From NCBI RefSeq assembly GCF_902459745.1, contig NZ_CABPSJ010000004.1, positions 434,001-498,000 of the forward strand: a stretch of 64,000 nucleotides of DNA. Direction: 5' to 3'. This DNA is from Pandoraea communis (GTDB taxonomy: Bacteria; Pseudomonadota; Gammaproteobacteria; Burkholderiales; Burkholderiaceae). The position numbers were made by a program, and so were the translations under genes. Positions 1 to 64,000 of this stretch are shown here, piece after piece (position 1 is the stretch's first letter; the number at the start of each line of letters is the position of its first letter). The notes beneath the pieces are model-generated. The model worked only from the letters and a program-made list of their open reading frames with translations, was not told the DNA's origin and did no database searches.

Positions 1-54
1 CAGAATCCTTGGAGCCGGCGTCCGATGTTTATTTGACTCTAGGAGCGAGAAAAC

Positions 55-966
55 ATGAACGAGAACGATCTTGAACTGCAGCTTAACGAAGACCAGATTC
101 GCCATATTCAGGCGATGACCGGACAACGTATCGGGGCGATTCGAGTGGTGTCGAATTTCCCGGGGCTTCAAGGGATACAGGGTGTGCAGGGCGTGCAAGG
201 TGCACAGGGTATGCAAGGTGCGCAAGGCTTGCAGGGAGTCCAGGGGGTGCAAGGCCCGCAAGGTATGCAGGGTATTCAGGGTGTGCAAGGGCCGCAGGGT
301 TATCCGAACGCTCAAGGCATGCAAGGCCCGCAAGGCATGCAGGGTGTTCAGGGCATGCAAGGGCCGCAGGGATATCAGCACGCTCAAGGTGTGCAAGGCC
401 CGCAAGGCATGCAGGGTGTTCAGGGCATGCAAGGGCCGCAGGGTTATCAGCACGCTCAAGGCGTGCAAGGCCCGCAAGGCATGCAGGGTGTTCAGGGCAT
501 GCAAGGGCCGCAGGGTTATCAGCACGCTCAAGGTGTGCAAGGTCCGCAAGGCATGCAGGGTCCGCAGGGATATCAATACGCGCAAGGCGTGCAAGGCCCG
601 CAAGGTATGCAGGGTCCGCAGGGTTATCAGCACGCTCAAGGTGTGCAAGGTCCGCAAGGTATGCAGGGTCCGCAGGGATATCAATACGCGCAAGGCGTGC
701 AAGGCCCGCAAGGTATGCAGGGTCCGCAGGGTTATCAGCACGCTCAAGGTGTGCAAGGTCCGCAAGGTATGCAGGGTCCGCAGGGATATCAATACGCACA
801 AGGCGTGCAAGGTCCGCAAGGTATGCAGGGTCCGCAGGGATATCAACACGCCCAAGGTGTGCAAGGCCCGCAAGGCATGCAAGGCGCTCAGGGCGTGCAA
901 GGACCGCAGGGTGTTCAGGGTTCGGAACAGGTTCAAGGGATTCAAGGCGCCCAAGGGCTGCATTGA
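55..966 (+). CDS. Collagen-like Gly-X-Gln repeat protein, candidate modified-peptide precursor
   Basis: This gene encodes 303 residues with no signal peptide or membrane segment. A ribosome site (AGGAG) lies just before the ATG. Residues 1 to about 36 form a leader-like, charged, probably helical start containing [16 protein letters not shown]. The rest is nearly all Gly-X-Gln triplets with X = Val, Pro, Met, Ala, Ile or Leu. Ten aromatic cassettes break the triplet rule where a Gly is replaced: one YPNAQ, six YQHAQ and three YQYAQ. Their Tyr codons start at 301, 373, 445, 517, 571, 625, 679, 733, 787 and 841. Collagen-like repeat proteins exist in bacteria, but a leader-plus-repeat layout next to a radical SAM enzyme, a PP-loop ATPase and an oxygenase points to a post-translationally modified substrate. 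A plain structural collagen-like protein is the main alternative. Confidence 0.85.
301..855 (+). repeat. Tandem coding repeats of 72 bp and then 54 bp (108-bp higher-order unit)
   Basis: The Tyr codon of each aromatic cassette marks the unit. Four starts at 301, 373, 445 and 517 are 72 bp apart. The six that follow (571 to 841) are 54 bp apart. In the second block YQYAQ and YQHAQ units alternate, so a 108-bp pair recurs at 571, 679 and 787, with synonymous differences (for example GCG or GCA, GAT-type wobble changes) confined to a few bases. This looks like growth of the gene by unequal crossing over or slippage of a two-unit block. Copy number probably varies between strains. Confidence 0.9.
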
Positions 967-1036
967 TCGCAATGCCGATGTCTACGGCACGGGAGTGCGC
1001 AGAGGGCTTGCGCTCTCGTGTTCGTTGACAAACTGG

Positions 1037-1065
1037 GCGGCTCGGCAGCCGATTCGCCGAGCCGC
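1037..1065 (+). terminator. Perfect 10-bp hairpin after the repeat gene (attenuator or partial terminator)
   Basis: GCGGCTCGGC at 1037-1046 pairs perfectly with GCCGAGCCGC at 1056-1065 across a 9-nt loop. No T-run follows, so it is not a classic Rho-independent terminator. It sits between the abundant-looking repeat protein and the enzyme genes. It could stabilise the 3' end of the first message or reduce read-through, giving more substrate than enzyme. That role is inferred. Confidence 0.55.
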
Positions 1066-1115
1066 GAATCCCTGATGAGATATCGCTTTCGATAGCTCAC
1101 ATTGGAGTTGCGATC

Positions 1116-2111
1116 ATGTCGTCAACCCTCATGAATTTGTCGGCGGAACAACGTGCGAAGTTGTTCGATACCACTGGCGCGCCGTTGCGCAGACTTCGTG
1201 TCGACGCCGTCAGCGGCACTGCGCAGGCGATCGATCGCTACTGTCAGCGGTGTTTGCTCACAGAGGACTTACCCGGCGTGCATATCGCACCGGACGGCAT
1301 CTGCGATGCCTGTCATACCTTCGCTGCGGAATCCGCGCGCGGCGATTACACGCAGCGCAAACTTCTCGATGTGGTGGCCGCGTGCCGGGGCACGGGAACA
1401 CCGGATTGCGTGCTGGCATTCTCGGGAGGAAAGGACAGTGCCCTCACGTTGCTGCTCGCCGTCAAGGAGTTGGGCCTGCATCCCGTCGCCGTGCTCGTCG
1501 ACAACGGGTTCATTCCCGATGAAGTCAAGGACAACGCGTCATCGTTCTGTGCGCGCTTCGGTGTGTCGCTGGTGATCGAAAAGATCGATATTCGCAGGAT
1601 TGCCCGCGAGTCTCTGCAATCGGCCTCGGGGCGTATTCCCTGCTCATCGTGCATCAGCGGCGTCTTTGCCGCGATGGCGAAGACCTGCCGGGCACTCAAT
1701 CTTCGTTTCATCCTCAGTGGTCATCGGTTTCCGCCGCTTGCCTATCCCGTGAGCGGCTTTACGAAGCGTGAAGCGGACAACGGCTTCATCTGCGCCTCGC
1801 CGCTTCTGGCCAGACAGCTCACCGAGGCAGAGCAAATGCAATGGATTCGAGATGCGGGCTGGAAGCCCGTGTCAATCGCCGGCAACACATCGAATTGCAA
1901 ACTGATCGGTGTCGTGGAGCAGCATCTCTACGACGTACAGGGTTTCAATCCGCATATCTATGAGGTCTCGAAGGAAATTCGAGCCGGCTTCTACGATCGC
2001 CGGGCGGGTTTCGAAAAAGTGGATCGTCCGGAGATCACTCCGGAACATCAGCAGTGGGTTCTCGACCGGATGCAGCCCGATACCCCAGAGGTCTCTGATA
2101 AACCAGAGTGA
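1116..2111 (+). CDS. PP-loop ATPase, N-acetyl sugar amidotransferase/TtcA-like fold
   Basis: The protein has 331 residues. It carries two Cys-X2-Cys pairs near the N-terminus (C43/C46 and C63/C66), a PP-loop SGGKDS at 103-108 and a further C176-S-S-C179. The start region (CQRCLL...DGICDAC) resembles the N-acetyl sugar amidotransferase family (PseA/WbpG type). The PP-loop plus an internal Cys-X2-Cys also recalls tRNA thiolases such as TtcA. Family members adenylate a carbonyl or amide using ATP and then insert ammonia or sulfur. No surface-sugar genes lie nearby, so action on the neighbouring repeat protein is plausible but inferred. The stop overlaps the next gene's GTG by 4 bp. The start is supported by GGAG 8 nt upstream. 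Confidence 0.75.
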   Translation: MSSTLMNLSAEQRAKLFDTTGAPLRRLRVDAVSGTAQAIDRYCQRCLLTEDLPGVHIAPDGICDACHTFAAESARGDYTQRKLLDVVAACRGTGTPDCVLAFSGGKDSALTLLLAVKELGLHPVAVLVDNGFIPDEVKDNASSFCARFGVSLVIEKIDIRRIARESLQSASGRIPCSSCISGVFAAMAKTCRALNLRFILSGHRFPPLAYPVSGFTKREADNGFICASPLLARQLTEAEQMQWIRDAGWKPVSIAGNTSNCKLIGVVEQHLYDVQGFNPHIYEVSKEIRAGFYDRRAGFEKVDRPEITPEHQQWVLDRMQPDTPEVSDKPE

Positions 2112-2674
2112 GTCATATGCACGATTCCATCATCGTTACCGACAACTTCTACCGCGACCCGGACGATGTCCGAACGTTTGCACTGGATCAGGCGTTCACG
2201 GTAAAAGGAAATTATCCCGGCGCCCGCACGGGGCCGTTCCTGCACGACGGCGTGATGGACGCTATCCAGAATATCGTCAAGTCGCCGATCACGTATTGGC
2301 CGCCGGACACCTACAACGGCGCGTTTCAATACAGCCTCAAGCAGGACGTTACGTGGGTGCACGCGGATCACACCACTGTGTGGTCCGGCGTTGTCTACCT
2401 TACGCCGGACGCACCCCCTCAGGCGGGGACGGCATTCTTCCAGCATAACGAAACCGGTTTCGACCTCTATCCCGACGATGAGCGGCAACGCGCGTCTTGC
2501 GACGCCGACGCCACCGCCTGGGAGCGCTGGACAATGACCGACCGGATCGCAAATCGTTTCAACCGCCTGATCCTGTTCCGAGGCCGTCGCTTTCACGCGA
2601 GTCAGGGACACTTCGGCGACAGCAAAGAGAACGGTCGTTTGTTCCAGACATTCTTTTTCAACACGCAATGCTAA
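2108..2674 (+). CDS. 2-oxoglutarate/Fe(II) oxygenase-like protein (DUF6445 type)
   Basis: The protein has 188 residues from a GTG that overlaps the previous stop by 4 bp. An ATG at 2117 is an equally possible start. Metal-binding residues of a double-stranded beta-helix oxygenase can be placed: H85-A-D87 (HXD), H163 in RFHAS, and R177 in GRLFQ for the 2-oxoglutarate carboxylate. Such enzymes hydroxylate side chains using O2 and 2-oxoglutarate, and the layout recalls prolyl hydroxylases. Its place between the PP-loop gene and the radical SAM gene suggests it hydroxylates the collagen-like repeats (Pro, Gln, His or Tyr). Bacterial collagen-like proteins are known prolyl-hydroxylase substrates, but the residue and substrate here are inferred. 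Confidence 0.72.
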   Translation: MSHMHDSIIVTDNFYRDPDDVRTFALDQAFTVKGNYPGARTGPFLHDGVMDAIQNIVKSPITYWPPDTYNGAFQYSLKQDVTWVHADHTTVWSGVVYLTPDAPPQAGTAFFQHNETGFDLYPDDERQRASCDADATAWERWTMTDRIANRFNRLILFRGRRFHASQGHFGDSKENGRLFQTFFFNTQC

Positions 2675-2706
2675 TGCGTATCTTCTTACCTGAAGGAGGC
2701 AATGAG

Positions 2707-3069
2707 ATGGCAGCTTCGGAACTGTTTTTCCCAGTGGGCTCGCTCGGTCTGAGCAAGGAGCAATCGGCGAAGATCAAGACGGCTTTCGGACATGAGGTCG
2801 ATAGCGTGCCGCTGTATCGCGTGGTGCCGGTGTCATCCGACGATCGCTATGTGCCGTTGGCCGACGTGCCGGGATTGCCGGGCATTCTCGTGCACTACGG
2901 CGATGCGGCGGCATCGGCCGGCGCCAATATCATTGCTTCGGTGATTTCGGATATGGCACGGGGAACCGACGACTCGGCGGTATTCGCCGCGCATACGAAG
3001 CTGATGGCGCCGCATTCGGACGAGAGTGCCGCCAAGGCGCGCGCGCCGGCGGCTGGCAAAGCGAAGTGA
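2707..3069 (+). CDS. Unknown 120-residue protein with a leader-like motif shared with the repeat protein
   Basis: I do not recognise this family. The ATG at 2707 follows a strong ribosome site (GGAGG, 8 nt upstream), which rules out the longer in-frame starts. Residues 15-40 contain LSKEQSAKIKTAFG followed by a RVV motif. The repeat protein's N-terminus has [14 protein letters not shown] followed by RVV, so the pattern L-x3-Q-x3-I-x4-G then RVV is shared. The middle is rich in Gly, Ala and Ser with a hydrophobic patch. The tail is Ala/Lys-rich and probably disordered. It may be a second substrate, a chaperone, or a binding partner that mimics the leader. It has no signal peptide. Confidence 0.7.
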   Translation: MAASELFFPVGSLGLSKEQSAKIKTAFGHEVDSVPLYRVVPVSSDDRYVPLADVPGLPGILVHYGDAAASAGANIIASVISDMARGTDDSAVFAAHTKLMAPHSDESAAKARAPAAGKAK

Positions 3070-3085
3070 ATTGACATTCGCCTCG

Positions 3086-4246
3086 ATGACTACGCGCAGT
3101 GGCAAGGGGAGCGATGTCGCGTCAGGCAGTGCCGGCGATCTTCTGGTGATGGTCAAGGTCGCCGAGCGCTGCAACATCGACTGCGACTATTGCTACATGT
3201 ATCAGGGTGTCGATCAGGGATGGCGGCAGCGCCCCAAGTTCCTGAGCGAGCCTCATCTCGATCAGTTGGTCGAACGTCTGACCGAGCACCGCCACGCGTT
3301 TCCGTCGGCACGAATGACGTTGGAGATCCACGGAGGAGAACCGCTGTTGCTCGGCAAACGCCGCACGGCCCGCTTCTTCGAACATCTGCGGCATCGTTTG
3401 AGCGAAGCGGAGTTGGCCATCGTGACGCAAAGCAACGGTGTGTTGATAGACACGTCATGGCTGGACTTGTATGCCGAGTTCGGTGCGACGCTCGGCATCA
3501 GTTGCGATGGCCCGCCTGCGCTGCATGATCGGCATCGATACGATTTCGAGAAGCAAGGAACCGGGGCTCGCGTCGAGCAGGCGATTCGTCTATGCCTGTC
3601 CTACCCGCAATCGCGGCGAGTGTTCAACGGCGTGCTGGCGGTCATCGACCCTAACAACGATCCGGTGCGAATTCTCGACTACTTCCGCGCATTGGGGTTG
3701 AGCGACGTCGACTTTCTGTTACCTGATGCCAACTTTGCCGCACCTCCCCGACACATTCAGGCGTATACGCACGCGCGTTTGCTGGCTTTCCTGTGTCGAG
3801 GGTTCGATGCGTGGCTTGCCATCGACGACCCTGCCTTTCACGTGCGCATCTTTGAAACGTTCATTCGGGGCGTGTTGGGCCGTCGCTCCGAACTCGACGC
3901 ATTTGGTGGCGCATTGGCACCGATTACGGTGGTCGAGAGCGATGGCAGCTATCGGCTGCTGGACGTACTTTCCATCTGCAAGACCGATGCGAGTTACACG
4001 GGACTCGGTCTCGAGAAGCATAAGCTCCAGAACTTCGTCGACCTCGCGCGCGCCCGCTATCCGGAAGTCCACGCGGCGTGTCGTGAATGTGAGGCGTTTG
4101 TCGCATGCGGCGGCGGCTACGTCGCCCATCGCTTCGACGGAGAGAGCTACGACAATCCCAGCTTCTATTGCAGCGCGTTGGTCGGCTTCTATCGGCATGT
4201 CCGAGCGCACGTGAATCGCCTGTCGATCGCTACGCCCGTCAATTAA
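3086..4246 (+). CDS. Radical SAM/SPASM peptide maturase, FxsB/GrrM/XyeB type
   Basis: The protein has 386 residues from the ATG. The cluster motif C29-x3-C33-x2-C36 (CNIDCDYC) is followed by MYQGVDQGWRQRP, a signature of the FxsB/XyeB/GrrM maturases. HGGEPLL and GISCDG strands follow. The C-terminal SPASM-like domain includes CRECEAFVACGGGYVAHRF, again FxsB-like. These enzymes use S-adenosylmethionine and iron-sulfur clusters to join an aromatic residue to the beta carbon two positions later, giving three-residue cyclophanes. The adjacent repeat protein offers matching Y-Q-H, Y-Q-Y, H-A-Q and Y-A-Q triads. A TTG at 3071 is an alternative start, since the ATG lacks a good ribosome site. Confidence 0.88.
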   Translation: MTTRSGKGSDVASGSAGDLLVMVKVAERCNIDCDYCYMYQGVDQGWRQRPKFLSEPHLDQLVERLTEHRHAFPSARMTLEIHGGEPLLLGKRRTARFFEHLRHRLSEAELAIVTQSNGVLIDTSWLDLYAEFGATLGISCDGPPALHDRHRYDFEKQGTGARVEQAIRLCLSYPQSRRVFNGVLAVIDPNNDPVRILDYFRALGLSDVDFLLPDANFAAPPRHIQAYTHARLLAFLCRGFDAWLAIDDPAFHVRIFETFIRGVLGRRSELDAFGGALAPITVVESDGSYRLLDVLSICKTDASYTGLGLEKHKLQNFVDLARARYPEVHAACRECEAFVACGGGYVAHRFDGESYDNPSFYCSALVGFYRHVRAHVNRLSIATPVN

Positions 4247-4261
4247 GTCTGCGTGCATTCA

Positions 4262-4336
4262 ACGCCGGGCGCGACGTCGATGCGCCCGGCGTCGAGCGGA
4301 ATCATTTTCCGCGAAGCGGCGCAAGACTGCGCCGCT
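4262..4336. terminator. Two GC-rich hairpins between convergent operons
   Basis: An 11-bp perfect stem (4262-4272 with 4282-4292) and a 9-bp perfect stem (4315-4323 with 4328-4336) lie between the end of the radical SAM gene and the end of the convergent importer gene. Neither has a strong T-run. They probably separate transcription of the two operons. Confidence 0.55.
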
Positions 4337-4353
4337 GTCCTTCCTTCCCGCTC

Positions 4354-5409
4354 TCAACTTCCCTGACGTGCTGCCATCTGCGGCACGAACAGATCGCTCC
4401 ACTTCGCCGGACGCGTCTTGATCGTGCCCGCGCGGCCCATGAACTCGACGTACTGCATCAGGCCATTGGGCGTTGTGGTGAATTGCAGGCCCGGGTCAGC
4501 GAGCATCTGCTCGATTTCGGCTTGCGGCAGATTCATCTTCGACACACGCAGGAACGTCTTCGCTGCACCCACACGATCCTTCGCGATGTAGGCGGCGGCC
4601 TCTTCCTGCGCGTCCAGAATCGCCTGCACCAGCTTCGGATTCTGCACGGTGAATTGCTTTGGCGCGAACACGACATCGATGGTGATGTTGCCGAGCACGT
4701 CCGTCGAATTCAGCACGCGCTTGATGCGCGGGTCCTTCAGTTCCTGATACGAGAACGGCGGTGAGGTGAAGTGCGCGGTAATCTCCGTCTTGCCCGAGAG
4801 CAGCGCGCTCAATGCTTCCGGATGGCTCAGGCTGACCGTCTGCGGATCGAGCTTCGCGTAGTTCTCGATGCCGAACGTCTTTGCCACGGCCATTTGCAGC
4901 AACACGGCGGAGAGCGACGTCTTGATGCCTGGAATCGCGATCTTGTCCTTCGGCGTGAAGTCCTTGAGCGACTTGATGTTCGGGTTGTTCGTATTGAGCC
5001 AGAGCGGCCCGGTCGACAGCGCTGACAGACCGATCACTTCCGAGCGCGGAATGCCGTGCGCCTTCGACCACAGCGTGACGAAGCCCGGCGCGCCCGTGCC
5101 CGCGACATCGAGATTGCCTGCGAGCATTGCGTCGTTGATGACGTTGCCGCCGTCGAGAATGGTCCATGTGGTCTTCACGTCGCCTAGCCCCAGCGCTTTG
5201 GCGTGCTTCTCGACGAGTTGCTGGTCGCGCATGACCATCAGCGGCAGATAGAGAATGCCGTAGCCATGCGAGAGGCGCACGGTGCTGGCTTCGGCATGTG
5301 CGGCGTTGCCGAGCGTGGAGAGGGCCGTCGTCGCGGCGAGCGTCAGTGCGCTTGCCCAGCGGGCAAACCGGGCAAGACGTGTGGAAGGGGTGGAATGGCG
5401 TCGGTTCAT
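4354..5409 (-). CDS. ABC importer periplasmic binding protein (SsuA/TauA/NMT1 type)
   Basis: The protein has 351 residues. It has a long signal peptide: basic start, hydrophobic stretch at about 17-34, and an AHA-E cleavage site near residue 39. The mature part starts VRLSHGYG and includes LDGGNVINDAMLAGNLDVAGTGAPG, typical of the NMT1/SsuA-like fold that binds sulfonates, nitrate, taurine or thiamine precursors. It is followed on the minus strand by the permease-side genes in the order ATPase, permease, binding protein. No monooxygenase (ssuD, tauD) is nearby, so the substrate cannot be named. A sulfonate-like or small organic anion is a reasonable guess. Confidence 0.8.
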   Translation of the reverse strand: MNRRHSTPSTRLARFARWASALTLAATTALSTLGNAAHAEASTVRLSHGYGILYLPLMVMRDQQLVEKHAKALGLGDVKTTWTILDGGNVINDAMLAGNLDVAGTGAPGFVTLWSKAHGIPRSEVIGLSALSTGPLWLNTNNPNIKSLKDFTPKDKIAIPGIKTSLSAVLLQMAVAKTFGIENYAKLDPQTVSLSHPEALSALLSGKTEITAHFTSPPFSYQELKDPRIKRVLNSTDVLGNITIDVVFAPKQFTVQNPKLVQAILDAQEEAAAYIAKDRVGAAKTFLRVSKMNLPQAEIEQMLADPGLQFTTTPNGLMQYVEFMGRAGTIKTRPAKWSDLFVPQMAARQGS

Positions 5410-5488
5410 GGTGTTGTCGTCTCCGGATAGTTCGAATTATTCATGCCCCCGAAGGGGCGTCAATCAGACACGGCCGCAAAGTGGCAGA

Positions 5489-6397
5489 TCAATGCTGCAT
5501 GCCCCAGCGATGCAGTGTGCGTTTCTCGATGCGGGCGAACAGCAGGTTCTCGACCGCGAGCCCGATCAGGATCACGAAGAACAGCCCGGCGAAGACGTTG
5601 GCCGTCTCCAGCGAATTGCGGTTCTCGAAGATGTACCAGCCGAGGCCGCCCGAGCCCGAGGACACACCGAACACGAGTTCTGCGGCAATCAACGTGCGCC
5701 ACGCAAACGCCCAGCCCACCTTCAGCCCGGTGAGAATGCTCGGGAAGGCGGCCGGAATGAGCACATGCCGCACCAGCGCGAAACGCTTGAGTCCGTAGTT
5801 CTGACCGATCATGCGCAGCGTTTTCGATACGCCGCGAAAGCCGCTGTGCGTGTTCAGTGCCACGGCCCACAGCACCGAGTGCACGAGCACGAAGATCACG
5901 CTGCCGTTGCCGAGCCCGAACCAGATCAGTGCGAGCGGCAGCAGCGCGATGGCCGGCAGCGGATTGAACATGGCGGTGAGCGTCTCGAGCAGGTCGTTGC
6001 CGATCTTGGAACTGATGGCGACGGTGGTGAGCACGGCGGCAAGCGCAATGCCGATGCCGTAGCCGACGAGCAGTGTCTTGAGCGAGATCGCGGCGCGCAA
6101 CAGCAGCACGCCGCTCGTCAGACCGCTCGCGAACGCGCCGAGGGTGTCGGTGAAGCTCGGAAAGAGCAGTGCGTTGTCGAGCCAGCGGCCGTAGATTTCC
6201 CAGATGATGGCGAGCACGCACAGGATCACGGTCTTGCGCAGCCAGCTCAGGCGGTAGAGGGTCTCGAAGGTAGAGAGCGGGCGCTGAATCGAGGACAACT
6301 CGGCCGGCGTCGGCTCCAGCACGATTTCGGGCCGGTACACCGGTTCGATGGGCGCTTGCGCGGACGACGTGGGGTGTTGCGAGGCGATGGCGTTCAT
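5489..6397 (-). CDS. ABC importer permease (SsuC/TauC type)
   Basis: The protein has 302 residues from the ATG at 6397, preceded by GAGGAG. About 60 N-terminal residues are soluble. Then come six or so membrane segments and the cytoplasmic loop RHVLIPAAFPSILTGLKVGW, which is the EAA-type motif that docks on the ATPase. It sits 11 bp after the ATPase gene and upstream of the binding-protein gene in the same transcript. This is the inner-membrane channel of the SsuABC/TauABC-like importer. A longer reading upstream would run into the ATPase gene and has no ribosome site. Confidence 0.82.
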   Translation of the reverse strand: MNAIASQHPTSSAQAPIEPVYRPEIVLEPTPAELSSIQRPLSTFETLYRLSWLRKTVILCVLAIIWEIYGRWLDNALLFPSFTDTLGAFASGLTSGVLLLRAAISLKTLLVGYGIGIALAAVLTTVAISSKIGNDLLETLTAMFNPLPAIALLPLALIWFGLGNGSVIFVLVHSVLWAVALNTHSGFRGVSKTLRMIGQNYGLKRFALVRHVLIPAAFPSILTGLKVGWAFAWRTLIAAELVFGVSSGSGGLGWYIFENRNSLETANVFAGLFFVILIGLAVENLLFARIEKRTLHRWGMQH

Positions 6398-6407
6398 GAG
6401 CGTCTCC

Positions 6408-7208
6408 TCAGTGGGCCGCGAACAGCAGTTGATCGATGCGCGTCTCGAGCGCGCTCTGGTGCGCCGTGCCGAGTTGCTCGGGCGCGATGCTGTTGAGTTC
6501 GGCCTTGACCTGACCGGGGTGCGGCGAGAGCAGCAGAATGCGCGTGCCGATGCGAATCGCTTCGTCGATGCCGTGCGTGACGAACAGCACCGTGAAGCGT
6601 GTGTCGTCCCACAAGCGCAGCAGTTCGTCCTGCATCTTGCGGCGGGTGAGGGCATCCAGCGCGGCGAAGGGTTCGTCCATGAGCAGGACGTCGGGCTCCA
6701 TTGCCATGCCGCGCGCGATGGACACCCGCTGCTTCATGCCGCCGGAGAGCGTGTGCGGATAACTGTCGATGAATTTCGCCAGACCGACTTTTTCGATGTA
6801 ATACGCCGCCCGCTCGGTGGCGTCACGCCCCTTCAGGCGGCCGCTCGCGGTGAGTGCGAATTCCACGTTCTGGCGCACGGTCTTCCACGGCAGCAGTTGG
6901 TCGAACTCCTGGAACACCATCATGCGATCGGGGCCGGGTTCGGTGATCGTGCGGCCTTTGAGGCGAATCTCGCCATGCACCGGGGGCAAATAGCCGCCAA
7001 TCGCCTTGAGCAACGTCGATTTGCCGCAGCCGGACGGGCCAAGCAGCACGAACCGGTCGCCGGGGTAGACGTTGAAGCTCACTTGCTGCGCGGCGGTGAT
7101 GAGGTAGTCGTCGGTCTTGTATTGCAGCGTGACGTGATCGATTTCCAGCAATGGCGGCACCGCGGGCGCAATCGTCCCGGCGGCGCCCGCAAGGGGGGCG
7201 TCATGCAT
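6408..7208 (-). CDS. ABC importer ATPase (SsuB/TauB type)
   Basis: The protein has 266 residues. It carries Walker A GPSGCGKST at 57-65, a Q-loop at Q100, the signature LSGGMKQ at 154-160, and Walker B LLMDEP at 175-180 followed by an ALD D-loop. It closely follows the SsuB/TauB pattern (for example DRMMVFQEFDQLLPWKTV). As first gene of the three-gene minus-strand operon, it couples ATP hydrolysis to import through the adjacent permease. The roughly 225 bp upstream is shared with a divergent two-component system and probably holds both promoters. Confidence 0.85.
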   Translation of the reverse strand: MHDAPLAGAAGTIAPAVPPLLEIDHVTLQYKTDDYLITAAQQVSFNVYPGDRFVLLGPSGCGKSTLLKAIGGYLPPVHGEIRLKGRTITEPGPDRMMVFQEFDQLLPWKTVRQNVEFALTASGRLKGRDATERAAYYIEKVGLAKFIDSYPHTLSGGMKQRVSIARGMAMEPDVLLMDEPFAALDALTRRKMQDELLRLWDDTRFTVLFVTHGIDEAIRIGTRILLLSPHPGQVKAELNSIAPEQLGTAHQSALETRIDQLLFAAH

Positions 7209-7435
7209 TGCGTGTCTCCTGAAGGATGCTTTTATAATCGGCTCGATACTAAGCAGCGAAGCTGTAGCGAAGCTGACATACCGGGCAGGGGGCGCCCGAA
7301 TTCAGGGGAAACACCGAGGAAGTTGCCGGCGAATTCCGAGAGAATCGCGGGCATACGCCGGGAGATTCACGGCGGCACGGCGTTCGGGAAGACTTCTCGC
7401 GCCCGGCGATACAAAAAGAAGGAGACTCAGGAACC

Positions 7436-8098
7436 ATGCGCATCATGCTGGTGGAAGACACTGCCGATGTCGCCGAAGCGATTGCCACCCAGTTGCGCAA
7501 GCTTGGCCATGCGCTCGATTGCGAGTCGGACGGCGCGGCCGCAGCGGCGCGTATCGGCGACGACTACGACCTGCTGATCCTCGACGTCATGCTGCCGCAC
7601 GTCGATGGTTTCGAACTGCTCAAGCGAGTTCGCGAACGCGGCTTGTCCACCCGGGTGCTGATGCTCACCGCTTGTGCCGAGATCGAAGAGCGGGTGCGTG
7701 CCCTCGATCTCGGGGCCGACGATTACCTCACCAAACCCTTCGATTTTCGCGAGCTGGAAGCGCGCGTGCGAGCCCTCATGCGCCGCACCGGGCAGGACGC
7801 CACGAACCGGTTGACGTGTGCGAATCTCTCGCTCGATCGCAAGCGCCGCGGCGTGGAGATCGACGGGCAGCCGATCGAGCTTACGCGCCGCGAAGTGACG
7901 TTGCTTGAAATCCTCGCGGCGCGTCCGGGACGCATCTTCGGCAAGGACGAACTCATGGATCGCCTGTACGGCGACGAGCCCGCCCCGAATGCGAACGCCA
8001 TCGAGCAATACGTCGCCCGCTTGCGCAAGAAGCTGGCGACGGCGCAATTCCAGATTCGCACGTTGCGCGGACTGGGCTACCAACTCGTGCTGTCATGA
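7436..8098 (+). CDS. OmpR-family response regulator (TctD/QseB-like)
   Basis: The protein has 220 residues. The receiver domain has the acidic pair E7/D8, the phosphoacceptor D50 in LILDVMLP, T78 in LMLTAC and K100 in LTKPF. A winged-helix DNA-binding domain fills about 125-220, ending in RTLRGLGYQLV. Its stop overlaps the histidine kinase ATG by 4 bp, so the pair is co-translated. It is divergent from the SsuABC-like importer, which it may control. TctD or QseB are the closest types I can judge by eye. Confidence 0.88.
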   Translation: MRIMLVEDTADVAEAIATQLRKLGHALDCESDGAAAAARIGDDYDLLILDVMLPHVDGFELLKRVRERGLSTRVLMLTACAEIEERVRALDLGADDYLTKPFDFRELEARVRALMRRTGQDATNRLTCANLSLDRKRRGVEIDGQPIELTRREVTLLEILAARPGRIFGKDELMDRLYGDEPAPNANAIEQYVARLRKKLATAQFQIRTLRGLGYQLVLS

Positions 8099-9462
8099 TC
8101 GTTCCCGGCCGGTCACTGTATCTGCGGCTGGTGGTGCGCATGGGCGCCGTACTGGCGCTCGCGGTGGCGGCGGTGTTGCTCGGTATCTGGTTCTCGACCC
8201 GCGCTGCCGTCGACCGTGCGTATGACCGCTGGCTGCTTGGCAGCGCACTGCAAGTGGCCGAGAACACCTGGTATCAGAACGGCGAAGTGAATGTCGACGT
8301 ACCGCTCGCCGCCTTTTCCGCGCTTGCGCCGGGCGATCAGATCTTCTACACCGTGCTCGATCCGAATGGCCGTTCCGTGGGCGGAGATTCCGAGTTCCAT
8401 CCGGCCATTCCGTGGGACAAACTGGCCGATGGCCCCATCGTTGTCGACGGCACCTATCAGGAGATGCCGATCCGCATCGCGATCGTCGGGCGCCGCATGC
8501 CGGTGGCTGCCCCCCATCCGTGGGCGGTAGTGGCGTTGGCGCATACGCAGAATGCCCGGGTGCGATTCACACGCGGGCTGGCGGACAACACGCTGCTCAT
8601 CACCATCGCAACAGGGGTGCTGACGATGCTCGCCGCCCTATGGACCTTGCGTCAGGCGCTCTTGCCGCTCAAGCAGATCGAGGCGGCGATTCGGGCGCGC
8701 GATTCGAACGACCTCAAGCCATTGGCGGTGACCGTACCCGCCGAGACGCTGGCGCTCGTGGGCGCGATCAACGACTTCATGCGACGGCTCGCGACATCGC
8801 GTGCGCTGATGCGACGCGTGATCGGTGACGCGGCGCATCAATTGCGCACACCGGTGACGGCGCTCACGGCGCAGGCGGAATTGCTCACGCAGACACAGGA
8901 CGCCGCCGCGCGCCAGACGCACATCGCACGCATTCAGAAGCAGGCACGCGGACTGGGCGGACTCATCCACCAACTGATCAATCACGCGATGGTGCAGCAC
9001 CGGGCCGACAGCGTGGCGCCGGTGCCTGTCGAGCTGAACGAGTTGTTGCAGACGGCTATGCGCGAGACGCTCTCTTATGCCACGCGCGACATCGACGTTG
9101 CGCTTCAGGCGCCGGAGACACCTTGCATGATCCTTGGTGACCCGCTGAGCCTGCGCGAAGCGATCAAGAACGTGCTGGTCAACGCATTGGCCTACGGTGC
9201 GCCGCATCGGCTTCATGTCGACGTGACCGGCACGCAAGATCAATGGCGTTTGCGCTTCTTCGACGACGGGCCGGGTATCCCGGAGGCGGAGTGGCAGCGC
9301 GTGCGCACGCCATTCTCTTCGCGCGCGGATGGCCGCGAAGGGGCAAGTCTGGGACTGGCGATGGTTGCCGAAGTGATTCAGGCACACGGCGGGCAGATGA
9401 CCTTCGAGCGGGTGGAGGGCGAGGGCTTTGCGGTGGTGCTGACGTTGCCGATGACGGCATGA
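8095..9462 (+). CDS. Sensor histidine kinase (TctE-like)
   Basis: The protein has 455 residues. Membrane segments at about 13-35 and 165-190 flank a periplasmic sensor domain of roughly 130 residues (TctE-N type). A HAMP-like stretch follows, then the H-box DAAHQLRTPV with phospho-acceptor H248, an N-box NVLVNALAYG, and the G1 motif DDGPGIP. It is the partner of the response regulator in front of it, with ATGA overlap. TctE-type kinases sense tricarboxylates; the ligand here is not shown. A strong terminator follows directly after the stop codon. Confidence 0.88.
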   Translation: MIVPGRSLYLRLVVRMGAVLALAVAAVLLGIWFSTRAAVDRAYDRWLLGSALQVAENTWYQNGEVNVDVPLAAFSALAPGDQIFYTVLDPNGRSVGGDSEFHPAIPWDKLADGPIVVDGTYQEMPIRIAIVGRRMPVAAPHPWAVVALAHTQNARVRFTRGLADNTLLITIATGVLTMLAALWTLRQALLPLKQIEAAIRARDSNDLKPLAVTVPAETLALVGAINDFMRRLATSRALMRRVIGDAAHQLRTPVTALTAQAELLTQTQDAAARQTHIARIQKQARGLGGLIHQLINHAMVQHRADSVAPVPVELNELLQTAMRETLSYATRDIDVALQAPETPCMILGDPLSLREAIKNVLVNALAYGAPHRLHVDVTGTQDQWRLRFFDDGPGIPEAEWQRVRTPFSSRADGREGASLGLAMVAEVIQAHGGQMTFERVEGEGFAVVLTLPMTA

Positions 9463-9492
9463 AAAAATCGGCTCGTCTCCGAACCGATTTTT
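9463..9492. terminator. Bidirectional terminator between kinase gene and panB
   Basis: AAAAATCGG at 9463-9471 pairs with CCGATTTTT at 9484-9492. The A/T-rich arms give a T-run in either direction, so it serves both the plus-strand kinase gene and the minus-strand panB operon. Confidence 0.85.
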
Positions 9493-9518
9493 CTACCACG
9501 CAGCGGCGAGGCCGACGC

Positions 9519-10337
9519 TCAGAAGGAATGCTCTTGCGTCGGGAACGTGCCGTGCTTCACCGCCTGCACATACGCTTCGATGGCCGCTGCGATGCTCGGC
9601 TGGCCATCCATGAAATTCATCGAGAACTTCGGCGACTTGCCGGGGAACACGCCCAGCATGTCCTGCAGCACGAGCACTTGCCCGTCGCAGTCGGGGCCGG
9701 CACCGATGCCGATGGTCGGCATTGTCGGCAACTCCGGCGTGACACGCGCTGCCACGGCGGCCGGAATCGCTTCCAGCACGACCAATTGCGCACCTGCTGC
9801 CTGCAACGCGCGGGCATCGTCGAGCAAACGTGCCTGAGCGGCATCTTCGCGCGCCTGCACCTTGAAACCGCCGAAGGCGTGCACCGACTGCGGCGTCAGC
9901 CCCAGATGGGCACACACCGGAATGCTGCGCTCGACCAGGAAGCGGACTGTCTCGGCAAGCCATTCGCCGCCTTCGATCTTCACCATCTGCGCACCGGCCT
10001 GCATGACGGACACCGCGCTCTGATACGCCTGTTCCTTCGTGCCATACGTGCCGAACGGCAGATCGGCCAGCACCACGGCCTTGTTGACGCTGCGCGCCAC
10101 ACACTCGGTGTGATAGCAGATGTCGCGCAACGTGACGGGCAGCGTCGTGCGCTGGCCCTGAATCACGTTGCCCAGCGAGTCGCCAACGAGAATGGCATCC
10201 ACGCCCACGCGGTCGAGCAGCGCGGCAAAACTCGCGTCGTAAGCCGTGAGCATGGCGATCTTCTCACCACGTTCGCGCATCTGGGCCAGTCCGGGAACGG
10301 TCACGGCCTTGCGGTTGGATTCTTGCAGATAACTCAT
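9519..10337 (-). CDS. panB: 3-methyl-2-oxobutanoate hydroxymethyltransferase
   Basis: The protein has 272 residues, the normal length for PanB. It makes ketopantoate from alpha-ketoisovalerate and methylene-tetrahydrofolate, the first step of pantothenate and coenzyme A synthesis. Typical stretches are [46 protein letters not shown] and [18 protein letters not shown]. The decameric TIM barrel has magnesium ligands in the DSLG region and the conserved Glu near VLEAIP. It is the last gene before the terminator of a minus-strand run that includes a deoxynucleoside kinase and folK, a common Burkholderiaceae order. Confidence 0.95.
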
Positions 10338-10390
10338 GTCAGCCTCGGTTCAGGAGGGGTCGCTGGCGCGACGCTCGGGTCTGGAGACGC

Positions 10391-11047
10391 TCAGGGACGA
10401 GCGCCCTTGACGAAGACTTCCTTGCGCCCGCGCATCTGATCGATGCGTTCGACCAGCAGGGCGAAGTCATTGTCATCGTGGGCCGGGTCGAATTGTTCCG
10501 TATCGACAGTCAATACCGGCGCAGCGGCGTAATGATAGAAGAATTCGCCGTAGATGTCGCACAACGCGCGAAGATAGGTGTCCGGAATTTGCTGTTCCAT
10601 CGGAATCGCGCGCTTCTGAATGCGCGCGAACAGCGTCTCGGGACTCGCTTGCAGATGAATGACGAGATCCGGCGCCCGGTGCGGCCGCTCGATATGCGCG
10701 ACGAGCTTGCGGTACAGCTCAAGTTCGTCGGCGGCGAGTGTGAGCCGCGCGAACAGGCCATCTTTCTCGGGAAGGAAGTCGGTGAAGATCGGCTTGCCGT
10801 CGATATCGCGCCGCGCAATTTCCGTCGCTTCGTCCACACGTTGCAGACAGAAGGACAATTGCGCAGGCAGTGCATGCCGCGCACTGTCGCGATAGAAGCG
10901 TTCGAGAAAGGGATTGAGCGCAGGCTGTTCGAGCATCACATCGGCACCGGCGGTATCGGCGAGTCGCCGCGCCAGCGACGTCTTGCCAACCGCGATGGGG
11001 CCTTCGACGGCCAGATAGCGAAAACGCCCGAGGACGGGCGATCTCAT
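10391..11047 (-). CDS. Deoxyadenosine/deoxyguanosine-type deoxynucleoside kinase
   Basis: The protein has 218 residues from the ATG at 11047, which overlaps the folK stop in an ATGA. The P-loop GPIAVGKTS is at 16-24. A DRY-like region is replaced by the FxxDFLPEKDG stretch typical of the dNK/Dck family, and a C-terminal FxxLxxRI motif is present. It phosphorylates deoxynucleosides with ATP in the salvage pathway. It sits between panB and folK. A longer reading to 11080 lies inside folK and is not needed. Confidence 0.85.
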   Translation of the reverse strand: MRSPVLGRFRYLAVEGPIAVGKTSLARRLADTAGADVMLEQPALNPFLERFYRDSARHALPAQLSFCLQRVDEATEIARRDIDGKPIFTDFLPEKDGLFARLTLAADELELYRKLVAHIERPHRAPDLVIHLQASPETLFARIQKRAIPMEQQIPDTYLRALCDIYGEFFYHYAAAPVLTVDTEQFDPAHDDNDFALLVERIDQMRGRKEVFVKGARP

Positions 11048-11556
11048 GATGCGTAGGCTCGTTTCGTCGGGCAGCAGCACTGCTCGACGCGCTCGATGCG
11101 CTGGTCTGCGACATTCGCCAGCAGGGCGCTCACGCGCCCCACGCCGGGAATGTCGAGTTCGGGCGCCAGATCCGCGAGCGGGCGCAGCACAAAGGCGCGT
11201 AGCGCGAGGCGCGGATGCGGCACGATCAGATCGGGCTCTGCAATGCGCTCGTCGCCGTACAACAGCAGATCGAGATCGAGCGTGCGTGGCGCGTTCTTGT
11301 ACGGCCGCTCACGCCCGAAATGCAGTTCGATCTTCAGACACATCGTGAGCAATTGGCGGGCGGTCAGGCTTGTCTCGACGGCGACGGCGCAGTTGAGATA
11401 GTCGTCACCGCTCGACTCGATGGGAGCGGTGCGATACAGGTCGGACTTGGCCGTGATGGTGATGCCAATCTGCTGTGCAAGACAGATGATGGCGTCCTTG
11501 ATCGCTTGGCGGGCGTCGCCGAGATTCGCACCGAGCCCGATATAGGCAACAGTCAT
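11044..11556 (-). CDS. folK: 6-hydroxymethyl-7,8-dihydropterin pyrophosphokinase
   Basis: The protein has 170 residues. It has the HPPK signature RTLDLDLLLYG, the substrate-binding GLGANLGDA start and PHPRLALRAFVLRPL. It transfers pyrophosphate from ATP to the pterin in folate synthesis. The start overlaps the pcnB stop by 4 bp and the stop overlaps the kinase start by 4 bp, so translation is coupled. It is slightly longer than the E. coli enzyme, with a Cys-containing tail (about 15 residues). Confidence 0.93.
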   Translation of the reverse strand: MTVAYIGLGANLGDARQAIKDAIICLAQQIGITITAKSDLYRTAPIESSGDDYLNCAVAVETSLTARQLLTMCLKIELHFGRERPYKNAPRTLDLDLLLYGDERIAEPDLIVPHPRLALRAFVLRPLADLAPELDIPGVGRVSALLANVADQRIERVEQCCCPTKRAYAS

Positions 11557-13085
11557 GAAGCACCTTCGGAACCATGCTGTGGCGATGATACCCGCTTGCC
11601 ATGATTTTCGCTGGCAGCATTCTCAGCGCCGCCACCGCCGTCTCCACGATCGCCGCCCGAGCCCTCGCCACCCCCGCCACCCGACGGTTTGCGACGGCGG
11701 CGGCGACGCTTTGCCGCCGGCGCCGTACTTCCCGATCCGCTGCCCTGAGCGAGCAACGCGTCGCGCGTCGCGGCGTCGCCTTCGAGGAAGTCCGTCCACC
11801 ACTGACCGGCTTCGGCAGGGACTTCACCCGACTCGCAACGCAGCAGCAGGAAGTCGTAACCGGCGCGCAGACGCGGATGCTCGAGCAGTCGCAGCGGCGT
11901 GCGGCCCACCCGCTTGTCCAGACGCACCTGCAAGCCCCAGATTTCCTTCATGTCGGCGACGAAACGGCGCTGGATCGCCAGCTTGCCGGTTTGCGCGTCG
12001 AGTACATCGTCCATGGCCAGATGCAACGCCGGAATCGGATATTCGCCTGCACTCTGATAGGCCTGCCACTTTTCGAGCACGAGGTGCCACAGGAGTGCGG
12101 CGAACAGGAAGCCCGGCGAGACCGGTTTGCCCGCGCGAATGCGCGCGTCGGTGTTGGCAAGCGCCAGCGCGACGAACTTCTCGCCCAGCGGCTGCTCCAG
12201 CACGACATCGAGCAACGGCAGCAAGCCGTGATGCAGCCCTTGCGTGCGCAGTTGCTGCACGCATGCCCAGGCATGCCCCGAGAGCAGCAGCTTGAGCATC
12301 TCGTCGAACAGACGCGCCGCCGGCACGTTGTCGATGAGCGGGGCCAGGTGCGGAATCGGTGCGGCCGTGGCTTCGTCGATCTTGAAGCCGAGCTTGGCCG
12401 CGAATCGAACCACGCGCAGCATGCGCACGGGGTCTTCACGATAGCGCGTGGCGGGGTCGCCGATCATGCGCAGCACGCGCTTCTGAATGTCTTCCCAGCC
12501 GTGGTGATAGTCGTGCACCGTCTGGGCCGCCGGGTCGTAATACATGGCGTTGACGGTGAAGTCGCGCCGCGCGGCGTCTTCATCCTGCTCGCCCCAGACG
12601 TTGTCGCGCAGCACGCGGCCCGATTCGTCGGTGACGTGCGTCTTGCGGTCGAGTTCGCCTTTTTTCGGACGACGCGTACCGATCTGCTCGCTGTCGACGG
12701 CATCGACCAACGCCCGGAACGTGGAGGTCTCGATGATCTCCTGCCCGAACTGCACATGCACGATCTGAAAGCGGCGGCCGATGATGCGCGCACGTCGGAA
12801 CAGGCGTTGAACCTGTTCAGGTGTGGCGCTCGTGGCGACGTCGAAGTCCTTGGGGGCGATGCCCAGCAGCAGATCGCGCACGGCGCCGCCGACGATGAAC
12901 GCCTTGAAACCGGCTTGCTGCAACGTGTCGGTCACGCGTACGGCATTCTTCGAGAGCAGGCTCGGATCGATACCGTGGACCGAGGCCGGGATGACGACCG
13001 GCAGGCCGGCGGCGGGCGGGTCGCCTGCGACGCCGGCGCTCTGGCTGTCTTTGCCTAACAGTTTCTTGATGAGTTTGCGGATCAC
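11553..13085 (-). CDS. pcnB: Poly(A) polymerase I
   Basis: The protein has 510 residues. The nucleotidyltransferase head has GGAVRDLLLG at 66-75 and KDFDVAT at 79-85 with the metal-binding Asp pair. The RRDFTVNAMYYD motif and the PcnB-specific C-terminal domain follow. The last 45 residues are basic (AAKRRRRRRKPSG), then a Gly/Asp/Glu-rich disordered tail. It adds 3' poly(A) tails that help RNA decay. The tail could alter RNA or degradosome binding. It overlaps the upstream HAD gene by 4 bp and folK by 4 bp. A tRNA nucleotidyltransferase is excluded by the domain layout and tail. Confidence 0.9.
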   Translation of the reverse strand: MIRKLIKKLLGKDSQSAGVAGDPPAAGLPVVIPASVHGIDPSLLSKNAVRVTDTLQQAGFKAFIVGGAVRDLLLGIAPKDFDVATSATPEQVQRLFRRARIIGRRFQIVHVQFGQEIIETSTFRALVDAVDSEQIGTRRPKKGELDRKTHVTDESGRVLRDNVWGEQDEDAARRDFTVNAMYYDPAAQTVHDYHHGWEDIQKRVLRMIGDPATRYREDPVRMLRVVRFAAKLGFKIDEATAAPIPHLAPLIDNVPAARLFDEMLKLLLSGHAWACVQQLRTQGLHHGLLPLLDVVLEQPLGEKFVALALANTDARIRAGKPVSPGFLFAALLWHLVLEKWQAYQSAGEYPIPALHLAMDDVLDAQTGKLAIQRRFVADMKEIWGLQVRLDKRVGRTPLRLLEHPRLRAGYDFLLLRCESGEVPAEAGQWWTDFLEGDAATRDALLAQGSGSGSTAPAAKRRRRRRKPSGGGGGEGSGGDRGDGGGGAENAASENHGKRVSSPQHGSEGAS

Positions 13086-13762
13086 TGGAACAACTCGAGA
13101 ATGGGCCAGCGACGCGCCAGCGCAATGCCGCGCAGCGCCTCATCGGGGTTCGTTGCCACCGGATGGTTCACTTTCTCCATCAGGGGGACGTCGTTGGCGG
13201 AATCGCTATAGAAAAATGCGTGGTCGAAATCGCTCCACGTCTTGCCCAGGCTCGCGAGCCAGGCTTCGGTGCGTGTGATCTTGCCCTCGCGGAAGCTCGG
13301 TGTACCGACATATTCGCCGGTATAACGCGCATTCGGATCGTCACCCGCAGTCGCCGGCTCGGTGCCGATCAGATGATCGATGCCGAACGCCTTGGCGATC
13401 GGCCGCGTGACGAACGTGTTGGTGGCCGTCACGATAGCGCACAGGTCGCCCGCGTTGCGGTGCACGTCGAGCAGTTCGAGCGCTTCGGGACGGATATGCG
13501 GCAGGATCGACTCTTCCATGTACTGTGTGTGCCATGCGTCGAGCTGGTCACGCGGATAGCGTGCGAGCGGCGCGAGGCAGAAACGCAGATAGGCCGGCAT
13601 ATCGAGCCGGCCTGCGCGGTAGTCCTGATAGAAGGCCTCGTTGGCCTGCGCGTACGAGTCACGCTCGACCGCGCCCTGGCGCACAAGGAAACGACCCCAC
13701 TCTTTGTCGCTGTCGGTTGGCAGCAGGGTGTGGTCGAGATCGAAGAGAGCTAAATTGGTCAT
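13082..13762 (-). CDS. HAD-family phosphatase (HAD-IB/SerB-like)
   Basis: The protein has 226 residues. The nucleophile motif FDLDHTLL carries D8 and D10, and later motifs include VTATNTFVTRPIA (Ser/Thr motif II) and FYSDSANDVPLME (motif IV). This matches the HAD-IB group of phosphoserine or phosphorylcholine-like phosphatases. The substrate is not evident. It is the first gene of a tightly overlapping run into pcnB, folK and the deoxynucleoside kinase. It is separated from hda by about 30 bp, so hda may head the same transcript. Confidence 0.85.
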   Translation of the reverse strand: MTNLALFDLDHTLLPTDSDKEWGRFLVRQGAVERDSYAQANEAFYQDYRAGRLDMPAYLRFCLAPLARYPRDQLDAWHTQYMEESILPHIRPEALELLDVHRNAGDLCAIVTATNTFVTRPIAKAFGIDHLIGTEPATAGDDPNARYTGEYVGTPSFREGKITRTEAWLASLGKTWSDFDHAFFYSDSANDVPLMEKVNHPVATNPDEALRGIALARRWPILELFQ

Positions 13763-13793
13763 TGCGCGAATTTTACCTGAAGCTAGGGTCTGC

Positions 13794-14504
13794 CTAGTTT
13801 TTACCGTCGGGGGTGACGGGGTCGGTGTGGGTGAGCATCTGGCGCAGTAACGGTAAGGTCACCGCGCGTTTCTGTTCCATCGAAAAACGATCCAGGCGAT
13901 CGAGCAACGCCATCAGGCTCGACATATCGCGCTGGAAATGAGTGAGCAGGTAGGCGGGCACGTCGGCTGCCAACTGCAAACCGCGCTCACGGGCGGCATT
14001 CTGTAACGCTTGTTTCTTGCCGTCATCGTCGAGTCCCACAATGTGAAAAACGAGGCCCCAACCGAGACGGGTGCGCAGATCTTCGCGCAGCGGCATGTCG
14101 ACCGGCGGCTGCGAACCTGCTGCCACGAAGGCGCAATGCGGACGGGCGCGCGTCTCGTTGAACAGATTGAAAGCCGCAATCTGTTGGGTGGGCGAGAGGT
14201 TGTCGCAGTCGTCGACGCAATAGACCGTGCTCTGGTCGTCGAACGTGAAGGCCGCCAGCGGGCTGTTCGGGCGCAGATAGCGTGCGCTCGGGCCGACGGC
14301 ATGGCACAGCGCCTCCATCAGGTGGGTGCGGCCGGACCCGGCAGCCCCCCAGAGGTAGATGCCGCGGTCGCGTGCCGTGCCGGCCGAGAGTTCGGCATTC
14401 AGGCCGGCGAGCATCAACGCCGGCTCGCGATTGGGCCCGACAATGAAATTGTCGAACGTAGCGGGCGGCGGTGTGCCGAGGTCGAGATACAGTTGCTGGA
14501 TCAC
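13794..14504 (-). CDS. hda: DnaA regulatory inactivator Hda
   Basis: The protein has 236 residues from the GTG at 14504, which gives the expected VIQQLYLDLG start. An upstream GTG at 14534 is also in frame. The N-terminal clamp-binding motif QLYLDLG contacts the beta sliding clamp. The AAA+ part has a Walker A-like WGAAGSGRTHLMEAL and Walker B-like VYCVDDCD. Hda with the clamp makes DnaA hydrolyse its ATP after initiation, which limits re-firing. The Walker A Lys is Arg (GSGRTH), as in many Hda proteins, so it is not a defect. Confidence 0.9.
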   Translation of the reverse strand: MIQQLYLDLGTPPPATFDNFIVGPNREPALMLAGLNAELSAGTARDRGIYLWGAAGSGRTHLMEALCHAVGPSARYLRPNSPLAAFTFDDQSTVYCVDDCDNLSPTQQIAAFNLFNETRARPHCAFVAAGSQPPVDMPLREDLRTRLGWGLVFHIVGLDDDGKKQALQNAARERGLQLAADVPAYLLTHFQRDMSSLMALLDRLDRFSMEQKRAVTLPLLRQMLTHTDPVTPDGKN

Positions 14505-14650
14505 GAACGAAGAAAGCCGGCGGAAGGCCGGCACAGTACGGTTTGCAGGGCACGACGGCCTTCGCCGGCGTCCGATATCCGGTTTGCGTGCCGAAAGGAC
14601 ACGCGCATCGGGTAAAATCGCATTTTACCGAACCTTGATGCATTCCCGTC

Positions 14651-15697
14651 ATGTCACACCCTAACGAAACTTCCGGCCTTTCCTATCGCGACGCTGGCGT
14701 CGACATCGAAGCGGGCGACGCATTGGTCGAAGCGATCAAGCCGTTTGCCAAGAAAACCCTGCGCGACGGCGTGCTGGGAGGCATCGGCGGCTTTGGCGCG
14801 CTGTTCGAAGTGCCCAAGCGCTACAAGGAGCCGGTACTCGTTTCGGGGACCGACGGCGTGGGCACCAAGCTCAAGCTGGCCTTCACGCTGAACAAGCACG
14901 ACACGGTCGGCCAGGATCTGGTCGCCATGAGCGTGAACGACATTCTGGTGCAGGGCGCCGAACCGCTGTTCTTCCTCGACTACTTTGCCTGCGGCAAGCT
15001 GGACGTGGCCACGGCTGCGACCGTCGTCAAGGGCATCGCCCAGGGCTGCGAACTGGCCGGTTGCGCGCTGATCGGCGGCGAGACGGCGGAAATGCCGAGC
15101 ATGTACCCGGACGGCGAGTACGATCTGGCCGGTTTTGCGGTCGGCGCGGTCGAGAAGAGCAAGATCATCGACGGCACGACCATCGTGCCGGGCGACGTGG
15201 TGCTGGGCCTGGCTTCGTCGGGCGCGCACTCGAACGGCTATTCGCTGGTTCGCAAGATCATCGAAGTCGCCAAGCCGGATCTGGACGCCGACTTCCACGG
15301 CCAACCGTTGCGTGACGTGCTGATGGCGCCCACACGTATTTACGTCAAGCCCCTGCTGGCGCTGATGCAGACGCTGCCGGTCAAGGGCATGGCCCACATC
15401 ACGGGCGGCGGTATCGTCGAGAACATCCCGCGCGTACTGCAAGACAATCTGACGGCCGACATCTCGAAGGACGCCTGGACGCTGCCGCCGCTGTTCCAGT
15501 GGCTGCAAGCGCACGGCAAGGTGGCCGACGCCGAAATGCACCGCGTCTTCAACTGTGGCATCGGTATGGCGGTCATCGTGTCGGCGGCCGACGCCGATGC
15601 GGCCGTCAAGCACCTCGAAGCGTCGGGCGAGACGGTCTATCGTTTGGGCACGATCCGCGAGCGCAAGGAAGGCGAGGCGCAAACGATCGTGTCGTAA
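14651..15697 (+). CDS. purM: Phosphoribosylformylglycinamidine cyclo-ligase
   Basis: The protein has 348 residues, standard PurM length. It forms the imidazole ring of AIR in purine synthesis using ATP. The N-terminal [33 protein letters not shown] and the FDYFACGKL region match the family, as does IGGETAEMP. It is divergent from hda, with about 145 bp between them holding both promoters. A terminator follows. Confidence 0.95.
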
Positions 15698-15740
15698 GAC
15701 ATAGGGAGGGCGATGCCCTTCCGGCATTAGGAATGCACTG

Positions 15741-15779
15741 AAAGCCCGCCGGGGATTGCCTCGGCGGGCTTTTCTTTTT
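15741..15779 (+). terminator. Terminator of purM
   Basis: AAAGCCCGCCG at 15741-15751 pairs with CGGCGGGCTTT at 15762-15772, followed by a T-rich tail (TTCTTTTTG). It ends the plus-strand purM transcript and separates it from the convergent MFS gene. Confidence 0.9.
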
Positions 15780-15796
15780 GACGCGCGCAAGCGAGG

Positions 15797-17374
15797 TCAG
15801 CGCAGGGCCGTGTCGGCCGACTCATCCAGATCGGCGGCGTGGGTGCGCGGTTTGCCGCTGAGGCAGGCCAACACGACGGCGGCGCACAGCAGGGTGACGA
15901 TCGCGAGCCCGTCGAGCAAGGTCGCGAAAGCGCGTTCGTAAGCACTACGTAATGCTGCCTCGCCCCAAGCCGGGACGCTTGTCGCTGCCCCATGCAGATC
16001 CCCCGCGACGAGTCGATTGATGGCCGCACGTGCCACGTCGGACGTCACCGTGCCATGCAGGTCGGGCAGTTGTGTGCCGATCATGGCAATCAACACGGCG
16101 CCCACGATGGCGAGCGCCACGCCTTCACTGGCCACACGCGTCGTATTGAAAATGCCCATGGCCATGCCTGCGCGATCCGTCGGCACGACACTCACCGACA
16201 GCCCGTCCATCAGGCCCCACGGTATCGCGCTTCCGGCGCCGATCAGCAGCATAGGCCACAGAGAGGGACTCAACACGCCCGCCTCCGGCGAGCCGGCCGT
16301 GCGTGCCAGCCACGCCAGACCCGCTGCGGCCAGCACCAACCCCGTACTGCACAGCACGCCTGCGGGCATGCGTCGCGCCAACTGCGTGGCGATGAAGGGC
16401 ACCACGAGCACCGGCAGCGACAAGGCCATCATGCGCAAGCCGGCCACGACCTCGCTGTCGCCATGCACGCCGATGAAGCGCAGAGGAAGCAACACCAGCA
16501 GCACGATGTAGCAACAGCACGTGGCGATGGGCAGCATCTGTACGCCGATGAAACGCACGTAGCGAAAGAGCGACAGGTCGAGCATCGGATGCGCCACGCG
16601 CCGTTCGATGACGACGAACGCGAAGGCCAACATCACCGCGAGCACAAGCGCGGCGACGACCTCCGGCGCCGTTGCCCCGAGCGCAGGCGCCTGAATCGCG
16701 CCGTAGGTGAAGCACGAGAGCGCACCGGTGAAGGACAGCGTTCCGGGCCAGTCGAGCCCTGCTGCTGACGCATCGCGCGATTCGCGCACGCCGCACATGC
16801 CGATGCCCAGCGCGAGCGTTGCGACGGCTGCGGTGGCGATAAACACCCCTTGCCAGCCGAAGTGCGCGATGAGCGTCCCGGCGAGTAACGGCCCGAAAGC
16901 CAGACCCGCGCCGAAGGTCGTGCCCAGCAGACCGTAGGCGCGCGCACGGGCGTGTCCGTCGAAATCCTGCGCCAGCGAGGCGCCACCGCCTGCGAGCGTT
17001 GCCGCCGCCGCCACGCCTTGCAATGCGCGGAGCCAGTCGACACCGAGCGCGGTGCGGGACATGGCGAGCGCCAGTGATGTGAGCAGCAAGCACCCCACAC
17101 CCAGCAGGAAGATGCGTTTGCGCCCAAACGCATCGGCGCACGCGCCGGCGGCCATCAGACAGCCGCCGAACGCCAGCATGAAGGCGCTGGTGATCCAGCG
17201 CATCTCGAGCGCGCTGCCATGCAATGCCGCACCGATGGCCGGTGTGGCAACCGCACCGCCCGAGAAGCTCATGGGCAGGAGTACTGCGGCGAGACACACG
17301 GAAAAGAGGCCCAGCAGACGGCGGCGCAACGAGGCGCCCGCGTGCGGCGGGAGCCGGGAAGCCTTGTTCGACAT
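15797..17374 (-). CDS. MFS drug/solute exporter, 14-segment DHA2 type
   Basis: The protein has 525 residues with about 14 hydrophobic segments, as in the DHA2 (EmrB/QacA) group. The DHA-type loop GACADAFGRKRIF lies between segments 2 and 3. Such proteins export drugs or other hydrophobic compounds by proton antiport. It is divergent from a LysR regulator, with a palindrome in the 180-bp gap, so it is probably LysR-controlled. The substrate is unknown. Confidence 0.88.
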   Translation of the reverse strand: MSNKASRLPPHAGASLRRRLLGLFSVCLAAVLLPMSFSGGAVATPAIGAALHGSALEMRWITSAFMLAFGGCLMAAGACADAFGRKRIFLLGVGCLLLTSLALAMSRTALGVDWLRALQGVAAAATLAGGGASLAQDFDGHARARAYGLLGTTFGAGLAFGPLLAGTLIAHFGWQGVFIATAAVATLALGIGMCGVRESRDASAAGLDWPGTLSFTGALSCFTYGAIQAPALGATAPEVVAALVLAVMLAFAFVVIERRVAHPMLDLSLFRYVRFIGVQMLPIATCCCYIVLLVLLPLRFIGVHGDSEVVAGLRMMALSLPVLVVPFIATQLARRMPAGVLCSTGLVLAAAGLAWLARTAGSPEAGVLSPSLWPMLLIGAGSAIPWGLMDGLSVSVVPTDRAGMAMGIFNTTRVASEGVALAIVGAVLIAMIGTQLPDLHGTVTSDVARAAINRLVAGDLHGAATSVPAWGEAALRSAYERAFATLLDGLAIVTLLCAAVVLACLSGKPRTHAADLDESADTALR

Positions 17375-17496
17375 GGAAAAAGTCCTGATGAAGACGCGCT
17401 GACGCGTGTCGGAAGTGGAAAGGGAACGTTGGCCGACGTCGCGTCATACATGCTAAAAAATCGTCAATGCAAAATAAAGAGCCGATAGGTTCGTGG

Positions 17497-17519
17497 ATTA
17501 AGGAATAAAATTCCGTAAT
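17497..17519. promoter_or_regulatory. Candidate LysR operator between the MFS gene and its regulator
   Basis: The site is an imperfect dyad: ATTAAGGAAT, a 3-nt AAA centre, then ATTCCGTAAT, with one mismatch in 10-bp arms. It is AT-rich compared with its surroundings and lies 37 bp before the LysR start and about 120 bp before the MFS start. The position fits a regulator site for the divergent pair. Confidence 0.6.
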
Positions 17520-17556
17520 TGATGATGGGCGGCGAACTGCACAGGAGCGCGTGACG

Positions 17557-18438
17557 ATGGACAATCTGGCGGAAATCTCTGCGTTCGTGAGCGCGGCCGA
17601 GGCGTTGAGTTTCGTGGCGGCGGGGCGGGCGATGGGGGTGTCGGCGTCGGCGATCGGCAAGCAGATTGCACGGCTCGAAGCGACACTCGGTGTGCGGCTT
17701 TTCCAGCGCAGTACGCGACGCGTGAATCTGACGGAGGCGGGCCAACTGTATTACGAGCGCTGCCGGCGAGTGCTCGACGAACTGGCCGACGCGCGCGCCA
17801 TGCTCTCGCAGGTATCGCAGACGCCGCGCGGCAAATTGCGCGTCGGGCTGCCTGTCACGGCTTACCGGTTTGTGATGCCGTTGCTGCCGGCGTTCACCGA
17901 AAAGTACCCGGACGTCGAGCTCGATCTGGATTTCGACGACCGCATCGTCGATCTGATCGAAGGCGGTCTGGACGTAGTCATTCGCAGTGGCGACTTACCG
18001 GACTCGACGCTCATGTCGCGTCGTGCGGGGCCGTTTCGTTTCGTGCTGAGTGCGTCGCCCGCCTATCTCGCGTGGCATGGCACGCCGCAAACCCCAAGCG
18101 ATCTCGAAACGCACGCATGCATCCGCTTTCGGTTTCCGACGTCGGGAAAGTTGCAGCCTTGGGCGTTCGTGTCCGAGGTGACGCGCGAGCCCAAGCTGCA
18201 CACCCACCTCACATGCAACAACATGGAAGCGTTATTGAGTGCAACGACGCACGGGCTGGGCATCGCGTACATGCCTGACTTTCTCGCGCGCGACGCGCTT
18301 GCCGCAGGCGACCTTCAGGTGTTTCTCGGCGACTATCTGGAAAACCCCGGCCAGTTCTGGATGCTTTGGCCGTCGAGCCGTCACCTCTCGCCCAAGCTGC
18401 GGGTGTTCGTCGACTTCATGTGCGACCGGATGCTGTAG
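17557..18438 (+). CDS. LysR-family regulator of the divergent MFS gene
   Basis: The protein has 293 residues. I chose the ATG at 17557 because AGGAG lies 9 nt upstream; the GTG at 17551 is too close to it. The N-terminal helix-turn-helix (FVAAGRAMGVSASAIGKQIARLEATLGVRLF) is followed by the ligand-binding domain in two lobes. LysR proteins usually switch on a divergent gene when bound to a small molecule, here probably the MFS exporter. The nearest relatives by eye are DhcR/YhaJ-type LysRs, but the ligand cannot be read. Confidence 0.88.
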   Translation: MDNLAEISAFVSAAEALSFVAAGRAMGVSASAIGKQIARLEATLGVRLFQRSTRRVNLTEAGQLYYERCRRVLDELADARAMLSQVSQTPRGKLRVGLPVTAYRFVMPLLPAFTEKYPDVELDLDFDDRIVDLIEGGLDVVIRSGDLPDSTLMSRRAGPFRFVLSASPAYLAWHGTPQTPSDLETHACIRFRFPTSGKLQPWAFVSEVTREPKLHTHLTCNNMEALLSATTHGLGIAYMPDFLARDALAAGDLQVFLGDYLENPGQFWMLWPSSRHLSPKLRVFVDFMCDRML

Positions 18439-18459
18439 GGAGAAGGCGCTGGCCTTGCG

Positions 18460-19374
18460 TCAGCGCTTCATGCGGGCTTCGACGGCACGCATGACATCCT
18501 CGAGCGTGGTCTCCATCATCCGCACGAGGTCGTCGAGTTGCGCGTTGGGGGCGGCGGCGCGCGGCGTGATGCGCAGCGTGTGAAACGGCATCGACGGCTC
18601 GAAGCGGCGCAACACGAGATCGGAGTCGAGAAAATCATAGGCGGACACCGGGTGCAGCAAGCCGATGCCGACGTTCTCTTTGACCATCGTGCCGATATTG
18701 ACGGAATAACGCGCCGTGGCGACGACCTGCTGATGGAGGTTGCCGTCCGCGAAGAGCTGATCCATGCCCCAGCGCACCATGTCGGTCGGCTCGTACGACA
18801 GAATCGGCTGCCCTTTCAGATCGGCCAGACGGATCACTTTCTTGCGGGCGAGCGCATGGCCCGATGGCAGGGCGCAAATCGCGTCGAGCTTGGCGAACGA
18901 GACGGCGTCGGTTGCGGCGACATCGATGGTGTTGGTCACGAGACCTAGCGCGAGTTGGTGCGCGACGACCTGATCGCGAATGAGATCCGACGCGCCCGTG
19001 GTCAGCGCGAGTTGCACGCTCGGATGCAGCGCCCGGTAGCCGGCCATCACGCGCGCGAAGAAGCCGAGGCCGAACGACAGCACGGACCCCACGCGAATGA
19101 CGGCCTTATCGGGGTTGCGCAGATTGAGCGCGAATTCACGGATGTTATCGAGCCCGGCGTAGCGGCGCTCGACTTCCTCGAAGAGCGCGAATGCTTTGGC
19201 CGTGGGCTCGAGCCGGCCGCGCGCGCGATCGAACAGCGTGAGACGCGTCGAGCGTTCGAGATCGGCCACGAGACGGCTGACCGCAGACTGCGACGTGCCG
19301 AGCACCTGTGCCGCTTTGGTGGTCGTGCGCGTGAGCATCAGCGCCCGAAAGGCGTCGATGTGCCGGAAATCCAT
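18460..19374 (-). CDS. LysR-family regulator, last gene of the importer/amidohydrolase operon
   Basis: The protein has 304 residues. The helix-turn-helix runs TKAAQVLGTSQSAVSRLVADLERSTRL. The rest is the usual two-lobed inducer-binding domain. It starts 52 bp after the amidohydrolase stop in the same direction, so it is probably co-transcribed and may autoregulate the operon. Its type is close to opine-catabolism LysRs (OccR/NocR) by eye only. The tail KRM... is unremarkable. Confidence 0.85.
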   Translation of the reverse strand: MDFRHIDAFRALMLTRTTTKAAQVLGTSQSAVSRLVADLERSTRLTLFDRARGRLEPTAKAFALFEEVERRYAGLDNIREFALNLRNPDKAVIRVGSVLSFGLGFFARVMAGYRALHPSVQLALTTGASDLIRDQVVAHQLALGLVTNTIDVAATDAVSFAKLDAICALPSGHALARKKVIRLADLKGQPILSYEPTDMVRWGMDQLFADGNLHQQVVATARYSVNIGTMVKENVGIGLLHPVSAYDFLDSDLVLRRFEPSMPFHTLRITPRAAAPNAQLDDLVRMMETTLEDVMRAVEARMKR

Positions 19375-19426
19375 CGATTCTCCACGGAAGGTTTGCGCTT
19401 GTGCCGCACCGCGTGCGGCACTCGCC

Positions 19427-20668
19427 TTACAGCGCGAAAGCGTGGATTCTACCGCCCTTCATTACCATCGGAATCCGCTCCCCCTGACCGAGCAGGCAGT
19501 CCAGCGACGCAAGCGGATTGCCGTCGACGATCAGCACATCGGCGTGCGCACCGGGCAAGATCTCGCCCAACTGCCCGGACTGGCCGAGCACCTCGGCGCC
19601 GACGACCGTGGCGCTTCGCAGAATCTCCGCCGGGGAGAGCACCTCGGCGCGCAAACGGAATTCGTCGCTTTGCAGGCGCTGCGACTCGCCCAGCAGATCC
19701 GAGCCGTATCCCATCTTCACACCCGCTTCGCGGAAGATCTCCAGCGAGCGCAGCCCGGCCGCATGCACATCGGCGATCTTCGCCACGCTATCGTCTGGCA
19801 GACCGAGCGACTTGCCTTCGTTGGCGAGGGCGTCGTAGGTCACCAGCGTGGGCACCACGTAAGCGCCCTGGCTGGCCATGTAGCGCGCAGTCGGGGCGTC
19901 GACGAGATTGCCGTGCTCGATGGTGCGCACGCCGCAACGCACGGCGCGCTCGATGGCTTGCGCCGTGTAGGCATGTGCGAGCACATAGGTGCCCCGTGCG
20001 CGCGCTTCGGCGACGATGGCGCGAATCTCGTCTTCGGAATAGCCCCACGCCCCGACGGGATCGGTGGGCGACGCCACGCCGCCCGAGGCCATGATCTTGA
20101 TCTGGTCGGCCCCCATCTGAAGTTCTTCGCGCACGGCACGGCGCACTTCATCGACGCCGTCGGCCACGCGCGACAGGGCGCCCACGCGCACGCAGCACGG
20201 GCAGGGGCCGTCGGTGCCGATGTAGTCGGTGCGTGGGCGTCCGTCGCCGTGTCCGCCGGTCTGACTGATCGCGCGGCCCGACACGAACAGGCGCGGTCCT
20301 TCGGCCAGACCGCTGTCGACCGCTTGTTTGATGGCGTACCCCGCACCGCCCGCATCGCGTACGGTAGTGAAGCCGCGACGCAACATGCCTTGCAGTATCG
20401 GCACCGACTTGAGCGTGACGAGCACGTTCGGAAGATGCGCTTGCGCGGCGAGATTGAGTTGCGTGGCGTGAACGTGCACATGCAGATCGATCAGGCCCGG
20501 CATGACGGTGCGTCCGTGCGCGTCGATCTCGCGCGCGGACTGGGCGCGAATCGGTTTGTCGGACACTTCCTTGATGCGGCCGTCCTCGATCAGAACAGCG
20601 TGGTCTTCGCGCAGCTCGCCCTTGACCGGGTCGAGCAACGCGCAATTCGACAACAGAATCGACTCCAT
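19427..20668 (-). CDS. Metal-dependent amidohydrolase (imidazolonepropionase/prolidase-like)
   Basis: The protein has 413 residues from the ATG at 20668, which follows GGAGGAG. The HXH motif GLIDLHVHVHAT, the later IKIMASGGV and the metal-binding His in LAHAYTAQA fit the amidohydrolase superfamily. The N-terminal beta-sandwich is also typical. These enzymes cut amide or ring bonds. It sits between an M24 peptidase and a LysR gene and probably works on the same imported compound. The reaction cannot be named from sequence alone. Confidence 0.85.
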   Translation of the reverse strand: MESILLSNCALLDPVKGELREDHAVLIEDGRIKEVSDKPIRAQSAREIDAHGRTVMPGLIDLHVHVHATQLNLAAQAHLPNVLVTLKSVPILQGMLRRGFTTVRDAGGAGYAIKQAVDSGLAEGPRLFVSGRAISQTGGHGDGRPRTDYIGTDGPCPCCVRVGALSRVADGVDEVRRAVREELQMGADQIKIMASGGVASPTDPVGAWGYSEDEIRAIVAEARARGTYVLAHAYTAQAIERAVRCGVRTIEHGNLVDAPTARYMASQGAYVVPTLVTYDALANEGKSLGLPDDSVAKIADVHAAGLRSLEIFREAGVKMGYGSDLLGESQRLQSDEFRLRAEVLSPAEILRSATVVGAEVLGQSGQLGEILPGAHADVLIVDGNPLASLDCLLGQGERIPMVMKGGRIHAFAL

Positions 20669-20742
20669 GACCTCTCCTCCGGGATGATGTGTCTGGTCTG
20701 CCACTCAGGCCACTCAGCCTGGCCGGCAAACGTGTCTTATGC

Positions 20743-21939
20743 TCAATCGATCGTGGCGTGGGCGAGCGTGCGCGGCGTGTTGGTCAGCATCACGGGGGTG
20801 TCGCCGGTGACGACCGAGTCGTCCAGACGGAAGCCGCCGAGGCCGTAGACATAGATGCCCGGCTCTGCCGAATAGACTTCGTTGGCCAGCAGCGGACGAT
20901 GATTGAACGCCATGTCGTCCGGGTACTCGTGGCCGATGATGCCCATGCCGTGTCCCGTGCGATGACGGATGTACTCGCCGCAACCGGCCTTCTCGATGAC
21001 GGCCTGCGCGGCGGCGTCGATGCCGGACACGGGTTTTCCGGTCACGGCGGCGTTCACGGCGGCTTCATTGGCCGCACGCGCGACCTCATAGAAACGTGCC
21101 TGCTCGCTCGACGGCTTGCCGCAGAACCATGTGCGTTCGTTCTCGATGACGAGACCGTTCAGGCGCGGGATCACGATGTTGACCATGCCGTCGCCCGCGC
21201 CGATGCGCGCGCCGCACGATGCGCCGTCGCCGTGCGGCGAGGCCGAGGCAGGTCCGGAGAGTGTCCAGCAGCGCATGACTTCGAGGTTTTCGCCGGGAAA
21301 GCGCTTCGCGCCTTCGGTGACCATCAGTGCGGCCATCGCATAATCGAGTTCCTGCACGAGACGCCCCGGACGAATGTTTTCGCGATAGCGGTCTTGCACC
21401 CAGTCGGCCAGTTCGGCAGCCGCGCGCATGACGGCGATTTCCTCTTCGTGCTTGACCCAGCGCAGCGCGCGCATCTCGGCGAGCATCGGCACGAGTTTCG
21501 CGTCGGGCAGCAACGCACCGGCGCGCCCGAGCGGACCACCGGCCGCGTCGACACCGATGCGCGAGCCGGCGAGACCGGCAGCACGCAGCGTATCGGCGAT
21601 CAGGGCGGGAACGTCGGCGAGCAGCGGCTGGCGTTGCGTCACACGCGGATGCTCGGCGTAGAGCGTGACGAGATCGAGATCGAGCCAGAGATGGCCACGT
21701 TCGCGGGCCATCATCAGATGGTGCGTGGACAGTTCGTTCATTACCGCGAAAGGCTCGCCGTTACGCGGCACGCAAATGGCAATCGGGCGCTCCCATGTCT
21801 GCACGTCCACGTGAAAGTTCGTGGCCCACTGGAAGAAGTCTGCGGCGGTAAACACGAGCGCATCGACGCGAGTGCGGTCCATCAACTCGTTCATCAGACT
21901 GCGACGGTACTGGCGTGTGGCGTGAGAGAGTGTCGGCAT
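20743..21939 (-). CDS. M24-family peptidase/hydrolase (Xaa-Pro aminopeptidase or ectoine-hydrolase-like)
   Basis: The protein has 398 residues from the ATG at 21939, after AAGGA. An N-terminal domain of about 180 residues is followed by the pita-bread catalytic domain: GDGMVNIVIPRLNGL, GHGMGIIGHEYPDD and SAEPGIYVYGLGGFRLDD. Family members cut Xaa-Pro peptides, creatine or ectoine. It lies between the importer and the amidohydrolase, so it probably hydrolyses an imported amide or peptide. Whether it keeps peptidase activity is unknown. The N-terminal metal Asp pair should be checked by alignment. Confidence 0.82.
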   Translation of the reverse strand: MPTLSHATRQYRRSLMNELMDRTRVDALVFTAADFFQWATNFHVDVQTWERPIAICVPRNGEPFAVMNELSTHHLMMARERGHLWLDLDLVTLYAEHPRVTQRQPLLADVPALIADTLRAAGLAGSRIGVDAAGGPLGRAGALLPDAKLVPMLAEMRALRWVKHEEEIAVMRAAAELADWVQDRYRENIRPGRLVQELDYAMAALMVTEGAKRFPGENLEVMRCWTLSGPASASPHGDGASCGARIGAGDGMVNIVIPRLNGLVIENERTWFCGKPSSEQARFYEVARAANEAAVNAAVTGKPVSGIDAAAQAVIEKAGCGEYIRHRTGHGMGIIGHEYPDDMAFNHRPLLANEVYSAEPGIYVYGLGGFRLDDSVVTGDTPVMLTNTPRTLAHATID

Positions 21940-22060
21940 GGCGAAATCCTTGTCTGCAAAATGTTGCGCAATCTCAGGGAGCGCAGGCGCGACGCACGGC
22001 GCGGGCGAGATACGAGCGGGGCCGGCTGGGCGCACGGGGCGGCAAGCGCAGTCGGGGAAC

Positions 22061-23002
22061 TCAGGTCATCATCGTCTTCGCATAACGGCGGTGGATGACC
22101 CAGTGCGAGGCGATGGCCAGTGCGAACGTCACGACCATCGACACGATGGAGAGCACCGCGCCGAACGGCCAGTTGTTCGCCTTCGCGATCTGGTCGTAGA
22201 TCGAGGGCGTCATCATCGTGATGCCGGTGCCGCCGAGCAGCACGGGCGTGGCATAGGCATTCATGCAGAGAATGAACACGAGCATGGTGCCTGCCGCGAT
22301 GCCCGGCGCCGCCATCGGCAGAATCACGCGTGTGAGCGTCTGCCGGAATGTCGCCCCCAGATTGCGCGCGGCTTCCTCGACGGAAAAGTCCATGCCTTCG
22401 AGCACGCTCTGCAACGTGAGGATCATGTAGGGCAGCACCACGGCCGTGGTGCCTACGACAACCGCGAACGGGGTGTAGAGCAGGCGAATCGGTTGCGGCA
22501 CGATGCCCAACGACACGAGCAACGAGTTGATGAATCCGGCGTTGCCGAGCATGACCATCCACCCGGCCGCGCGCACCACGTTGCCGACAAGCAGCGGGAA
22601 GACCAGCAGCATCACGAGCAGGCTCTTGAAGCGGCTTTGCGTGCGGGCGAGCACGTACGCGACGGGAAAGCCGAACACGAGCGCGAGCGCGGTACATAGC
22701 GAGGCGACCTTGATCGTCGTCCACAACACCGACAGGTAGTACGGATCGGTGAAGAACTTGAGATAGTTCGCGCCGGTCAGTGCCGCCTGCATCATGTCGA
22801 CGGGATCGAACCGGTTGAAGCTGTAGCGCACCAGTTGCAGGCCGGGCAACACGATGACGAGCAACACGACAAGCGTGGCCGGCGCGGCGAGCGAGCCGCC
22901 CGTGAATGCACCGCGCACCGCGCGTGCGGTGGCGGCCTGGGCGGCTCGGGAGGACGGCGGATGCGAGGTCATCGCGGGCTCGGGAGTGTCGGCAACGTTC
23001 AC
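22061..23002 (-). CDS. ABC importer permease (PotB type)
   Basis: The protein has 313 residues from a GTG at 23002 that overlaps the binding-protein stop by 4 bp; an ATG at 22972 is an alternative. Six membrane segments follow a soluble start, and the EAA loop EEAARNLGATFRQTLTRVILP is clear. It is one of two permeases of the same importer, the other being at 25183. It resembles PotB and other polyamine or opine permeases. The ORF extends far upstream, but that part is the binding-protein gene in another frame. Confidence 0.85.
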   Translation of the reverse strand: MNVADTPEPAMTSHPPSSRAAQAATARAVRGAFTGGSLAAPATLVVLLVIVLPGLQLVRYSFNRFDPVDMMQAALTGANYLKFFTDPYYLSVLWTTIKVASLCTALALVFGFPVAYVLARTQSRFKSLLVMLLVFPLLVGNVVRAAGWMVMLGNAGFINSLLVSLGIVPQPIRLLYTPFAVVVGTTAVVLPYMILTLQSVLEGMDFSVEEAARNLGATFRQTLTRVILPMAAPGIAAGTMLVFILCMNAYATPVLLGGTGITMMTPSIYDQIAKANNWPFGAVLSIVSMVVTFALAIASHWVIHRRYAKTMMT

Positions 23003-24063
23003 AGCCCCACCTTGAATTCCTTGTTCCAGAAGTCGAGCAGCGCGGGCTTGTCGGCGGTGAATTTCGCATAGTCGAGCTTGACCATCCGGTCGAGTTCGGC
23101 ATTCGTGAAGCCCACACTCTGTTGCAGCGACGGCGGCAGATTCGCGTTCTTCACGGTAGGCGCGTAGCCCATCGTCTCCGCGAAACCGATCTGCGCGCGC
23201 GGGTCGAGCATCGCGTTCAGGTAGTTGAAGCCGCACGGCTTGGACTGCGAGTTCTTGGGCACCGCGGCTTCGAACGTCACCGGCACCGCGCCTTCCTTGG
23301 GAACGACATAATCGATGGGCACGCCGGCCTTCTTCCATTGCAGTGCGCGGGCCTTCCACATGCAGGTGAACCAGATGTCGCCGCTCTTGAGCGCAGAGGC
23401 CACCGCTTCGTTCGACGGATAGACCTTCGGTTGCTGCGACTTGCGCAACTCGCGCAAGAACTGCATGCCCCCGGCGGTATCGCCGTTTTTATGGCCTGCG
23501 GCGAGCGAACTGCTCACCACGTTGAAGTTGTAGAGAATGTCGGAGAAGCCGACCTTACCCTTGAGTTTGGGGTCGAGCGCAGCCATGAACGAGTCGGGCT
23601 TCGTGCCGAGCTTTTCCGGGTTGTACACGATCACCATTGCGCTGAAGATATGCGGAATCGAGTACGGACGGCGCAGCGTTTCGAGCGTGTTGGCAAGGTT
23701 CGGCACGAGCTTCGCATCGACGGGTTCGAGAATGCCCGAGCGGTTGATGTCGTACATATCGAGATCGGCCAGACACGCCACGTCGAGCGAGCCGCGACGC
23801 GAGGCTTTCTCGGCGCGCAGCTTGGTCATGCGCGCGACCTGATCGGCCGAGTCGTAAGTGACCTTGCCGCCTGCGGCTTCGATGATCGGCTTGCCGATGT
23901 TTTGCTCAAGCAGATTCAGATAGTCGCCGCCCCAGGTGCCGACGACCACGTTCGGGCACGCATCGGCCGCCTGCGCCGAGAGCGCGTCGAGGCCTAGCGC
24001 GGGAGCGATCACCAGACCGGAAGCGGTCTTCAGAAACGTGCGGCGATTCAGGGCGTGCGTCAT
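22999..24063 (-). CDS. ABC importer binding protein (PotD type), Tat-exported
   Basis: The protein has 354 residues from the ATG at 24063, which follows GAAGGA. The N-terminus NRRTFLKTASGLV is a twin-arginine signal and the A-Q-A-A cleavage site is near residue 35. The mature fold matches the PotD/spermidine-binding group (GTWGGDYLNLLEQNIGKPII). It captures the substrate in the periplasm for the two permeases. Tat export is unusual for this class and suggests the protein folds before transport. The ligand could be a polyamine, opine or peptide-like amide. Confidence 0.85.
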   Translation of the reverse strand: MTHALNRRTFLKTASGLVIAPALGLDALSAQAADACPNVVVGTWGGDYLNLLEQNIGKPIIEAAGGKVTYDSADQVARMTKLRAEKASRRGSLDVACLADLDMYDINRSGILEPVDAKLVPNLANTLETLRRPYSIPHIFSAMVIVYNPEKLGTKPDSFMAALDPKLKGKVGFSDILYNFNVVSSSLAAGHKNGDTAGGMQFLRELRKSQQPKVYPSNEAVASALKSGDIWFTCMWKARALQWKKAGVPIDYVVPKEGAVPVTFEAAVPKNSQSKPCGFNYLNAMLDPRAQIGFAETMGYAPTVKNANLPPSLQQSVGFTNAELDRMVKLDYAKFTADKPALLDFWNKEFKVGL

Positions 24064-24128
24064 GTCGTCATCCTTCAAAACGTTGGCCAGTTCATAGGCC
24101 GAGGCAAGGGGTGAGTGAGGCGGTGTCG

Positions 24129-25181
24129 TCAGGCGTTGAAAAACAGGCAGTCGGTACTTGCGAAACAGGCTTTGAGCGCACGGCCGGGGGCATAACGGCC
24201 CGCGTCGTCGCGTGCGGTGTTTTGCACGTGTGCCACGAGCATCTCGCCTTGGGGGCTCTTCAGACGCAGTTCGAGCGTGGAGCCCAGGTAGATCGTCTGA
24301 TCGACCGTGACCGGCAAGGCCGTTTCGTCCGGCGCGGGCGTGTCGGTCAGGCGCAGGCGTTCGGGACGGATGCCGAGGGTGGTGGCATCCGGCGAGGCGG
24401 TCGCCAACGCCAGGTGTTCCCCCTTCGCGGTCACAAAGTGGCCATCCGTCATCCGGCCCGCGAGAAAATTCATCTTGCCGAGGAAGTTCGCCACGAAGGG
24501 ATTGGCCGGACGTTCATAGAGCGCATCGGCGGTGCCGATCTGCTGCACGCAGCCGTCGTGCATGACGGCCAGACGATCGGCAATCGCCAGGGCTTCTTCC
24601 TGATCGTGTGTCACGAAGATCGTCGTGAGTCCCAGCCGGCGTTGCAATGCGCGGATCTCTTCGCGGACTTCGGTGCGCAGCTTGGCGTCGAGATTGGAGA
24701 GCGGTTCGTCGAGCAAGAAGACATCGGGACGGATGGCGAGGGCTCGCGCGATCGCCACACGTTGCTGCTGACCGCCGGAGAGCTGGCGCGGGTAGCGATC
24801 CGCCAGCGGCGTGAGACGCACCATGTCGAGCGCTTCACGAATGCGCGTGGTGCGCTCTGCGCTCGACACGTGTCGCATCTCGAGCCCGAACGCCACGTTC
24901 TCGGCCACCGTCATGTGGGGGAAAAGCGCGTAACGCTGGAATACCATGCCGGTGTTGCGGCGATTCGGCGGCAGGCGCGAGACCTCTTTGCCGCCGATCC
25001 AGATCTCGCCGGCCGTCGGCTCGACGAAGCCTGCAACCATGCGCAGCGTCGTGGTCTTGCCGCAGCCGCTCGGGCCGAGGAACGCGACGAGTTCGCCTTC
25101 GGCAATCTCCAGAGAGAAGTCCGCCACGGCAGCGGCATTGCCGTATTGCTTGCGCAGTCCGCGAAGGGAAACGTTGGCCAT
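24129..25181 (-). CDS. ABC importer ATPase (PotA type)
   Basis: The protein has 350 residues. Walker A GPSGCGKTT, Q-loop VFQRYALFPHM, signature LSGGQQQR and Walker B VFLLDEPLSNLD are all intact. A C-terminal TOBE domain (about 290-345) is typical of PotA and FbpC. It starts 1 bp from the stop of the permease upstream, so the two genes are co-transcribed. It powers the PotBCD-like importer of this operon. Confidence 0.9.
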   Translation of the reverse strand: MANVSLRGLRKQYGNAAAVADFSLEIAEGELVAFLGPSGCGKTTTLRMVAGFVEPTAGEIWIGGKEVSRLPPNRRNTGMVFQRYALFPHMTVAENVAFGLEMRHVSSAERTTRIREALDMVRLTPLADRYPRQLSGGQQQRVAIARALAIRPDVFLLDEPLSNLDAKLRTEVREEIRALQRRLGLTTIFVTHDQEEALAIADRLAVMHDGCVQQIGTADALYERPANPFVANFLGKMNFLAGRMTDGHFVTAKGEHLALATASPDATTLGIRPERLRLTDTPAPDETALPVTVDQTIYLGSTLELRLKSPQGEMLVAHVQNTARDDAGRYAPGRALKACFASTDCLFFNA

Positions 25182-25182
25182 G

Positions 25183-26058
25183 TCAGATCACCTGGCTGAG
25201 TTTGACGAAGCGATCGGTGATCAGCATGACGATGCCGAGCAACACGATCTGCGCGGCGGAGACCGCTGCAATCGTCGGGTCGAGGTTGAATTCGAGGTAT
25301 TGCATGATCGCGATGGGCAGCGTGGTTTTACCGGGCCCGACGAGCGGCAGTGTGAGTTCGAGGTTCTCGAATGACACGATGAAGCTGAACAACACGGACG
25401 CCACGATGGCCGGTCGCAACATCGGCAGCGTGACGCGCCAGAACGTGCGCCACGGGCCGGCGCCGAGGTTGCGGGCGGCTTCTTCGATGGTGTCGTCGAT
25501 CTGCGCGAGACTCGCGCCCACGAGGCGCATCGTCCACGGAATGGTCAGGCAGATGTGCGCGACCACAAGGCCGCCGAAGGTGCCGACGATGTCCACGTCG
25601 AGGGTGTTCTCCGCGCGCAGATAGAAGAGGTAAGTGGCAATGCCCGCGACGATGCCCGGCACCACGAGCGGTAACAGCAACACATTGCCCAGCGTGCGGC
25701 GGCCCGGAAAGCGATATCGCGCGAGGGCGAGAGAGGCGGCCACACCGAGGATCACACCCCCAACGGCGGCGCAGGCAGCGAGTTGCAGCGACAGCAGGAA
25801 ACCGTTGGCGAACGCGGCGTTGCGCCACGCATTCAGATACCACGACACCGTATAGCCGCTCGGCGGGAACGTGATGATCGCGTCCTTGAAGAAGCTCAGC
25901 CAGACGACGAAGATCAGCGGGCTGAGCATGAACAGGTAGATCAGCGTGACCCCTGCGCGCACCGCCCATTTCGCGACCGGCAAGCGCCGTGGTCCGCCTG
26001 CCGGCAGCCTCAGCACATTACCCGTCACCCCACTCGGCTCCATCGACGTCTGCGTCAT
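25183..26058 (-). CDS. ABC importer permease (PotC type), first gene of the operon
   Basis: The protein has 291 residues. The first 30 residues are soluble. Six membrane segments and the EAA loop EEAARNLGAGPWRTFWRVTLP follow. It is the first gene of a seven-gene minus-strand operon: permease, ATPase, binding protein, permease, M24 peptidase, amidohydrolase, LysR. Twin operators lie 29 to 76 bp upstream of its start. The set looks like a catabolic import pathway for an amide- or peptide-like nutrient, not a simple polyamine importer. Confidence 0.85.
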   Translation of the reverse strand: MTQTSMEPSGVTGNVLRLPAGGPRRLPVAKWAVRAGVTLIYLFMLSPLIFVVWLSFFKDAIITFPPSGYTVSWYLNAWRNAAFANGFLLSLQLAACAAVGGVILGVAASLALARYRFPGRRTLGNVLLLPLVVPGIVAGIATYLFYLRAENTLDVDIVGTFGGLVVAHICLTIPWTMRLVGASLAQIDDTIEEAARNLGAGPWRTFWRVTLPMLRPAIVASVLFSFIVSFENLELTLPLVGPGKTTLPIAIMQYLEFNLDPTIAAVSAAQIVLLGIVMLITDRFVKLSQVI

Positions 26059-26086
26059 TGGCGTTCATTCCGGTATCGTGGATTCG

Positions 26087-26134
26087 ATGCAAATTTGCAT
26101 TGATCGAAACGTTGATATGCAAATTAGCATATCA
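26087..26134 (-). promoter_or_regulatory. Twin 14-bp palindromic operators upstream of the importer operon
   Basis: ATGCAAATTTGCAT at 26087-26100 is a perfect palindrome. A near copy, ATGCAAATTAGCAT at 26117-26130, lies exactly 30 bp away (about three helical turns) and sits inside the 8-bp inverted repeat TGATATGC/GCATATCA (26113-26134). The pair is AT-rich in GC-rich DNA and lies 29-76 bp upstream of the first gene. It is a strong candidate binding site for one dimeric regulator. It does not look like a typical LysR T-N11-A site. Confidence 0.75.
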
Positions 26135-26311
26135 AAATCATCGTGCAAACCGAAAAGCTGTCAGGGTTTCAACGGAGGCGGGTGCGGCGTCGGGGGCGCG
26201 TTCGACGCATGCTCGGCGCAGGTTTCGACTGGTGCGAGGCGGGCGCGACGTGTGTGATGAAGCGTGGATGGACGCTTCGCCGCTGCGGCAGCGAAGCATC
26301 GATGGCGGTGC

Positions 26312-27259
26312 TCAGGGGCGCCAGAGGGCGCGCACCGTGGCGAGGGCACGTTGCGCGGCGTCGGTGGCAGTGCAGTCGACGATGTGGCGCTCGGGCATCG
26401 AGCGCAGCCATGTGAGCTGACGCTTGCACAACTGACGCGTGGCGAAGATGCCCTTGTCACGCATGGTGTCGTAGTCGATCTCGCCGTCGAGGTATTCCCA
26501 CACTTGGCGATAGCCGACGCAGCGCATCGACGGCAACCCTGGATCGAGATCGCCGCGCGCGCGCAGGCGTTCGACTTCTTCGACGAAACCGGCCGTGAGC
26601 ATCAGACGAAAGCGTTCGGCAATGCGTGTGTGGAGCACTGAACGGTCGCCCGGCTCCAGTGCCACCGGCACGAATGTGTGGGCCGAAGGCGTGTCGGGTG
26701 TCTGCGCCTGTTCGGCCAGCCACTGCGACATGGGTTTGCCCGACAGTTCGAAAATCTCCAGCGCGCGCTGAATGCGTTGCGAGTCGTTCGGCGCGAGGCG
26801 CGCGGCCGTCACGGGGTCAACGCCGGCGAGCCGTTCATGCATCGCGGGCCAGCCTTCGCGGGCGGCGTCTTCGTCCAGTCTGGCGCGCACTTCGGCGTTG
26901 GCCGACGGCAACGGCGAGAGGCCTTGCGTGAGCGCCTTGTAGTACAGCATTGTGCCGCCGACGAGCAGCGGACGATGGCCGCGTGCGGCGATTTCATCGA
27001 CAAGCCGCAGCGTGTCTTCGCGGAATTGTGCGGCGGAATAGGCGTCGCGCGGATCGATGATATCGATCAGGTGATGCGGCACGGTGGCCCGCTCGGCGGC
27101 GCTCGGCTTGGCCGTGCCGATATCCATCTCGCGATAGACGAGGGCGGAGTCGACGCTGATGATCTCAAGCGGTGTGTCTTGCGCCAGCGCGAGGGCGGCG
27201 GCCGTCTTGCCGGAGGCCGTCGGGCCCAGCAGACAGACGATCGGGGGATTTGCCTTCAT
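26312..27259 (-). CDS. miaA: tRNA dimethylallyltransferase
   Basis: The protein has 315 residues. The P-loop [10 protein letters not shown], the [16 protein letters not shown] stretch and the catalytic region [18 protein letters not shown] are typical. It adds a dimethylallyl group to A37 of tRNAs that read codons starting with U. The mutL gene ends 8 bp before this gene begins in the same direction, the classical mutL-miaA order. Confidence 0.95.
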
Positions 27260-27266
27260 GAACCGC

Positions 27267-29327
27267 TCAACGTCCGCGCATGAACAACTTGTCGAGGTCG
27301 CCGAGCGTGAGCTGGTACCAGGTGGGGCGGCCGTGGTTACATTGATCGGCGCGTTCGGTGGCTTCCATCTGTCGCAGCAGGGCGTTCATTTCCTCGTGGG
27401 TGAGACGCCGGTTGGCACGCACGGCCGTGTGGCACGCGAGCGTGCCCAGCAATTCGTGCTGGCGCTCCGTGAGCACACGCGAGCCACCGTACTGACGCAG
27501 GTCGGCCAGCACGGCACGCGCGAGCGCTTGCGCATCGGCACCGTCGAGCAGCGCGGGAATGGCGCGCACGGCGAGCGTGGTCGGCGACACGGCGGCGAGG
27601 TCGAAGCCGAGTGCGGTGAGCGTCTCCTGATGCTCTTCGGTCGTGCCGATTTCCACCGGGTCAGCGAAGAACGTCACCGGAATGAGCAGCGGCTGCACCG
27701 GCACGCTGCGCTCTACCAGGGCCTGCTTGAAGCGTTCGTACAGAATGCGCTCGTGCGCCGCGTGCATATCGACCAGCACGAGACCGTGAGCGTTCTGCGA
27801 GAGGATGTAGATGCCGTGCAACTGACCGAGCGCGAAGCCGAGCGGATGCTCCAGCGACATGGCGTCGGGGGCGGCGCCGGCGCTCGCAGGCAATGCCTCG
27901 GGCCCGCCGCCCGGCGCCGCGCCGTCTTGCGTCGCACCGGCGGTGCCGTAAGGGGGCGAGGGCGCATCGGTGACGCCCGGCTGACCATACGGACGCGGCG
28001 CGGGCGGTGCGGCACGCCCGAACAGGTTGTCGTAGACGGACAGCGGTTGCGCCATCGGCAGAGAACCCTGCTGCATGCGCGGATTCCAACTGCTGCCGCC
28101 CGGTGTGCCGAAGCCCGCCGCCGGACGCGCGGCCATGAAGCCACTTCCGCTGCCGCCACCGGCGGCACCCGGCCCGGCGGCGAGACCGCCGCCTTCGCTC
28201 AGATGCGCCGCGTGCGTTGCGCCACCGCTGCCCGCCGCGCGCGCCAGTGCGCGTTGCACGGCGTGGAACACGAACTGGTGGACGCTACGCGCATCGCGAA
28301 ATCGCACTTCGATCTTCGACGGGTGAACGTTCACGTCGACCAACTGCGGTGGCAATTCGAAATACAGCACGTAAGCAGGATAGCGGTCGCCGTGAAGCAC
28401 GTCCTCGTACGCGGCGCGCACCGCGTGAGTGAGCAGCTTGTCGCGAACGAAGCGGCCGTTCACGAAGAAGAACTGCTGGTCGGCGCGGCCCCGGCTGGCC
28501 GTCGGCAGACCGACGAAACCGGTCAGGCGCAACTCGGCCGCGCCTTCGTCGAGCGCGAGGTGGGCATCGGCGAAATCGTTGCCGAGCACGCGCGAGACAC
28601 GCGTGGCGGCGTCCGAGGCGTTCCAGTGCTCTACCGCCCGGTTGTTGTGCAGGATCGAGAAGCCGACGTCCGGCCGCGCCAGGGCGCTGCGTCGAATGAC
28701 GTCCATGCAATGGCCGAATTCGGTTTGCTCGGTCTTCAGGAATTTGCGACGTGCAGGGGTATTGAAGTACAGGTCGCGCACGTCGACCGTTGTGCCCACG
28801 GGGCCGGCTGCGGGCGTCAGCGCGCCCGTATTGCCGTCGATAGCGGTCGCATGCGGGGCATCGGTCTGGCGGCTCGACAGGGTGAGCTGAGCGACCGACG
28901 CGATCGAGGCGAGCGCTTCCCCCCGAAAACCGAGCGTGAGCACCGACTCCAGTTCGTCGAGCGTGCGGATCTTGCTGGTCGCGTGACGGGTGAGCGCGAG
29001 CGGCAATTGCTCGGCGGACATGCCGCCGCCGTCGTCGGTAATCGCGATGCGGCGCACGCCGCCTTCCTCCAGCTTGATCTGGAGGGCTCGCGCGCCCGCG
29101 TCGAGTGCGTTTTCGAGCAATTCCTTGACGACAGACGCCGGGCGCTCCACCACCTCGCCAGCGGCGATCTGGCTGATCAACTGATCGGGGAGGACACGGA
29201 TGGCGCGAGCCGGTGCGAGGCCCGCCGGCATGGGGCCGGGGCGGCGCACGGGGGCGTCGGTGCTGGCGTCGCCGGGCGCGGCGCCCAGGTCTTGCGCCGC
29301 AGAGGCGGAGGTCGGAGTGGCAGACAT
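27267..29327 (-). CDS. mutL: DNA mismatch repair protein MutL
   Basis: The protein has 686 residues from the ATG at 29327. The GHKL ATPase domain has [25 protein letters not shown] and DDGGGMS. A long Gly/Ala/Pro-rich linker (about residues 355-500) separates it from the dimerisation and endonuclease domain, which has [12 protein letters not shown], matching the DQHA-X2-E-X4-E nuclease motif. It nicks and coordinates MutS-directed repair. Betaproteobacterial MutL commonly has this endonuclease motif. It begins about 20 bp downstream of a possible alternative start. Confidence 0.93.
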
Positions 29328-29577
29328 GGGAACCATTATAAAGGTTGCCCTCAAAGACATAAGTCGATCGACGTTTCAGCCTGCAATACCCATCAAAATG
29401 CGATTGTCTCCCATCATGGGAATGGTCAAGGGCGCAGGGCGGGCGATCGGCGCGCCCTTGGCAGGCCGAGGCCGGCTGTCACGGGGACTTAACGACGCCC
29501 GACGTCTGCGCTGGTATGATGCGATTCGTCGTGCGCCCGCGGGGACGGGCCGGCGTCCTTTATCTTGAGGAATCGTC

Positions 29578-30246
29578 TTGGATACTCTGTTGCAATTGCT
29601 GGAGATGGTGCTCCACATCGATAAACACCTGGGGGTGTTCATCGATCAGTACGGAAACTGGGTGTATCTGTTCCTGTTCATGATTGTGTTCGTGGAAACA
29701 GGATTGGTGCTCTTTCCGTTCCTCCCGGGCGATTCCCTGCTGTTCATCGGCGGCGCCTTCGCCGCCACCGGTGCAATGGATCCGTGGCTGCTCGGCGTGC
29801 TGCTCTTCATCGCCGCCGTGAGCGGTAATACGCTGAACTTCTGGATCGGCTCGAAGATTGGGCCGCGCGTGTACGAGAAGAACTGGCGTTTTCTCGATCG
29901 CGACGCGCTGCGCAAGACGCATGACTTCTACGAGCACCACGGCGGCAAGACCATCGTGATGGCGCGTTTCGTGCCGGTTGTGCGCACGTTCGCCCCGTTC
30001 GTGGCGGGCGTGTCGGCCATGTCGTGGACGCGCTTCCAACTCTATAACCTGGTCGGTGCACTGATCTGGGTGGTGTTGCTCGTGGGAGGCGGCTATCTGT
30101 TCGGCAACCTGCCTGTCGTCAAGCAGTATCTGAACATCATCGTGCTGGTCGGAATCTCGGCGGCTGTGGTGCCGATTGCCCTCGGCGCCCTCTGGAAGCT
30201 CTTCACGCGCGGTCGCCGCGGCGTGGCGCCGGGCCAGAGCGAGTAA
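29578..30246 (+). CDS. DedA/VTT-family membrane protein
   Basis: The protein has 222 residues from a TTG at 29578, supported by GAGG 7-8 nt upstream. Four to five membrane segments are present. The signature FVPVVRTFAPFVAGVSAMSW and the G-x3-N-F-W-I-G stretch are DedA hallmarks. DedA proteins support envelope homeostasis and C55-lipid carrier recycling in proteobacteria. It is a single-gene unit with a terminator after it. Confidence 0.88.
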   Translation: MDTLLQLLEMVLHIDKHLGVFIDQYGNWVYLFLFMIVFVETGLVLFPFLPGDSLLFIGGAFAATGAMDPWLLGVLLFIAAVSGNTLNFWIGSKIGPRVYEKNWRFLDRDALRKTHDFYEHHGGKTIVMARFVPVVRTFAPFVAGVSAMSWTRFQLYNLVGALIWVVLLVGGGYLFGNLPVVKQYLNIIVLVGISAAVVPIALGALWKLFTRGRRGVAPGQSE

Positions 30247-30266
30247 GCTCGACCCTGCCGGGTCAA

Positions 30267-30306
30267 TGAAAATGGCGCGTCCCGTTACCGGGTCGCGCCA
30301 TTTTCA
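30267..30306. terminator. Bidirectional terminator between dedA and amiC
   Basis: TGAAAATGGCGCG at 30267-30279 pairs perfectly with CGCGCCATTTTCA at 30294-30306. The A/T ends give T-runs on both strands. It separates two convergent genes. Confidence 0.88.
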
Positions 30307-30332
30307 TTTGGGGCGTGGTTTGTGGCCGACGA

Positions 30333-31799
30333 TCAGGCTGTACGATTTTTCGCGATGGGCGGATTCTTGGCGAAGTAAGCCTTGATGCCCTTGAGGAGTG
30401 CGTTGGCGAGCCGTTCCTGATACGCGGGGTCATTCAGATGTTGCTCTTCCTTGGGGTTGCTGATGAAGGCTGTCTCGACCAGCACCGAGGGGATATCCGG
30501 CGCCTTGAGCACCGCGAAGGAAGCCTGTTCGACGTTCTTGCTGTGCAGCCGGTCCGCAACCGTGCCGATCTCGGCGAGCAATGCCGAACCGAACACCTTG
30601 CTGTCGCGAATCTGCGCGGTCGTCGACATATCGAGCAGCGCGTGCGCCACGGCGCGGTCGTTGGTCTTGATATTGACGCCGCCGATCAGGTCCGACGCGT
30701 TTTGCGTCTTTTCCAGCAGACGTGCCGTCGCACTCGTCGCACCGCGCTCGGATAGCGCGAATACCGACGCACCGTTCGCGGATGGCGACGTGAACGCGTC
30801 GGCATGAATCGACATGAACAGATCGGCGTCCACCCGGCGGGCCTTCTGCACGCGCACGCCCAGCGGCACGAAAAAGTCCGCATCGCGGGTCATCATCGCG
30901 CGCATGTTGGGCTGAGCGTCGATCTTCTCGCGCAGCCGCTTTGCGATCTGCAACACCACCACTTTTTCGTACGTGCCGCTGCCGCCGATGGCACCCGGGT
31001 CTTCCCCGCCGTGGCCGGGGTCGAGGGCGATGGTAAGCAGGCGCGCCGTTTTCGGGCCACGCGACGGCAGCGGCGTGGACAGACCGTCGTCATCGTCGTC
31101 CTTGCGCTGGGCGAGCGGCGGTGTCTTGTCCGGTGCCGGCGTGGGCGCCGCGCGCGAAGGGCGCGGCCCTTGTTCGCGCTGTGCATAACGCTGGAAGAAC
31201 GCTTCGCTTTCTTCCGTACTCGGTGTGCCTGCACCCGATGAACGCGGTGCGGACGAGGCGGGAGGCGTGTTTTGCGCCAAGGCTTCGGCCTTGTGGCCGG
31301 ACTTGGCAAGCAGTTCCATGAGCGGATCGGGTTCGACGGCCGGATACAGATCGAACACGGTGCGGTACTTGTAGCCCGCGACCGGCGGCAACGTGAAGGA
31401 CTGCGGTTTCACGCCGGCCTTCAGGTCGAAGACCATGCGCACGACGCCGGGTTTGAACTGCCCCACGCGCACCTGCATGATTTGCGGGTCGTTCGGCTGA
31501 ATCTTCGAGACGAGGTCGCGCAGCGCCGGATTCAGATCCACTTCGTCGAGATCGATGACGAAGCGGTTCGGACTCTCCATCAGTTGCTGCTGGAACTTGA
31601 CCGGGTTGTCGGTCTCGAGCGTGACGCGTGTGTAGTCCCTGGCCGGCCAGACACGTACCGCCACGATGGCATTGGCGAACGCGAGGCGGGGGCCGGTGAG
31701 GGCGAGAATCAGTGTCGATGCGCCGGCGCGCAGTGCGCGGCGGCGGCCGGCATTGGGCGATGAAGCGTCGTCGGTACGGGCGAAGCGTTTGATCAGCAT
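30333..31799 (-). CDS. amiC: N-acetylmuramoyl-L-alanine amidase AmiC-type
   Basis: The protein has 488 residues from the ATG at 31799, which lies within the end of tsaE. The N-terminus has an RRRALR twin-arginine-like signal with a hydrophobic run, so Tat export is likely. An AMIN domain (about 45-165) targets the septum. A Pro/Ser/Asp-rich linker follows. The amidase_3 domain has DPGHGGEDPGAIG and ISIHADAF with the zinc ligands His and Glu. It cleaves peptidoglycan stem peptides at division. Confidence 0.9.
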   Translation of the reverse strand: MLIKRFARTDDASSPNAGRRRALRAGASTLILALTGPRLAFANAIVAVRVWPARDYTRVTLETDNPVKFQQQLMESPNRFVIDLDEVDLNPALRDLVSKIQPNDPQIMQVRVGQFKPGVVRMVFDLKAGVKPQSFTLPPVAGYKYRTVFDLYPAVEPDPLMELLAKSGHKAEALAQNTPPASSAPRSSGAGTPSTEESEAFFQRYAQREQGPRPSRAAPTPAPDKTPPLAQRKDDDDDGLSTPLPSRGPKTARLLTIALDPGHGGEDPGAIGGSGTYEKVVVLQIAKRLREKIDAQPNMRAMMTRDADFFVPLGVRVQKARRVDADLFMSIHADAFTSPSANGASVFALSERGATSATARLLEKTQNASDLIGGVNIKTNDRAVAHALLDMSTTAQIRDSKVFGSALLAEIGTVADRLHSKNVEQASFAVLKAPDIPSVLVETAFISNPKEEQHLNDPAYQERLANALLKGIKAYFAKNPPIAKNRTA

Positions 31800-32317
31800 G
31801 AGTTCAGACAAGCAAGACCGGCTGGCGTATAGGCGCTCGTTGTCAGACGGCGGCTATTGCCAACAGGTTCCAGCCAAAGGCTCAAATCGGGGGTGCCCAG
31901 GAGACCTTCGGCTTTCTCCGGCCACTCGACGAGGCACAGGGCGTCGCCTGCAAAGTGCTCGCGAAAGCCCGTGTCATGCCATTCGGCCGGATCGGCGAAG
32001 CGGTATAGATCGAAATGATAGACCGGCAGCACGCCTTGTGGTGTGTCGATGTTGTATGGTTCACACAGCGCGTACGTGGGGCTTTTGACGCGCCCCGTGT
32101 GGCCCAGCGCACGCAGGAGCGCACGTACGAGTGTGGTTTTTCCCGCGCCGAGATCGCCCGAGAGCTGCACATGCAGGCCCGCGTGCGCGGTGTCGGTGTG
32201 TGCCATGCGCGCCAAAACGGCGCGCGCAAGCGCCGCAGCGAAGGCCTCGGTGGCGGCTTCGTCCGGCAGCGCGAAGACGCGCTCGCCCAGCGGTGACGGC
32301 GTCGATGGATCGGGCAT
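31793..32317 (-). CDS. tsaE: tRNA threonylcarbamoyladenosine biosynthesis ATPase TsaE
   Basis: The protein has 174 residues from the ATG at 32317. The P-loop SGDLGAGKTTLVRALLRALG and the SPTYALCEPY stretch are typical. TsaE drives cycling of the TsaBD complex that makes t6A37 in tRNA. It is divergent from queG with only 17 bp between the starts. It overlaps amiC by 7 bp, and the tsaE-amiC pair is the usual proteobacterial order. Confidence 0.93.
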   Translation of the reverse strand: MPDPSTPSPLGERVFALPDEAATEAFAAALARAVLARMAHTDTAHAGLHVQLSGDLGAGKTTLVRALLRALGHTGRVKSPTYALCEPYNIDTPQGVLPVYHFDLYRFADPAEWHDTGFREHFAGDALCLVEWPEKAEGLLGTPDLSLWLEPVGNSRRLTTSAYTPAGLACLNSC

Positions 32318-32334
32318 TGCGTAAAATGGAGTCA

Positions 32335-33582
32335 ATGAAAGCTTCCGTGATTTTCCCCGCTACCGCCGCACAAGTCGAGCTATCGGCGCTTCCGACTCCC
32401 TCGGAAGTGTCTCCCTCGCGCGACAATGCGACGCCTCAGGCGCTCGATGCCGAGCGCCTGAACGCCCTTGCCAACCAGATTCGTGCGTGGGCGGGCGAGC
32501 TCGGTTTCGGCAAGGTCGGCATCACGGACACCGACCTCGTGCATGCCGAAGCGGGCCTGCAACAGTGGCTCGACGACGGCTGTCACGGCGATATGGACTA
32601 CATGGCCGCGCATGGCATGAAGCGCGCTCGGCCTGCCGAACTGGTTCCCGGCACGGTGCGCGTCATCAGCGCGCGCATGAACTATCTCCCAAGCGATACC
32701 GATACGGCGAGTTGGCGTCAGCGCGAAGCGGCGCGTGCGGCAATGCCCGCCGAGGCGGTCGTCTCGGTCTACGCTCGCGGACGCGACTATCACAAGGTCA
32801 TGCGCAACCGGCTGCAACAACTGGCCGATCGCATTGCGCAGGCCGTTGGGCCGTTCGGCTACCGCGCGTTCACCGATTCGGCGCCGGTGCTTGAAGTCGA
32901 ACTCGCGCAGAAGGCAGGGCTAGGCTGGCGCGGCAAGCACACGCTGCTGCTTTCGCGCGACGCCGGTTCGCTCTTCTTTCTCGGCGAAATCTTTGTCGAC
33001 ATCCCCTTGCCGGTGGATGTCGATGACGCGATGGCGCCGAACGAAGGCGAGCGCGGCATGCAACGCGGCGAACACTGCGGGCAGTGTCAGCGATGCCGGG
33101 ATGTCTGCCCGACAGGCGCAATTACCGAAGCGTTCCGTGTCGATGCGCGCTTGTGCATCTCGTATCTGACCATTGAGCACAAGGGCGCGATTCCCGAGGG
33201 CCTGCGAGCGAAGATGGGCAATCGCATCTACGGGTGCGACGATTGCCAACTCTACTGCCCGTGGAACAAGTTTGCCCAGCCGTCGCCGCTGACCGATTTC
33301 GCCCCCCGCAACCGGCTCGACTGCGCCTCGCTCGTCGAACTCTTTGCGTGGAGCGAAACGGATTTCATGGATAAGCTGGCGGGCAGCCCGATTCGTCGCA
33401 TCGGTCATGAACGATGGCTACGCAATCTGGCCGTCGGGCTCGGCAACGCGTTGCGCGAGACGGCGGACATCGGCGAGCGCATCCCCCTGCGCGACGCCTT
33501 GCTGGCCCGGCGTGATCATCCCTCTGCGCTCGTGCGCGAACATGTCGAATGGGCGCTGGCCCAGGAAGGAGTCACGGTTTGA
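32335..33582 (+). CDS. queG: Epoxyqueuosine reductase
   Basis: The protein has 415 residues from the ATG at 32335; ATG at 32326 is an alternative. The cobalamin-binding and catalytic domains are followed by two 4Fe-4S clusters: CGQCQRCRDVCPTGA and CDDCQLYCPWN. It reduces epoxyqueuosine to queuosine in tRNA anticodons. The stop overlaps the TTG start of xerD by 4 bp. The starts of queG and tsaE are 17 bp apart, so the messages may be leaderless or nearly so. Confidence 0.93.
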   Translation: MKASVIFPATAAQVELSALPTPSEVSPSRDNATPQALDAERLNALANQIRAWAGELGFGKVGITDTDLVHAEAGLQQWLDDGCHGDMDYMAAHGMKRARPAELVPGTVRVISARMNYLPSDTDTASWRQREAARAAMPAEAVVSVYARGRDYHKVMRNRLQQLADRIAQAVGPFGYRAFTDSAPVLEVELAQKAGLGWRGKHTLLLSRDAGSLFFLGEIFVDIPLPVDVDDAMAPNEGERGMQRGEHCGQCQRCRDVCPTGAITEAFRVDARLCISYLTIEHKGAIPEGLRAKMGNRIYGCDDCQLYCPWNKFAQPSPLTDFAPRNRLDCASLVELFAWSETDFMDKLAGSPIRRIGHERWLRNLAVGLGNALRETADIGERIPLRDALLARRDHPSALVREHVEWALAQEGVTV

Positions 33583-34670
33583 GCACGCGAGCACGCCAAT
33601 CGGCCGGTACCGTCGCAACGAGCGACGAGATCGACAACGTGAACGATCGCGCGAGCGATGCCGGTTTCGACACGTTCGACGACGCCGACGAACCATTCGA
33701 ACAGGCGGCGCTCGACGCCGCTCACGGCCGTGCCGGCGCCTCGTCATCCCCGCTCGAATTCGATCCCGACAGCGCCGCGTTCGTGCGCAGCATCGCGCTC
33801 ATCGACCCGTTTTGCGACACGATCTGGCTCGAAGATGGGCTCTCGCGCAATACGCTCGATGCCTACCGCCGTGATTTGCGTCTCTTCGCAGAGTGGCTGG
33901 CGGCCAAGCGCGAGACCGCACTCGATGGCGTGGACGAGGCGGCGCTCTCCGCCTATCTGGCGTGGCGCCGCGATAGTCTGGCGAGCAGCATGAACCGCCG
34001 TCTGTCGGTCTTCAAGCGCTTCTATCAGTGGGCCTTGCGCGAACACATCGTGCAGCAGGACCCGTGCTTGCGCATCGCGTCGGCCAAGCGCGCGCAGCGA
34101 CTGCCCTCGACGTTATCCGAAGCACAGGTCGAAGCCCTGCTGGCTGCGCCCGATCTGACGCAGCCGCTCGGGTTGCGCGATCGCGCCATGCTCGAGTTGA
34201 TGTACGCGAGCGGTCTGCGCGTGTCGGAGCTGGTCTCGCTCAAGACCATCGAAGTGGGATTGAACGAAGGGGTGCTGCGCATTTTCGGCAAGGGGGCGAA
34301 GGAGCGGCTGGTGCCGTTCGGCGAAGAGGCCAATGGCTGGCTCACGCGCTATCTGGCCGAGAGCCGTGGTGTGCTGCTGGGCGGCCGCGCCTGCGACACG
34401 TTGTTCGTCACGCAACGCGGCGAGGGCATGACACGGCAGGCGTTTTGGTATCTGATCAAACGTTATGCGTCGCAGGCCGATATTCGTGCACCGCTCTCAC
34501 CGCACACGCTTCGGCACGCATTTGCGACCCATCTGATCAATCACGGCGCCGATCTGCGCGTGGTGCAGTTGCTGCTCGGGCACTCCGATATTTCCACCAC
34601 GCAGATTTATACGCACGTCGCGCGCGAGCGCCTCAAATCGCTGCACGCGCAGCATCATCCGAGAGGGTGA
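33579..34670 (+). CDS. xerD: Tyrosine recombinase XerD with an acidic N-terminal extension
   Basis: The protein has 363 residues from a TTG at 33579, backed by GGAAGGAG. XerD usually has about 300 residues. The extra 60 or so N-terminal residues are acidic and low-complexity (DNVNDRASDAG...FDDADEPFEQAA). The SAM-like domain and catalytic domain follow, with YASGLRVSELV (Arg), LSPHTLRHAFATHL (His-x2-Arg) and DISTTQIYTHV (Tyr nucleophile). It resolves chromosome dimers at dif with XerC. The extension could be an artefact of start choice, but the overlap with queG and the ribosome site support it. Confidence 0.88.
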   Translation: MSTRARQSAGTVATSDEIDNVNDRASDAGFDTFDDADEPFEQAALDAAHGRAGASSSPLEFDPDSAAFVRSIALIDPFCDTIWLEDGLSRNTLDAYRRDLRLFAEWLAAKRETALDGVDEAALSAYLAWRRDSLASSMNRRLSVFKRFYQWALREHIVQQDPCLRIASAKRAQRLPSTLSEAQVEALLAAPDLTQPLGLRDRAMLELMYASGLRVSELVSLKTIEVGLNEGVLRIFGKGAKERLVPFGEEANGWLTRYLAESRGVLLGGRACDTLFVTQRGEGMTRQAFWYLIKRYASQADIRAPLSPHTLRHAFATHLINHGADLRVVQLLLGHSDISTTQIYTHVARERLKSLHAQHHPRG

Positions 34671-34697
34671 TCGTCCTGCGCGGGGGATGCCGCGCCA

Positions 34698-36263
34698 TCA
34701 AAACAGCGCTTTGAGCTTGTGCTTGAGCACCTTGCCCGTTGACGCTGCGGGCAGGGTGTCCAGCACACGAATCTGCGCCGGACGCTTGTACGGGGCAAGG
34801 CGCGTCGCAGCCCATGCGGCCAGCGATGCCACGTCGATGGTATGGCTCGGGCGCGCTTCCACAAACGCAATGATCTGCTCGTTACCTTCTTCGGGGCGGC
34901 CGAGCACTGCGGCCTGAAGCACATCCGGATGGCTCGCCAGCGCCTGCTCGACTTCGAGCGGGTAGACGTTGAACCCGGAGTGGATGATGATTTCCTTGGC
35001 GCGTCCGACGAGGAAGAGCGCACCGTCGGCGGCGCGACGGGCAAGATCGCCGGTACGCAACCAGCCGTCTGCCGTCACGGTCGCGGCCGTGAGTTCCGGC
35101 GCGCGGTAGTAGCCGAGCATCACGTTCGGGCCGCGTACCCAGAGTTCGCCCACTTCGCCGTCGGACAGATCCTGACCGTCATGACCCACGATGCGTACCG
35201 TCACACCGGGGATCGCGGGGCCAACTGCACAATCGTCGCGCGGGGCATCGAGCAGCGTTTGCGAGACGGTCGGACTGCATTCGGTCAGCCCGTAGCCGTT
35301 GTGAATCGGCAGGCCGTAGAACGCTTCGACACGCGCCTTGAGCGCGGCGTCGAGCGGTGAGCCCCCCGAGTAGACGAAGCGCAGACGCGGCGCGATGAGC
35401 GAGGCGCCTTGCATTGCCACGTAGGCCATCAGGCGGGCGTGCATGGCGGGCACGCCTTGCAGGATCGTCAGTCCATCGTGAGCGAGCGAGTCGAGCACGG
35501 CCTCGGGGGTGAAGCGCGCAGCAAGGCGCAGCGTGCCGCCGGCGTACAGCGTGCCGAGACACACCGACGTCAGGCCATAGACGTGCGAGATCGGCAGCAC
35601 ACCGTAAGCGATATCGTCGGCACCGACGCGTCGCAGCGTGCTGGATACTGCCGCGATAAACATCAGATTGCGATGCGAGAGGCGAACGCCCTTGGGCGTG
35701 CCCGTCGTGCCCGTGGTGTAGATGAGCGCCGCGCATTGCGCCGCCGGGTCGGCTTGCACCGGTTCGGCGAGACTGTCGGGATTGACGTCGGACGCCGCCA
35801 TGGCTCCCAGTGCGAGTTCGGTCCAGACGACCTTGGCGGCATCCGCCCGGGCGTGAGCGGCAGCGTCGGGGGACGCGTCGATCGTGTAGACGGTGCAGCG
35901 CGGGCGCGCGTGATCGCGGATCACGCTCAACTCCGTCGGCGAGAGCCGCGCGTTGCTCAGCAGCGGCCAGGCGTCAAGCGATGCGACGGCGAGCAGCAGT
36001 ACCACGTAGGCGATGCCGTTCTCACCGACGATCATCACGCGGTCGCCGCCCCGCACGCCATGCGCGCGCAGACGCTCGGCGCTGGCGGCAACCGCGCTCG
36101 CCAGTTCGCCGTAGGTCAGACGGCGGAAGTCGTCGATCAGGGCGATGCGGCCGGGCGTTTGCGCGGCAATGCGCGCGGGCAGGGTGTCGATGCGTGCGGG
36201 CAGATTCGCGAGCAGCGTGGCCGCGAAGGTGTCCTGAAGCGGGGTGTCGAGAGGGGTAGACAT
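34698..36263 (-). CDS. AMP-forming acyl-CoA synthetase-like enzyme
   Basis: The protein has 521 residues. It has the AMP-binding motif YTTGTTGTPKGV, GYGLTECSP, GWLRTGD and the C-terminal lysine in STGKVLKHKL. This is the ANL superfamily that activates carboxylic acids as AMP esters and then CoA thioesters. The residues suggest a medium- or long-chain fatty acid or related acid. It is convergent with xerD by 27 bp. It has no signal peptide and stands alone, so its substrate is unknown. Confidence 0.85.
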   Translation of the reverse strand: MSTPLDTPLQDTFAATLLANLPARIDTLPARIAAQTPGRIALIDDFRRLTYGELASAVAASAERLRAHGVRGGDRVMIVGENGIAYVVLLLAVASLDAWPLLSNARLSPTELSVIRDHARPRCTVYTIDASPDAAAHARADAAKVVWTELALGAMAASDVNPDSLAEPVQADPAAQCAALIYTTGTTGTPKGVRLSHRNLMFIAAVSSTLRRVGADDIAYGVLPISHVYGLTSVCLGTLYAGGTLRLAARFTPEAVLDSLAHDGLTILQGVPAMHARLMAYVAMQGASLIAPRLRFVYSGGSPLDAALKARVEAFYGLPIHNGYGLTECSPTVSQTLLDAPRDDCAVGPAIPGVTVRIVGHDGQDLSDGEVGELWVRGPNVMLGYYRAPELTAATVTADGWLRTGDLARRAADGALFLVGRAKEIIIHSGFNVYPLEVEQALASHPDVLQAAVLGRPEEGNEQIIAFVEARPSHTIDVASLAAWAATRLAPYKRPAQIRVLDTLPAASTGKVLKHKLKALF

Positions 36264-36377
36264 GACCGCATTGTAATGCGGGGGCCGTCATGAGGCCGCG
36301 CAGGGGGGCTGGCCTCGTGACGCGCCGCGCGTATTCCGGGACCGCAGCGCCGGTGCGTTTCATTACAATAGGCGCCC

Positions 36378-36872
36378 ATGAGCAAGACCAAACACGTCTC
36401 GGAAACGCCGGCCACGCAGTTTCTGAAGCAAAAGAAAGTGGCTTTCACGGAACATGTCTACGAGTACGTCGATCATGGCGGCACCGGTGAATCGGCGCGT
36501 CAGTTGGGCGTGGACGAGCATATCGTCGTCAAGACCCTCGTCATGGAAGACGAAAAAGCCCGGCCGTTGATCGTGCTCATGCACGGCGACCGGACGGTCT
36601 CGACGAAGAATCTCGCGCGCCAGATCGGCGCCAAGCGTGTCGAGCCCTGCAAGCCGGAGGTCGCTCAGCGTCATTCCGGCTATCAGGTGGGGGGCACGTC
36701 GCCGTTCGGCACCAGGCGGGTGATGGCGGTGTACGTCGAGGCATCGATTCTCGATCTGCCGCAGATTTTCATCAATGGCGGGCGGCGGGGATATCTCATC
36801 GGTATTGCCCCGTCCGTGTTGCTCAATACGCTGGCGGCCAAGCCGGTGTCGTGCGCATTGCGCGACGAGTGA
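36378..36872 (+). CDS. ybaK: Cys-tRNA(Pro)/aminoacyl-tRNA deacylase YbaK
   Basis: The protein has 164 residues, standard for the YbaK/EbsC group. The start MSKTKHVSETPATQFLKQKK and the middle GTSPFGTRR fit. It clears wrongly charged Cys-tRNA(Pro) in trans. It is separated from the convergent acyl-CoA synthetase start by about 110 bp. It has no other nearby partner. Confidence 0.92.
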   Translation: MSKTKHVSETPATQFLKQKKVAFTEHVYEYVDHGGTGESARQLGVDEHIVVKTLVMEDEKARPLIVLMHGDRTVSTKNLARQIGAKRVEPCKPEVAQRHSGYQVGGTSPFGTRRVMAVYVEASILDLPQIFINGGRRGYLIGIAPSVLLNTLAAKPVSCALRDE

Positions 36873-37009
36873 CCCCCTAAAACCCTTATCGGACGGCCGC
36901 CAGCCCGGCACTTTGCGCCTCGGCGCAACCCCGTGTTTGCCAGAATGGGGTGACCGGGCCGCTCAAGTAGAATGGCGGCCAAGACAAATTCTGCTCACTA
37001 ACGAAGTTC

Positions 37010-37612
37010 ATGGCCACACTGGTTTTTATCGTTCTCGCGTATCTGATCGGCTCGATGCCGTTTGCGGTGATCGTCAGCCGCACGATGGGGCTTGCCGATC
37101 CGCGCAGCTACGGCTCGGGTAATCCGGGCGCCACGAACGTGCTGCGCTCCGGCAACAAGAAGGCCGCGGTGCTCACGCTGATCGGCGACGCCTTCAAGGG
37201 CTGGTTTGCCGTGTTCCTCGCGGAACGCTTTGCCGACGCCTGGGGCGTGGGTGACTTCGGTCTGGCGGCCGTGGCCCTCGCGGTCTTCGTCGGCCATCTG
37301 TACCCGATCTTCCTGCGCTTCGCGGGCGGCAAGGGGGTGGCGACGGCGGCGGGCGTGCTGCTCGCCATCGATCCGATTCTGGGTCTGGCGGTGATCGCCA
37401 CGTGGCTCATCATCGCGATCTTCTTCCGCTATTCGTCGCTCGCCGCGCTGGTGGCCGCCGTATTCGCGCCGCTGTACTACGTGTTCATGTTCGGCTTAGG
37501 GCCTTATGCGCCGGCAGTGATCGTCATGGCGATTCTGTTGATCTACCGGCATCGCGCGAACATCGGCAAGCTGATGGCGGGCAAGGAAAGCCGCATCGGT
37601 CAGAAGAAGTAA
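37010..37612 (+). CDS. plsY: Glycerol-3-phosphate acyltransferase PlsY
   Basis: The protein has 200 residues with about six membrane segments. [12 protein letters not shown] and GGKGVAT are the conserved acyltransferase motifs, on the cytoplasmic side. It uses acyl phosphate to make lysophosphatidic acid in phospholipid synthesis. It is a single-gene plus-strand unit ending in a strong terminator that also serves yajQ. Confidence 0.94.
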
Positions 37613-37653
37613 GACCGGTATTCCGGCCCGATGCGAGTCGGTTTCGGACAATA

Positions 37654-37682
37654 AAAAACCCGCAGCGAGTCTGCGGGTTTTT
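37654..37682. terminator. Bidirectional terminator between plsY and yajQ
   Basis: AAAAACCCGCAG at 37654-37665 pairs with CTGCGGGTTTTT at 37671-37682 with a 5-nt loop. T-runs occur on both strands. Confidence 0.9.
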
Positions 37683-37699
37683 CGTGCCTGCCGCGCGTG

Positions 37700-38185
37700 T
37701 CAGTCGCGGAAGTTGTTGAAGTCGAGCGGGGTGTCCGTCACGTCGCGGCGCAGCAGCGCCATGGCGCTTTGCAGGTCGTCGCGCTTGGCACCCGAGACAC
37801 GAACGCTGTCGCCCTGGATGCTTGCCTGTACCTTCATCTTGCTGTCCTTGATCAGACGCACGATCTTCTTGGCCAGGTCACCTTCGACGCCTTTCTTCAC
37901 CTTGACGACCTGCTTGACCTTGTCGCCGCTGATCTTCTCGACCTTGCCATAGTCGAGGAAACGCACGTCCACGTTGCGCTTGGCCATCTTGCTGACGAGC
38001 ACCTGTGTGACTTGTTCGAGCTTGAAGTTGTCGTCGGCGAAGAGCGTGAGTTCCTGCTCCTTGTGCTCGACACGCGAGTCCGATCCCTTGAAGTCGAATC
38101 GCGTCGAGATTTCCTTGTTGGCCTGCTCGATGGCGTTCTTGACCTCTACCATGTTGGCTTCGCTAACCACGTCAAACGATGGCAT
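37700..38185 (-). CDS. yajQ: YajQ-family nucleotide-binding protein
   Basis: The protein has 161 residues from the ATG at 38185; the longer reading upstream is not supported. [22 protein letters not shown] and the terminal LDFNNFRD are typical. YajQ homologues bind GTP or cyclic-di-GMP and affect transcription in some species. Its role here is not clear from context. It is divergent from murB. Confidence 0.92.
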
Positions 38186-38418
38186 CTGGCTCTCCTGAAA
38201 TGCAAAGGGTTCGTGAAAACGGCACGCCCGGCGTGCCGGGATGATACGGCGGCGGTGGCGTGTCCGTCCGGGGGCGCCGAACGGCGCGGGGCACGGCCGC
38301 GCGGCCGGTATAATGATGCGCAAAATTCTTTCGCCCGACATTGTAATTCAGCCGTCGGTCCCGCGTCCCTTCCGGACGATGTCCGGCACGGCGGCGCCCA
38401 CTGGCTTCTCCCTATTCC

Positions 38419-39435
38419 ATGCTCCAGTTGCAACGCGACGTCAGTCTGCGCGAACTCAATACCTTTGGCCTGCCGGCTACCGCCCGCTTCGTCGTGACCA
38501 TCGACAGCGAGGCGGCGCTTGTCGAGGCACTCGCCATGCCCGAACTGGCAGGCTTGCCGCGTCTGGTACTGGGCGGCGGCAGCAATGTGGTGCTCACGCG
38601 TGACTTCGATGGCGTTGTCTTGCGGATGGCCATTCGCGGGCGCGAACGGCTTGCCGATGATGCCCACGCGCGCTACGTACGTGGCGGCGCGGGCGAGGTC
38701 TGGCACGAATTCGTCGACTGGACGCTCACGCAGGACTGTCCCGGTCTGGAAAACCTCGCGCTGATTCCCGGCACGCTCGGCGCGGCGCCGATTCAGAACA
38801 TCGGGGCCTACGGGTTGGAGCTGGCCGAACGCTTGGCTGAAGTGCGCGCGCTCGATACCACTACGGGGTTGTTCGTCAGGCTTACTCGCGAGGCATGCGC
38901 GTTCGGCTATCGCGACTCACTGTTCAAACGCGAACCGGGGCGTTACATCATCGTTGGCGTGACGCTGCGGCTGCCGCAGCCATGGCAGCCTGTCACGGGC
39001 TATGCGGATGTGTCGCGCACGCTTGCCGAGGCGGGTATCGATCGGCCGGATGCCCGGCAGATCTTCGATGCGGTGGCGGACATTCGCCGTCGCAAACTGC
39101 CCGATCCGCTCGAACTCGGCAACGCGGGCAGCTTTTTCAAGAACCCCGTCGTGGAGGCGGCGACGTTTGCCGCACTGCGTGAGCGCTTTCCGCAGACGGT
39201 CGGCTATGCCCAGCCTGACGGCACGTGGAAGGTCGCGGCGGGCTGGCTGATCGACCAATGCGGATGGCGAGGCAAGTCACTCGGCCAGGCCGGCGTGCAT
39301 GAACGTCAGGCGCTGGTGCTCGTCAATCGCGGCGGCGCGACGGGGGCCGATATCGTGGCGCTCGCGCGTGCCGTGCAAGCCAGCGTGCAGGAGCGCTTCG
39401 GCGTCGCGCTCGAGCCCGAACCGCTCATGCTTTGA
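38419..39435 (+). CDS. murB: UDP-N-acetylenolpyruvoylglucosamine reductase
   Basis: The protein has 338 residues. FAD-binding [12 protein letters not shown] and the active-site stretch GSFFKNP plus the C-terminal Glu region fit MurB. It makes UDP-MurNAc for peptidoglycan. The stop lies 11 bp inside the convergent patatin gene's end, so the two coding regions overlap tail to tail. Confidence 0.94.
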
Positions 39436-40777
39436 TGGCGGTGGCGTCGGGAAGACGCTGTAGATAGTCGCGCCGCAAGTCGACGGTGGAGCGCACGCCT
39501 ACGTCTGCGAAGTGCGCCTCCAGCCATCGGCTCGCCGCCTCACGGCCGCGGTCTCGCAGCGTCGTGAGGAAATTCCAGTCGGTGACGAATTTCGTCGATG
39601 AGGACAGGTCGTACAGCTCCTTGTCCGCTCGAATCGAGTGAATCAGCGGGTACTTCAGACGCTTGCGGAACTCCGGCTTGAGCCATCCTTCGTCGAGCAG
39701 TTTGTGCACGAACGAGATGGCGCGGAATTCGCGCTGAAGCGACGCGTTGAACGTGATTTCATTCACGCGGTTCATGATCTGCCCCGGCAACACCGGCTTC
39801 TCTTTGCGCTCGATCGGGTTGATGTGCACGATCAGAATGTCGCTCGTGACCGTCTCGTAATAGAACGGATACAGCGGGGGGTTGCCGAGATAGCCGCCGT
39901 CCCAATAAAAGTCCTCGTCGATCTTCACCGGTTTGAACAGCCACGGCAGACAGGCCGACGCCATCGCAACGTCGAGCGTAATTTCGTGTGTGCGGAAGAT
40001 GCGAATGTTACCGGTGCGGATGTTGGTCGCGGAGACAAACAGGTGCGTCTCCGTACTTTCGCGCAAACGATCGAAATCGACCTGCGCTTCGAGCACGGTA
40101 CGCAGCGGGTTGATTTCGGCCGTGGGCTGCGAGAACGGCAGCATCCACTGCTGCATGCTCTGCATCCAGTCGTGCCAGACCGGGTACTCGGTCGGACGGC
40201 CGTTGAGCCAACTGAAGACGGTTTGCGCCCACGCCGTGGCCGACGAGCCGGCTTGGGACACGCCGAGCCAGAAACTGTGCAGCGATTCACGCGCTTTCTC
40301 GCGCGGATCGACGCCCGGGCGGTCGAGCAGACCGTGCGCGAGCACGACGGCGTTCATCGTCCCGGCGGATGCGCCGCTGATGCCTTCGAACTCGAGACGC
40401 CCGTCTTCGAGCAATTTGTCGAGCACGCCCCATGTGTACGCGCCGTGAGCGCCACCCCCTTGCAGACCCAGATCGATGCCTTTTCGCTTCGGGCTGTCGC
40501 GGCGGCTGCGCGCGGATTTCGTGGATTTGGCGGGGGCGCCGGCCTGCGTGGCATCGGACGTTTCTGCGCTGCCTCGGGTGGCGATGGTGTCGCCGGTGCC
40601 GTCAGGGGGAAGCAGCGGGACATCCGTCGGCTCGAGGTCCGTGCTCGTGCCGTTCGCCGGCGCGGCAACGGCGTCGGCCGTCAGAGAGGGCTGGAATGAC
40701 GCCTGCGTATCGGCAGGCATTGCAGAAGACTTGTCACCGGCAGCATCGTCGGCGGATTCGGGGGGAAGACGCGACAT
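39425..40777 (-). CDS. Patatin-like phospholipase
   Basis: The protein has 450 residues. The first 95 are low-complexity and probably disordered. The catalytic dyad motifs follow: [14 protein letters not shown] (oxyanion hole), [12 protein letters not shown] (nucleophile Ser in GASAG) and DGGY (Asp). Such enzymes cleave lipid acyl esters. It has no signal peptide but could associate with the membrane through a C-terminal domain. It is a single-gene unit convergent with murB. Confidence 0.9.
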
Positions 40778-40864
40778 AGTGAGTAGCGGCGCCGGGCCGC
40801 GCTGAACCGGCCGAGAGGGCGATGGCGCGAGAAGTTGCGCGCCATCGCGATGCTGGCCAGTCGG

Positions 40865-41188
40865 TTAGCCGTAGTGGCAGACGTAATCGAGCGTCTCGAC
40901 GACCTCGATATCGAACTTGCTATTGCCCGGCACGGAGAACTGCTGACCGGCGGCATATTCCTGCCACTCGGTTTGACCGGCCAGACGGATGTGGCAACGA
41001 CCGCCCGTGACTTCCATGATTTCCGGTGCATCGGTACCGAACTGGAGCGTGGCCGGGAAGATCACGCCCAGCGTCTTGCGCGTACCGTCCGGGAACAGCA
41101 CGGTGTGGGAAACACACTTGCCGTCGAAATAAATGTTGGCGCGCTTGATTACGGAAACGTTGTCGAACTGCGTTGCGTTTTGCGTCAT
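40865..41188 (-). CDS. ppnP: Pyrimidine/purine nucleoside phosphorylase PpnP
   Basis: The protein has 107 residues, a single cupin fold. The stretch [25 protein letters not shown] and the following [16 protein letters not shown] are typical of the DUF1255/PpnP family. It splits nucleosides using phosphate. It is a single-gene minus-strand unit. A 15-bp palindrome upstream (41305-41319) may control it. Confidence 0.88.
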
Positions 41189-41304
41189 GACCGAATGCGG
41201 TGTCGAATGCGATGGAAAGTCGCGATGGAAGGTCGATAGGCTTGCCCTGCTGGGACAAGCGTGAATTCATGCTAGCACGTTTCGAACGTCCACTCGTCGC
41301 ACTT

Positions 41305-41319
41305 TTGTGCATTGCACAA
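41305..41319. promoter_or_regulatory. Perfect palindrome TTGTGCATTGCACAA in the ppnP/argF gap
   Basis: Arms TTGTGC and GCACAA surround ATT. It lies 117-131 bp upstream of ppnP in a 379-bp gap without genes (41189-41567), on the 5' side of ppnP and the 3' side of argF. The shape TGC-N3-GCA is like known dimeric regulator sites, but no regulator gene lies nearby, so its protein is unnamed. I see nothing else of note in this gap. Confidence 0.5.
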
Positions 41320-41567
41320 CGAATTTGCCCTGTTGTGGTGCAAATTGCGAAATGTTCTGACGGATGGCCCGAACTGTGTCGCGCTGCCATGAAACGCGCG
41401 TCCATGAAGGACGCTGGCGCGTCAGCGATGATAGCGGAACGTCAATCGCGATGGGGGACGGCGGTGTTTCGGGCAGGGGAAAGCAGGACGATGGAGGCGA
41501 GCGAGGAGGGGGATGTCTGAGGCTGTCCGGACGACATTGCGTCGCCCGGGCGAGGGCGCGATGGCGA

Positions 41568-42494
41568 TTACACGCGGCCCAGCATCAGGTACTCCATGAG
41601 CGCCTTCTGCACATGCAGACGGTTCTCGGCTTCGTCCCAGACGACGCTTTGCGCACCGTCGATGACGTCGGCCGAGACTTCCTCGCCCCGGTGAGCGGGC
41701 AGGCAGTGCATGAACAGGGCGTCGGCCTTGGCCTGCTGCATGAGATCGGCATTCACGCACCATTGAGCGAAAGCTGCCTTCCGCACTTCGTTTTCGGCTT
41801 CGTAGCCCATGCTCGTCCACACGTCGGTCGACACGAGGTCGGCACCTTCGCAGGCTTTGCGGGGGTCGTCGAACTCACGTACGAACGGACGGCTCGATTC
41901 GGCCACCATCGCCTGATCGAGGCGATAGCCTGGCGGCGTCGAGATGTTGAACTGGAAGCCGAAGATCTCGGCGGCCTGAATCCATGTGTACGACATGTTG
42001 TTCGCGTCGCCAATCCAGGTCACGGTCTTGCCCTTGATCGGGCCGCGATGCTCGTAGTACGTGAAAATGTCGGCCAGTACCTGACACGGGTGGTACTCGT
42101 TGGTCAGACCGTTGATCACGGGCACGCGCGAGTGCTGCGCGAAGCGCTCGATGATCTCCTGACCGAAGGTACGGATCATGATGATGTCGGTCATGCGCGA
42201 GATCACCTGAGCCGCATCCTCGATCGGCTCGCCGCGGCCGAGCTGCGTGTCGCGCGTGTTCAGGAACACGGCGTGGCCGCCCAACTGGTGAATCCCGGCT
42301 TCGAACGACAGGCGCGTGCGCGTCGAGCTTTTCTCGAAAATCATCGCCAGCGTGCGGTCGTGCAGCGGGTGGTAGGTTTCGTAGTTCTTGAATTTCTTCT
42401 TGAGGATGCGAGTGCGCTCGAGCACGTAGTCATACTCGTCGAGCGTCAGATCCGAGAATTGAAGGTAATGCTTGATGGGTTTGGCGGTGGTCAT
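41568..42494 (-). CDS. argF: Ornithine carbamoyltransferase
   Basis: The protein has 308 residues. The carbamoyl phosphate-binding motif SSTRTRLSFE, the HPCQVLADI ornithine loop region and the C-terminal HCLPAHRGEEV are typical. It makes citrulline in arginine synthesis. It is divergent from the DUF3579 gene, with a 352-bp gap containing the shared 23-bp AT-rich element. Confidence 0.95.
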   Translation of the reverse strand: MTTAKPIKHYLQFSDLTLDEYDYVLERTRILKKKFKNYETYHPLHDRTLAMIFEKSSTRTRLSFEAGIHQLGGHAVFLNTRDTQLGRGEPIEDAAQVISRMTDIIMIRTFGQEIIERFAQHSRVPVINGLTNEYHPCQVLADIFTYYEHRGPIKGKTVTWIGDANNMSYTWIQAAEIFGFQFNISTPPGYRLDQAMVAESSRPFVREFDDPRKACEGADLVSTDVWTSMGYEAENEVRKAAFAQWCVNADLMQQAKADALFMHCLPAHRGEEVSADVIDGAQSVVWDEAENRLHVQKALMEYLMLGRV

Positions 42495-42846
42495 TTGGAT
42501 GTTCTGCTGGAGGCCGATATTGCGGGAATTCGAAGGGAACTCGCTCGCTTACGGCACGACGAACAAGCCTTGAGGCCTGTCCCCCGGGCAGGCTCGTGAA
42601 GGTGTTCTACCGGTTGCTGGCTTCAGGGGAACAGCCCCTAGTCTACCAAATCGTTTTGCCGTCACACGAAAAGCGTATGATCGAGCCCGCTGCTGCACAG
42701 CCGAAAACGGCTGGCAAGACCGAAAAAAACATCTGCAGCAATGGAGGGGGACGGGTTTGAGTCTTATATAAGATATAATACTGTCTCTGTCGGCTGCGCT
42801 ACCCGCGGTATGGCCGTCCAGGTGTTTTTTGAGGTGATTGAGCGAT
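42495..42846. other. Gene-free divergent promoter region of argF and the DUF3579 gene
   Basis: This 352-bp region has no supported gene. The 23-bp AT-rich element is at 42760-42782 (see the separate entry). A TATAAT-like sequence at 42774-42779 overlaps it and could be the DUF3579 promoter, although a good -35 box is not obvious. The strand-minus reading frame at 42549-42992 overlaps the DUF3579 gene and is a shadow. Confidence 0.6.
42760..42782 (+). promoter_or_regulatory. AT-rich palindromic element (copy 1 of 2)
   Basis: The core TCTTATATAAGA at 42762-42773 is a perfect palindrome. The 19-base AGTCTTATATAAGATATAA (42760-42778) is identical, in reverse orientation, to the icd upstream region near 57854-57872. 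Over 23 bp there is one difference. It sits 65-87 bp upstream of the DUF3579 start and overlaps a TATAAT-like box, so it could be an operator that blocks or activates the promoter. Confidence 0.72.
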
Positions 42847-43161
42847 ATGACCGACCAGGTTTCCGCGCGCGAGTATTTCATCCAGGGGCTCACCCGGGGT
42901 GGCAAGAAGTTCCGGCCGAGTGACTGGGCGGAGCGTCTGTGCGGCGCCGTGTCGTTCTGCGGCCGGAGTGATACCGGCCCGAACGCATACATGCAGTACT
43001 CCCCCTATGTGCGTCCGATTATGGTGGGTGACGTCAAATGCGTCGTCGTTGACGAGCGGTTGCGCGACATCGAGCCGATGGCTTTCGATTTCGTGATGAA
43101 CTTCGCGCGTGACAACGATTTGCAACTGACCGAAGCCTGCTTCGTCCCCGACGTCAAGTAA
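42847..43161 (+). CDS. DUF3579-family protein
   Basis: The protein has 104 residues from the ATG at 42847, after GAGGTGA at 9-nt spacing. The sequence REYFIQGLTRGGKKFRPSDWAERL and PYVRPIMVGDVKCVVVD matches the betaproteobacterial DUF3579 family. Function is unknown. It is usually found next to argF in Burkholderiaceae by layout, and its upstream element matches the icd operator-like site, suggesting a link to central carbon or nitrogen control (inference). Confidence 0.85.
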   Translation: MTDQVSAREYFIQGLTRGGKKFRPSDWAERLCGAVSFCGRSDTGPNAYMQYSPYVRPIMVGDVKCVVVDERLRDIEPMAFDFVMNFARDNDLQLTEACFVPDVK

Positions 43162-43524
43162 TTCCCCTCGATTGTTTTTCGGCCAGACGTGAGTGCCGGG
43201 CCTTTGGCCCTGACTCACCGTCTAGCGCTCGACCTGCTCCCGTACCCTCCCAAAGTTCTCCCCCCGCCGCCTTTCCAGATTCGCGAATGTGTTACCGGCG
43301 TTGATAGTTATGGCGATTTGGGTGCCAACGTTGCGCGGGCGAGCGGTGGCAAGCTGTCGGGCGGGAACTGGACGAAGACGGCAGACAACGTGAGTTTGCC
43401 CTCGGCGTTCAAGGTGCGTCCGGCCGTGGGAGTAATCCGCCGAAGCGTGGGGAATCAGCAATACGCAGGCAGGTCGTGTCGGTCTCGTCTACGCGTTTTG
43501 ATCGATTGGCGCACAGACAAAAGA
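43162..43524. other. Gene-free stretch between DUF3579 and the rpsT terminator
   Basis: No supported gene is visible. A plus-strand reading frame (43189-43539) and a minus-strand frame (43222-43461) overlap each other and show no recognisable family, ribosome site or domain. The stretch is GC-rich and lacks long repeats. Confidence 0.55.
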
Positions 43525-43551
43525 AAAAAGCCCGCATAAAGCGGGCTTTTT
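43525..43551 (-). terminator. Terminator of rpsT
   Basis: AAAAAGCCCGC at 43525-43535 pairs with GCGGGCTTTTT at 43541-43551 across a 5-nt loop. On the minus strand a T-rich tail (TTTTTTCTTTTG) follows, so it ends the rpsT transcript. Confidence 0.9.
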
Positions 43552-43612
43552 AGTGTCCCGACCGTAGTCGGAACCGGCAAGCAACTTGTTCTGCTTTGCA
43601 GCTTGCGCTGTC

Positions 43613-43885
43613 TTAGGCAGCAGCCGACATCGCCTTGATGGCGGCCGACAGGCGGCTCTTTTGACGAGCAGCGGTGTTCTTGTGAACGATCTTCTTGTCA
43701 GCGATGATGTCGATCGTCTTGGCCGACGTGCGCAGGACCTCCTTCGCAGCAGCCTGGTCGCCAGTGGCGATAGCCTTGCGGACAGCCTTCACAGCCGTGC
43801 GCAGGCGCGAACGCAGTGCCGAGTTGTGGGCGTTGATCTTAACGGTTTGACGCGCGCGCTTGCGTGCTTGTGCGGTATTTGCCAT
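43613..43885 (-). CDS. rpsT: Small ribosomal subunit protein S20
   Basis: The protein has 90 residues from the ATG at 43885. It is highly basic and helical, starting [13 protein letters not shown], and matches bacterial S20. It binds 16S rRNA in the 30S subunit. It is divergent from murJ, as in many proteobacteria, and has a strong promoter just upstream of it on the minus strand. Confidence 0.96.
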
Positions 43886-43996
43886 GTTCGGTGAATTCCT
43901 TGAATTGCTCCGCCTGATGCGGCTTCTATGCAGTTTGGCTCGGCTCCCTGGGAGACACGGTGGCCAGGAAGCAATCCATTGACTTCGAAACCGTCG

Positions 43997-44026
43997 ATTA
44001 TAGCCGAAGGCCAACGGAAATTGCAA
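43997..44026 (-). promoter_or_regulatory. Sigma-70-type promoter of rpsT
   Basis: On the minus strand, TTGCAA (44026-44021) is separated by 18 bp from TATAAT (44002-43997). The start of transcription would be about 100 bp upstream of the rpsT ATG. The box TTGCAA is itself a palindrome. Confidence 0.65.
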
Positions 44027-44049
44027 CTTCTTTGCTGCAACGCTGTGCG

Positions 44050-44055
44050 TATAAT
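44050..44055 (+). promoter_or_regulatory. Candidate -10 box of murJ
   Basis: TATAAT lies 9 bp before the murJ ATG at 44065. A transcript starting about 7 bp downstream of it would be nearly leaderless. No good -35 box is obvious at 17 bp, so this call is tentative. Confidence 0.35.
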
Positions 44056-44064
44056 ACGCGCAAC

Positions 44065-45615
44065 ATGAATTTGCTCAAAGCTCTCGCTACGGTCAGCGGT
44101 TTCACGATGCTTTCGCGCATCACCGGTCTGGTCCGTGAAATTCTTATCGCGCGCATGTTTGGTGCCGGTCCCATGACCGACGCCTACAACGTCGCGTTCC
44201 GCATTCCCAATCTGCTGCGCCGCTTGTCCGCTGAAGGGGCGTTTTCGCAGGCATTCGTGCCGATTCTGGCCGAATTCAAATCGCAGCGTAGTGAAGAAGA
44301 GACGAAAACCCTTGTCGATTCAGTCACGACGGTGCTGTTCTGGGTACTGCTGTCGATCACCATTGCCGGGGTGCTTGGCGCGTCGGGTGTTGTCTACGCG
44401 GTAGCCACGGGTCTCGCGCACGAGAACGGTACGTTCGACGCCGCTGTCTTCATGACCCGCGTGATGTTCCCGTACATCACCCTTATTTCGATCACGACAC
44501 TTGCCGCCGGGGTGCTCAATACCTGGCGTCAGTTCTCGATGCCCGCGTTTGCGCCGGTACTGCTCAACGTCAGTTCGATCATCGCATCGCTGTGGGTCGC
44601 CCCGCATCTGGAGACACCGGTCTACGCGCTGGCCTACGCGGTGATCGTCGGGGGCGTGCTGCAACTGGTGATCCAACTCCCGGCGCTCGCGCGTATCGGC
44701 ATGGTGCCGCGAATCACCCTCAACGTGGCAGCGGCCCTGCGCAACGCCGGGGTGAAGCGGGTGCTGGCGAAGATGGTGCCGGCAACGCTGGCGGTATCGG
44801 TGGCCCAGATCAGCCTGATCATCAATACGAACATCGCGTCGCGTCTCGCGCAGGGCAGTGTGTCGTGGCTGGCTTACGCCGACCGGCTGATGGAGTTCCC
44901 GACAGCGCTGCTGGGCGTGGCGCTGGGCACGATCCTGCTGCCGAGTCTGTCGCGCGCCCATGCCGACGGCGACGCCGCAGAGTATTCCGCGCTGCTGGAC
45001 TGGGGGCTGCGCCTGACGTTCCTGCTCGCGATGCCGAGCGCCGTGGGACTCTTCGTCTATGCCGAACCGCTGACCGCTACGCTTTACCAATATGGCCGTT
45101 TCGACGCGACCGACGTCACGATGACGGCGCATGCGCTCACGGCCTATGGCGTGGGGCTGGTCGGCCTGATTCTTATCAAGATTCTGGCACCGGGGTTCTA
45201 CGCCAAGCAGGACATCAAGACGCCGGTGAAGATCGCCGTTGTCGTGCTCATCGCCACACAGCTCTCGAACCTGCTTTTCGTGCGCTGGTTCGCTCATGCC
45301 GGGCTGTCGCTGTCGATTGGTGTCGGCGCATGCATGAATGCCGCGCTGCTGTTCGCCGGACTCCACAAACGCGGCATTTACCGACCGGCGCCGGGCTGGC
45401 GGCTGTTCTTCGTGCAATTGCTCGCCGCCTGCCTGATTCTGGCCGGCGTGCTGTTGTGGTTCACGCAGAGTTTCGACTGGGTCGCGCTCGGGGCTCGGCC
45501 GCTCTCGCGCATTGCGCTGCTTGGCGCCAGTCTGGTTCTATGCGCCGTGGTGTATTTCGGGGCATTATTCCTCATGGGTTTCAATTTCTCGTTCTTCCGC
45601 CGACGCACTCGCTAA
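44065..45615 (+). CDS. murJ: Lipid II flippase MurJ
   Basis: The protein has 516 residues with about 14 membrane segments. [35 protein letters not shown] and the [17 protein letters not shown] stretch are typical. It flips the peptidoglycan precursor lipid II to the periplasm. The longer reading to 43960 would pass through the promoter region and is rejected. It is followed by a SirB1-like gene 46 bp downstream. Confidence 0.94.
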
Positions 45616-45661
45616 TGCCGCATTAGCGGGCCGCTGAAACGGCAGAATCCACGGATACCGC

Positions 45662-46528
45662 ATGGCAAATCGAATTCTCGAGTATTTTGCTGCGCTGGTT
45701 GCGTCCGACGACGGTCTGCCGCTTACCGAAGCGGCCATCGCAATCGCGCAAGACGTTTATCCGGATCTCGACGTGCAGGACACGCTGACCCAGATCGATG
45801 CGCTTGCCGCGCGTCTGGCCAAGCGTCTGCCGCCAGATGCCGGGCCGCTGCAAAAGCTCCAACTGCTCGACCATTATTTCTTCCGCGAACTCGGGTTCGC
45901 GGTCAACCAGAACGACTACTACGACCCGGACAACAGCCACTTGCATGTTGTGCTGGATCGTCGCCGTGGCATCCCCATCTCGTTGGCTGTGCTCTGCATG
46001 GAGATCGGTCACCAGATCGGCTTGCCTTTGCGTGGCCTGTCGTTCCCGGGGCATTTCCTGCTGCGGCTTGCCGTGCCGGCTGGCGACGTGGTCATCGACC
46101 CGCTCTCGGGCAATTCGCTCTCGCCGCAACGGCTGCTCGAGATGGTCGAGCCGTATCTGAAGCACTATCGCGACGAAAGCGCCGAGCCGATTCAGGAATT
46201 GGCGTTGTGGGCGCTGCTGCACCCGTTTCTGGAGCCTGCGACCCCGCGCGAAATCCTCGCCCGGATGCTGCGTAATCTGCGAGCGATCTACACGCAGAGC
46301 GAACGATGGGAGCGTTTGCTCGCCGTGCAGGAGCGCATGGTGCTGGTCTTGCCCGACCAGCCTGTCGAGAAGCGGGATCGCGGGTTGGCTTATGCGCGTC
46401 TCGGACTGGTACGTCCGGCACAGGACGATCTCGAACACTATCTGGGCAAGCGTCCCGATGCAGACGACGCCGAAGCCATCCGTCAGGTGCTCGACGACCT
46501 GAGCCGTCGTCCGGGAAGCCACGGGTAG
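45662..46528 (+). CDS. SirB1-like transglutaminase-core and TPR protein
   Basis: The protein has 288 residues. The transglutaminase-like core has GIPISLAVLCMEIGHQIGLPLRGLSFPGHFLLRL with the Cys/His pattern, and the C-terminal part has helical repeats resembling TPR. It is in the SirB1 family, of unknown molecular function in most species, often near peptidoglycan or RNA genes. A terminator follows. Confidence 0.85.
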   Translation: MANRILEYFAALVASDDGLPLTEAAIAIAQDVYPDLDVQDTLTQIDALAARLAKRLPPDAGPLQKLQLLDHYFFRELGFAVNQNDYYDPDNSHLHVVLDRRRGIPISLAVLCMEIGHQIGLPLRGLSFPGHFLLRLAVPAGDVVIDPLSGNSLSPQRLLEMVEPYLKHYRDESAEPIQELALWALLHPFLEPATPREILARMLRNLRAIYTQSERWERLLAVQERMVLVLPDQPVEKRDRGLAYARLGLVRPAQDDLEHYLGKRPDADDAEAIRQVLDDLSRRPGSHG

Positions 46529-46563
46529 CGCTCGAGCGCTCCCTTTTCGTGCGTCGTATGAAG

Positions 46564-46597
46564 AACGCCAGCCTGACCGGCTGGCGTTTCGCTTTTT
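46564..46597 (+). terminator. Terminator after the SirB1-like gene
   Basis: AACGCCAGCC at 46564-46573 pairs perfectly with GGCTGGCGTT at 46579-46588, followed by TCGCTTTTTC. It ends the murJ-SirB1 transcript ahead of the convergent DUF962 gene. Confidence 0.85.
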
Positions 46598-46625
46598 CAC
46601 ATCGATGATCGAGGTGTTTGGCTTT

Positions 46626-47120
46626 TCACACCGACTGCGCCGCGAGTTCCTGAACTCGCCGCTGCAATCCCGGTTTATAACCGAAATGGAAGAACACTTC
46701 GGCCATCAGGAACATCGGTGCGATAAATATCTGAAAGAGGTTGTCGAGCAAGGCAGGCTTACGGCCCTCGAAATGGTGCCCGATCAGTTGGATGATCCAG
46801 CCGCCGACGAACAGCACGCCAAAGACGGTCAGCGCCCAAGGCCATGGCAGTCGGGCCAGATGTTGCGTGAGCGCCAGCAGCACGGCGAAAAAAGCGGTCA
46901 TGGCTAGTGCCAGCGGGACATCGAGCAGGAAGTAATACATCAGCAGCACCAGCACGATCACATGCGTGGCGTTCAGGCCGCTCGGGCCGAGCGGCACCCA
47001 CGAGAACGCCTGCATCACAGCAAGAATAATCATGGGAACGCCGAAGAAATGGGTAAGACGATTCTTGGGACTGCGGTGATAGCGCTGATAAAACGACATC
47101 TGTTGCGCCAGTGATTTCAT
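46626..47120 (-). CDS. DUF962/Mpo1-like membrane protein
   Basis: The protein has 164 residues from the ATG at 47120, which follows GGAGG. It has three to four membrane segments. FYQRYHRSPKNRLTHFFGVP and IQLIGHHFEGRKPALLDNLFQIFIAPMF are typical of the DUF962/YGL010W family, which in yeast is a dioxygenase acting on hydroxy-fatty acids. The bacterial role is not known. His residues in HxxxxH-like positions suggest iron binding (inference). Confidence 0.85.
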   Translation of the reverse strand: MKSLAQQMSFYQRYHRSPKNRLTHFFGVPMIILAVMQAFSWVPLGPSGLNATHVIVLVLLMYYFLLDVPLALAMTAFFAVLLALTQHLARLPWPWALTVFGVLFVGGWIIQLIGHHFEGRKPALLDNLFQIFIAPMFLMAEVFFHFGYKPGLQRRVQELAAQSV

Positions 47121-47289
47121 GCCAGCCTCCTGCCTCGGGGACGGGGACACTGCAAGGGCGCCAGCGATGGAACCGGCGTCTAAGCCGACCGCAAGATGCG
47201 GTCGGCATTCCATTGTAGTCACAGTCGAAACGATATTTTGCTGCGCCGCGGCAAAGTGACTCGGATGCCGCGTGCCGGCATTTCCGATC

Positions 47290-48048
47290 CTATTTCGGCT
47301 GCATGCGGATCGCGCCGTCGAGCCGAATGACTTCGCCGTTGAGCATCGGATTGCGCACGATCTGCTCCACGAGCATCGCGTATTCTGCCGGTTTGCCCAG
47401 CCGGGGCGGGAACGGCACCATTTGGCCGAGCGACGCCTGCACTTCGGCCGGCATGGCGAGCATCATGGGGGTTTCGAAAATGCCCGGTGCGATAGTCATC
47501 ACACGGATTCCGCTGCGCGACAGATCGCGCGCCACCGGCAACGTCAGGCTTGCCACGCCACCTTTGGAGGCCGCATACGCGGCCTGCCCCATCTGACCGT
47601 CGAAAGCGGCGACCGAGGCGGTATTGACGATCACGCCGCGTTCTCCTTCGCCGTTCGGTTCGCTCTGACTCATCGCGGTGGCGGCGAGCCGAATCATGTT
47701 GAACGTGCCGATCAGGTTGATCTGGATGACGCGGGAGAAAGTGTCGAGCGGGTGGGGGCCGTCGCGGCCGACGGTCTTGCCGCCAATTGCGATACCCGCG
47801 CAATTGACGAGGCCGCGCAGTGTGCCGAGAGCGCTAGCTGCTGCCACTGCCGCCTTGCCGTCGTCTTCGCGCGTGACATCGCATTTGACGAACTTGCCGC
47901 CGAGCTTCTCAGCGAGCGCTTCACCCTCATCGACGTTCACGTCGGCGAGCACGACCTTTGCGCCGAGTCCGGCAAGCCAGCGCGCGGCGGCCGCACCCAG
48001 GCCCGAGGCGCCACCGGTGATCAGAAACACATTGCCCTGAATTTCCAT
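47290..48048 (-). CDS. Short-chain dehydrogenase (3-hydroxyacyl-CoA dehydrogenase type II-like)
   Basis: The protein has 252 residues. The NAD(P)-binding motif [20 protein letters not shown], catalytic Ser in NTASVAAF and YAASK match the HSD10/FadB2x-like group. It probably oxidises 3-hydroxyacyl-CoA or a related alcohol. Its neighbours (adk upstream, a membrane protein downstream) give no pathway clue. It follows a terminator, so it is its own transcript. Confidence 0.88.
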
Positions 48049-48067
48049 GCGTCATCCTCCTTTGGCA

Positions 48068-48102
48068 AAAAAGGCGGCGCAGTGTGAACTGGCCGCCTTT
48101 TT
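48068..48102 (-). terminator. Terminator of adk
   Basis: AAAAAGGCGGC at 48068-48078 pairs with GCCGCCTTTTT at 48092-48102, with T-runs on both strands. It separates adk from the dehydrogenase gene, both on the minus strand. Confidence 0.85.
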
Positions 48103-48178
48103 CTAAAGCGTCATTGAGGCTCACCCGACCGGGCGCGCCAAGTGTCGCACCGGGTCATGCGGGGCGGCGCCGACGTGC

Positions 48179-49149
<971 letters not shown>

Positions 49150-49941
49150 TCAGTTTTGCAGCAGTGCGCGAACGCGTTCGAGATCTTCGGCGGTGTCGAC
49201 GCCCGGTAGCGGCGCATCGTCGGTCACGAGCACCGCAATGCGTTCGCCATGCCAGAGCGCCCGAAGTTGCTCGAGCGACTCGGCGGTCTCGATCGGCGCT
49301 TGCGGCAGGTTCGGATAGCTGCGCAGAAACTTGGCGCGATAGGCGTAAAGCCCGATGTGACGAAAGATGGGGGTGGTCGCCGCCGGCAGGCTTGCCGCAT
49401 GGGTAAGCCCGGCGGACCATGCGTCGCGCGACCAGGGAATGGGCGCGCGAGAAAAGTAGAGTGCCCGGCCGTGCACGTCGAGCACGACCTTGACGACGTT
49501 CGGAGAGAAAATCTCCGCGTTGTCGGTAATCGGGTGCGCGGCGGTCGAAAGCGCACATTCCGGATGCTCCGCCAGATGCGCGGCCACCGCATGAATCAGC
49601 CGCGGATCGACGAGCGGCTCGTCACCCTGCACGTTGACGACGATGGTGTCGTCGGACCACCCCTGCTGAACGGCCACCTCGGCAAGACGATCGGTTCCCG
49701 TGGGGTGATCAGCGCGCGTCAGCACCACGTCGAAGCCATGCGCCGAGACGGCATCGACCACGCGTTGAGCGTCGGTGGCGACGACGACCTGGCACGCGCC
49801 CGACTCACGCGCGCGCTCTGCCACACGCACGACCATCGGCTTGCCGCCAATATCCGCGAGCGGTTTGTTGGGCAGACGTGTCGATGCGAGGCGCGCCGGC
49901 ACCACAGCGACGAAGTCGACGGTGTTGATCGAATCGCTCAC
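49150..49941 (-). CDS. kdsB: 3-deoxy-manno-octulosonate cytidylyltransferase
   Basis: The protein has 263 residues. [24 protein letters not shown] and QGDEPLVDP are typical. It activates Kdo as CMP-Kdo for lipopolysaccharide inner core. Its start overlaps the stop of the small Trm112-like gene upstream by 4 bp. It belongs to the lpxK-kdsB envelope run. Confidence 0.95.
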
Positions 49942-50144
49942 GATGCAGACTTGTCGTCGTTCAGGGGAACGGGGGTACCCTCGACTGACTGGCGTGCTTC
50001 ATCGGCCAGCATGACGGGAATGCCGTCGCGAATCGGATAGGCGAGCTTGTCTGCGTGGCAAATCAGCTCCTGGGCTTTCTTGTCGTACTCCAGGGGGCCC
50101 TTGCACAACGGGCAGACGAGAATCTCAAACAGTCGGTTGTCCAC
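49938..50144 (-). CDS. Trm112-family small protein (YcaR-like)
   Basis: The protein has 68 residues. [21 protein letters not shown] has the paired Cys residues of the Trm112/YcaR family; YcaR sits between lpxK and kdsB in many proteobacteria. Homologues help methyltransferases. It overlaps lpxK by 20 bp at its start and kdsB by 4 bp at its end. Confidence 0.9.
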
Positions 50145-51198
50145 GCAATTTCTCCACTACCAGTGATACGAGGCGCGCATCGAGCGAGGCCTCGGCAGGT
50201 ACGGCCCACACCCGCGGGTCGGACCAGGTGACGCATTTTACTGCATCCTTTTCGGTGATCAGGATGGCGTCGGCGGCCACGCCGTCGAACGGATTCGACG
50301 CAAAATCGTAATGATCGGGCAACGCGAGCGTCTCGATTTGCAGACCGGCGGCCCGCAACGCGGCGAAGAAGCGCTCAGGCGCGCCGATGCCGGCCGTAGC
50401 CAGCACGCGTTTACCTGCGAAGTGCGAAAGCGCCCGGGTGAGCCCAGGCTGGCTCACACACCATGCGTCGCCCAGCGTGAGCGTGAGGCGCCACGTGTGC
50501 GGCCATTCGGGCAGCGTTCGGCCGTAGGGATCGTTGATGAGATTGGCATCGCGCTGACGCGACAGCGGTTCGCGCAGCGGCCCGGCGGGCAGCAGGAAAC
50601 CGTTGCCGCCCAGGCGATGGTCGAAGACGGCGATCTCGACGTCGCGTGCCAGTGCGTAATGCTGGAGGCCATCGTCGCAAACGATGACATCACACGCCGG
50701 ATGCGCGGCGAGCAACGCACGGCCGCCTTCGACCCGCGACGGCCACACCCACACGGGTGCGCCGGTGCGCTTGGCAATCAGCAGCGGTTCGTCGCCGACG
50801 TCTTCGGGCCGTGCCGTCACGCCGACTTCGGTCGGATGAGACAGTGTTGCCCCGTATCCGCGAGAGAGTATCCCCGGCGTATAACCGTGTGCACGCAGCG
50901 CGCCGACGAGCGCGATGACGGTCGGGGTCTTGCCCGTACCGCCGACGGTCAGATTACCGACCACGACGACAGGCACGGGCAGCCGCGTCGACGTCCTCCA
51001 GCCCTGTCGAAAGCTCAGGCGCCGCCATGCCGCAATGGCGCCGAAAACCCACGACACGGGCCACAATAGCCAGGCAACAAGTCCCCGTCGTTGCCATTGC
51101 GCGCTCACCCAATGCACAAGCGAGCCCGACAGGCGCGGCACCAATGCACGCGAACGCGTGCCGTTGGTCTGGCCTGAGGGGGATAGCGGCGTGGTCAT
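50125..51198 (-). CDS. lpxK: Tetraacyldisaccharide 4'-kinase
   Basis: The protein has 357 residues, standard for LpxK. The P-loop [13 protein letters not shown] and [12 protein letters not shown] fit. It phosphorylates lipid A at the 4' position. An N-terminal membrane-anchoring segment is present. Its start overlaps exbD by 4 bp and its end overlaps the Trm112-like gene by 20 bp. Confidence 0.94.
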
Positions 51199-51656
51199 CG
51201 GGAGCGGGAGGGTGCCTCGCCGCGGGCGGCAGTCGAGCGCGCGGCGAAGGTCAGTCGCGACAGACCGGCCTCGCGGGCAGCTTCCATCACGTTGATGACC
51301 GACTGATGGGTGCTCTTGGCGTCGGCGTTAATGATGATGACCGGTGATTCGGCACTGCTATTCGCGGGGCCTGCCGCCTGGCGCAGCGCAGCCGTGAGGC
51401 TGGCGACATCGCGCTGCCCGAGCGGGTGCCGGTCGATGGCGTAACTGCCGTCGGCACCGATCGATACCACGATCTGACGCGGCGGCACGACAGCCTTTTC
51501 TGCATCGGCTGTCGGCAGATTGACCTTGAGCGCCGTGTATCGCGTATAGGTCGTAGTGACCATCAGGAAGATCAGGATGACGAGCAGCACATCGATGAGC
51601 GGGATCAGATTGATCTCCGGCTCGTCGCGCGTGGAGAGACCTCGACGGAAATTCAT
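51195..51656 (-). CDS. exbD: Biopolymer transport protein ExbD/TolR family
   Basis: The protein has 153 residues. One membrane segment with the conserved Asp in [14 protein letters not shown] follows a short soluble start. With ExbB it uses the proton gradient to energise TonB-like or lipid transport. The exbB-exbD-lpxK order is typical of Burkholderiales, and this pair may serve a TonB-like or lipid-related role, not iron uptake. Confidence 0.9.
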
Positions 51657-51671
51657 CGCGTGTCTCTCGGA

Positions 51672-52286
51672 TCAGTGCCGCGGCAGCGTGGCATCGAGAA
51701 AATGGACAGCTTGCGTCTCGAGTTCGACCAGAAACGCATCGACGCGAGTGCGGTAGTAACGATAGAAGATCATCGCCGGAATCGCGATCATCAGACCGAA
51801 GCCGGTGTTGTACAGGGCCACCGAAATGCCGTGTGCCAGTTGCGCCGGGTCGGTGCCCGTGGCGTCTTGCGCGCCGAAGATCTCGATCATGCCGATGACC
51901 GTGCCGAATAGCCCCATCAAAGGTGCGACCGAGGCAATGGTGCCCAGCGCGGGCAGGAAGCGTTCGAGTTCATGCGCGACTGCTCGCCCGGTCTCTTCCA
52001 GCGCCTCCTTGGCGCTTTCGCGCGGCCCTTGCGGGTTGTGTGCGACGAAACGAACACCGGTGGCTAATACGCGCCCGAGCATCGAGCCGCGCGCCAACGC
52101 TTCGGTGGCATCCTGTTTGGCCGAACCGCGGCGGGCAAGCGTGATCGCGTTTTCGAGCACCCCGCTTGGCAGTACGCGCGCGCGGCGCAGCGACAGGGCG
52201 CGCTCGACGATCAGGGCAAGGGCGATGACGGAAGCGATGAGAAGTGGCCAGATGGGCCAGCCGGCGGCCTGGATAACGGCGAACAA
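51672..52286 (-). CDS. exbB: MotA/TolQ/ExbB proton channel family protein
   Basis: The protein has 204 residues from a TTG at 52286; the ribosome site AGAGG precedes it, and LFAVIQAAGWPIWPLLIAS is the usual family start. Three membrane segments with the conserved Thr/Glu channel residues (ALIVER, and the final MIAIPAMIFY) are visible. It forms the proton channel with ExbD. A longer reading to 52421 lacks support. Confidence 0.87.
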   Translation of the reverse strand: MFAVIQAAGWPIWPLLIASVIALALIVERALSLRRARVLPSGVLENAITLARRGSAKQDATEALARGSMLGRVLATGVRFVAHNPQGPRESAKEALEETGRAVAHELERFLPALGTIASVAPLMGLFGTVIGMIEIFGAQDATGTDPAQLAHGISVALYNTGFGLMIAIPAMIFYRYYRTRVDAFLVELETQAVHFLDATLPRH

Positions 52287-52736
52287 AGACGACCTCTTGC
52301 TTGGTGCGGGGGATGGGGCAAACGAGTCCGAACTGTAGCGTGCAGGGTGGGGATGGGCAAGCACCGTTTTCCACATCATCCGAGCACAAGGATGTGGACA
52401 ACCTTGGGATACGTTCGGCAACTCTTTGACCCGACTGTACTTTTTAGTTCGTGATTAAAGAATGGGCAGCAATTTGTTTCAGAAATGAACACTGCCGCAA
52501 GCTCACGATTCCCAAGAAATGGCGTGCAGCCTGTGGATAACTATGTGCACATGTCGCCTCCTCAGCATATATCTTGGCGATCCTCCCGGAATGACCTCAC
52601 GGCATCACGGTAAAGGCGACCGCACAGCCCGATAAATCAAGGGTTTGGCGTCGCGATGCAGGAAATATCGGGCATGTGGGCGCGAAAACCCTTAAATTAG
52701 CGGGCCTGTGGACAGCTTTTTTGTCAGCGAATACGT
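52287..52736. other. Gene-free region with DnaA-box-like sequences
   Basis: The 450-bp gap contains TTTTCCACA (52367-52375), TGTGGACAA (52393-52401), TGTGGATAA (52532-52540, the reverse complement of the consensus DnaA box TTATCCACA) and TGTGGACAG (52707-52715). They lie upstream of both exbB (minus) and xseA (plus). No AT-rich unwinding region, dnaA or gidA gene is nearby, so this is not a replication origin. Confidence 0.6.
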
Positions 52737-54110
52737 ATGAACCCATCTTTCGACGACGCCCGGCCCATTAGTGGTGCGGATCGCGTGCTAAGTGTTTCGG
52801 ATTTGAACAAAGCCGTGGCCGGCGTGCTGGAGCGGAGCTTTCCGCTGGCATGGGTCAGCGGCGAAATTTCGAACTTCACGCGTGCGGCGAGCGGCCACTG
52901 GTATTTCTCGATCAAGGACGCGCAAGCGCAAATGCGCTGTGTGATGTTCCGCGGCCGCGCGCAGCACGCCGACTTCTCGCCGAAAGAGGGCGATCGCGTC
53001 GAGGTTCGTGCGCTGCTCTCCATGTACGTGCCACGCGGAGAGGTCCAGCTCAATGTCGAGGCGATCCGCCGCGCAGGGCAGGGCAATCTGTATGAGGCGT
53101 TTCTGAAACTCAAGGAGAAGCTCGCCGCCGCAGGGTTGTTCGACGCCCAGCGCAAGCGTGCTTTGCCGAGGTATGCCCGCCGGGTAGGCGTTGTCACGTC
53201 GTTGCAGGCCGCCGCGTTGCGCGACGTGCTGACGACGCTCGCCCGGCGTGCCCCCCACGTTGCGGTGGTGGTCTATCCGGCGCCCGTGCAAGGGGCGGAT
53301 GCGGCGACACGGCTGGCGGCGGCGCTCGATACGGCCAACGCCCGCCGCGAGGTCGACGCCCTGTTGCTGTGCCGTGGCGGTGGTTCCATCGAAGACCTGT
53401 GGGCGTTCAACGAGGAAGTGCTCGCCCACGCCATTGCGCGCAGCGAGCTACCCGTTGTCTCCGGTGTGGGGCACGAGACCGATTTCACGATCGCGGATTT
53501 CGTGGCCGACGTGCGTGCGCCAACCCCGACGGCGGCTGCCGAACTGATTAGTGCGGCCCGTGACGAATGCCTGCGCGAGATCGACCGGGAACGCCAGCGG
53601 CTGACCCGGGCGATGTGGCGCATGCTGGAACAGCGTGGCCAGCAGCTCGACAGTTTGTCTCGCGGGCTGGTTTCGCCTCGTGAGCGTCTGGCACGTCAGC
53701 GCGGCGAACTGGCGCACTTGAGCGACCGGATGCGACACGCGTTGGAACGTCCGCTGGCCCAGCGCCGTGGCCGTTTCGAGATGTTGCGCCTTCGCCTGAC
53801 GCGTGCGGTACCCGATGTCGCGCCCCAGCACGAGCGTGTCTCGTTACTCTTGCAGCGCCTGCAAAACACAATGTCGCGCCGGGAAGAGCGCGCTGCCCAA
53901 CGACTCGCCGATGCCACAGCGCAGCTCGAGTTACTCAATCCGCGCCGCACGCTACAGCGCGGCTATGCCGCCGTGCTCGATGGGAAGGGCCAGCCGGTTC
54001 GCGATCCGAGAAAATTGCATCGGGGCCAGCAAGTGACGATGCACTTGGCCGATGGTGCCGCCGACGTCGGCATTGGTGATGTTCAGGTCAGGCTAGACGA
54101 TACTTTTTAG
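52737..54110 (+). CDS. xseA: Exodeoxyribonuclease VII large subunit
   Basis: The protein has 457 residues. The N-terminal OB fold starts VLSVSDLNKAVAGVLERSFP. The catalytic core has ICRGGGSIEDLW-like LLCRGGGSIEDLWAFN and GHETDFTIADFVADVRAPTPTAAAE. With XseB it degrades single-stranded DNA. It ends 4 bp into a minus-strand shadow frame and is followed by sodB 200 bp downstream. Confidence 0.94.
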   Translation: MNPSFDDARPISGADRVLSVSDLNKAVAGVLERSFPLAWVSGEISNFTRAASGHWYFSIKDAQAQMRCVMFRGRAQHADFSPKEGDRVEVRALLSMYVPRGEVQLNVEAIRRAGQGNLYEAFLKLKEKLAAAGLFDAQRKRALPRYARRVGVVTSLQAAALRDVLTTLARRAPHVAVVVYPAPVQGADAATRLAAALDTANARREVDALLLCRGGGSIEDLWAFNEEVLAHAIARSELPVVSGVGHETDFTIADFVADVRAPTPTAAAELISAARDECLREIDRERQRLTRAMWRMLEQRGQQLDSLSRGLVSPRERLARQRGELAHLSDRMRHALERPLAQRRGRFEMLRLRLTRAVPDVAPQHERVSLLLQRLQNTMSRREERAAQRLADATAQLELLNPRRTLQRGYAAVLDGKGQPVRDPRKLHRGQQVTMHLADGAADVGIGDVQVRLDDTF

Positions 54111-54313
54111 CGGGACCCGGTTCGACAATACTGACAAATCGCAGCCATCGTGCGTCGATTAGCCGGGATTGGCAAACAATCGTCACAGAGATATCGCATA
54201 GTGGGGTAAATCAAGTAACCGTGCGGTTTGCGGGGTTTTCGCATCTGCCCTAGAATCGATGGCTCCGGATAATGCAAAATCGGGTTCCCCTCAGAGCACA
54301 AAGGACAATTGCC

Positions 54314-54892
54314 ATGGAACACAAGCTCCCTGAACTGCCGTACGCCATCGATGCACTGGCGCCGACCATCTCCAAGGAAACGATGGAGTATCACTACGGC
54401 AAGCATCACCAAGCCTATGTGACCAACTTGAACAACCTGATCAAGGGCACCGAGTTCGAAAACGCCAGCCTCGAAGACATCATCAAGAAGTCGTCGGGCG
54501 GCGTGTTCAACAACGCAGCACAGGTGTGGAACCACACCTTCTTCTGGAACACCCTGTCGCCCAAGGGCGGCGGTGCACCGTCGGGCGATCTGGCCAAGGC
54601 CATCGACGCCAAGTTCGGTTCGTATGACGCCTTCAAGGAAGCCTTCTCGAAGTCGGCCGTGGGCAACTTCGGTTCGGGCTGGACGTGGCTCGTGAAGAAG
54701 GCCGACGGTTCGGTCGACATCGTCAACACCAGCAACGCCGCCACACCGCTGACCGGCGCCGACAAGCCGCTGATCACCATCGACGTGTGGGAACACGCCT
54801 ACTACATCGACTACCGCAATGCCCGTCCGAAGTTTGTCGAGGCATTCTGGAATCTGGTCAACTGGGACTTCGCCGCGAAGAATTTCGCGTAA
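54314..54892 (+). CDS. sodB: Iron superoxide dismutase
   Basis: The protein has 192 residues from the ATG at 54314, which follows AAGGA. Metal ligands are in [27 protein letters not shown]. The Gln in the active site and the overall length fit the iron type. It removes superoxide in the cytoplasm. It is a single-gene unit ending in a strong terminator. Confidence 0.95.
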
Positions 54893-54996
54893 TCGAGCCT
54901 CCCGGACTTTGCCGGCCGATACAATCCACTTCAGTGAAACTCGCTGAAGGGAACGTCAGGCGCCCAACCCGAGCGTCTGGCGTTGGCGGCGAAACG

Positions 54997-55022
54997 AAAA
55001 CCCACCGCTTGCGGTGGGTTTT
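54997..55022 (+). terminator. Terminator of sodB
   Basis: AAAACCCACCGC at 54997-55008 pairs with GCGGTGGGTTTT at 55011-55022, followed by TTTTGTTTTC. It ends the sodB transcript. Confidence 0.9.
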
Positions 55023-55133
55023 TTGTTTTCAGCGGTCACAGGATTACCGTCTCGTGCGTTTTGCTTGACCGCCATCAAGATTTGCGTATGTCGCCGTCGT
55101 TAGAGTAAACACTTCAAACAGAACGGACAACGT

Positions 55134-55865
55134 ATGCCTGACCCTGCGCCAGCGCGCGACATCTGCGCCACCACTCTTTCGCTCGCCCCTGACGCCTCGC
55201 GCGACACCTGTCGCCCCGAATCCCGTAACAACGATCCCCATCATCGCTACTGGCTCGCCGACGCCCGGCTCATGAGCAGCCTGCCGCCAGCCACATGGAC
55301 ACTCTTCCGTCTGGCCGAACAAAAGCGAGGTAGCACTGCCACGCATATGTGGCGCGTCGGCGCGCTGGCCTGGCGTTTCGCGCAAGCGCTCGGCATGCCT
55401 GCCGTTAAAGCGCAGGCCCTCGGGCTGGCAGCGGCGCTGCACGACACCGGCAAGCTTTGCATTTCAAACGCGATACTGGAAAAGCCGGGCAGGCTGACGC
55501 CCGATGAGATGGATGTGATGCGTATGCATCCGCAATTGGGGGCCGATATGTTGGGCGCTATCGGCGGTGCGGCATGCACGTTGGCGGCAACCGTCGCTCG
55601 CACGCATCATGAACGCTATGACGGCGGCGGTTATCCGTATGGTCTGTCGGGGAATCGTATTCCGTTGGCAGGACGGATCGTCGCGTTGGTCGACGTATTC
55701 GACGCGCTGGCGAGTCACCGGCCGTATCGATCGGCACTGCGTCCGGCCCAGATTGTTGCGGCGATGCTCGCCGAGCGGGGGCGTCACTTCGATCCGTGGC
55801 TGCTGGATCGATTTCTCGAGCGTTCGCTTGGGTCCGCGTTGGAGATATCGGGCGGCGCCCGTTGA
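55134..55865 (+). CDS. HD-GYP-domain phosphodiesterase-like protein
   Basis: The protein has 243 residues with no sensor domain, only about 55 low-complexity residues before the HD-GYP domain. LHDTGK is the HD motif and HHERYDGGGYPYG contains the GYP signature. Such enzymes degrade cyclic-di-GMP to pGpG or GMP. It is a soluble stand-alone protein. The variant LHDTGK (HDIGK in most) is a mild departure. No partner gene is nearby. Confidence 0.85.
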   Translation: MPDPAPARDICATTLSLAPDASRDTCRPESRNNDPHHRYWLADARLMSSLPPATWTLFRLAEQKRGSTATHMWRVGALAWRFAQALGMPAVKAQALGLAAALHDTGKLCISNAILEKPGRLTPDEMDVMRMHPQLGADMLGAIGGAACTLAATVARTHHERYDGGGYPYGLSGNRIPLAGRIVALVDVFDALASHRPYRSALRPAQIVAAMLAERGRHFDPWLLDRFLERSLGSALEISGGAR

Positions 55866-55889
55866 GCGCGCGCCGTCGAATGCACGGGG

Positions 55890-56369
55890 TCAGCGCGGCA
55901 AGCCCGAAATCTTCGCGCCCGGGCCGAGATTCTTGCTCTTGAACCAGCCCAGATTCATTTCCAGCGCATAGCGCACCGCCGCACGCGGGCAGTGATTGTC
56001 TTCGGTCTGTGGCGCCATGTCTTCGATGTTCACGATCGTGCCATCGTCGGCAAGAAATGCGATGGACAACGGCAGATTGGTATTTTTCATCCAGAAGCAA
56101 TGACCGGCGCGTTGTTCGAACACGAACAGCATGCCGGCGTTGGCGGGCATTGTCGTGCGATACATCAGGCCTTGTTCGCGGTCTGCCTCATTGGCGGCGA
56201 CTTCGGCCTTGATGAGGTACATGCCGGCAGAGAGCTGAACGGTCGGGAACTGCCCGGGCTGCTTGATTTGCGCGGCGGCGCTCACTGGCGCGAGTGCCAT
56301 GACGGCAGCGGTGGTGGCAAACGTGGCGCTGGCGGCGAGCGCGGCCAGTTGACGCGAAATCCGGATCAC
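55890..56369 (-). CDS. DUF192-family exported protein
   Basis: The protein has 159 residues. A signal peptide (ALAASATFATTAAVMALAPVSAAAQ) precedes the domain with EVAANEADREQGLMYRT, FVFEQRAGHCFWMKNTNLPLSIAFL and GTIVNIEDMAP. DUF192 proteins are small periplasmic proteins of unknown function. It is a single-gene minus-strand unit. Confidence 0.88.
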   Translation of the reverse strand: MIRISRQLAALAASATFATTAAVMALAPVSAAAQIKQPGQFPTVQLSAGMYLIKAEVAANEADREQGLMYRTTMPANAGMLFVFEQRAGHCFWMKNTNLPLSIAFLADDGTIVNIEDMAPQTEDNHCPRAAVRYALEMNLGWFKSKNLGPGAKISGLPR

Positions 56370-56439
56370 AAACGGCTCCTGGGACGATCGGGGGAACGTC
56401 AGATACGTGGCGGATCATTGTAGCCGCCGGACGAAAAAA

Positions 56440-56465
56440 AAGCAGGTTGCATAAGCAACCTGCTT
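56440..56465 (-). terminator. Terminator of the small exported-protein gene
   Basis: AAGCAGGTTGC at 56440-56450 pairs perfectly with GCAACCTGCTT at 56455-56465 across ATAA. On the minus strand it is followed by eight T residues, so it ends the 56505-56717 transcript. Confidence 0.92.
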
Positions 56466-56504
56466 ATTACCGTACGTTGCGCGGCAAGCCGCGCAGCGCG
56501 GTAC

Positions 56505-56717
56505 TTACTTGCTGGCAGCAGCCGGAGCTTCAGCAGCGGCAGCCTTCTTAGCCGACTTCTTGGTCGACTTCTTGTGCGACGACTTCTTCTTGGCAGCCGG
56601 CTTGCTAGCAGCGGCCGGAGCAGCAGCAGCGTCAGTGGCCGGAGCCGGAGCCGATGCTTGGGCGAAAACGCCAGTTGCGAAAAGGCCAGCGACCAGGGCA
56701 GCGATCAGTTTTTTCAT
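56505..56717 (-). CDS. Small exported Ala/Lys-rich protein A
   Basis: The protein has 70 residues. A signal peptide (MKKLIAALVAGLFATGVFAQA) precedes Ala/Pro spacers and a very basic middle (KKKSSHKKSTKKSAKK). It resembles the neighbouring protein at 56845, so the pair probably arose by duplication. I do not recognise a family; such proteins are described as PspA- or histone-like in annotations, but function is unknown. It may bind nucleic acid or cell-surface polyanions (inference). Confidence 0.8.
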   Translation of the reverse strand: MKKLIAALVAGLFATGVFAQASAPAPATDAAAAPAAASKPAAKKKSSHKKSTKKSAKKAAAAEAPAAASK

Positions 56718-56844
56718 GACATTCCTCGTTGAAGCTCGATGTTGGGGTGGTGTACTCGTTGACCCGCGAAGTGAGTCATTTCCTTTAACGTCCGTTCAGG
56801 ACATCGGTTGACAACTCACCTGCGGATTTTTTCAAAAGCTAGTA

Positions 56845-57069
56845 TTACGGCTTGTTACCGACGGGCGGCTGGCTCATCGCCTTCTTGCCCGACTTCTTGT
56901 GATGATGCTTCTTGTGTGTGGCCTTCTTCGCCGGGGCAGCCTGATCAGCAGGCGCTGCTGCTGCAGGCGCCGCCGGGGCGACAGGCGCCGTAGCCGGCGC
57001 CGATTGTTGGGCCATCGCGGCGCCGGACACAATCAGGCCGGCGGTCAGTGCGAGCAGCAGTTTGTTCAT
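56845..57069 (-). CDS. Small exported Ala/Lys/His-rich protein B
   Basis: The protein has 74 residues. A signal peptide (MNKLLLALTAGLIVSGAAMAQ) precedes an Ala/Pro-rich spacer and a basic His/Lys block (KKATHKKHHHKKSGKK). It shares the layout of the protein at 56505 (signal, Ala/Pro spacer, basic block). The two are on the same strand, 127 bp apart. Function unknown; the His cluster could bind metal (inference). Confidence 0.8.
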   Translation of the reverse strand: MNKLLLALTAGLIVSGAAMAQQSAPATAPVAPAAPAAAAPADQAAPAKKATHKKHHHKKSGKKAMSQPPVGNKP

Positions 57070-57121
57070 GACTTGGTTTCCTCGTTTCAGTTAGTGGTGC
57101 GTATGTTGCGCACCTGTTCCC

Positions 57122-57712
57122 TCAACGAGATGAACGACTGCGAGGTTGACCGGAAAGTGTAAGTATTTGTTGCGGTAGTTCGCACCATTGGCCCGGCGCG
57201 AGGTTCAATGCAAAGACGTCGACCGGACCGATGGCGACGCGGACCAGCCGCAGGGTCGGTTTGCCGACGGCGGCGGTCATGCGTCTGACCTGACGGTTCT
57301 TGCCTTCCACGAGCGTGATCTCCAGCCAATGCGTCGGGATGTTTGCCCGATAGCGGATCGGTGGATGACGCGGCCATAGACTGGCTGGCTCAGGGATTTC
57401 CCGCGCCTGGCACGGCAGCGTGACGAAGTCACCCAGATCGAGACCGCCACGCAGCCGCGCAACGGCCGCTTCGTCGTACGCACCTTCCACCTGCGCCCAA
57501 TAGGTCTTCGGGAGCTTGCGTTCCGGCTCGGCGATGCGTGCTTGCAGGCGGCCATCGTCGGTGAGCAGCAGGAGTCCTTCGCTGTCGGCATCCAGGCGTC
57601 CCGCCGGATAGACCCCCGGACGTGTCACACATTCGGCGAGCGTGGGACGCGTCGGGTGCGGCGAAAACTGGCAAATCGTACCGAAGGGTTTGTTGAGCGC
57701 GAGAAGTGTCAT
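57122..57712 (-). CDS. rluE: 23S rRNA pseudouridine synthase RluE-type
   Basis: The protein has 196 residues. MTLLALNKPFGTICQFS, PAGRLDADSEGLLLLTDDG with the catalytic Asp in GRLDADS, and GKNRQVRRM are typical of RluE/RsuA. It makes a pseudouridine in 23S rRNA. It lies divergent from icd, with a 277-bp gap holding the AT-rich element. Confidence 0.92.
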   Translation of the reverse strand: MTLLALNKPFGTICQFSPHPTRPTLAECVTRPGVYPAGRLDADSEGLLLLTDDGRLQARIAEPERKLPKTYWAQVEGAYDEAAVARLRGGLDLGDFVTLPCQAREIPEPASLWPRHPPIRYRANIPTHWLEITLVEGKNRQVRRMTAAVGKPTLRLVRVAIGPVDVFALNLAPGQWCELPQQILTLSGQPRSRSSR

Positions 57713-57848
57713 ACCGGGGGAAGAAAATCGGAAATTGCCGAGACAGCGATGTGCGATATTGCATGGCGTCTCCGAATACCCGAACGCATGACGCGATGAC
57801 TCGCTCCTCTGGTCAGCCCCGACATGTTAATGCATAATCGAAAACATA

Positions 57849-57873
57849 AGTCTTATATCTTATATAAGACTTG
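57849..57873. promoter_or_regulatory. AT-rich palindromic element upstream of icd (copy 2 of 2)
   Basis: AAGTCTTATAT at 57849-57859 pairs with ATATAAGACTT at 57863-57873 around CTT, and the internal 12-bp TCTTATATAAGA (57859-57870) is itself a perfect palindrome. The element lies 117-141 bp upstream of icd. The 19-base AGTCTTATATAAGATATAA is found here on the minus strand and at 42760-42778 on the plus strand. It is probably the site of a regulator of central metabolism. Confidence 0.75.
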
Positions 57874-57989
57874 ATCTGCGTCACATGCATTCACTGGCGC
57901 TATGACTACAATAGGGCGGAGATGCGTCGAGCGGTCACTCCTCATCCGGTTCGATGCGCGCAGTCCGATCCATCAATTGGAGCCCCACC

Positions 57990-59243
57990 ATGTCGTATCA
58001 GCACATCAAGGTCCCGGCAGGCGAGAAGATCACCGTCAACAAGGATTTCTCACTGAACGTGCCGGACAATCCGATCATCCCGTACATCGAGGGCGACGGC
58101 ACGGGCGTGGATATTACGCCGGTAATGCTCAAGGTTGTCGATGCCGCCGTGGAGAAGGCATACGGCGGCAAGCGCAAGATCAGTTGGATGGAAATCTATG
58201 CGGGCGAAAAGTCGACGCGTATCTATGGCCCGGACGTGTGGTTGCCCGACGAGACGCTTCAGGCCGTGAAGGACTATGTCGTGTCGATCAAGGGGCCGCT
58301 GACGACGCCGGTGGGGGGCGGTATCCGTTCGCTCAACGTGGCAATGCGTCAGCAACTCGACCTGTACGTGTGTCTGCGCCCTGTGCAGTACTTCAAAGGG
58401 GTGCCGTCGCCGGTGCGCCACCCCGAGAAGATCAACATGGTGATCTTCCGTGAGAACTCCGAAGACATCTATGCGGGAATCGAATGGGAAGCGGAGTCGG
58501 CCGAGGCGAAGAAGCTGATCGCGTTCCTGCAAAGTGAAATGGGGGTGAGCAAGATCCGCTTTCCGCAGACCTCGGGCATCGGCATCAAGCCGGTGTCGCG
58601 CGAAGGCACGGAACGATTGGTGCGCAAGGCCATTCAGTACGCGATCGACAACAATCGCGACACGGTCACGCTCGTGCACAAGGGCAACATCATGAAGTTC
58701 ACGGAAGGGGCGTTCCGCGATTGGGGCTACGCACTTGCCAAAAAGGAATTCGGTGCAACGGAGATCGACGGTGGCCCGTGGTGCAAAGTGAAAAACACCA
58801 AGACGGGCAAAGACATCGTCATCAAGGACTCGATTGCCGACGCCTTCTTGCAACAGATTCTGCTGCGTCCGGCCGAGTACGACGTGATCGCCACGCTCAA
58901 CCTGAACGGTGACTACATCTCCGACGCACTTGCGGCGCAGGTGGGTGGCATCGGTATCGCACCGGGTGCGAATCTGTCCGATTCGGTCGCGATGTTCGAA
59001 GCGACGCACGGCACGGCGCCGAAGTATGCGGGCAAGGACTACGTGAATCCGGGGTCGGAGATCCTCTCGGCAGAAATGATGCTGCGGCATATGGGCTGGA
59101 CGGAAGCGGCGGATCTGATCATCGCGTCCATGGAAAAGTCGATCCTGTCGAAGAAGGTGACCTACGACTTCGCTCGCCTGATGGAAGGCGCGACGCAAGT
59201 GTCGTGCTCAGGTTTTGGCAGCGTGATGATCGAGAATATGTGA
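57990..59243 (+). CDS. icd: NADP-dependent isocitrate dehydrogenase
   Basis: The protein has 417 residues from the ATG at 57990. The E. coli-type active-site stretch [35 protein letters not shown], and the terminal [15 protein letters not shown] match. It converts isocitrate to 2-oxoglutarate in the TCA cycle. The upstream AT-rich palindrome suggests control by a regulator. A terminator follows. Confidence 0.95.
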
Positions 59244-59281
59244 CGCGTTGCGGCCCTCGTGCCTAACGCGTTAGCCCTCGG

Positions 59282-59315
59282 AAAACCCCGGTGTAGCGAT
59301 GCTTGCCGGGGTTTT
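59282..59315 (+). terminator. Terminator of icd
   Basis: AAAACCCCGG at 59282-59291 pairs with CCGGGGTTTT at 59306-59315 and a TTC tail follows. Confidence 0.88.
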
Positions 59316-59344
59316 TTCATTGTCGCCCTGAGAGGGGCTGCCCG

Positions 59345-59773
59345 CTATCGCACGACGATGGTGGTAGTTACGCGATGATCGCCCGAGCTGGGCACACGGC
59401 TGGTGAGTTCGCGCGGGAATCCGACGGTCCAGACAACGACGTCCGTGCCTGGCACCTGCCCAGCCTGATACCAGACGATCAGGCCGGGAAAACGCATGGT
59501 CTCGCAACGCCGCCCGTCGGGCACCGTGTAGTCGACCCATTCCGGCAAGACGTCACCGAGCGTTGGTGTCGAATCGAGTTGGAATGTCGGCTGGCCAAGA
59601 GAGCGGCACAGCACGCTGTAGTTGGGCTGTATCCAGATCGCGATCTTCTGGCCAACGGCAACGCTGACCTCAAGGGTTGGCGGAGGGTATGCCGCTTGCG
59701 CCTGCACCGCGCTCGCGCTCAACACGCACGCGATGAACGCCATCGTGCGCAACGTCATTCCTGTGGTGTCCAT
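59345..59773 (-). CDS. Hypothetical exported protein
   Basis: The protein has 142 residues from the ATG at 59773, preceded by GGGAGG. A signal peptide (MTLRTMAFIACVLSASAVQAQ) precedes a beta-rich domain with two Cys (about C72 and C101). I do not recognise the family. It is convergent with icd and stands alone. The longer reading upstream has no ribosome site. Confidence 0.65.
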   Translation of the reverse strand: MDTTGMTLRTMAFIACVLSASAVQAQAAYPPPTLEVSVAVGQKIAIWIQPNYSVLCRSLGQPTFQLDSTPTLGDVLPEWVDYTVPDGRRCETMRFPGLIVWYQAGQVPGTDVVVWTVGFPRELTSRVPSSGDHRVTTTIVVR

Positions 59774-59933
59774 GGTGGACCTCCCGCCCCCTCTGCGGCC
59801 GACACGTAGACCTCTTCTCTTGGCCTCTACCAACCATCGGCACGACGCTTTTATTACAGTGCATGCGTGCATGCAACGCAAGGAGCGGATGCGCTAGGTC
59901 AGCGTGCCAGGCTTCTCGCGTGTTTTCCATACG

Positions 59934-60845
59934 TCACTCCGAAAACAGATCGAATAACAGCGTACGCATCCACTGACTCGCCGGTTCCTGGTGATAGCGT
60001 GCATGCCAGAGCAGGTTGATCTGCACTTCCGGCAAATCCAGCGGATGGTCGACGTAACGCAAGCCGAAGTGCCGCGCGCTGCGCTGCGCGAACTTTTCCG
60101 TGACGGTCGCGATGAGATCCGTGGCATGCAGGATGTCGGCGAGCGCGACGAAATGCGGCACGCGCAGCCGGATGTTGCGTTGCACGTGGGCGCGCGCCAT
60201 GAGGTCGTCGACCTGCCCGTGCCCCGTACCTGCGGCGATCACCATGACCTGTTCCGCCCGCTCGAAATCCTCCCGCGCCATGCGTGTCCTCTTCGGTTTG
60301 TCGAGCGGATGCCCCGGACGAAACATACACACATACTTCTGCCGGAACAGGCGCCGCTGGAAGAACTCGGCCGTGAGATCGGGCAGATGCCCCACGGCGA
60401 GATCCACCTGACCTGCCGCCATCTCTTCGCGCAAATTGACGGCCGTGTTGCGCACCGTGCTGACCGTGATGCCCGGCGCCCGCTCACCGAGCGCGTGCAT
60501 GAGCTTCGGCAGAAAGTGCACTTCGCCGATGTCCGTCATGGCGATCTGAAACGCGCGCTGACTCGTTGCCGGATCGAAGGCTGGCTGGCGGTTGAAGACA
60601 CCATGCAACGCGTCCAGCGCGGTTGCCACCGGAGCGGCCAGTTCGATCGCCATTGGCGTTGGCAGCATGCCCCGCGAAGTGCGGATGAATAGCTCGTCGT
60701 TGAACAACTTGCGTAGCCGCGCGAGCGAATTGCTGACCGCAGGTTGCGTAACGCCAAGGGCTTCCGCGACGCGGGAAACGCGTCTCGCGTTGTACAGATG
60801 CTGGAAGACCACCAGCAGGTTCAGGTCGACGGAATGCAGGTCCAT
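59934..60845 (-). CDS. LysR-family regulator, NahR/NagR type
   Basis: The protein has 303 residues from the ATG at 60845. The helix-turn-helix VAEALGVTQPAVSNSLARLRKLFNDELFIRT and the stretch IAMTDIGEVHFLPKLM match NahR and NagR, the salicylate-responsive regulators. The end (INLLWHARYHQEPASQWMRTLLFDLFSE) matches as well. It is divergent from the Rieske oxygenase operon it probably controls, with a perfect dyad between them. Salicylate or a related aromatic is the likely inducer (inference). Confidence 0.88.
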   Translation of the reverse strand: MDLHSVDLNLLVVFQHLYNARRVSRVAEALGVTQPAVSNSLARLRKLFNDELFIRTSRGMLPTPMAIELAAPVATALDALHGVFNRQPAFDPATSQRAFQIAMTDIGEVHFLPKLMHALGERAPGITVSTVRNTAVNLREEMAAGQVDLAVGHLPDLTAEFFQRRLFRQKYVCMFRPGHPLDKPKRTRMAREDFERAEQVMVIAAGTGHGQVDDLMARAHVQRNIRLRVPHFVALADILHATDLIATVTEKFAQRSARHFGLRYVDHPLDLPEVQINLLWHARYHQEPASQWMRTLLFDLFSE

Positions 60846-60866
60846 GGGGCGACATGTCTCGGCGAG

Positions 60867-60924
60867 CAGTGAAATCACTGAAATTTATGGGCGATATAAA
60901 CGAGATTCTATTGGTTTATATCGC
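60867..60924. promoter_or_regulatory. Operator region between the NahR-like gene and the oxygenase operon
   Basis: Two dyads: CAGTG-AAAT-CACTG at 60867-60880, and the perfect GCGATATAAAC (60891-60901) with GTTTATATCGC (60914-60924) 12 bp apart. The position, 84-117 bp before the reductase start and 46-79 bp before the regulator start, fits LysR recognition and activation sites. Confidence 0.72.
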
Positions 60925-61007
60925 GGGTTGCGCGATGCTTCCTGAAAACGGCGTTTGAACGCCAGATGCGGCGCCCGGCGAGCGCTGTCATAACGGAGAC
61001 AATCCCC

Positions 61008-62021
61008 ATGCAAGTCCACGTGCAGCCGCTTGGCGAGCGCCTTGACGTCGCGCCCGGCGACAACCTGCTGAAAGCGCTTACCGATCGTCAGATCCCGATT
61101 TCGTACAGTTGTCTGTCCGGGCGCTGCGGCACTTGCCGCTGCCGGGTGATCTCGGGGGACGTGCAGGAAGCCAAAGGCGTTGAATACCGTCACCACGACG
61201 ACAATGCGGACCCGGCGCGGTATGTGCTGGCTTGTCAGTCCACCTTGCATGGCGATTGCGAGATCGAGTTGCCGGAGGTGGACGAAGTCGTCGTGCATCC
61301 CGCCAGGATCCTCAAGGCGACGGTGCTCGCCGTCGAACCGCTGACGCACGACATCAGGCGTCTGGTGCTCAAGCCCGCGAAGCCGCTCAGCTTCTCGCCC
61401 GGTCAGTACGCCACGCTGCAATTCACGCCCGCGCATATCCGCCCGTACTCGATGGCCGGACTCGATGCCGACGACACGCTCGAATTCCACATTCGCCGGG
61501 TGCCTGGCGGTGCCGTCACCGGCTACGTCGACGAGCAACTCAAGGTGGGCGATGCCGTGCGGGTGTCGGGGCCGCTTGGGACTTCGTATCTGCGTACGCG
61601 TCACGACGGCCCGATGCTCTGCGTTGCCGGGGGCACCGGGCTTGCGCCTGTGCTGTCGATCGTGCGTGGCGCGCTCGCGCGTGGCATGACCAACCGCATC
61701 GAAATCTATGTCGGTGCGCGCTCGCTGGCAGACGTGTACGGCCTCGCGTGGCTGCATGAACTCGCGTCGCAACACGACGGCATTCGTCTGCATGTCGTGA
61801 CGACTACCGGTACGCCGGGGCAAGCGGATCACGCGTTCCGTCTGGGGCATGTCACCGACGCGCTCGCGGCCGACTACACCGCACCCGATGCGCTGGCCGG
61901 CTGGCGTGCGTACCTCTGCGGTGCACCACCGATGGTCGACGCCGCCACGCGGCTTCTGCGCGAGCGCGGCATCGATGGTGCACATATCTACGCCGACGCG
62001 TTCTACGCGAAGGCGGCATGA
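61008..62021 (+). CDS. nagAa: Ferredoxin-NAD(P) reductase with N-terminal 2Fe-2S domain (NagAa type)
   Basis: The protein has 337 residues. The plant-type 2Fe-2S domain has C35, C40, C43 and C76 (CLSGRCGTC...C). The FAD-binding motif RPYSMAG and NAD-binding GGTGLAPVLS follow. It passes electrons from NAD(P)H to the Rieske ferredoxin of the oxygenase. The order reductase, large subunit, small subunit, ferredoxin matches salicylate 5-hydroxylase (nagAaGHAb). An anthranilate dioxygenase system is an alternative, but its reductase usually lacks the ferredoxin domain. Confidence 0.78.
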   Translation: MQVHVQPLGERLDVAPGDNLLKALTDRQIPISYSCLSGRCGTCRCRVISGDVQEAKGVEYRHHDDNADPARYVLACQSTLHGDCEIELPEVDEVVVHPARILKATVLAVEPLTHDIRRLVLKPAKPLSFSPGQYATLQFTPAHIRPYSMAGLDADDTLEFHIRRVPGGAVTGYVDEQLKVGDAVRVSGPLGTSYLRTRHDGPMLCVAGGTGLAPVLSIVRGALARGMTNRIEIYVGARSLADVYGLAWLHELASQHDGIRLHVVTTTGTPGQADHAFRLGHVTDALAADYTAPDALAGWRAYLCGAPPMVDAATRLLRERGIDGAHIYADAFYAKAA

Positions 62022-62105
62022 CGGAGCGGGCATTTCCCGCAGGTTCATGTGCCTCCCGTTCCCTTGTATTGCCCGCGTTCCCCGCATCCCCCTCAGGAGA
62101 CGATC

Positions 62106-63392
62106 GTGAGTACAACACCGCAGACCGGGTTCGACCCGGCGCAGTCCGCCGGCGCTGAGCCTTCGGATCTCTGGCCTGCCGAGGGCTCGAGCCGCATTCC
62201 CTTTCGCGTCTATACCGACGCGCAACTCTATCGGCGCGAGCTGGACGAGTGCTTCTATCGCAATCACTGGAACTACGTCGCTCTGGAAGCCGAAGTGCCG
62301 AATCCGGGCGATTTCAAACGCACGGTGATTGGCGAGCGCTCCGTCATCGTGACGCGCGACGCGTCGGGTGAGGTCAACGTCGTGGAAAACGTCTGTGCGC
62401 ATCGCGGTATGAAGTTCTGCCGCGAAAAACGGGGTAATCGCACGGACTTTCATTGTCCATATCACCAGTGGAACTACGACCTGAAGGGCAATCTGCAAGG
62501 TGTGCCGTTCCGGCGCGGCGTGAAGCAGGACGGCAAGGTCAACGGCGGCATGCCGAAGGACTTCAGGCCGGAAGATCACGGCCTTACCAAACTGAAGGTC
62601 GCCACGCGCGGTGGCGTGATTTTCTCGTCGTTCGATCACGACGTGGAATCGCTCGAAGATTTTCTCGGCCCGGATATCTGCGCGTACTTCGACCGTCTGT
62701 TCGATGGCAGGAAGCTGAAACTCCTCGGCTACAACAAGCAGCGAATTCCGGGGAACTGGAAGCTGATGCAGGAGAACATCAAAGATCCGTATCACCCGGG
62801 CCTTCTGCACACATGGTTCGTGACGTTCGGCTTGTGGCGCGCGGATAACAAGTCGCGTCTGGTGATGGACGAACACGGACGGCACGCCGCAATGATCTCC
62901 ACGCGCGGGCAGGGTGGTGGCGGCGAGGTGACATCGGGGGTGTCGAGCTTCAAGGCGTCGATGTCGCTCAACGACATGCGCTTTCTCGACATCGTGCAGG
63001 AAGACTGGTGGAAGGGGCCGACGGCAGTGCTCATGACACTCTTTCCCAGCGTGATCCTGCAACAGCAGGTCAACTCCGTGTCGACGCGTCATATCCAGCC
63101 GCGCGGACCCGATGCATTCGATTTCGTCTGGACGCATTTCGGCTTCGAAGACGACACCGAGGAAATGACGCAGCGCCGTTTGCGTCAGGCAAATCTGTTC
63201 GGGCCGGCCGGCTTCGTGTCGGCCGACGACGGCGAGGCGATCGAGTGCTCGCAGGAGGGCTTCGCGCAAAAGCCATGGCATCGCACGATCGCCGAATTGG
63301 GCGGCACCGGTGTGGAGAACACCGACCACATGGTCACGGAAACCCTGATTCGCGGCATGTACGCCTATTGGCGCCGCGTCATGGTCGTTTGA
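62106..63392 (+). CDS. nagG: Rieske aromatic-ring oxygenase large subunit (NagG type)
   Basis: The protein has 428 residues from a GTG at 62106, after AGGAG. The Rieske cluster has C97-x-H99 and C117-x2-H120. The mononuclear iron has H230 and H235 with the bridging D227 in KDPYHPGLLH. The stretch FRRGVKQDGKVNGGMPKDF is typical of salicylate 5-hydroxylase and anthranilate dioxygenase large subunits. It probably hydroxylates an aromatic acid, for example salicylate to gentisate. Regiochemistry needs testing. Confidence 0.82.
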   Translation: MSTTPQTGFDPAQSAGAEPSDLWPAEGSSRIPFRVYTDAQLYRRELDECFYRNHWNYVALEAEVPNPGDFKRTVIGERSVIVTRDASGEVNVVENVCAHRGMKFCREKRGNRTDFHCPYHQWNYDLKGNLQGVPFRRGVKQDGKVNGGMPKDFRPEDHGLTKLKVATRGGVIFSSFDHDVESLEDFLGPDICAYFDRLFDGRKLKLLGYNKQRIPGNWKLMQENIKDPYHPGLLHTWFVTFGLWRADNKSRLVMDEHGRHAAMISTRGQGGGGEVTSGVSSFKASMSLNDMRFLDIVQEDWWKGPTAVLMTLFPSVILQQQVNSVSTRHIQPRGPDAFDFVWTHFGFEDDTEEMTQRRLRQANLFGPAGFVSADDGEAIECSQEGFAQKPWHRTIAELGGTGVENTDHMVTETLIRGMYAYWRRVMVV

Positions 63393-63404
63393 GGAGGCGA
63401 CACG

Positions 63405-63878
63405 ATGGTGGACTTTGCAACGTTTCAGGCCGTGATCGAACTCAATGCCGCCTATGCGGCGGCGCTCGATGCGCAGCAATGGGATGCCTGGCCCGACTTC
63501 TTCCTCGACGACTGCGTGTACCGCATTCAGCCGCGCGAGAACTTCGACATGGGGTTGCCGCTGGCCACGCTGTCGTTCGAGAGCAAGGGGATGCTGCGCG
63601 ATCGCATCTACGGCATTCGCGACACGCTGTTTCACGACCCGTACTACCAGCGTCACGTGATCGGACTGCCCTCCATCCGGCAGCTTGACGACGACACGCT
63701 GCACGTCGAAGCCAACTACGCGGTGTTTCGCACGAAGCCGGATCAACTCACCGACATCCTGTCGGTCGGGCGCTATCTGGATGTGGTCAAACGAACCGGC
63801 GACGGATGGAAGTTCGCGTCGCGCCAATGCATATTTGACAGCGAGATGATTCCTAACTCGCTGATCTACCCCATTTGA
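63405..63878 (+). CDS. nagH: Rieske oxygenase small subunit (NagH type)
   Basis: The protein has 157 residues. It has the cystatin-like fold of oxygenase beta subunits (FFLDDCVYRIQPREN, LRDRIYGIRDTLFHDPYYQRH). It holds the large subunits together as a hexamer. GGAGG precedes the ATG and it starts 12 bp after the large subunit's stop. Confidence 0.82.
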   Translation: MVDFATFQAVIELNAAYAAALDAQQWDAWPDFFLDDCVYRIQPRENFDMGLPLATLSFESKGMLRDRIYGIRDTLFHDPYYQRHVIGLPSIRQLDDDTLHVEANYAVFRTKPDQLTDILSVGRYLDVVKRTGDGWKFASRQCIFDSEMIPNSLIYPI

Positions 63879-63891
63879 AGCGAGGAACATC

Positions 63892-64000
63892 ATGAGCGGT
63901 AACTGGATCGAGGCGGCGTCGCGTGACGCGATTCCCGAGGACGATGTGATCGGCGTGATCGTGGCGGGTCGGGACGTTGCCCTGTACGGGGTAGACGGCG
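63892..64000 (+). CDS. nagAb: Rieske-type ferredoxin, partial at window edge (NagAb type)
   Basis: The ATG at 63892 follows GAGG. The 36 residues visible (MSGNWIEAASRDAIPEDDV) match the start of Rieske ferredoxins of this operon type. The Rieske motif lies beyond the window edge. It would deliver electrons from the reductase to the oxygenase. Confidence 0.7.
   Translation, partial: MSGNWIEAASRDAIPEDDVIGVIVAGRDVALYGVDG

Follow-up and report, generated by a model that had tools for sequence, protein, structure and literature searches.

Do the five genes at the start of this 64,000-nucleotide stretch of the Pandoraea communis genome (the window) form a pathway that modifies a collagen-like repeat protein, and which enzyme would act on which product? 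RiPPs are ribosomally made as precursors with a leader, modified and usually cleaved. The first-pass annotation had described a RiPP-like locus in which a Gly-X-Gln repeat protein (COL) is crosslinked at aromatic cassettes by a radical SAM enzyme (RSAM); the locus and COL as likely substrate held up under analysis, whereas the crosslinking of cassettes lost ground. COL, a PP-loop protein (PPL), a DUF6445 protein (DUF), the short protein P120 and RSAM lie on one strand with small gaps, as first described, separated by 149, 5, 32 and 16 bases, and very probably constitute a true modification operon (Table 1). DUF and RSAM are numbered here from ATG codons (2117 and 3086, respectively); the open reading frame list opens them further upstream, at GTG codons (2108 and 3026). 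The cluster itself showed neither a protease gene nor one for a peptide exporter.

Table 1. Features of the five-gene locus, in positions of the window
Feature	Position	Strand	Remark
COL	55-966	+	(Gly-X-Gln)n repeat with leader, 303 aa; candidate substrate
COL leader, residues 1-40	55-174	+	Nearly invariant across most of the genus
COL cassette stretch	298-858	+	GYQHAQG x6, GYQYAQG x3, GYPNAQG x1
PPL	1116-2111	+	PP-loop protein, 331 aa
PPL leader-like segment, residues 6-29	1131-1202	+	N terminus; profile match
PPL PP-loop SGGKDS, residues 103-108	1422-1439	+	
PPL Cys176-x-x-Cys179	1641-1652	+	Aligned with TtcA CxxC
PPL Cys261	1896-1898	+	Invariant; candidate third iron-sulfur ligand
DUF	2117-2674	+	DUF6445 protein, 185 aa
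P120	2707-3069	+	Candidate precursor peptide
P120 leader-like segment, residues 13-34	2743-2808	+	Profile match
P120 FAAH[T/S]KL[M/L]A	2983-3009	+	Best-conserved block; in predicted disordered tail
P120 His96-Thr97-Lys98	2992-3000	+	Proposed crosslink site
RSAM	3086-4246	+	Radical SAM/SPASM enzyme, YhhB/FxsB group, 386 aa
RSAM CxxxCxxC (Cys29, 33, 36)	3170-3193	+	

The co-occurrence of a radical SAM gene with a Gly-X-Gln gene, which the first-pass annotation named as a check, was found in Pandoraea, where RSAM adjoins the other four genes in 10 of 32 genomes (COL being split over two contigs in one of them, G026), and in Roseateles terrae, where all five genes are present with identities to the window of 36% for P120, 54% for PPL, 57% for RSAM and 66% for DUF. 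One further Pandoraea genome carries COL, PPL, DUF and P120 without RSAM, which brings the block to 11 of 32 genomes, and Paraburkholderia ribeironis carries a decayed copy. The COL leader, PPL and P120 co-occur in the same 11 Pandoraea genomes, one listing behind this count covering 31 of the 32. The gene block is an association beyond chance and is conserved under purifying selection, with dN/dS of the four non-repeat genes between 0.04 and 0.34 (rough values for the two more distant species, where dS exceeded 1 in most comparisons) and zero amino acid changes in COL codons 1 to 40 relative to genome G003. The five-gene operon is rare in bacteria. P120 was matched in 11 of 398 Burkholderiaceae genomes from 25 sampled genera, all of them Pandoraea, and in none of 72,556 plasmids at E ≤ 0.01. 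PPL was found in one of 399 genomes of the order (E ≤ 1e-25), the window's own, and RSAM in two of 369 genomes of the class (E ≤ 1e-50) and four of 398 of the phylum (E ≤ 1e-45), its own genome counted; the larger genome scans scored just the first few candidates per genome. Ten PPL loci were obtained from genome contigs by short exact peptide patterns, which miss distant relatives.

COL matched the Pfam Collagen model (PF01391) with 123.3 bits, above the gathering cut-off of 27.2, and has Gly at every third residue like the bacterial collagen-like proteins Lcl, Scl and Bucl. It differs from these in its near-constant third-position Gln (in 819 of the 833 triplets flanked by Gly across 11 complete COL proteins), its conserved leader and the adjoining modification genes, and no signal peptide or anchor was seen in COL by reading. 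An alternative in which COL is simply a surface protein of the collagen-like kind, next to a small RiPP cluster acting on P120 only, would suit the Pfam match and the collagen-like adhesins proposed for the Burkholderia cepacia complex in an excerpt of PMC10224339, but is very improbable: apart from the lack of a visible signal peptide, COL scored below the cut-offs of all three adhesin models that it matched (174.4 bits against 500 for the collagen-like adhesin Lcl, NF046116), its leader is related to that of P120, and the Roseateles COL has the same neighbour, with co-occurrence in 11 of 11.

The kinship of the N-terminal segments was visible in profiles only; pairwise BLASTP of the leaders returned no match with COL and a value of E 0.19 between P120 and PPL. 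In the leader profile comparison, the observed score was reached by 0 of 3,000 column shuffles for COL and PPL, 0 of 3,000 for COL and P120, and 1 of 3,000 for PPL and P120, counts that are somewhat favourable because the N-terminal windows were picked after the likeness was seen. A search for further leader-bearing proteins in the genus gave only weak matches outside the 11 COL proteins (best E 0.0086), and one weak match (E 0.37) falls inside the P120 of P. terrae. Since the COL leader hardly varies and kindred segments open P120 and PPL, a RiPP-like reading has good support, and at least one of the enzymes probably modifies COL.

RSAM exceeded the cut-off of the Pfam Radical_SAM model (43.1 bits against 29.5). 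Its best-scoring NCBIfam models were YhhB (NF041707, 304.9 bits, cut-off 445) and FxsB (TIGR04269, 289.1 bits, cut-off 370), and with scores below both cut-offs it was rejected as a true member of either family. Cys29, Cys33, Cys36 and the SPASM-type Cys298, 332, 335, 341 and 362 are invariant in 11 of 11 aligned sequences, the broken P. ribeironis gene being excluded, a pattern that agrees with the CxxxCxxC and SPASM-type cysteines of radical SAM enzymes forming three-residue cyclophanes. In such a cyclophane, a C-C bond joins an aromatic ring to the beta carbon of residue i+2. RSAM grouped with the enzymes of Polymorphobacter and Rhodococcus (support 98/97, or 80/98 with more rows), both trees carrying long-branch warnings.

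Aromatic-x-Lys/Arg motifs, which being short can also occur by chance, were present in small open reading frames upstream of several related radical SAM genes: HAK/FSK/HTK in Polymorphobacter (36 bases from the gene), YDK/HLR in Rhodococcus (about 214 bases), YDR/HHR/HNR or YDR/HNR/HNR at five YhhB loci, and FRR/FAK/FVR/FIR at L084 and L085. They were absent from the nearest small frames of the Streptomyces, Nocardia and G1132 loci, and were found only near the start of the second frame in Spirosoma and only in a frame about 200 bases off in Paraburkholderia PREW-6R. Fourteen related plasmid loci were examined, picked from the top 20 of the 30 best rows out of 256 records. An excerpt of PMC11002830 describes YhhB as joining Tyr and His to Arg. 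The triceptide YhhA-YhhB-YhhC clusters, which make three-residue cyclophane RiPPs, share with the present locus a radical SAM enzyme of the same group and a precursor with aromatic-x-basic motifs directly upstream, as P120 precedes RSAM, and at one of the loci (L056) the 2OG oxygenase YhhC adjoins, comparable to DUF. In contrast, RSAM lies below the YhhB cut-off and DUF lacks a match to the YhhC model, P120 is longer and bears a COL-related leader, and PP-loop and Gly-X-Gln genes were not noticed in the related loci examined. A second comparison is offered by the ChlB/ChlH-type multiple cyclophane systems, which combine a radical SAM enzyme with an alpha-ketoglutarate enzyme according to an excerpt of PMC12636437. 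ChlB (9gm3) was the best PDB match of RSAM (1.7e-63), and HEXXH genes occur at the related loci L054, L055 and L061, whereas the oxygenase here is of the DUF6445 and not the HEXXH type, there is no fusion, and the PP-loop enzyme and the collagen-like protein are additional.

P120 had no Pfam match and no PDB fold match at E ≤ 0.001 (the best, E 0.76, was unusable). Its structural model was poor overall (mean pLDDT 54), with an N-terminal strand-helix-strand domain of moderate confidence and the tail at pLDDT about 30. The His-[Thr/Ser]-Lys of the tail is invariant in 13 of 13 sequences; by our own estimate, the chance of a Lys at +2 of one of the two invariant tail aromatics is roughly 0.04 by position, and higher if the conserved 9-mer alone is considered. 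Because P120 lies upstream of RSAM, its H-x-K is invariant and the nearest RSAM relatives accompany aromatic-x-Lys/Arg peptides, P120 is predicted as the RSAM target, with a likelihood slightly better than even. P. terrae retains P120, HTK included, without RSAM: no orthologue was found in its genome (best match 26%), and a C-terminal RSAM remnant directly follows P120 (54% over 26 aa, E 0.004), which suggests secondary loss at a time that the remnant does not date. This retention, and the kinship of the predicted N-terminal domain with the COL leader, would also fit P120 as an adaptor presenting COL, or the leader-like segment of PPL, to the enzymes, with COL as the sole substrate. Such a role is improbable, however, since the best-conserved stretch, H-x-K included, sits in the predicted disordered tail, the placement before RSAM is that of the precursor peptides at YhhB loci, and the dN/dS of P120 (0.15 to 0.34) exceeds that of the enzymes (0.04 to 0.11).

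Exactly ten aromatic cassettes were counted in COL, as first described, the Gly of the next triplet being replaced by His, Tyr or Asn in every one. The cassettes conform just loosely to an aromatic-x-X crosslink motif and are an inconstant feature of COL: their number varies from 1 to 11, with a single one in P. eparura, and the P. terrae COL has none. Roseateles terrae COL likewise has none, although RSAM is kept, and the six aromatics of its repeat (three Phe, three His) all have Gly, which lacks a beta carbon, at +2. The COL of P. terrae is similar to the Roseateles form, which suggests that cassettes were acquired later, within Pandoraea, and were not the trait for which RSAM was retained. 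For these reasons, the variable number and the Roseateles COL above all, crosslinking of the cassettes by RSAM at Tyr-Gln-His/Tyr or His/Tyr-Ala-Gln, whether or not P120 is crosslinked as well, appears unlikely. An aromatic with Lys or Arg at +2, as in the peptides of the two nearest RSAM relatives and in P120, was found nowhere in the repeat part, leader not counted, of the 11 complete COL proteins. Several observations nevertheless speak for the cassettes as RSAM sites: the related leaders of COL and P120, the presence of at least one YQH, YQY or HQY cassette in all nine complete Pandoraea COL proteins with adjacent RSAM and in none from the RSAM-less P. terrae, and ChlB being termed a "multiple cyclophane synthase" in the title of a paper. 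The first-pass annotation would have been refuted by homologous radical SAM loci that never have a repeat protein nearby, and here the outcome was mixed, with a long repeat protein at one of 18 related loci examined; at that locus (L055, Rhizobium lusitanum) a 380-residue protein of MHDQ[T/N]HSE repeats adjoins the gene, its His-Asp-Gln triads likewise placing Gln at +2 in many copies. The leader of the P. terrae COL holds one His-Ile-Arg.

For PPL, the best NCBIfam score was to the WbuX N-acetyl sugar amidotransferase model (TIGR03573), with 97.8 bits below the cut-off of 203.2. In sulfurtransferases of the TtcA/TtuA type, three Cys hold a [4Fe-4S] cluster. The CxxC of PPL lies 73 residues after the PP-loop, compared to 75 in TtcA, and its Cys261 follows 82 residues on, compared to 85, with an offset in the alignment. 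Cys176 and Cys261 are present in 13 of 13 sequences and Cys179 in 12, the exception being the decayed P. ribeironis copy. In a Foldseek search with the PPL model, 8wex ranked first (TM about 0.55 only), ahead of TtuA and LarE structures, several of them containing Fe-S clusters. Because a WbuX-like scaffold carries a TtcA-like CxxC...C, PPL is predicted to be a [4Fe-4S] sulfurtransferase, a reading with about an even chance. It resembles TtcA, TtuA and LarE in the PP-loop, the nearly equal CxxC spacing and the third Cys, and departs from them in its WbuX-like N-terminal Cys pairs, its leader-like segment and a substrate that is presumably a peptide. An amide-forming, nitrogen-transferring enzyme like WbuX, with no sulfur transfer, would account for WbuX-type amidotransferases being the top sequence and fold matches; it is rather doubtful, in view of the score below the WbuX cut-off, the alignment of the CxxC with TtcA, and the three cysteines, none of which occurs in the single WbuX-like Pandoraea protein that was aligned.

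DUF matched DUF6445 (PF20043) with 51.2 bits, above the gathering cut-off of 24, and 2OG-FeII_Oxy_5 below threshold (14.2 bits against 27). 2OG-Fe(II) oxygenases have an HxD...H...R facial triad pattern, and the corresponding His82-x-Asp84, His160 and Arg174 are invariant in 13 of 13 sequences, which points to a predicted 2OG-Fe(II)-type oxygenase. Identity with YhhC (NF041706) was rejected, as DUF gave no NCBIfam match at E ≤ 0.1, compared to 253.3 bits for the Vibrio YhhC, and no meaningful pairwise match to YhhC.

We tentatively propose a leader-guided operon in which COL and P120 both serve as substrates, marked by their related leaders, with a similar segment on PPL; as a whole, this scheme falls somewhat short of even odds. 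Its reactions and enzyme-substrate assignments are those that we infer from the sequences, purely so for the targets of PPL and DUF. RSAM would form a three-residue cyclophane on P120, from the His96 imidazole to the Lys98 beta carbon, modelled on YhhB-type action at Tyr/His-x-Arg. COL would be a multi-site substrate of PPL, the DUF6445 oxygenase or both, with hydroxylation by the latter. PPL, perhaps thiolating COL or P120, would activate an amide oxygen with ATP and replace it with sulfur from the [4Fe-4S] site, giving a thioamide on Gln side chains or the backbone. In an improbable extension, one leader code would mark the Gly-X-Gln protein and the short peptide, and the leader-bearing PPL would thioamidate many repeat amides (Gln carboxamides or backbone), which would yield a ribosomally made poly-thioamide protein beside a cyclophane peptide made by the radical SAM enzyme. 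If the scheme is right, a triceptide-type radical SAM enzyme, an iron-sulfur PP-loop enzyme and a 2OG-type oxygenase use one leader code on two dissimilar substrates, the substrates open to RiPP-like machinery would include protein-sized repeats as well as short peptides, and the locus would represent a compact five-gene system for multi-site modification and a YcaO-independent route to thioamides. Literature searches found neither a description of the five-gene combination, as the first-pass annotation had supposed, nor any paper linking RiPP chemistry of the radical SAM type to a collagen-like substrate.

Two other readings of the locus were rejected. A terminator-like stem 3' of COL was dismissed, as the region holds two such sites compared to 3.4 expected by chance. 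A defence system was likewise dismissed: the matches of RSAM to two viperin models (best 2.6e-12) span residues 22 to 142, interpreted as the core shared by radical SAM enzymes, and the defence models of that search did not match COL, PPL, DUF or P120. An ABC transporter, of sulfonate type by reading, lies downstream in the window on the opposite strand and was found only beside the COL-RSAM block of the window's own group. At the Roseateles locus (L043), a gene on the other strand (10239-11177), by reading for a trypsin-like protease, adjoins RSAM.

The likeliest reading of the five genes, drawn from their sequences, would be a two-substrate, leader-guided operon.

Open reading frames of the cluster, with positions in the window, whose first base is 434001 on contig C4 in the source genome
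Gene	Position	Strand	Call	Family match
COL (Gly-X-Gln repeat)	55-966	+	ORF	Pfam Collagen
PPL (PP-loop)	1116-2111	+	ORF	NCBIfam best score WbuX, below cut-off
DUF (2OG-type oxygenase)	2117-2674	+	ORF, ATG start chosen	Pfam DUF6445
P120	2707-3069	+	ORF	No match in Pfam or NCBIfam
RSAM (radical SAM)	3086-4246	+	ORF, ATG start chosen	Pfam Radical_SAM; NCBIfam best models YhhB and FxsB, both scores below cut-offs

The COL leader segment was similar to the N termini of PPL (MNLSAEQRAKLFDTTGAPLRRLRV) and P120 (LGLSKEQSAKIKTAFGHEVDSV). With leader profiles built from five diverse sequences per protein, the ungapped scores were reached by column shuffles in 0/3000 cases for COL-PPL, 0/3000 for COL-P120 and 1/3000 for PPL-P120. 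Slid along the window proteins, the COL profile peaked at 19.8 in PPL and 18.4 in P120, both at leader-like segments; it did not exceed 7.6 in RSAM and stayed negative in DUF. Having this leader in common, COL and P120 are both candidate substrates; a leader-like segment on PPL is unusual. Neither a protease nor a peptide exporter was found among the cluster genes. Roseateles terrae has, beside RSAM on the other strand, a gene read as a trypsin-like protease (10239-11177 of locus L043), which is possibly unrelated.

The ten aromatic cassettes claimed for COL in the first-pass annotation were borne out by a pattern count. Most are Gly-Tyr-Gln/His-Ala-Gln or Gly-Tyr-Gln/Tyr-Ala-Gln in register, so that the triplet rhythm is retained with a single Gly replacement. 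With the same pattern, the nine complete Pandoraea COLs accompanied by RSAM had 2-11 cassettes (1-11 if the GHLNGQG match of three species is left uncounted), and those of P. terrae and Roseateles had none. The aromatics of the Roseateles repeat are three Phe and three His, every one with Gly at +2. Gln occupied the Gly-flanked triplets in 66/66 cases in the window, 42/42 in Roseateles and 819/833 across the 11 complete COLs, a near-invariance that, as far as the sequences indicate, is a COL feature persisting across genera, and it is at these Gln residues that we would preferably look for PPL or DUF action. Upstream of the window (2434-5010 of locus L001), an 858-residue protein with a Pro-Gly-Val repeat run represents a further collagen-like stretch of this genome.

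Of the two assignments considered for RSAM, crosslinking of these cassettes, as initially proposed, is the weaker: the enzyme is retained in Roseateles, where cassettes are absent, and the COL repeat part (from residue 37) never carries an aromatic with Lys or Arg at +2 in the 11 complete sequences, the P. terrae COL leader having one His-Ile-Arg. In its favor, Rhizobium lusitanum demonstrates that related radical SAM enzymes can neighbor long repeat proteins having Gln at +2. The gene observation of the initial proposal was confirmed and its general idea supported. The other assignment, P120, occupies the position of YhhB-type precursors relative to the radical SAM gene, and its His96-x-Lys98 is invariant (13/13). 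Its AlphaFold model, with moderate confidence for residues 1-63 and about 30 for 67-120, is as expected for a putative leader domain with a flexible tail. Against RSAM acting on P120, the P. terrae P120 retains HTK without RSAM.

The nearest solved relative of RSAM was ChlB (1.7e-63). Upstream small ORFs were compared at 18 related radical SAM genes (14 plasmid loci, L052, L084, L085, and L086). Those of five YhhB loci carried YDR/HHR/HNR or YDR/HNR/HNR, that of Polymorphobacter HAK, FSK, and HTK, that of Gloeobacter FPR, and a 65-residue Rhodococcus ORF ending about 214 bases before the radical SAM gene YDK and HLR. Small, Gly-rich ORFs in which FRR/FVR/FAK/FIR cassettes recur (L084, 1045-1308; L085, turned, 1125-1397) ended about 120 and 14 bases, respectively, before the radical SAM open frame; these are two genomes of one genus, in the same phylum as the window genome. 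Aromatic-x-Lys/Arg was not found in the nearest small ORFs of Streptomyces (Haa type), Nocardia and L052, and occurred in Spirosoma solely near the start of the second ORF and in Paraburkholderia PREW-6R solely as HTK in an ORF at a distance of about 200 bases. The single instances in Calothrix (FSR) and L086 (FAK) are of doubtful weight, because such triplets also arise by chance. In the R. lusitanum plasmid locus L055, a 380-residue protein (1224-2366) with seven EMHDQ[T/N]HSE repeats, carrying HDQ and HSE and matching no NCBIfam model, lies 77 bases upstream of the radical SAM gene, which is followed by an HEXXH-type gene; it is a candidate long repeat precursor. RSAM clustered with Polymorphobacter and Rhodococcus (support 98/97), and a second tree with three rows added and one removed gave the same fork (80/98), now including the row G1400 on a long branch; both trees carry long-branch warnings, Polymorphobacter being among the flagged rows. 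On the Polymorphobacter plasmid (L047), two related-looking small ORFs, 3633-3935 (+; FHAKGSFSKSEHTK) and 5294-5545 (-; AHGKGAFSKMGFTK), flank one radical SAM gene on opposite strands with integrases nearby.

The first Foldseek match of PPL was 8wex, a Legionella N-acetyl sugar amidotransferase (TM about 0.55), followed by TtuA and LarE entries, several with Fe-S clusters mentioned in their PDB titles. Cys176, Cys179, and Cys261 are absent from one aligned WbuX-like protein of the genus, and Cys176/Cys179 align with the CxxC of TtcA of the same genome, at 73 versus 75 residues from the PP-loop. TtcA and TtuA are sulfurtransferases that act on an amide-like carbonyl and bind a [4Fe-4S] cluster through three Cys. 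On the three Cys, the TtcA alignment and this chemistry, sulfur transfer is preferred to amide formation as the predicted PPL reaction, the odds being about even; a thioamide-repeat version of the pathway would lie further out. DUF retains His-x-Asp, a distal His and Arg in 13/13, a 2OG-oxygenase pattern. Its identification as YhhC was rejected on comparison with the YhhC model.

PPL was present in 11 of 32 Pandoraea genomes, the COL leader in the identical 11 (COL being divided between two contigs in assembly G026) and P120 also, among the 31 of the 32 covered. RSAM adjoins the other genes in ten of them. The eleventh, P. terrae, lacks it at the cluster and has no orthologue elsewhere in the genome (best match, 26%); directly after P120 (L044, 9046-9123), 26 codons are 54% identical to the RSAM C terminus (E 0.004 in 15 kb), a probable remnant that suggests RSAM was formerly there and was lost through a deletion. 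The PPL scan of one genome per species (84,980 species) gave ten loci, eight in Pandoraea and one each in Paraburkholderia ribeironis and Roseateles terrae. The latter has all five genes in order. Paraburkholderia ribeironis has PPL with the second Cys of CxxC replaced, DUF, P120, and RSAM broken across two reading frames, on a 5.3-kb contig where ORFs read as transposase-like flank the genes at either end, a decayed copy of the cluster. For the four nonrepeat genes, dN/dS was 0.04-0.34 against the Pandoraea genome G003, P. terrigena and P. terrae (for RSAM without P. terrae, where the gene is absent; dS mostly >1 for the last two species). Codons 1-40 of COL showed zero amino acid changes relative to G003. 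In the source genome, dnaK, dnaJ, and a pabB-like gene lie upstream of the window, and a sulfonate-type ABC transporter lies downstream of the cluster on the opposite strand (names by reading). Because flanking genes differ among Pandoraea groups (L014-L023 and L035-L044 versus L001), the cluster may have changed location or been gained repeatedly; the pabB-like and transporter genes stand beside it only in the window's group.
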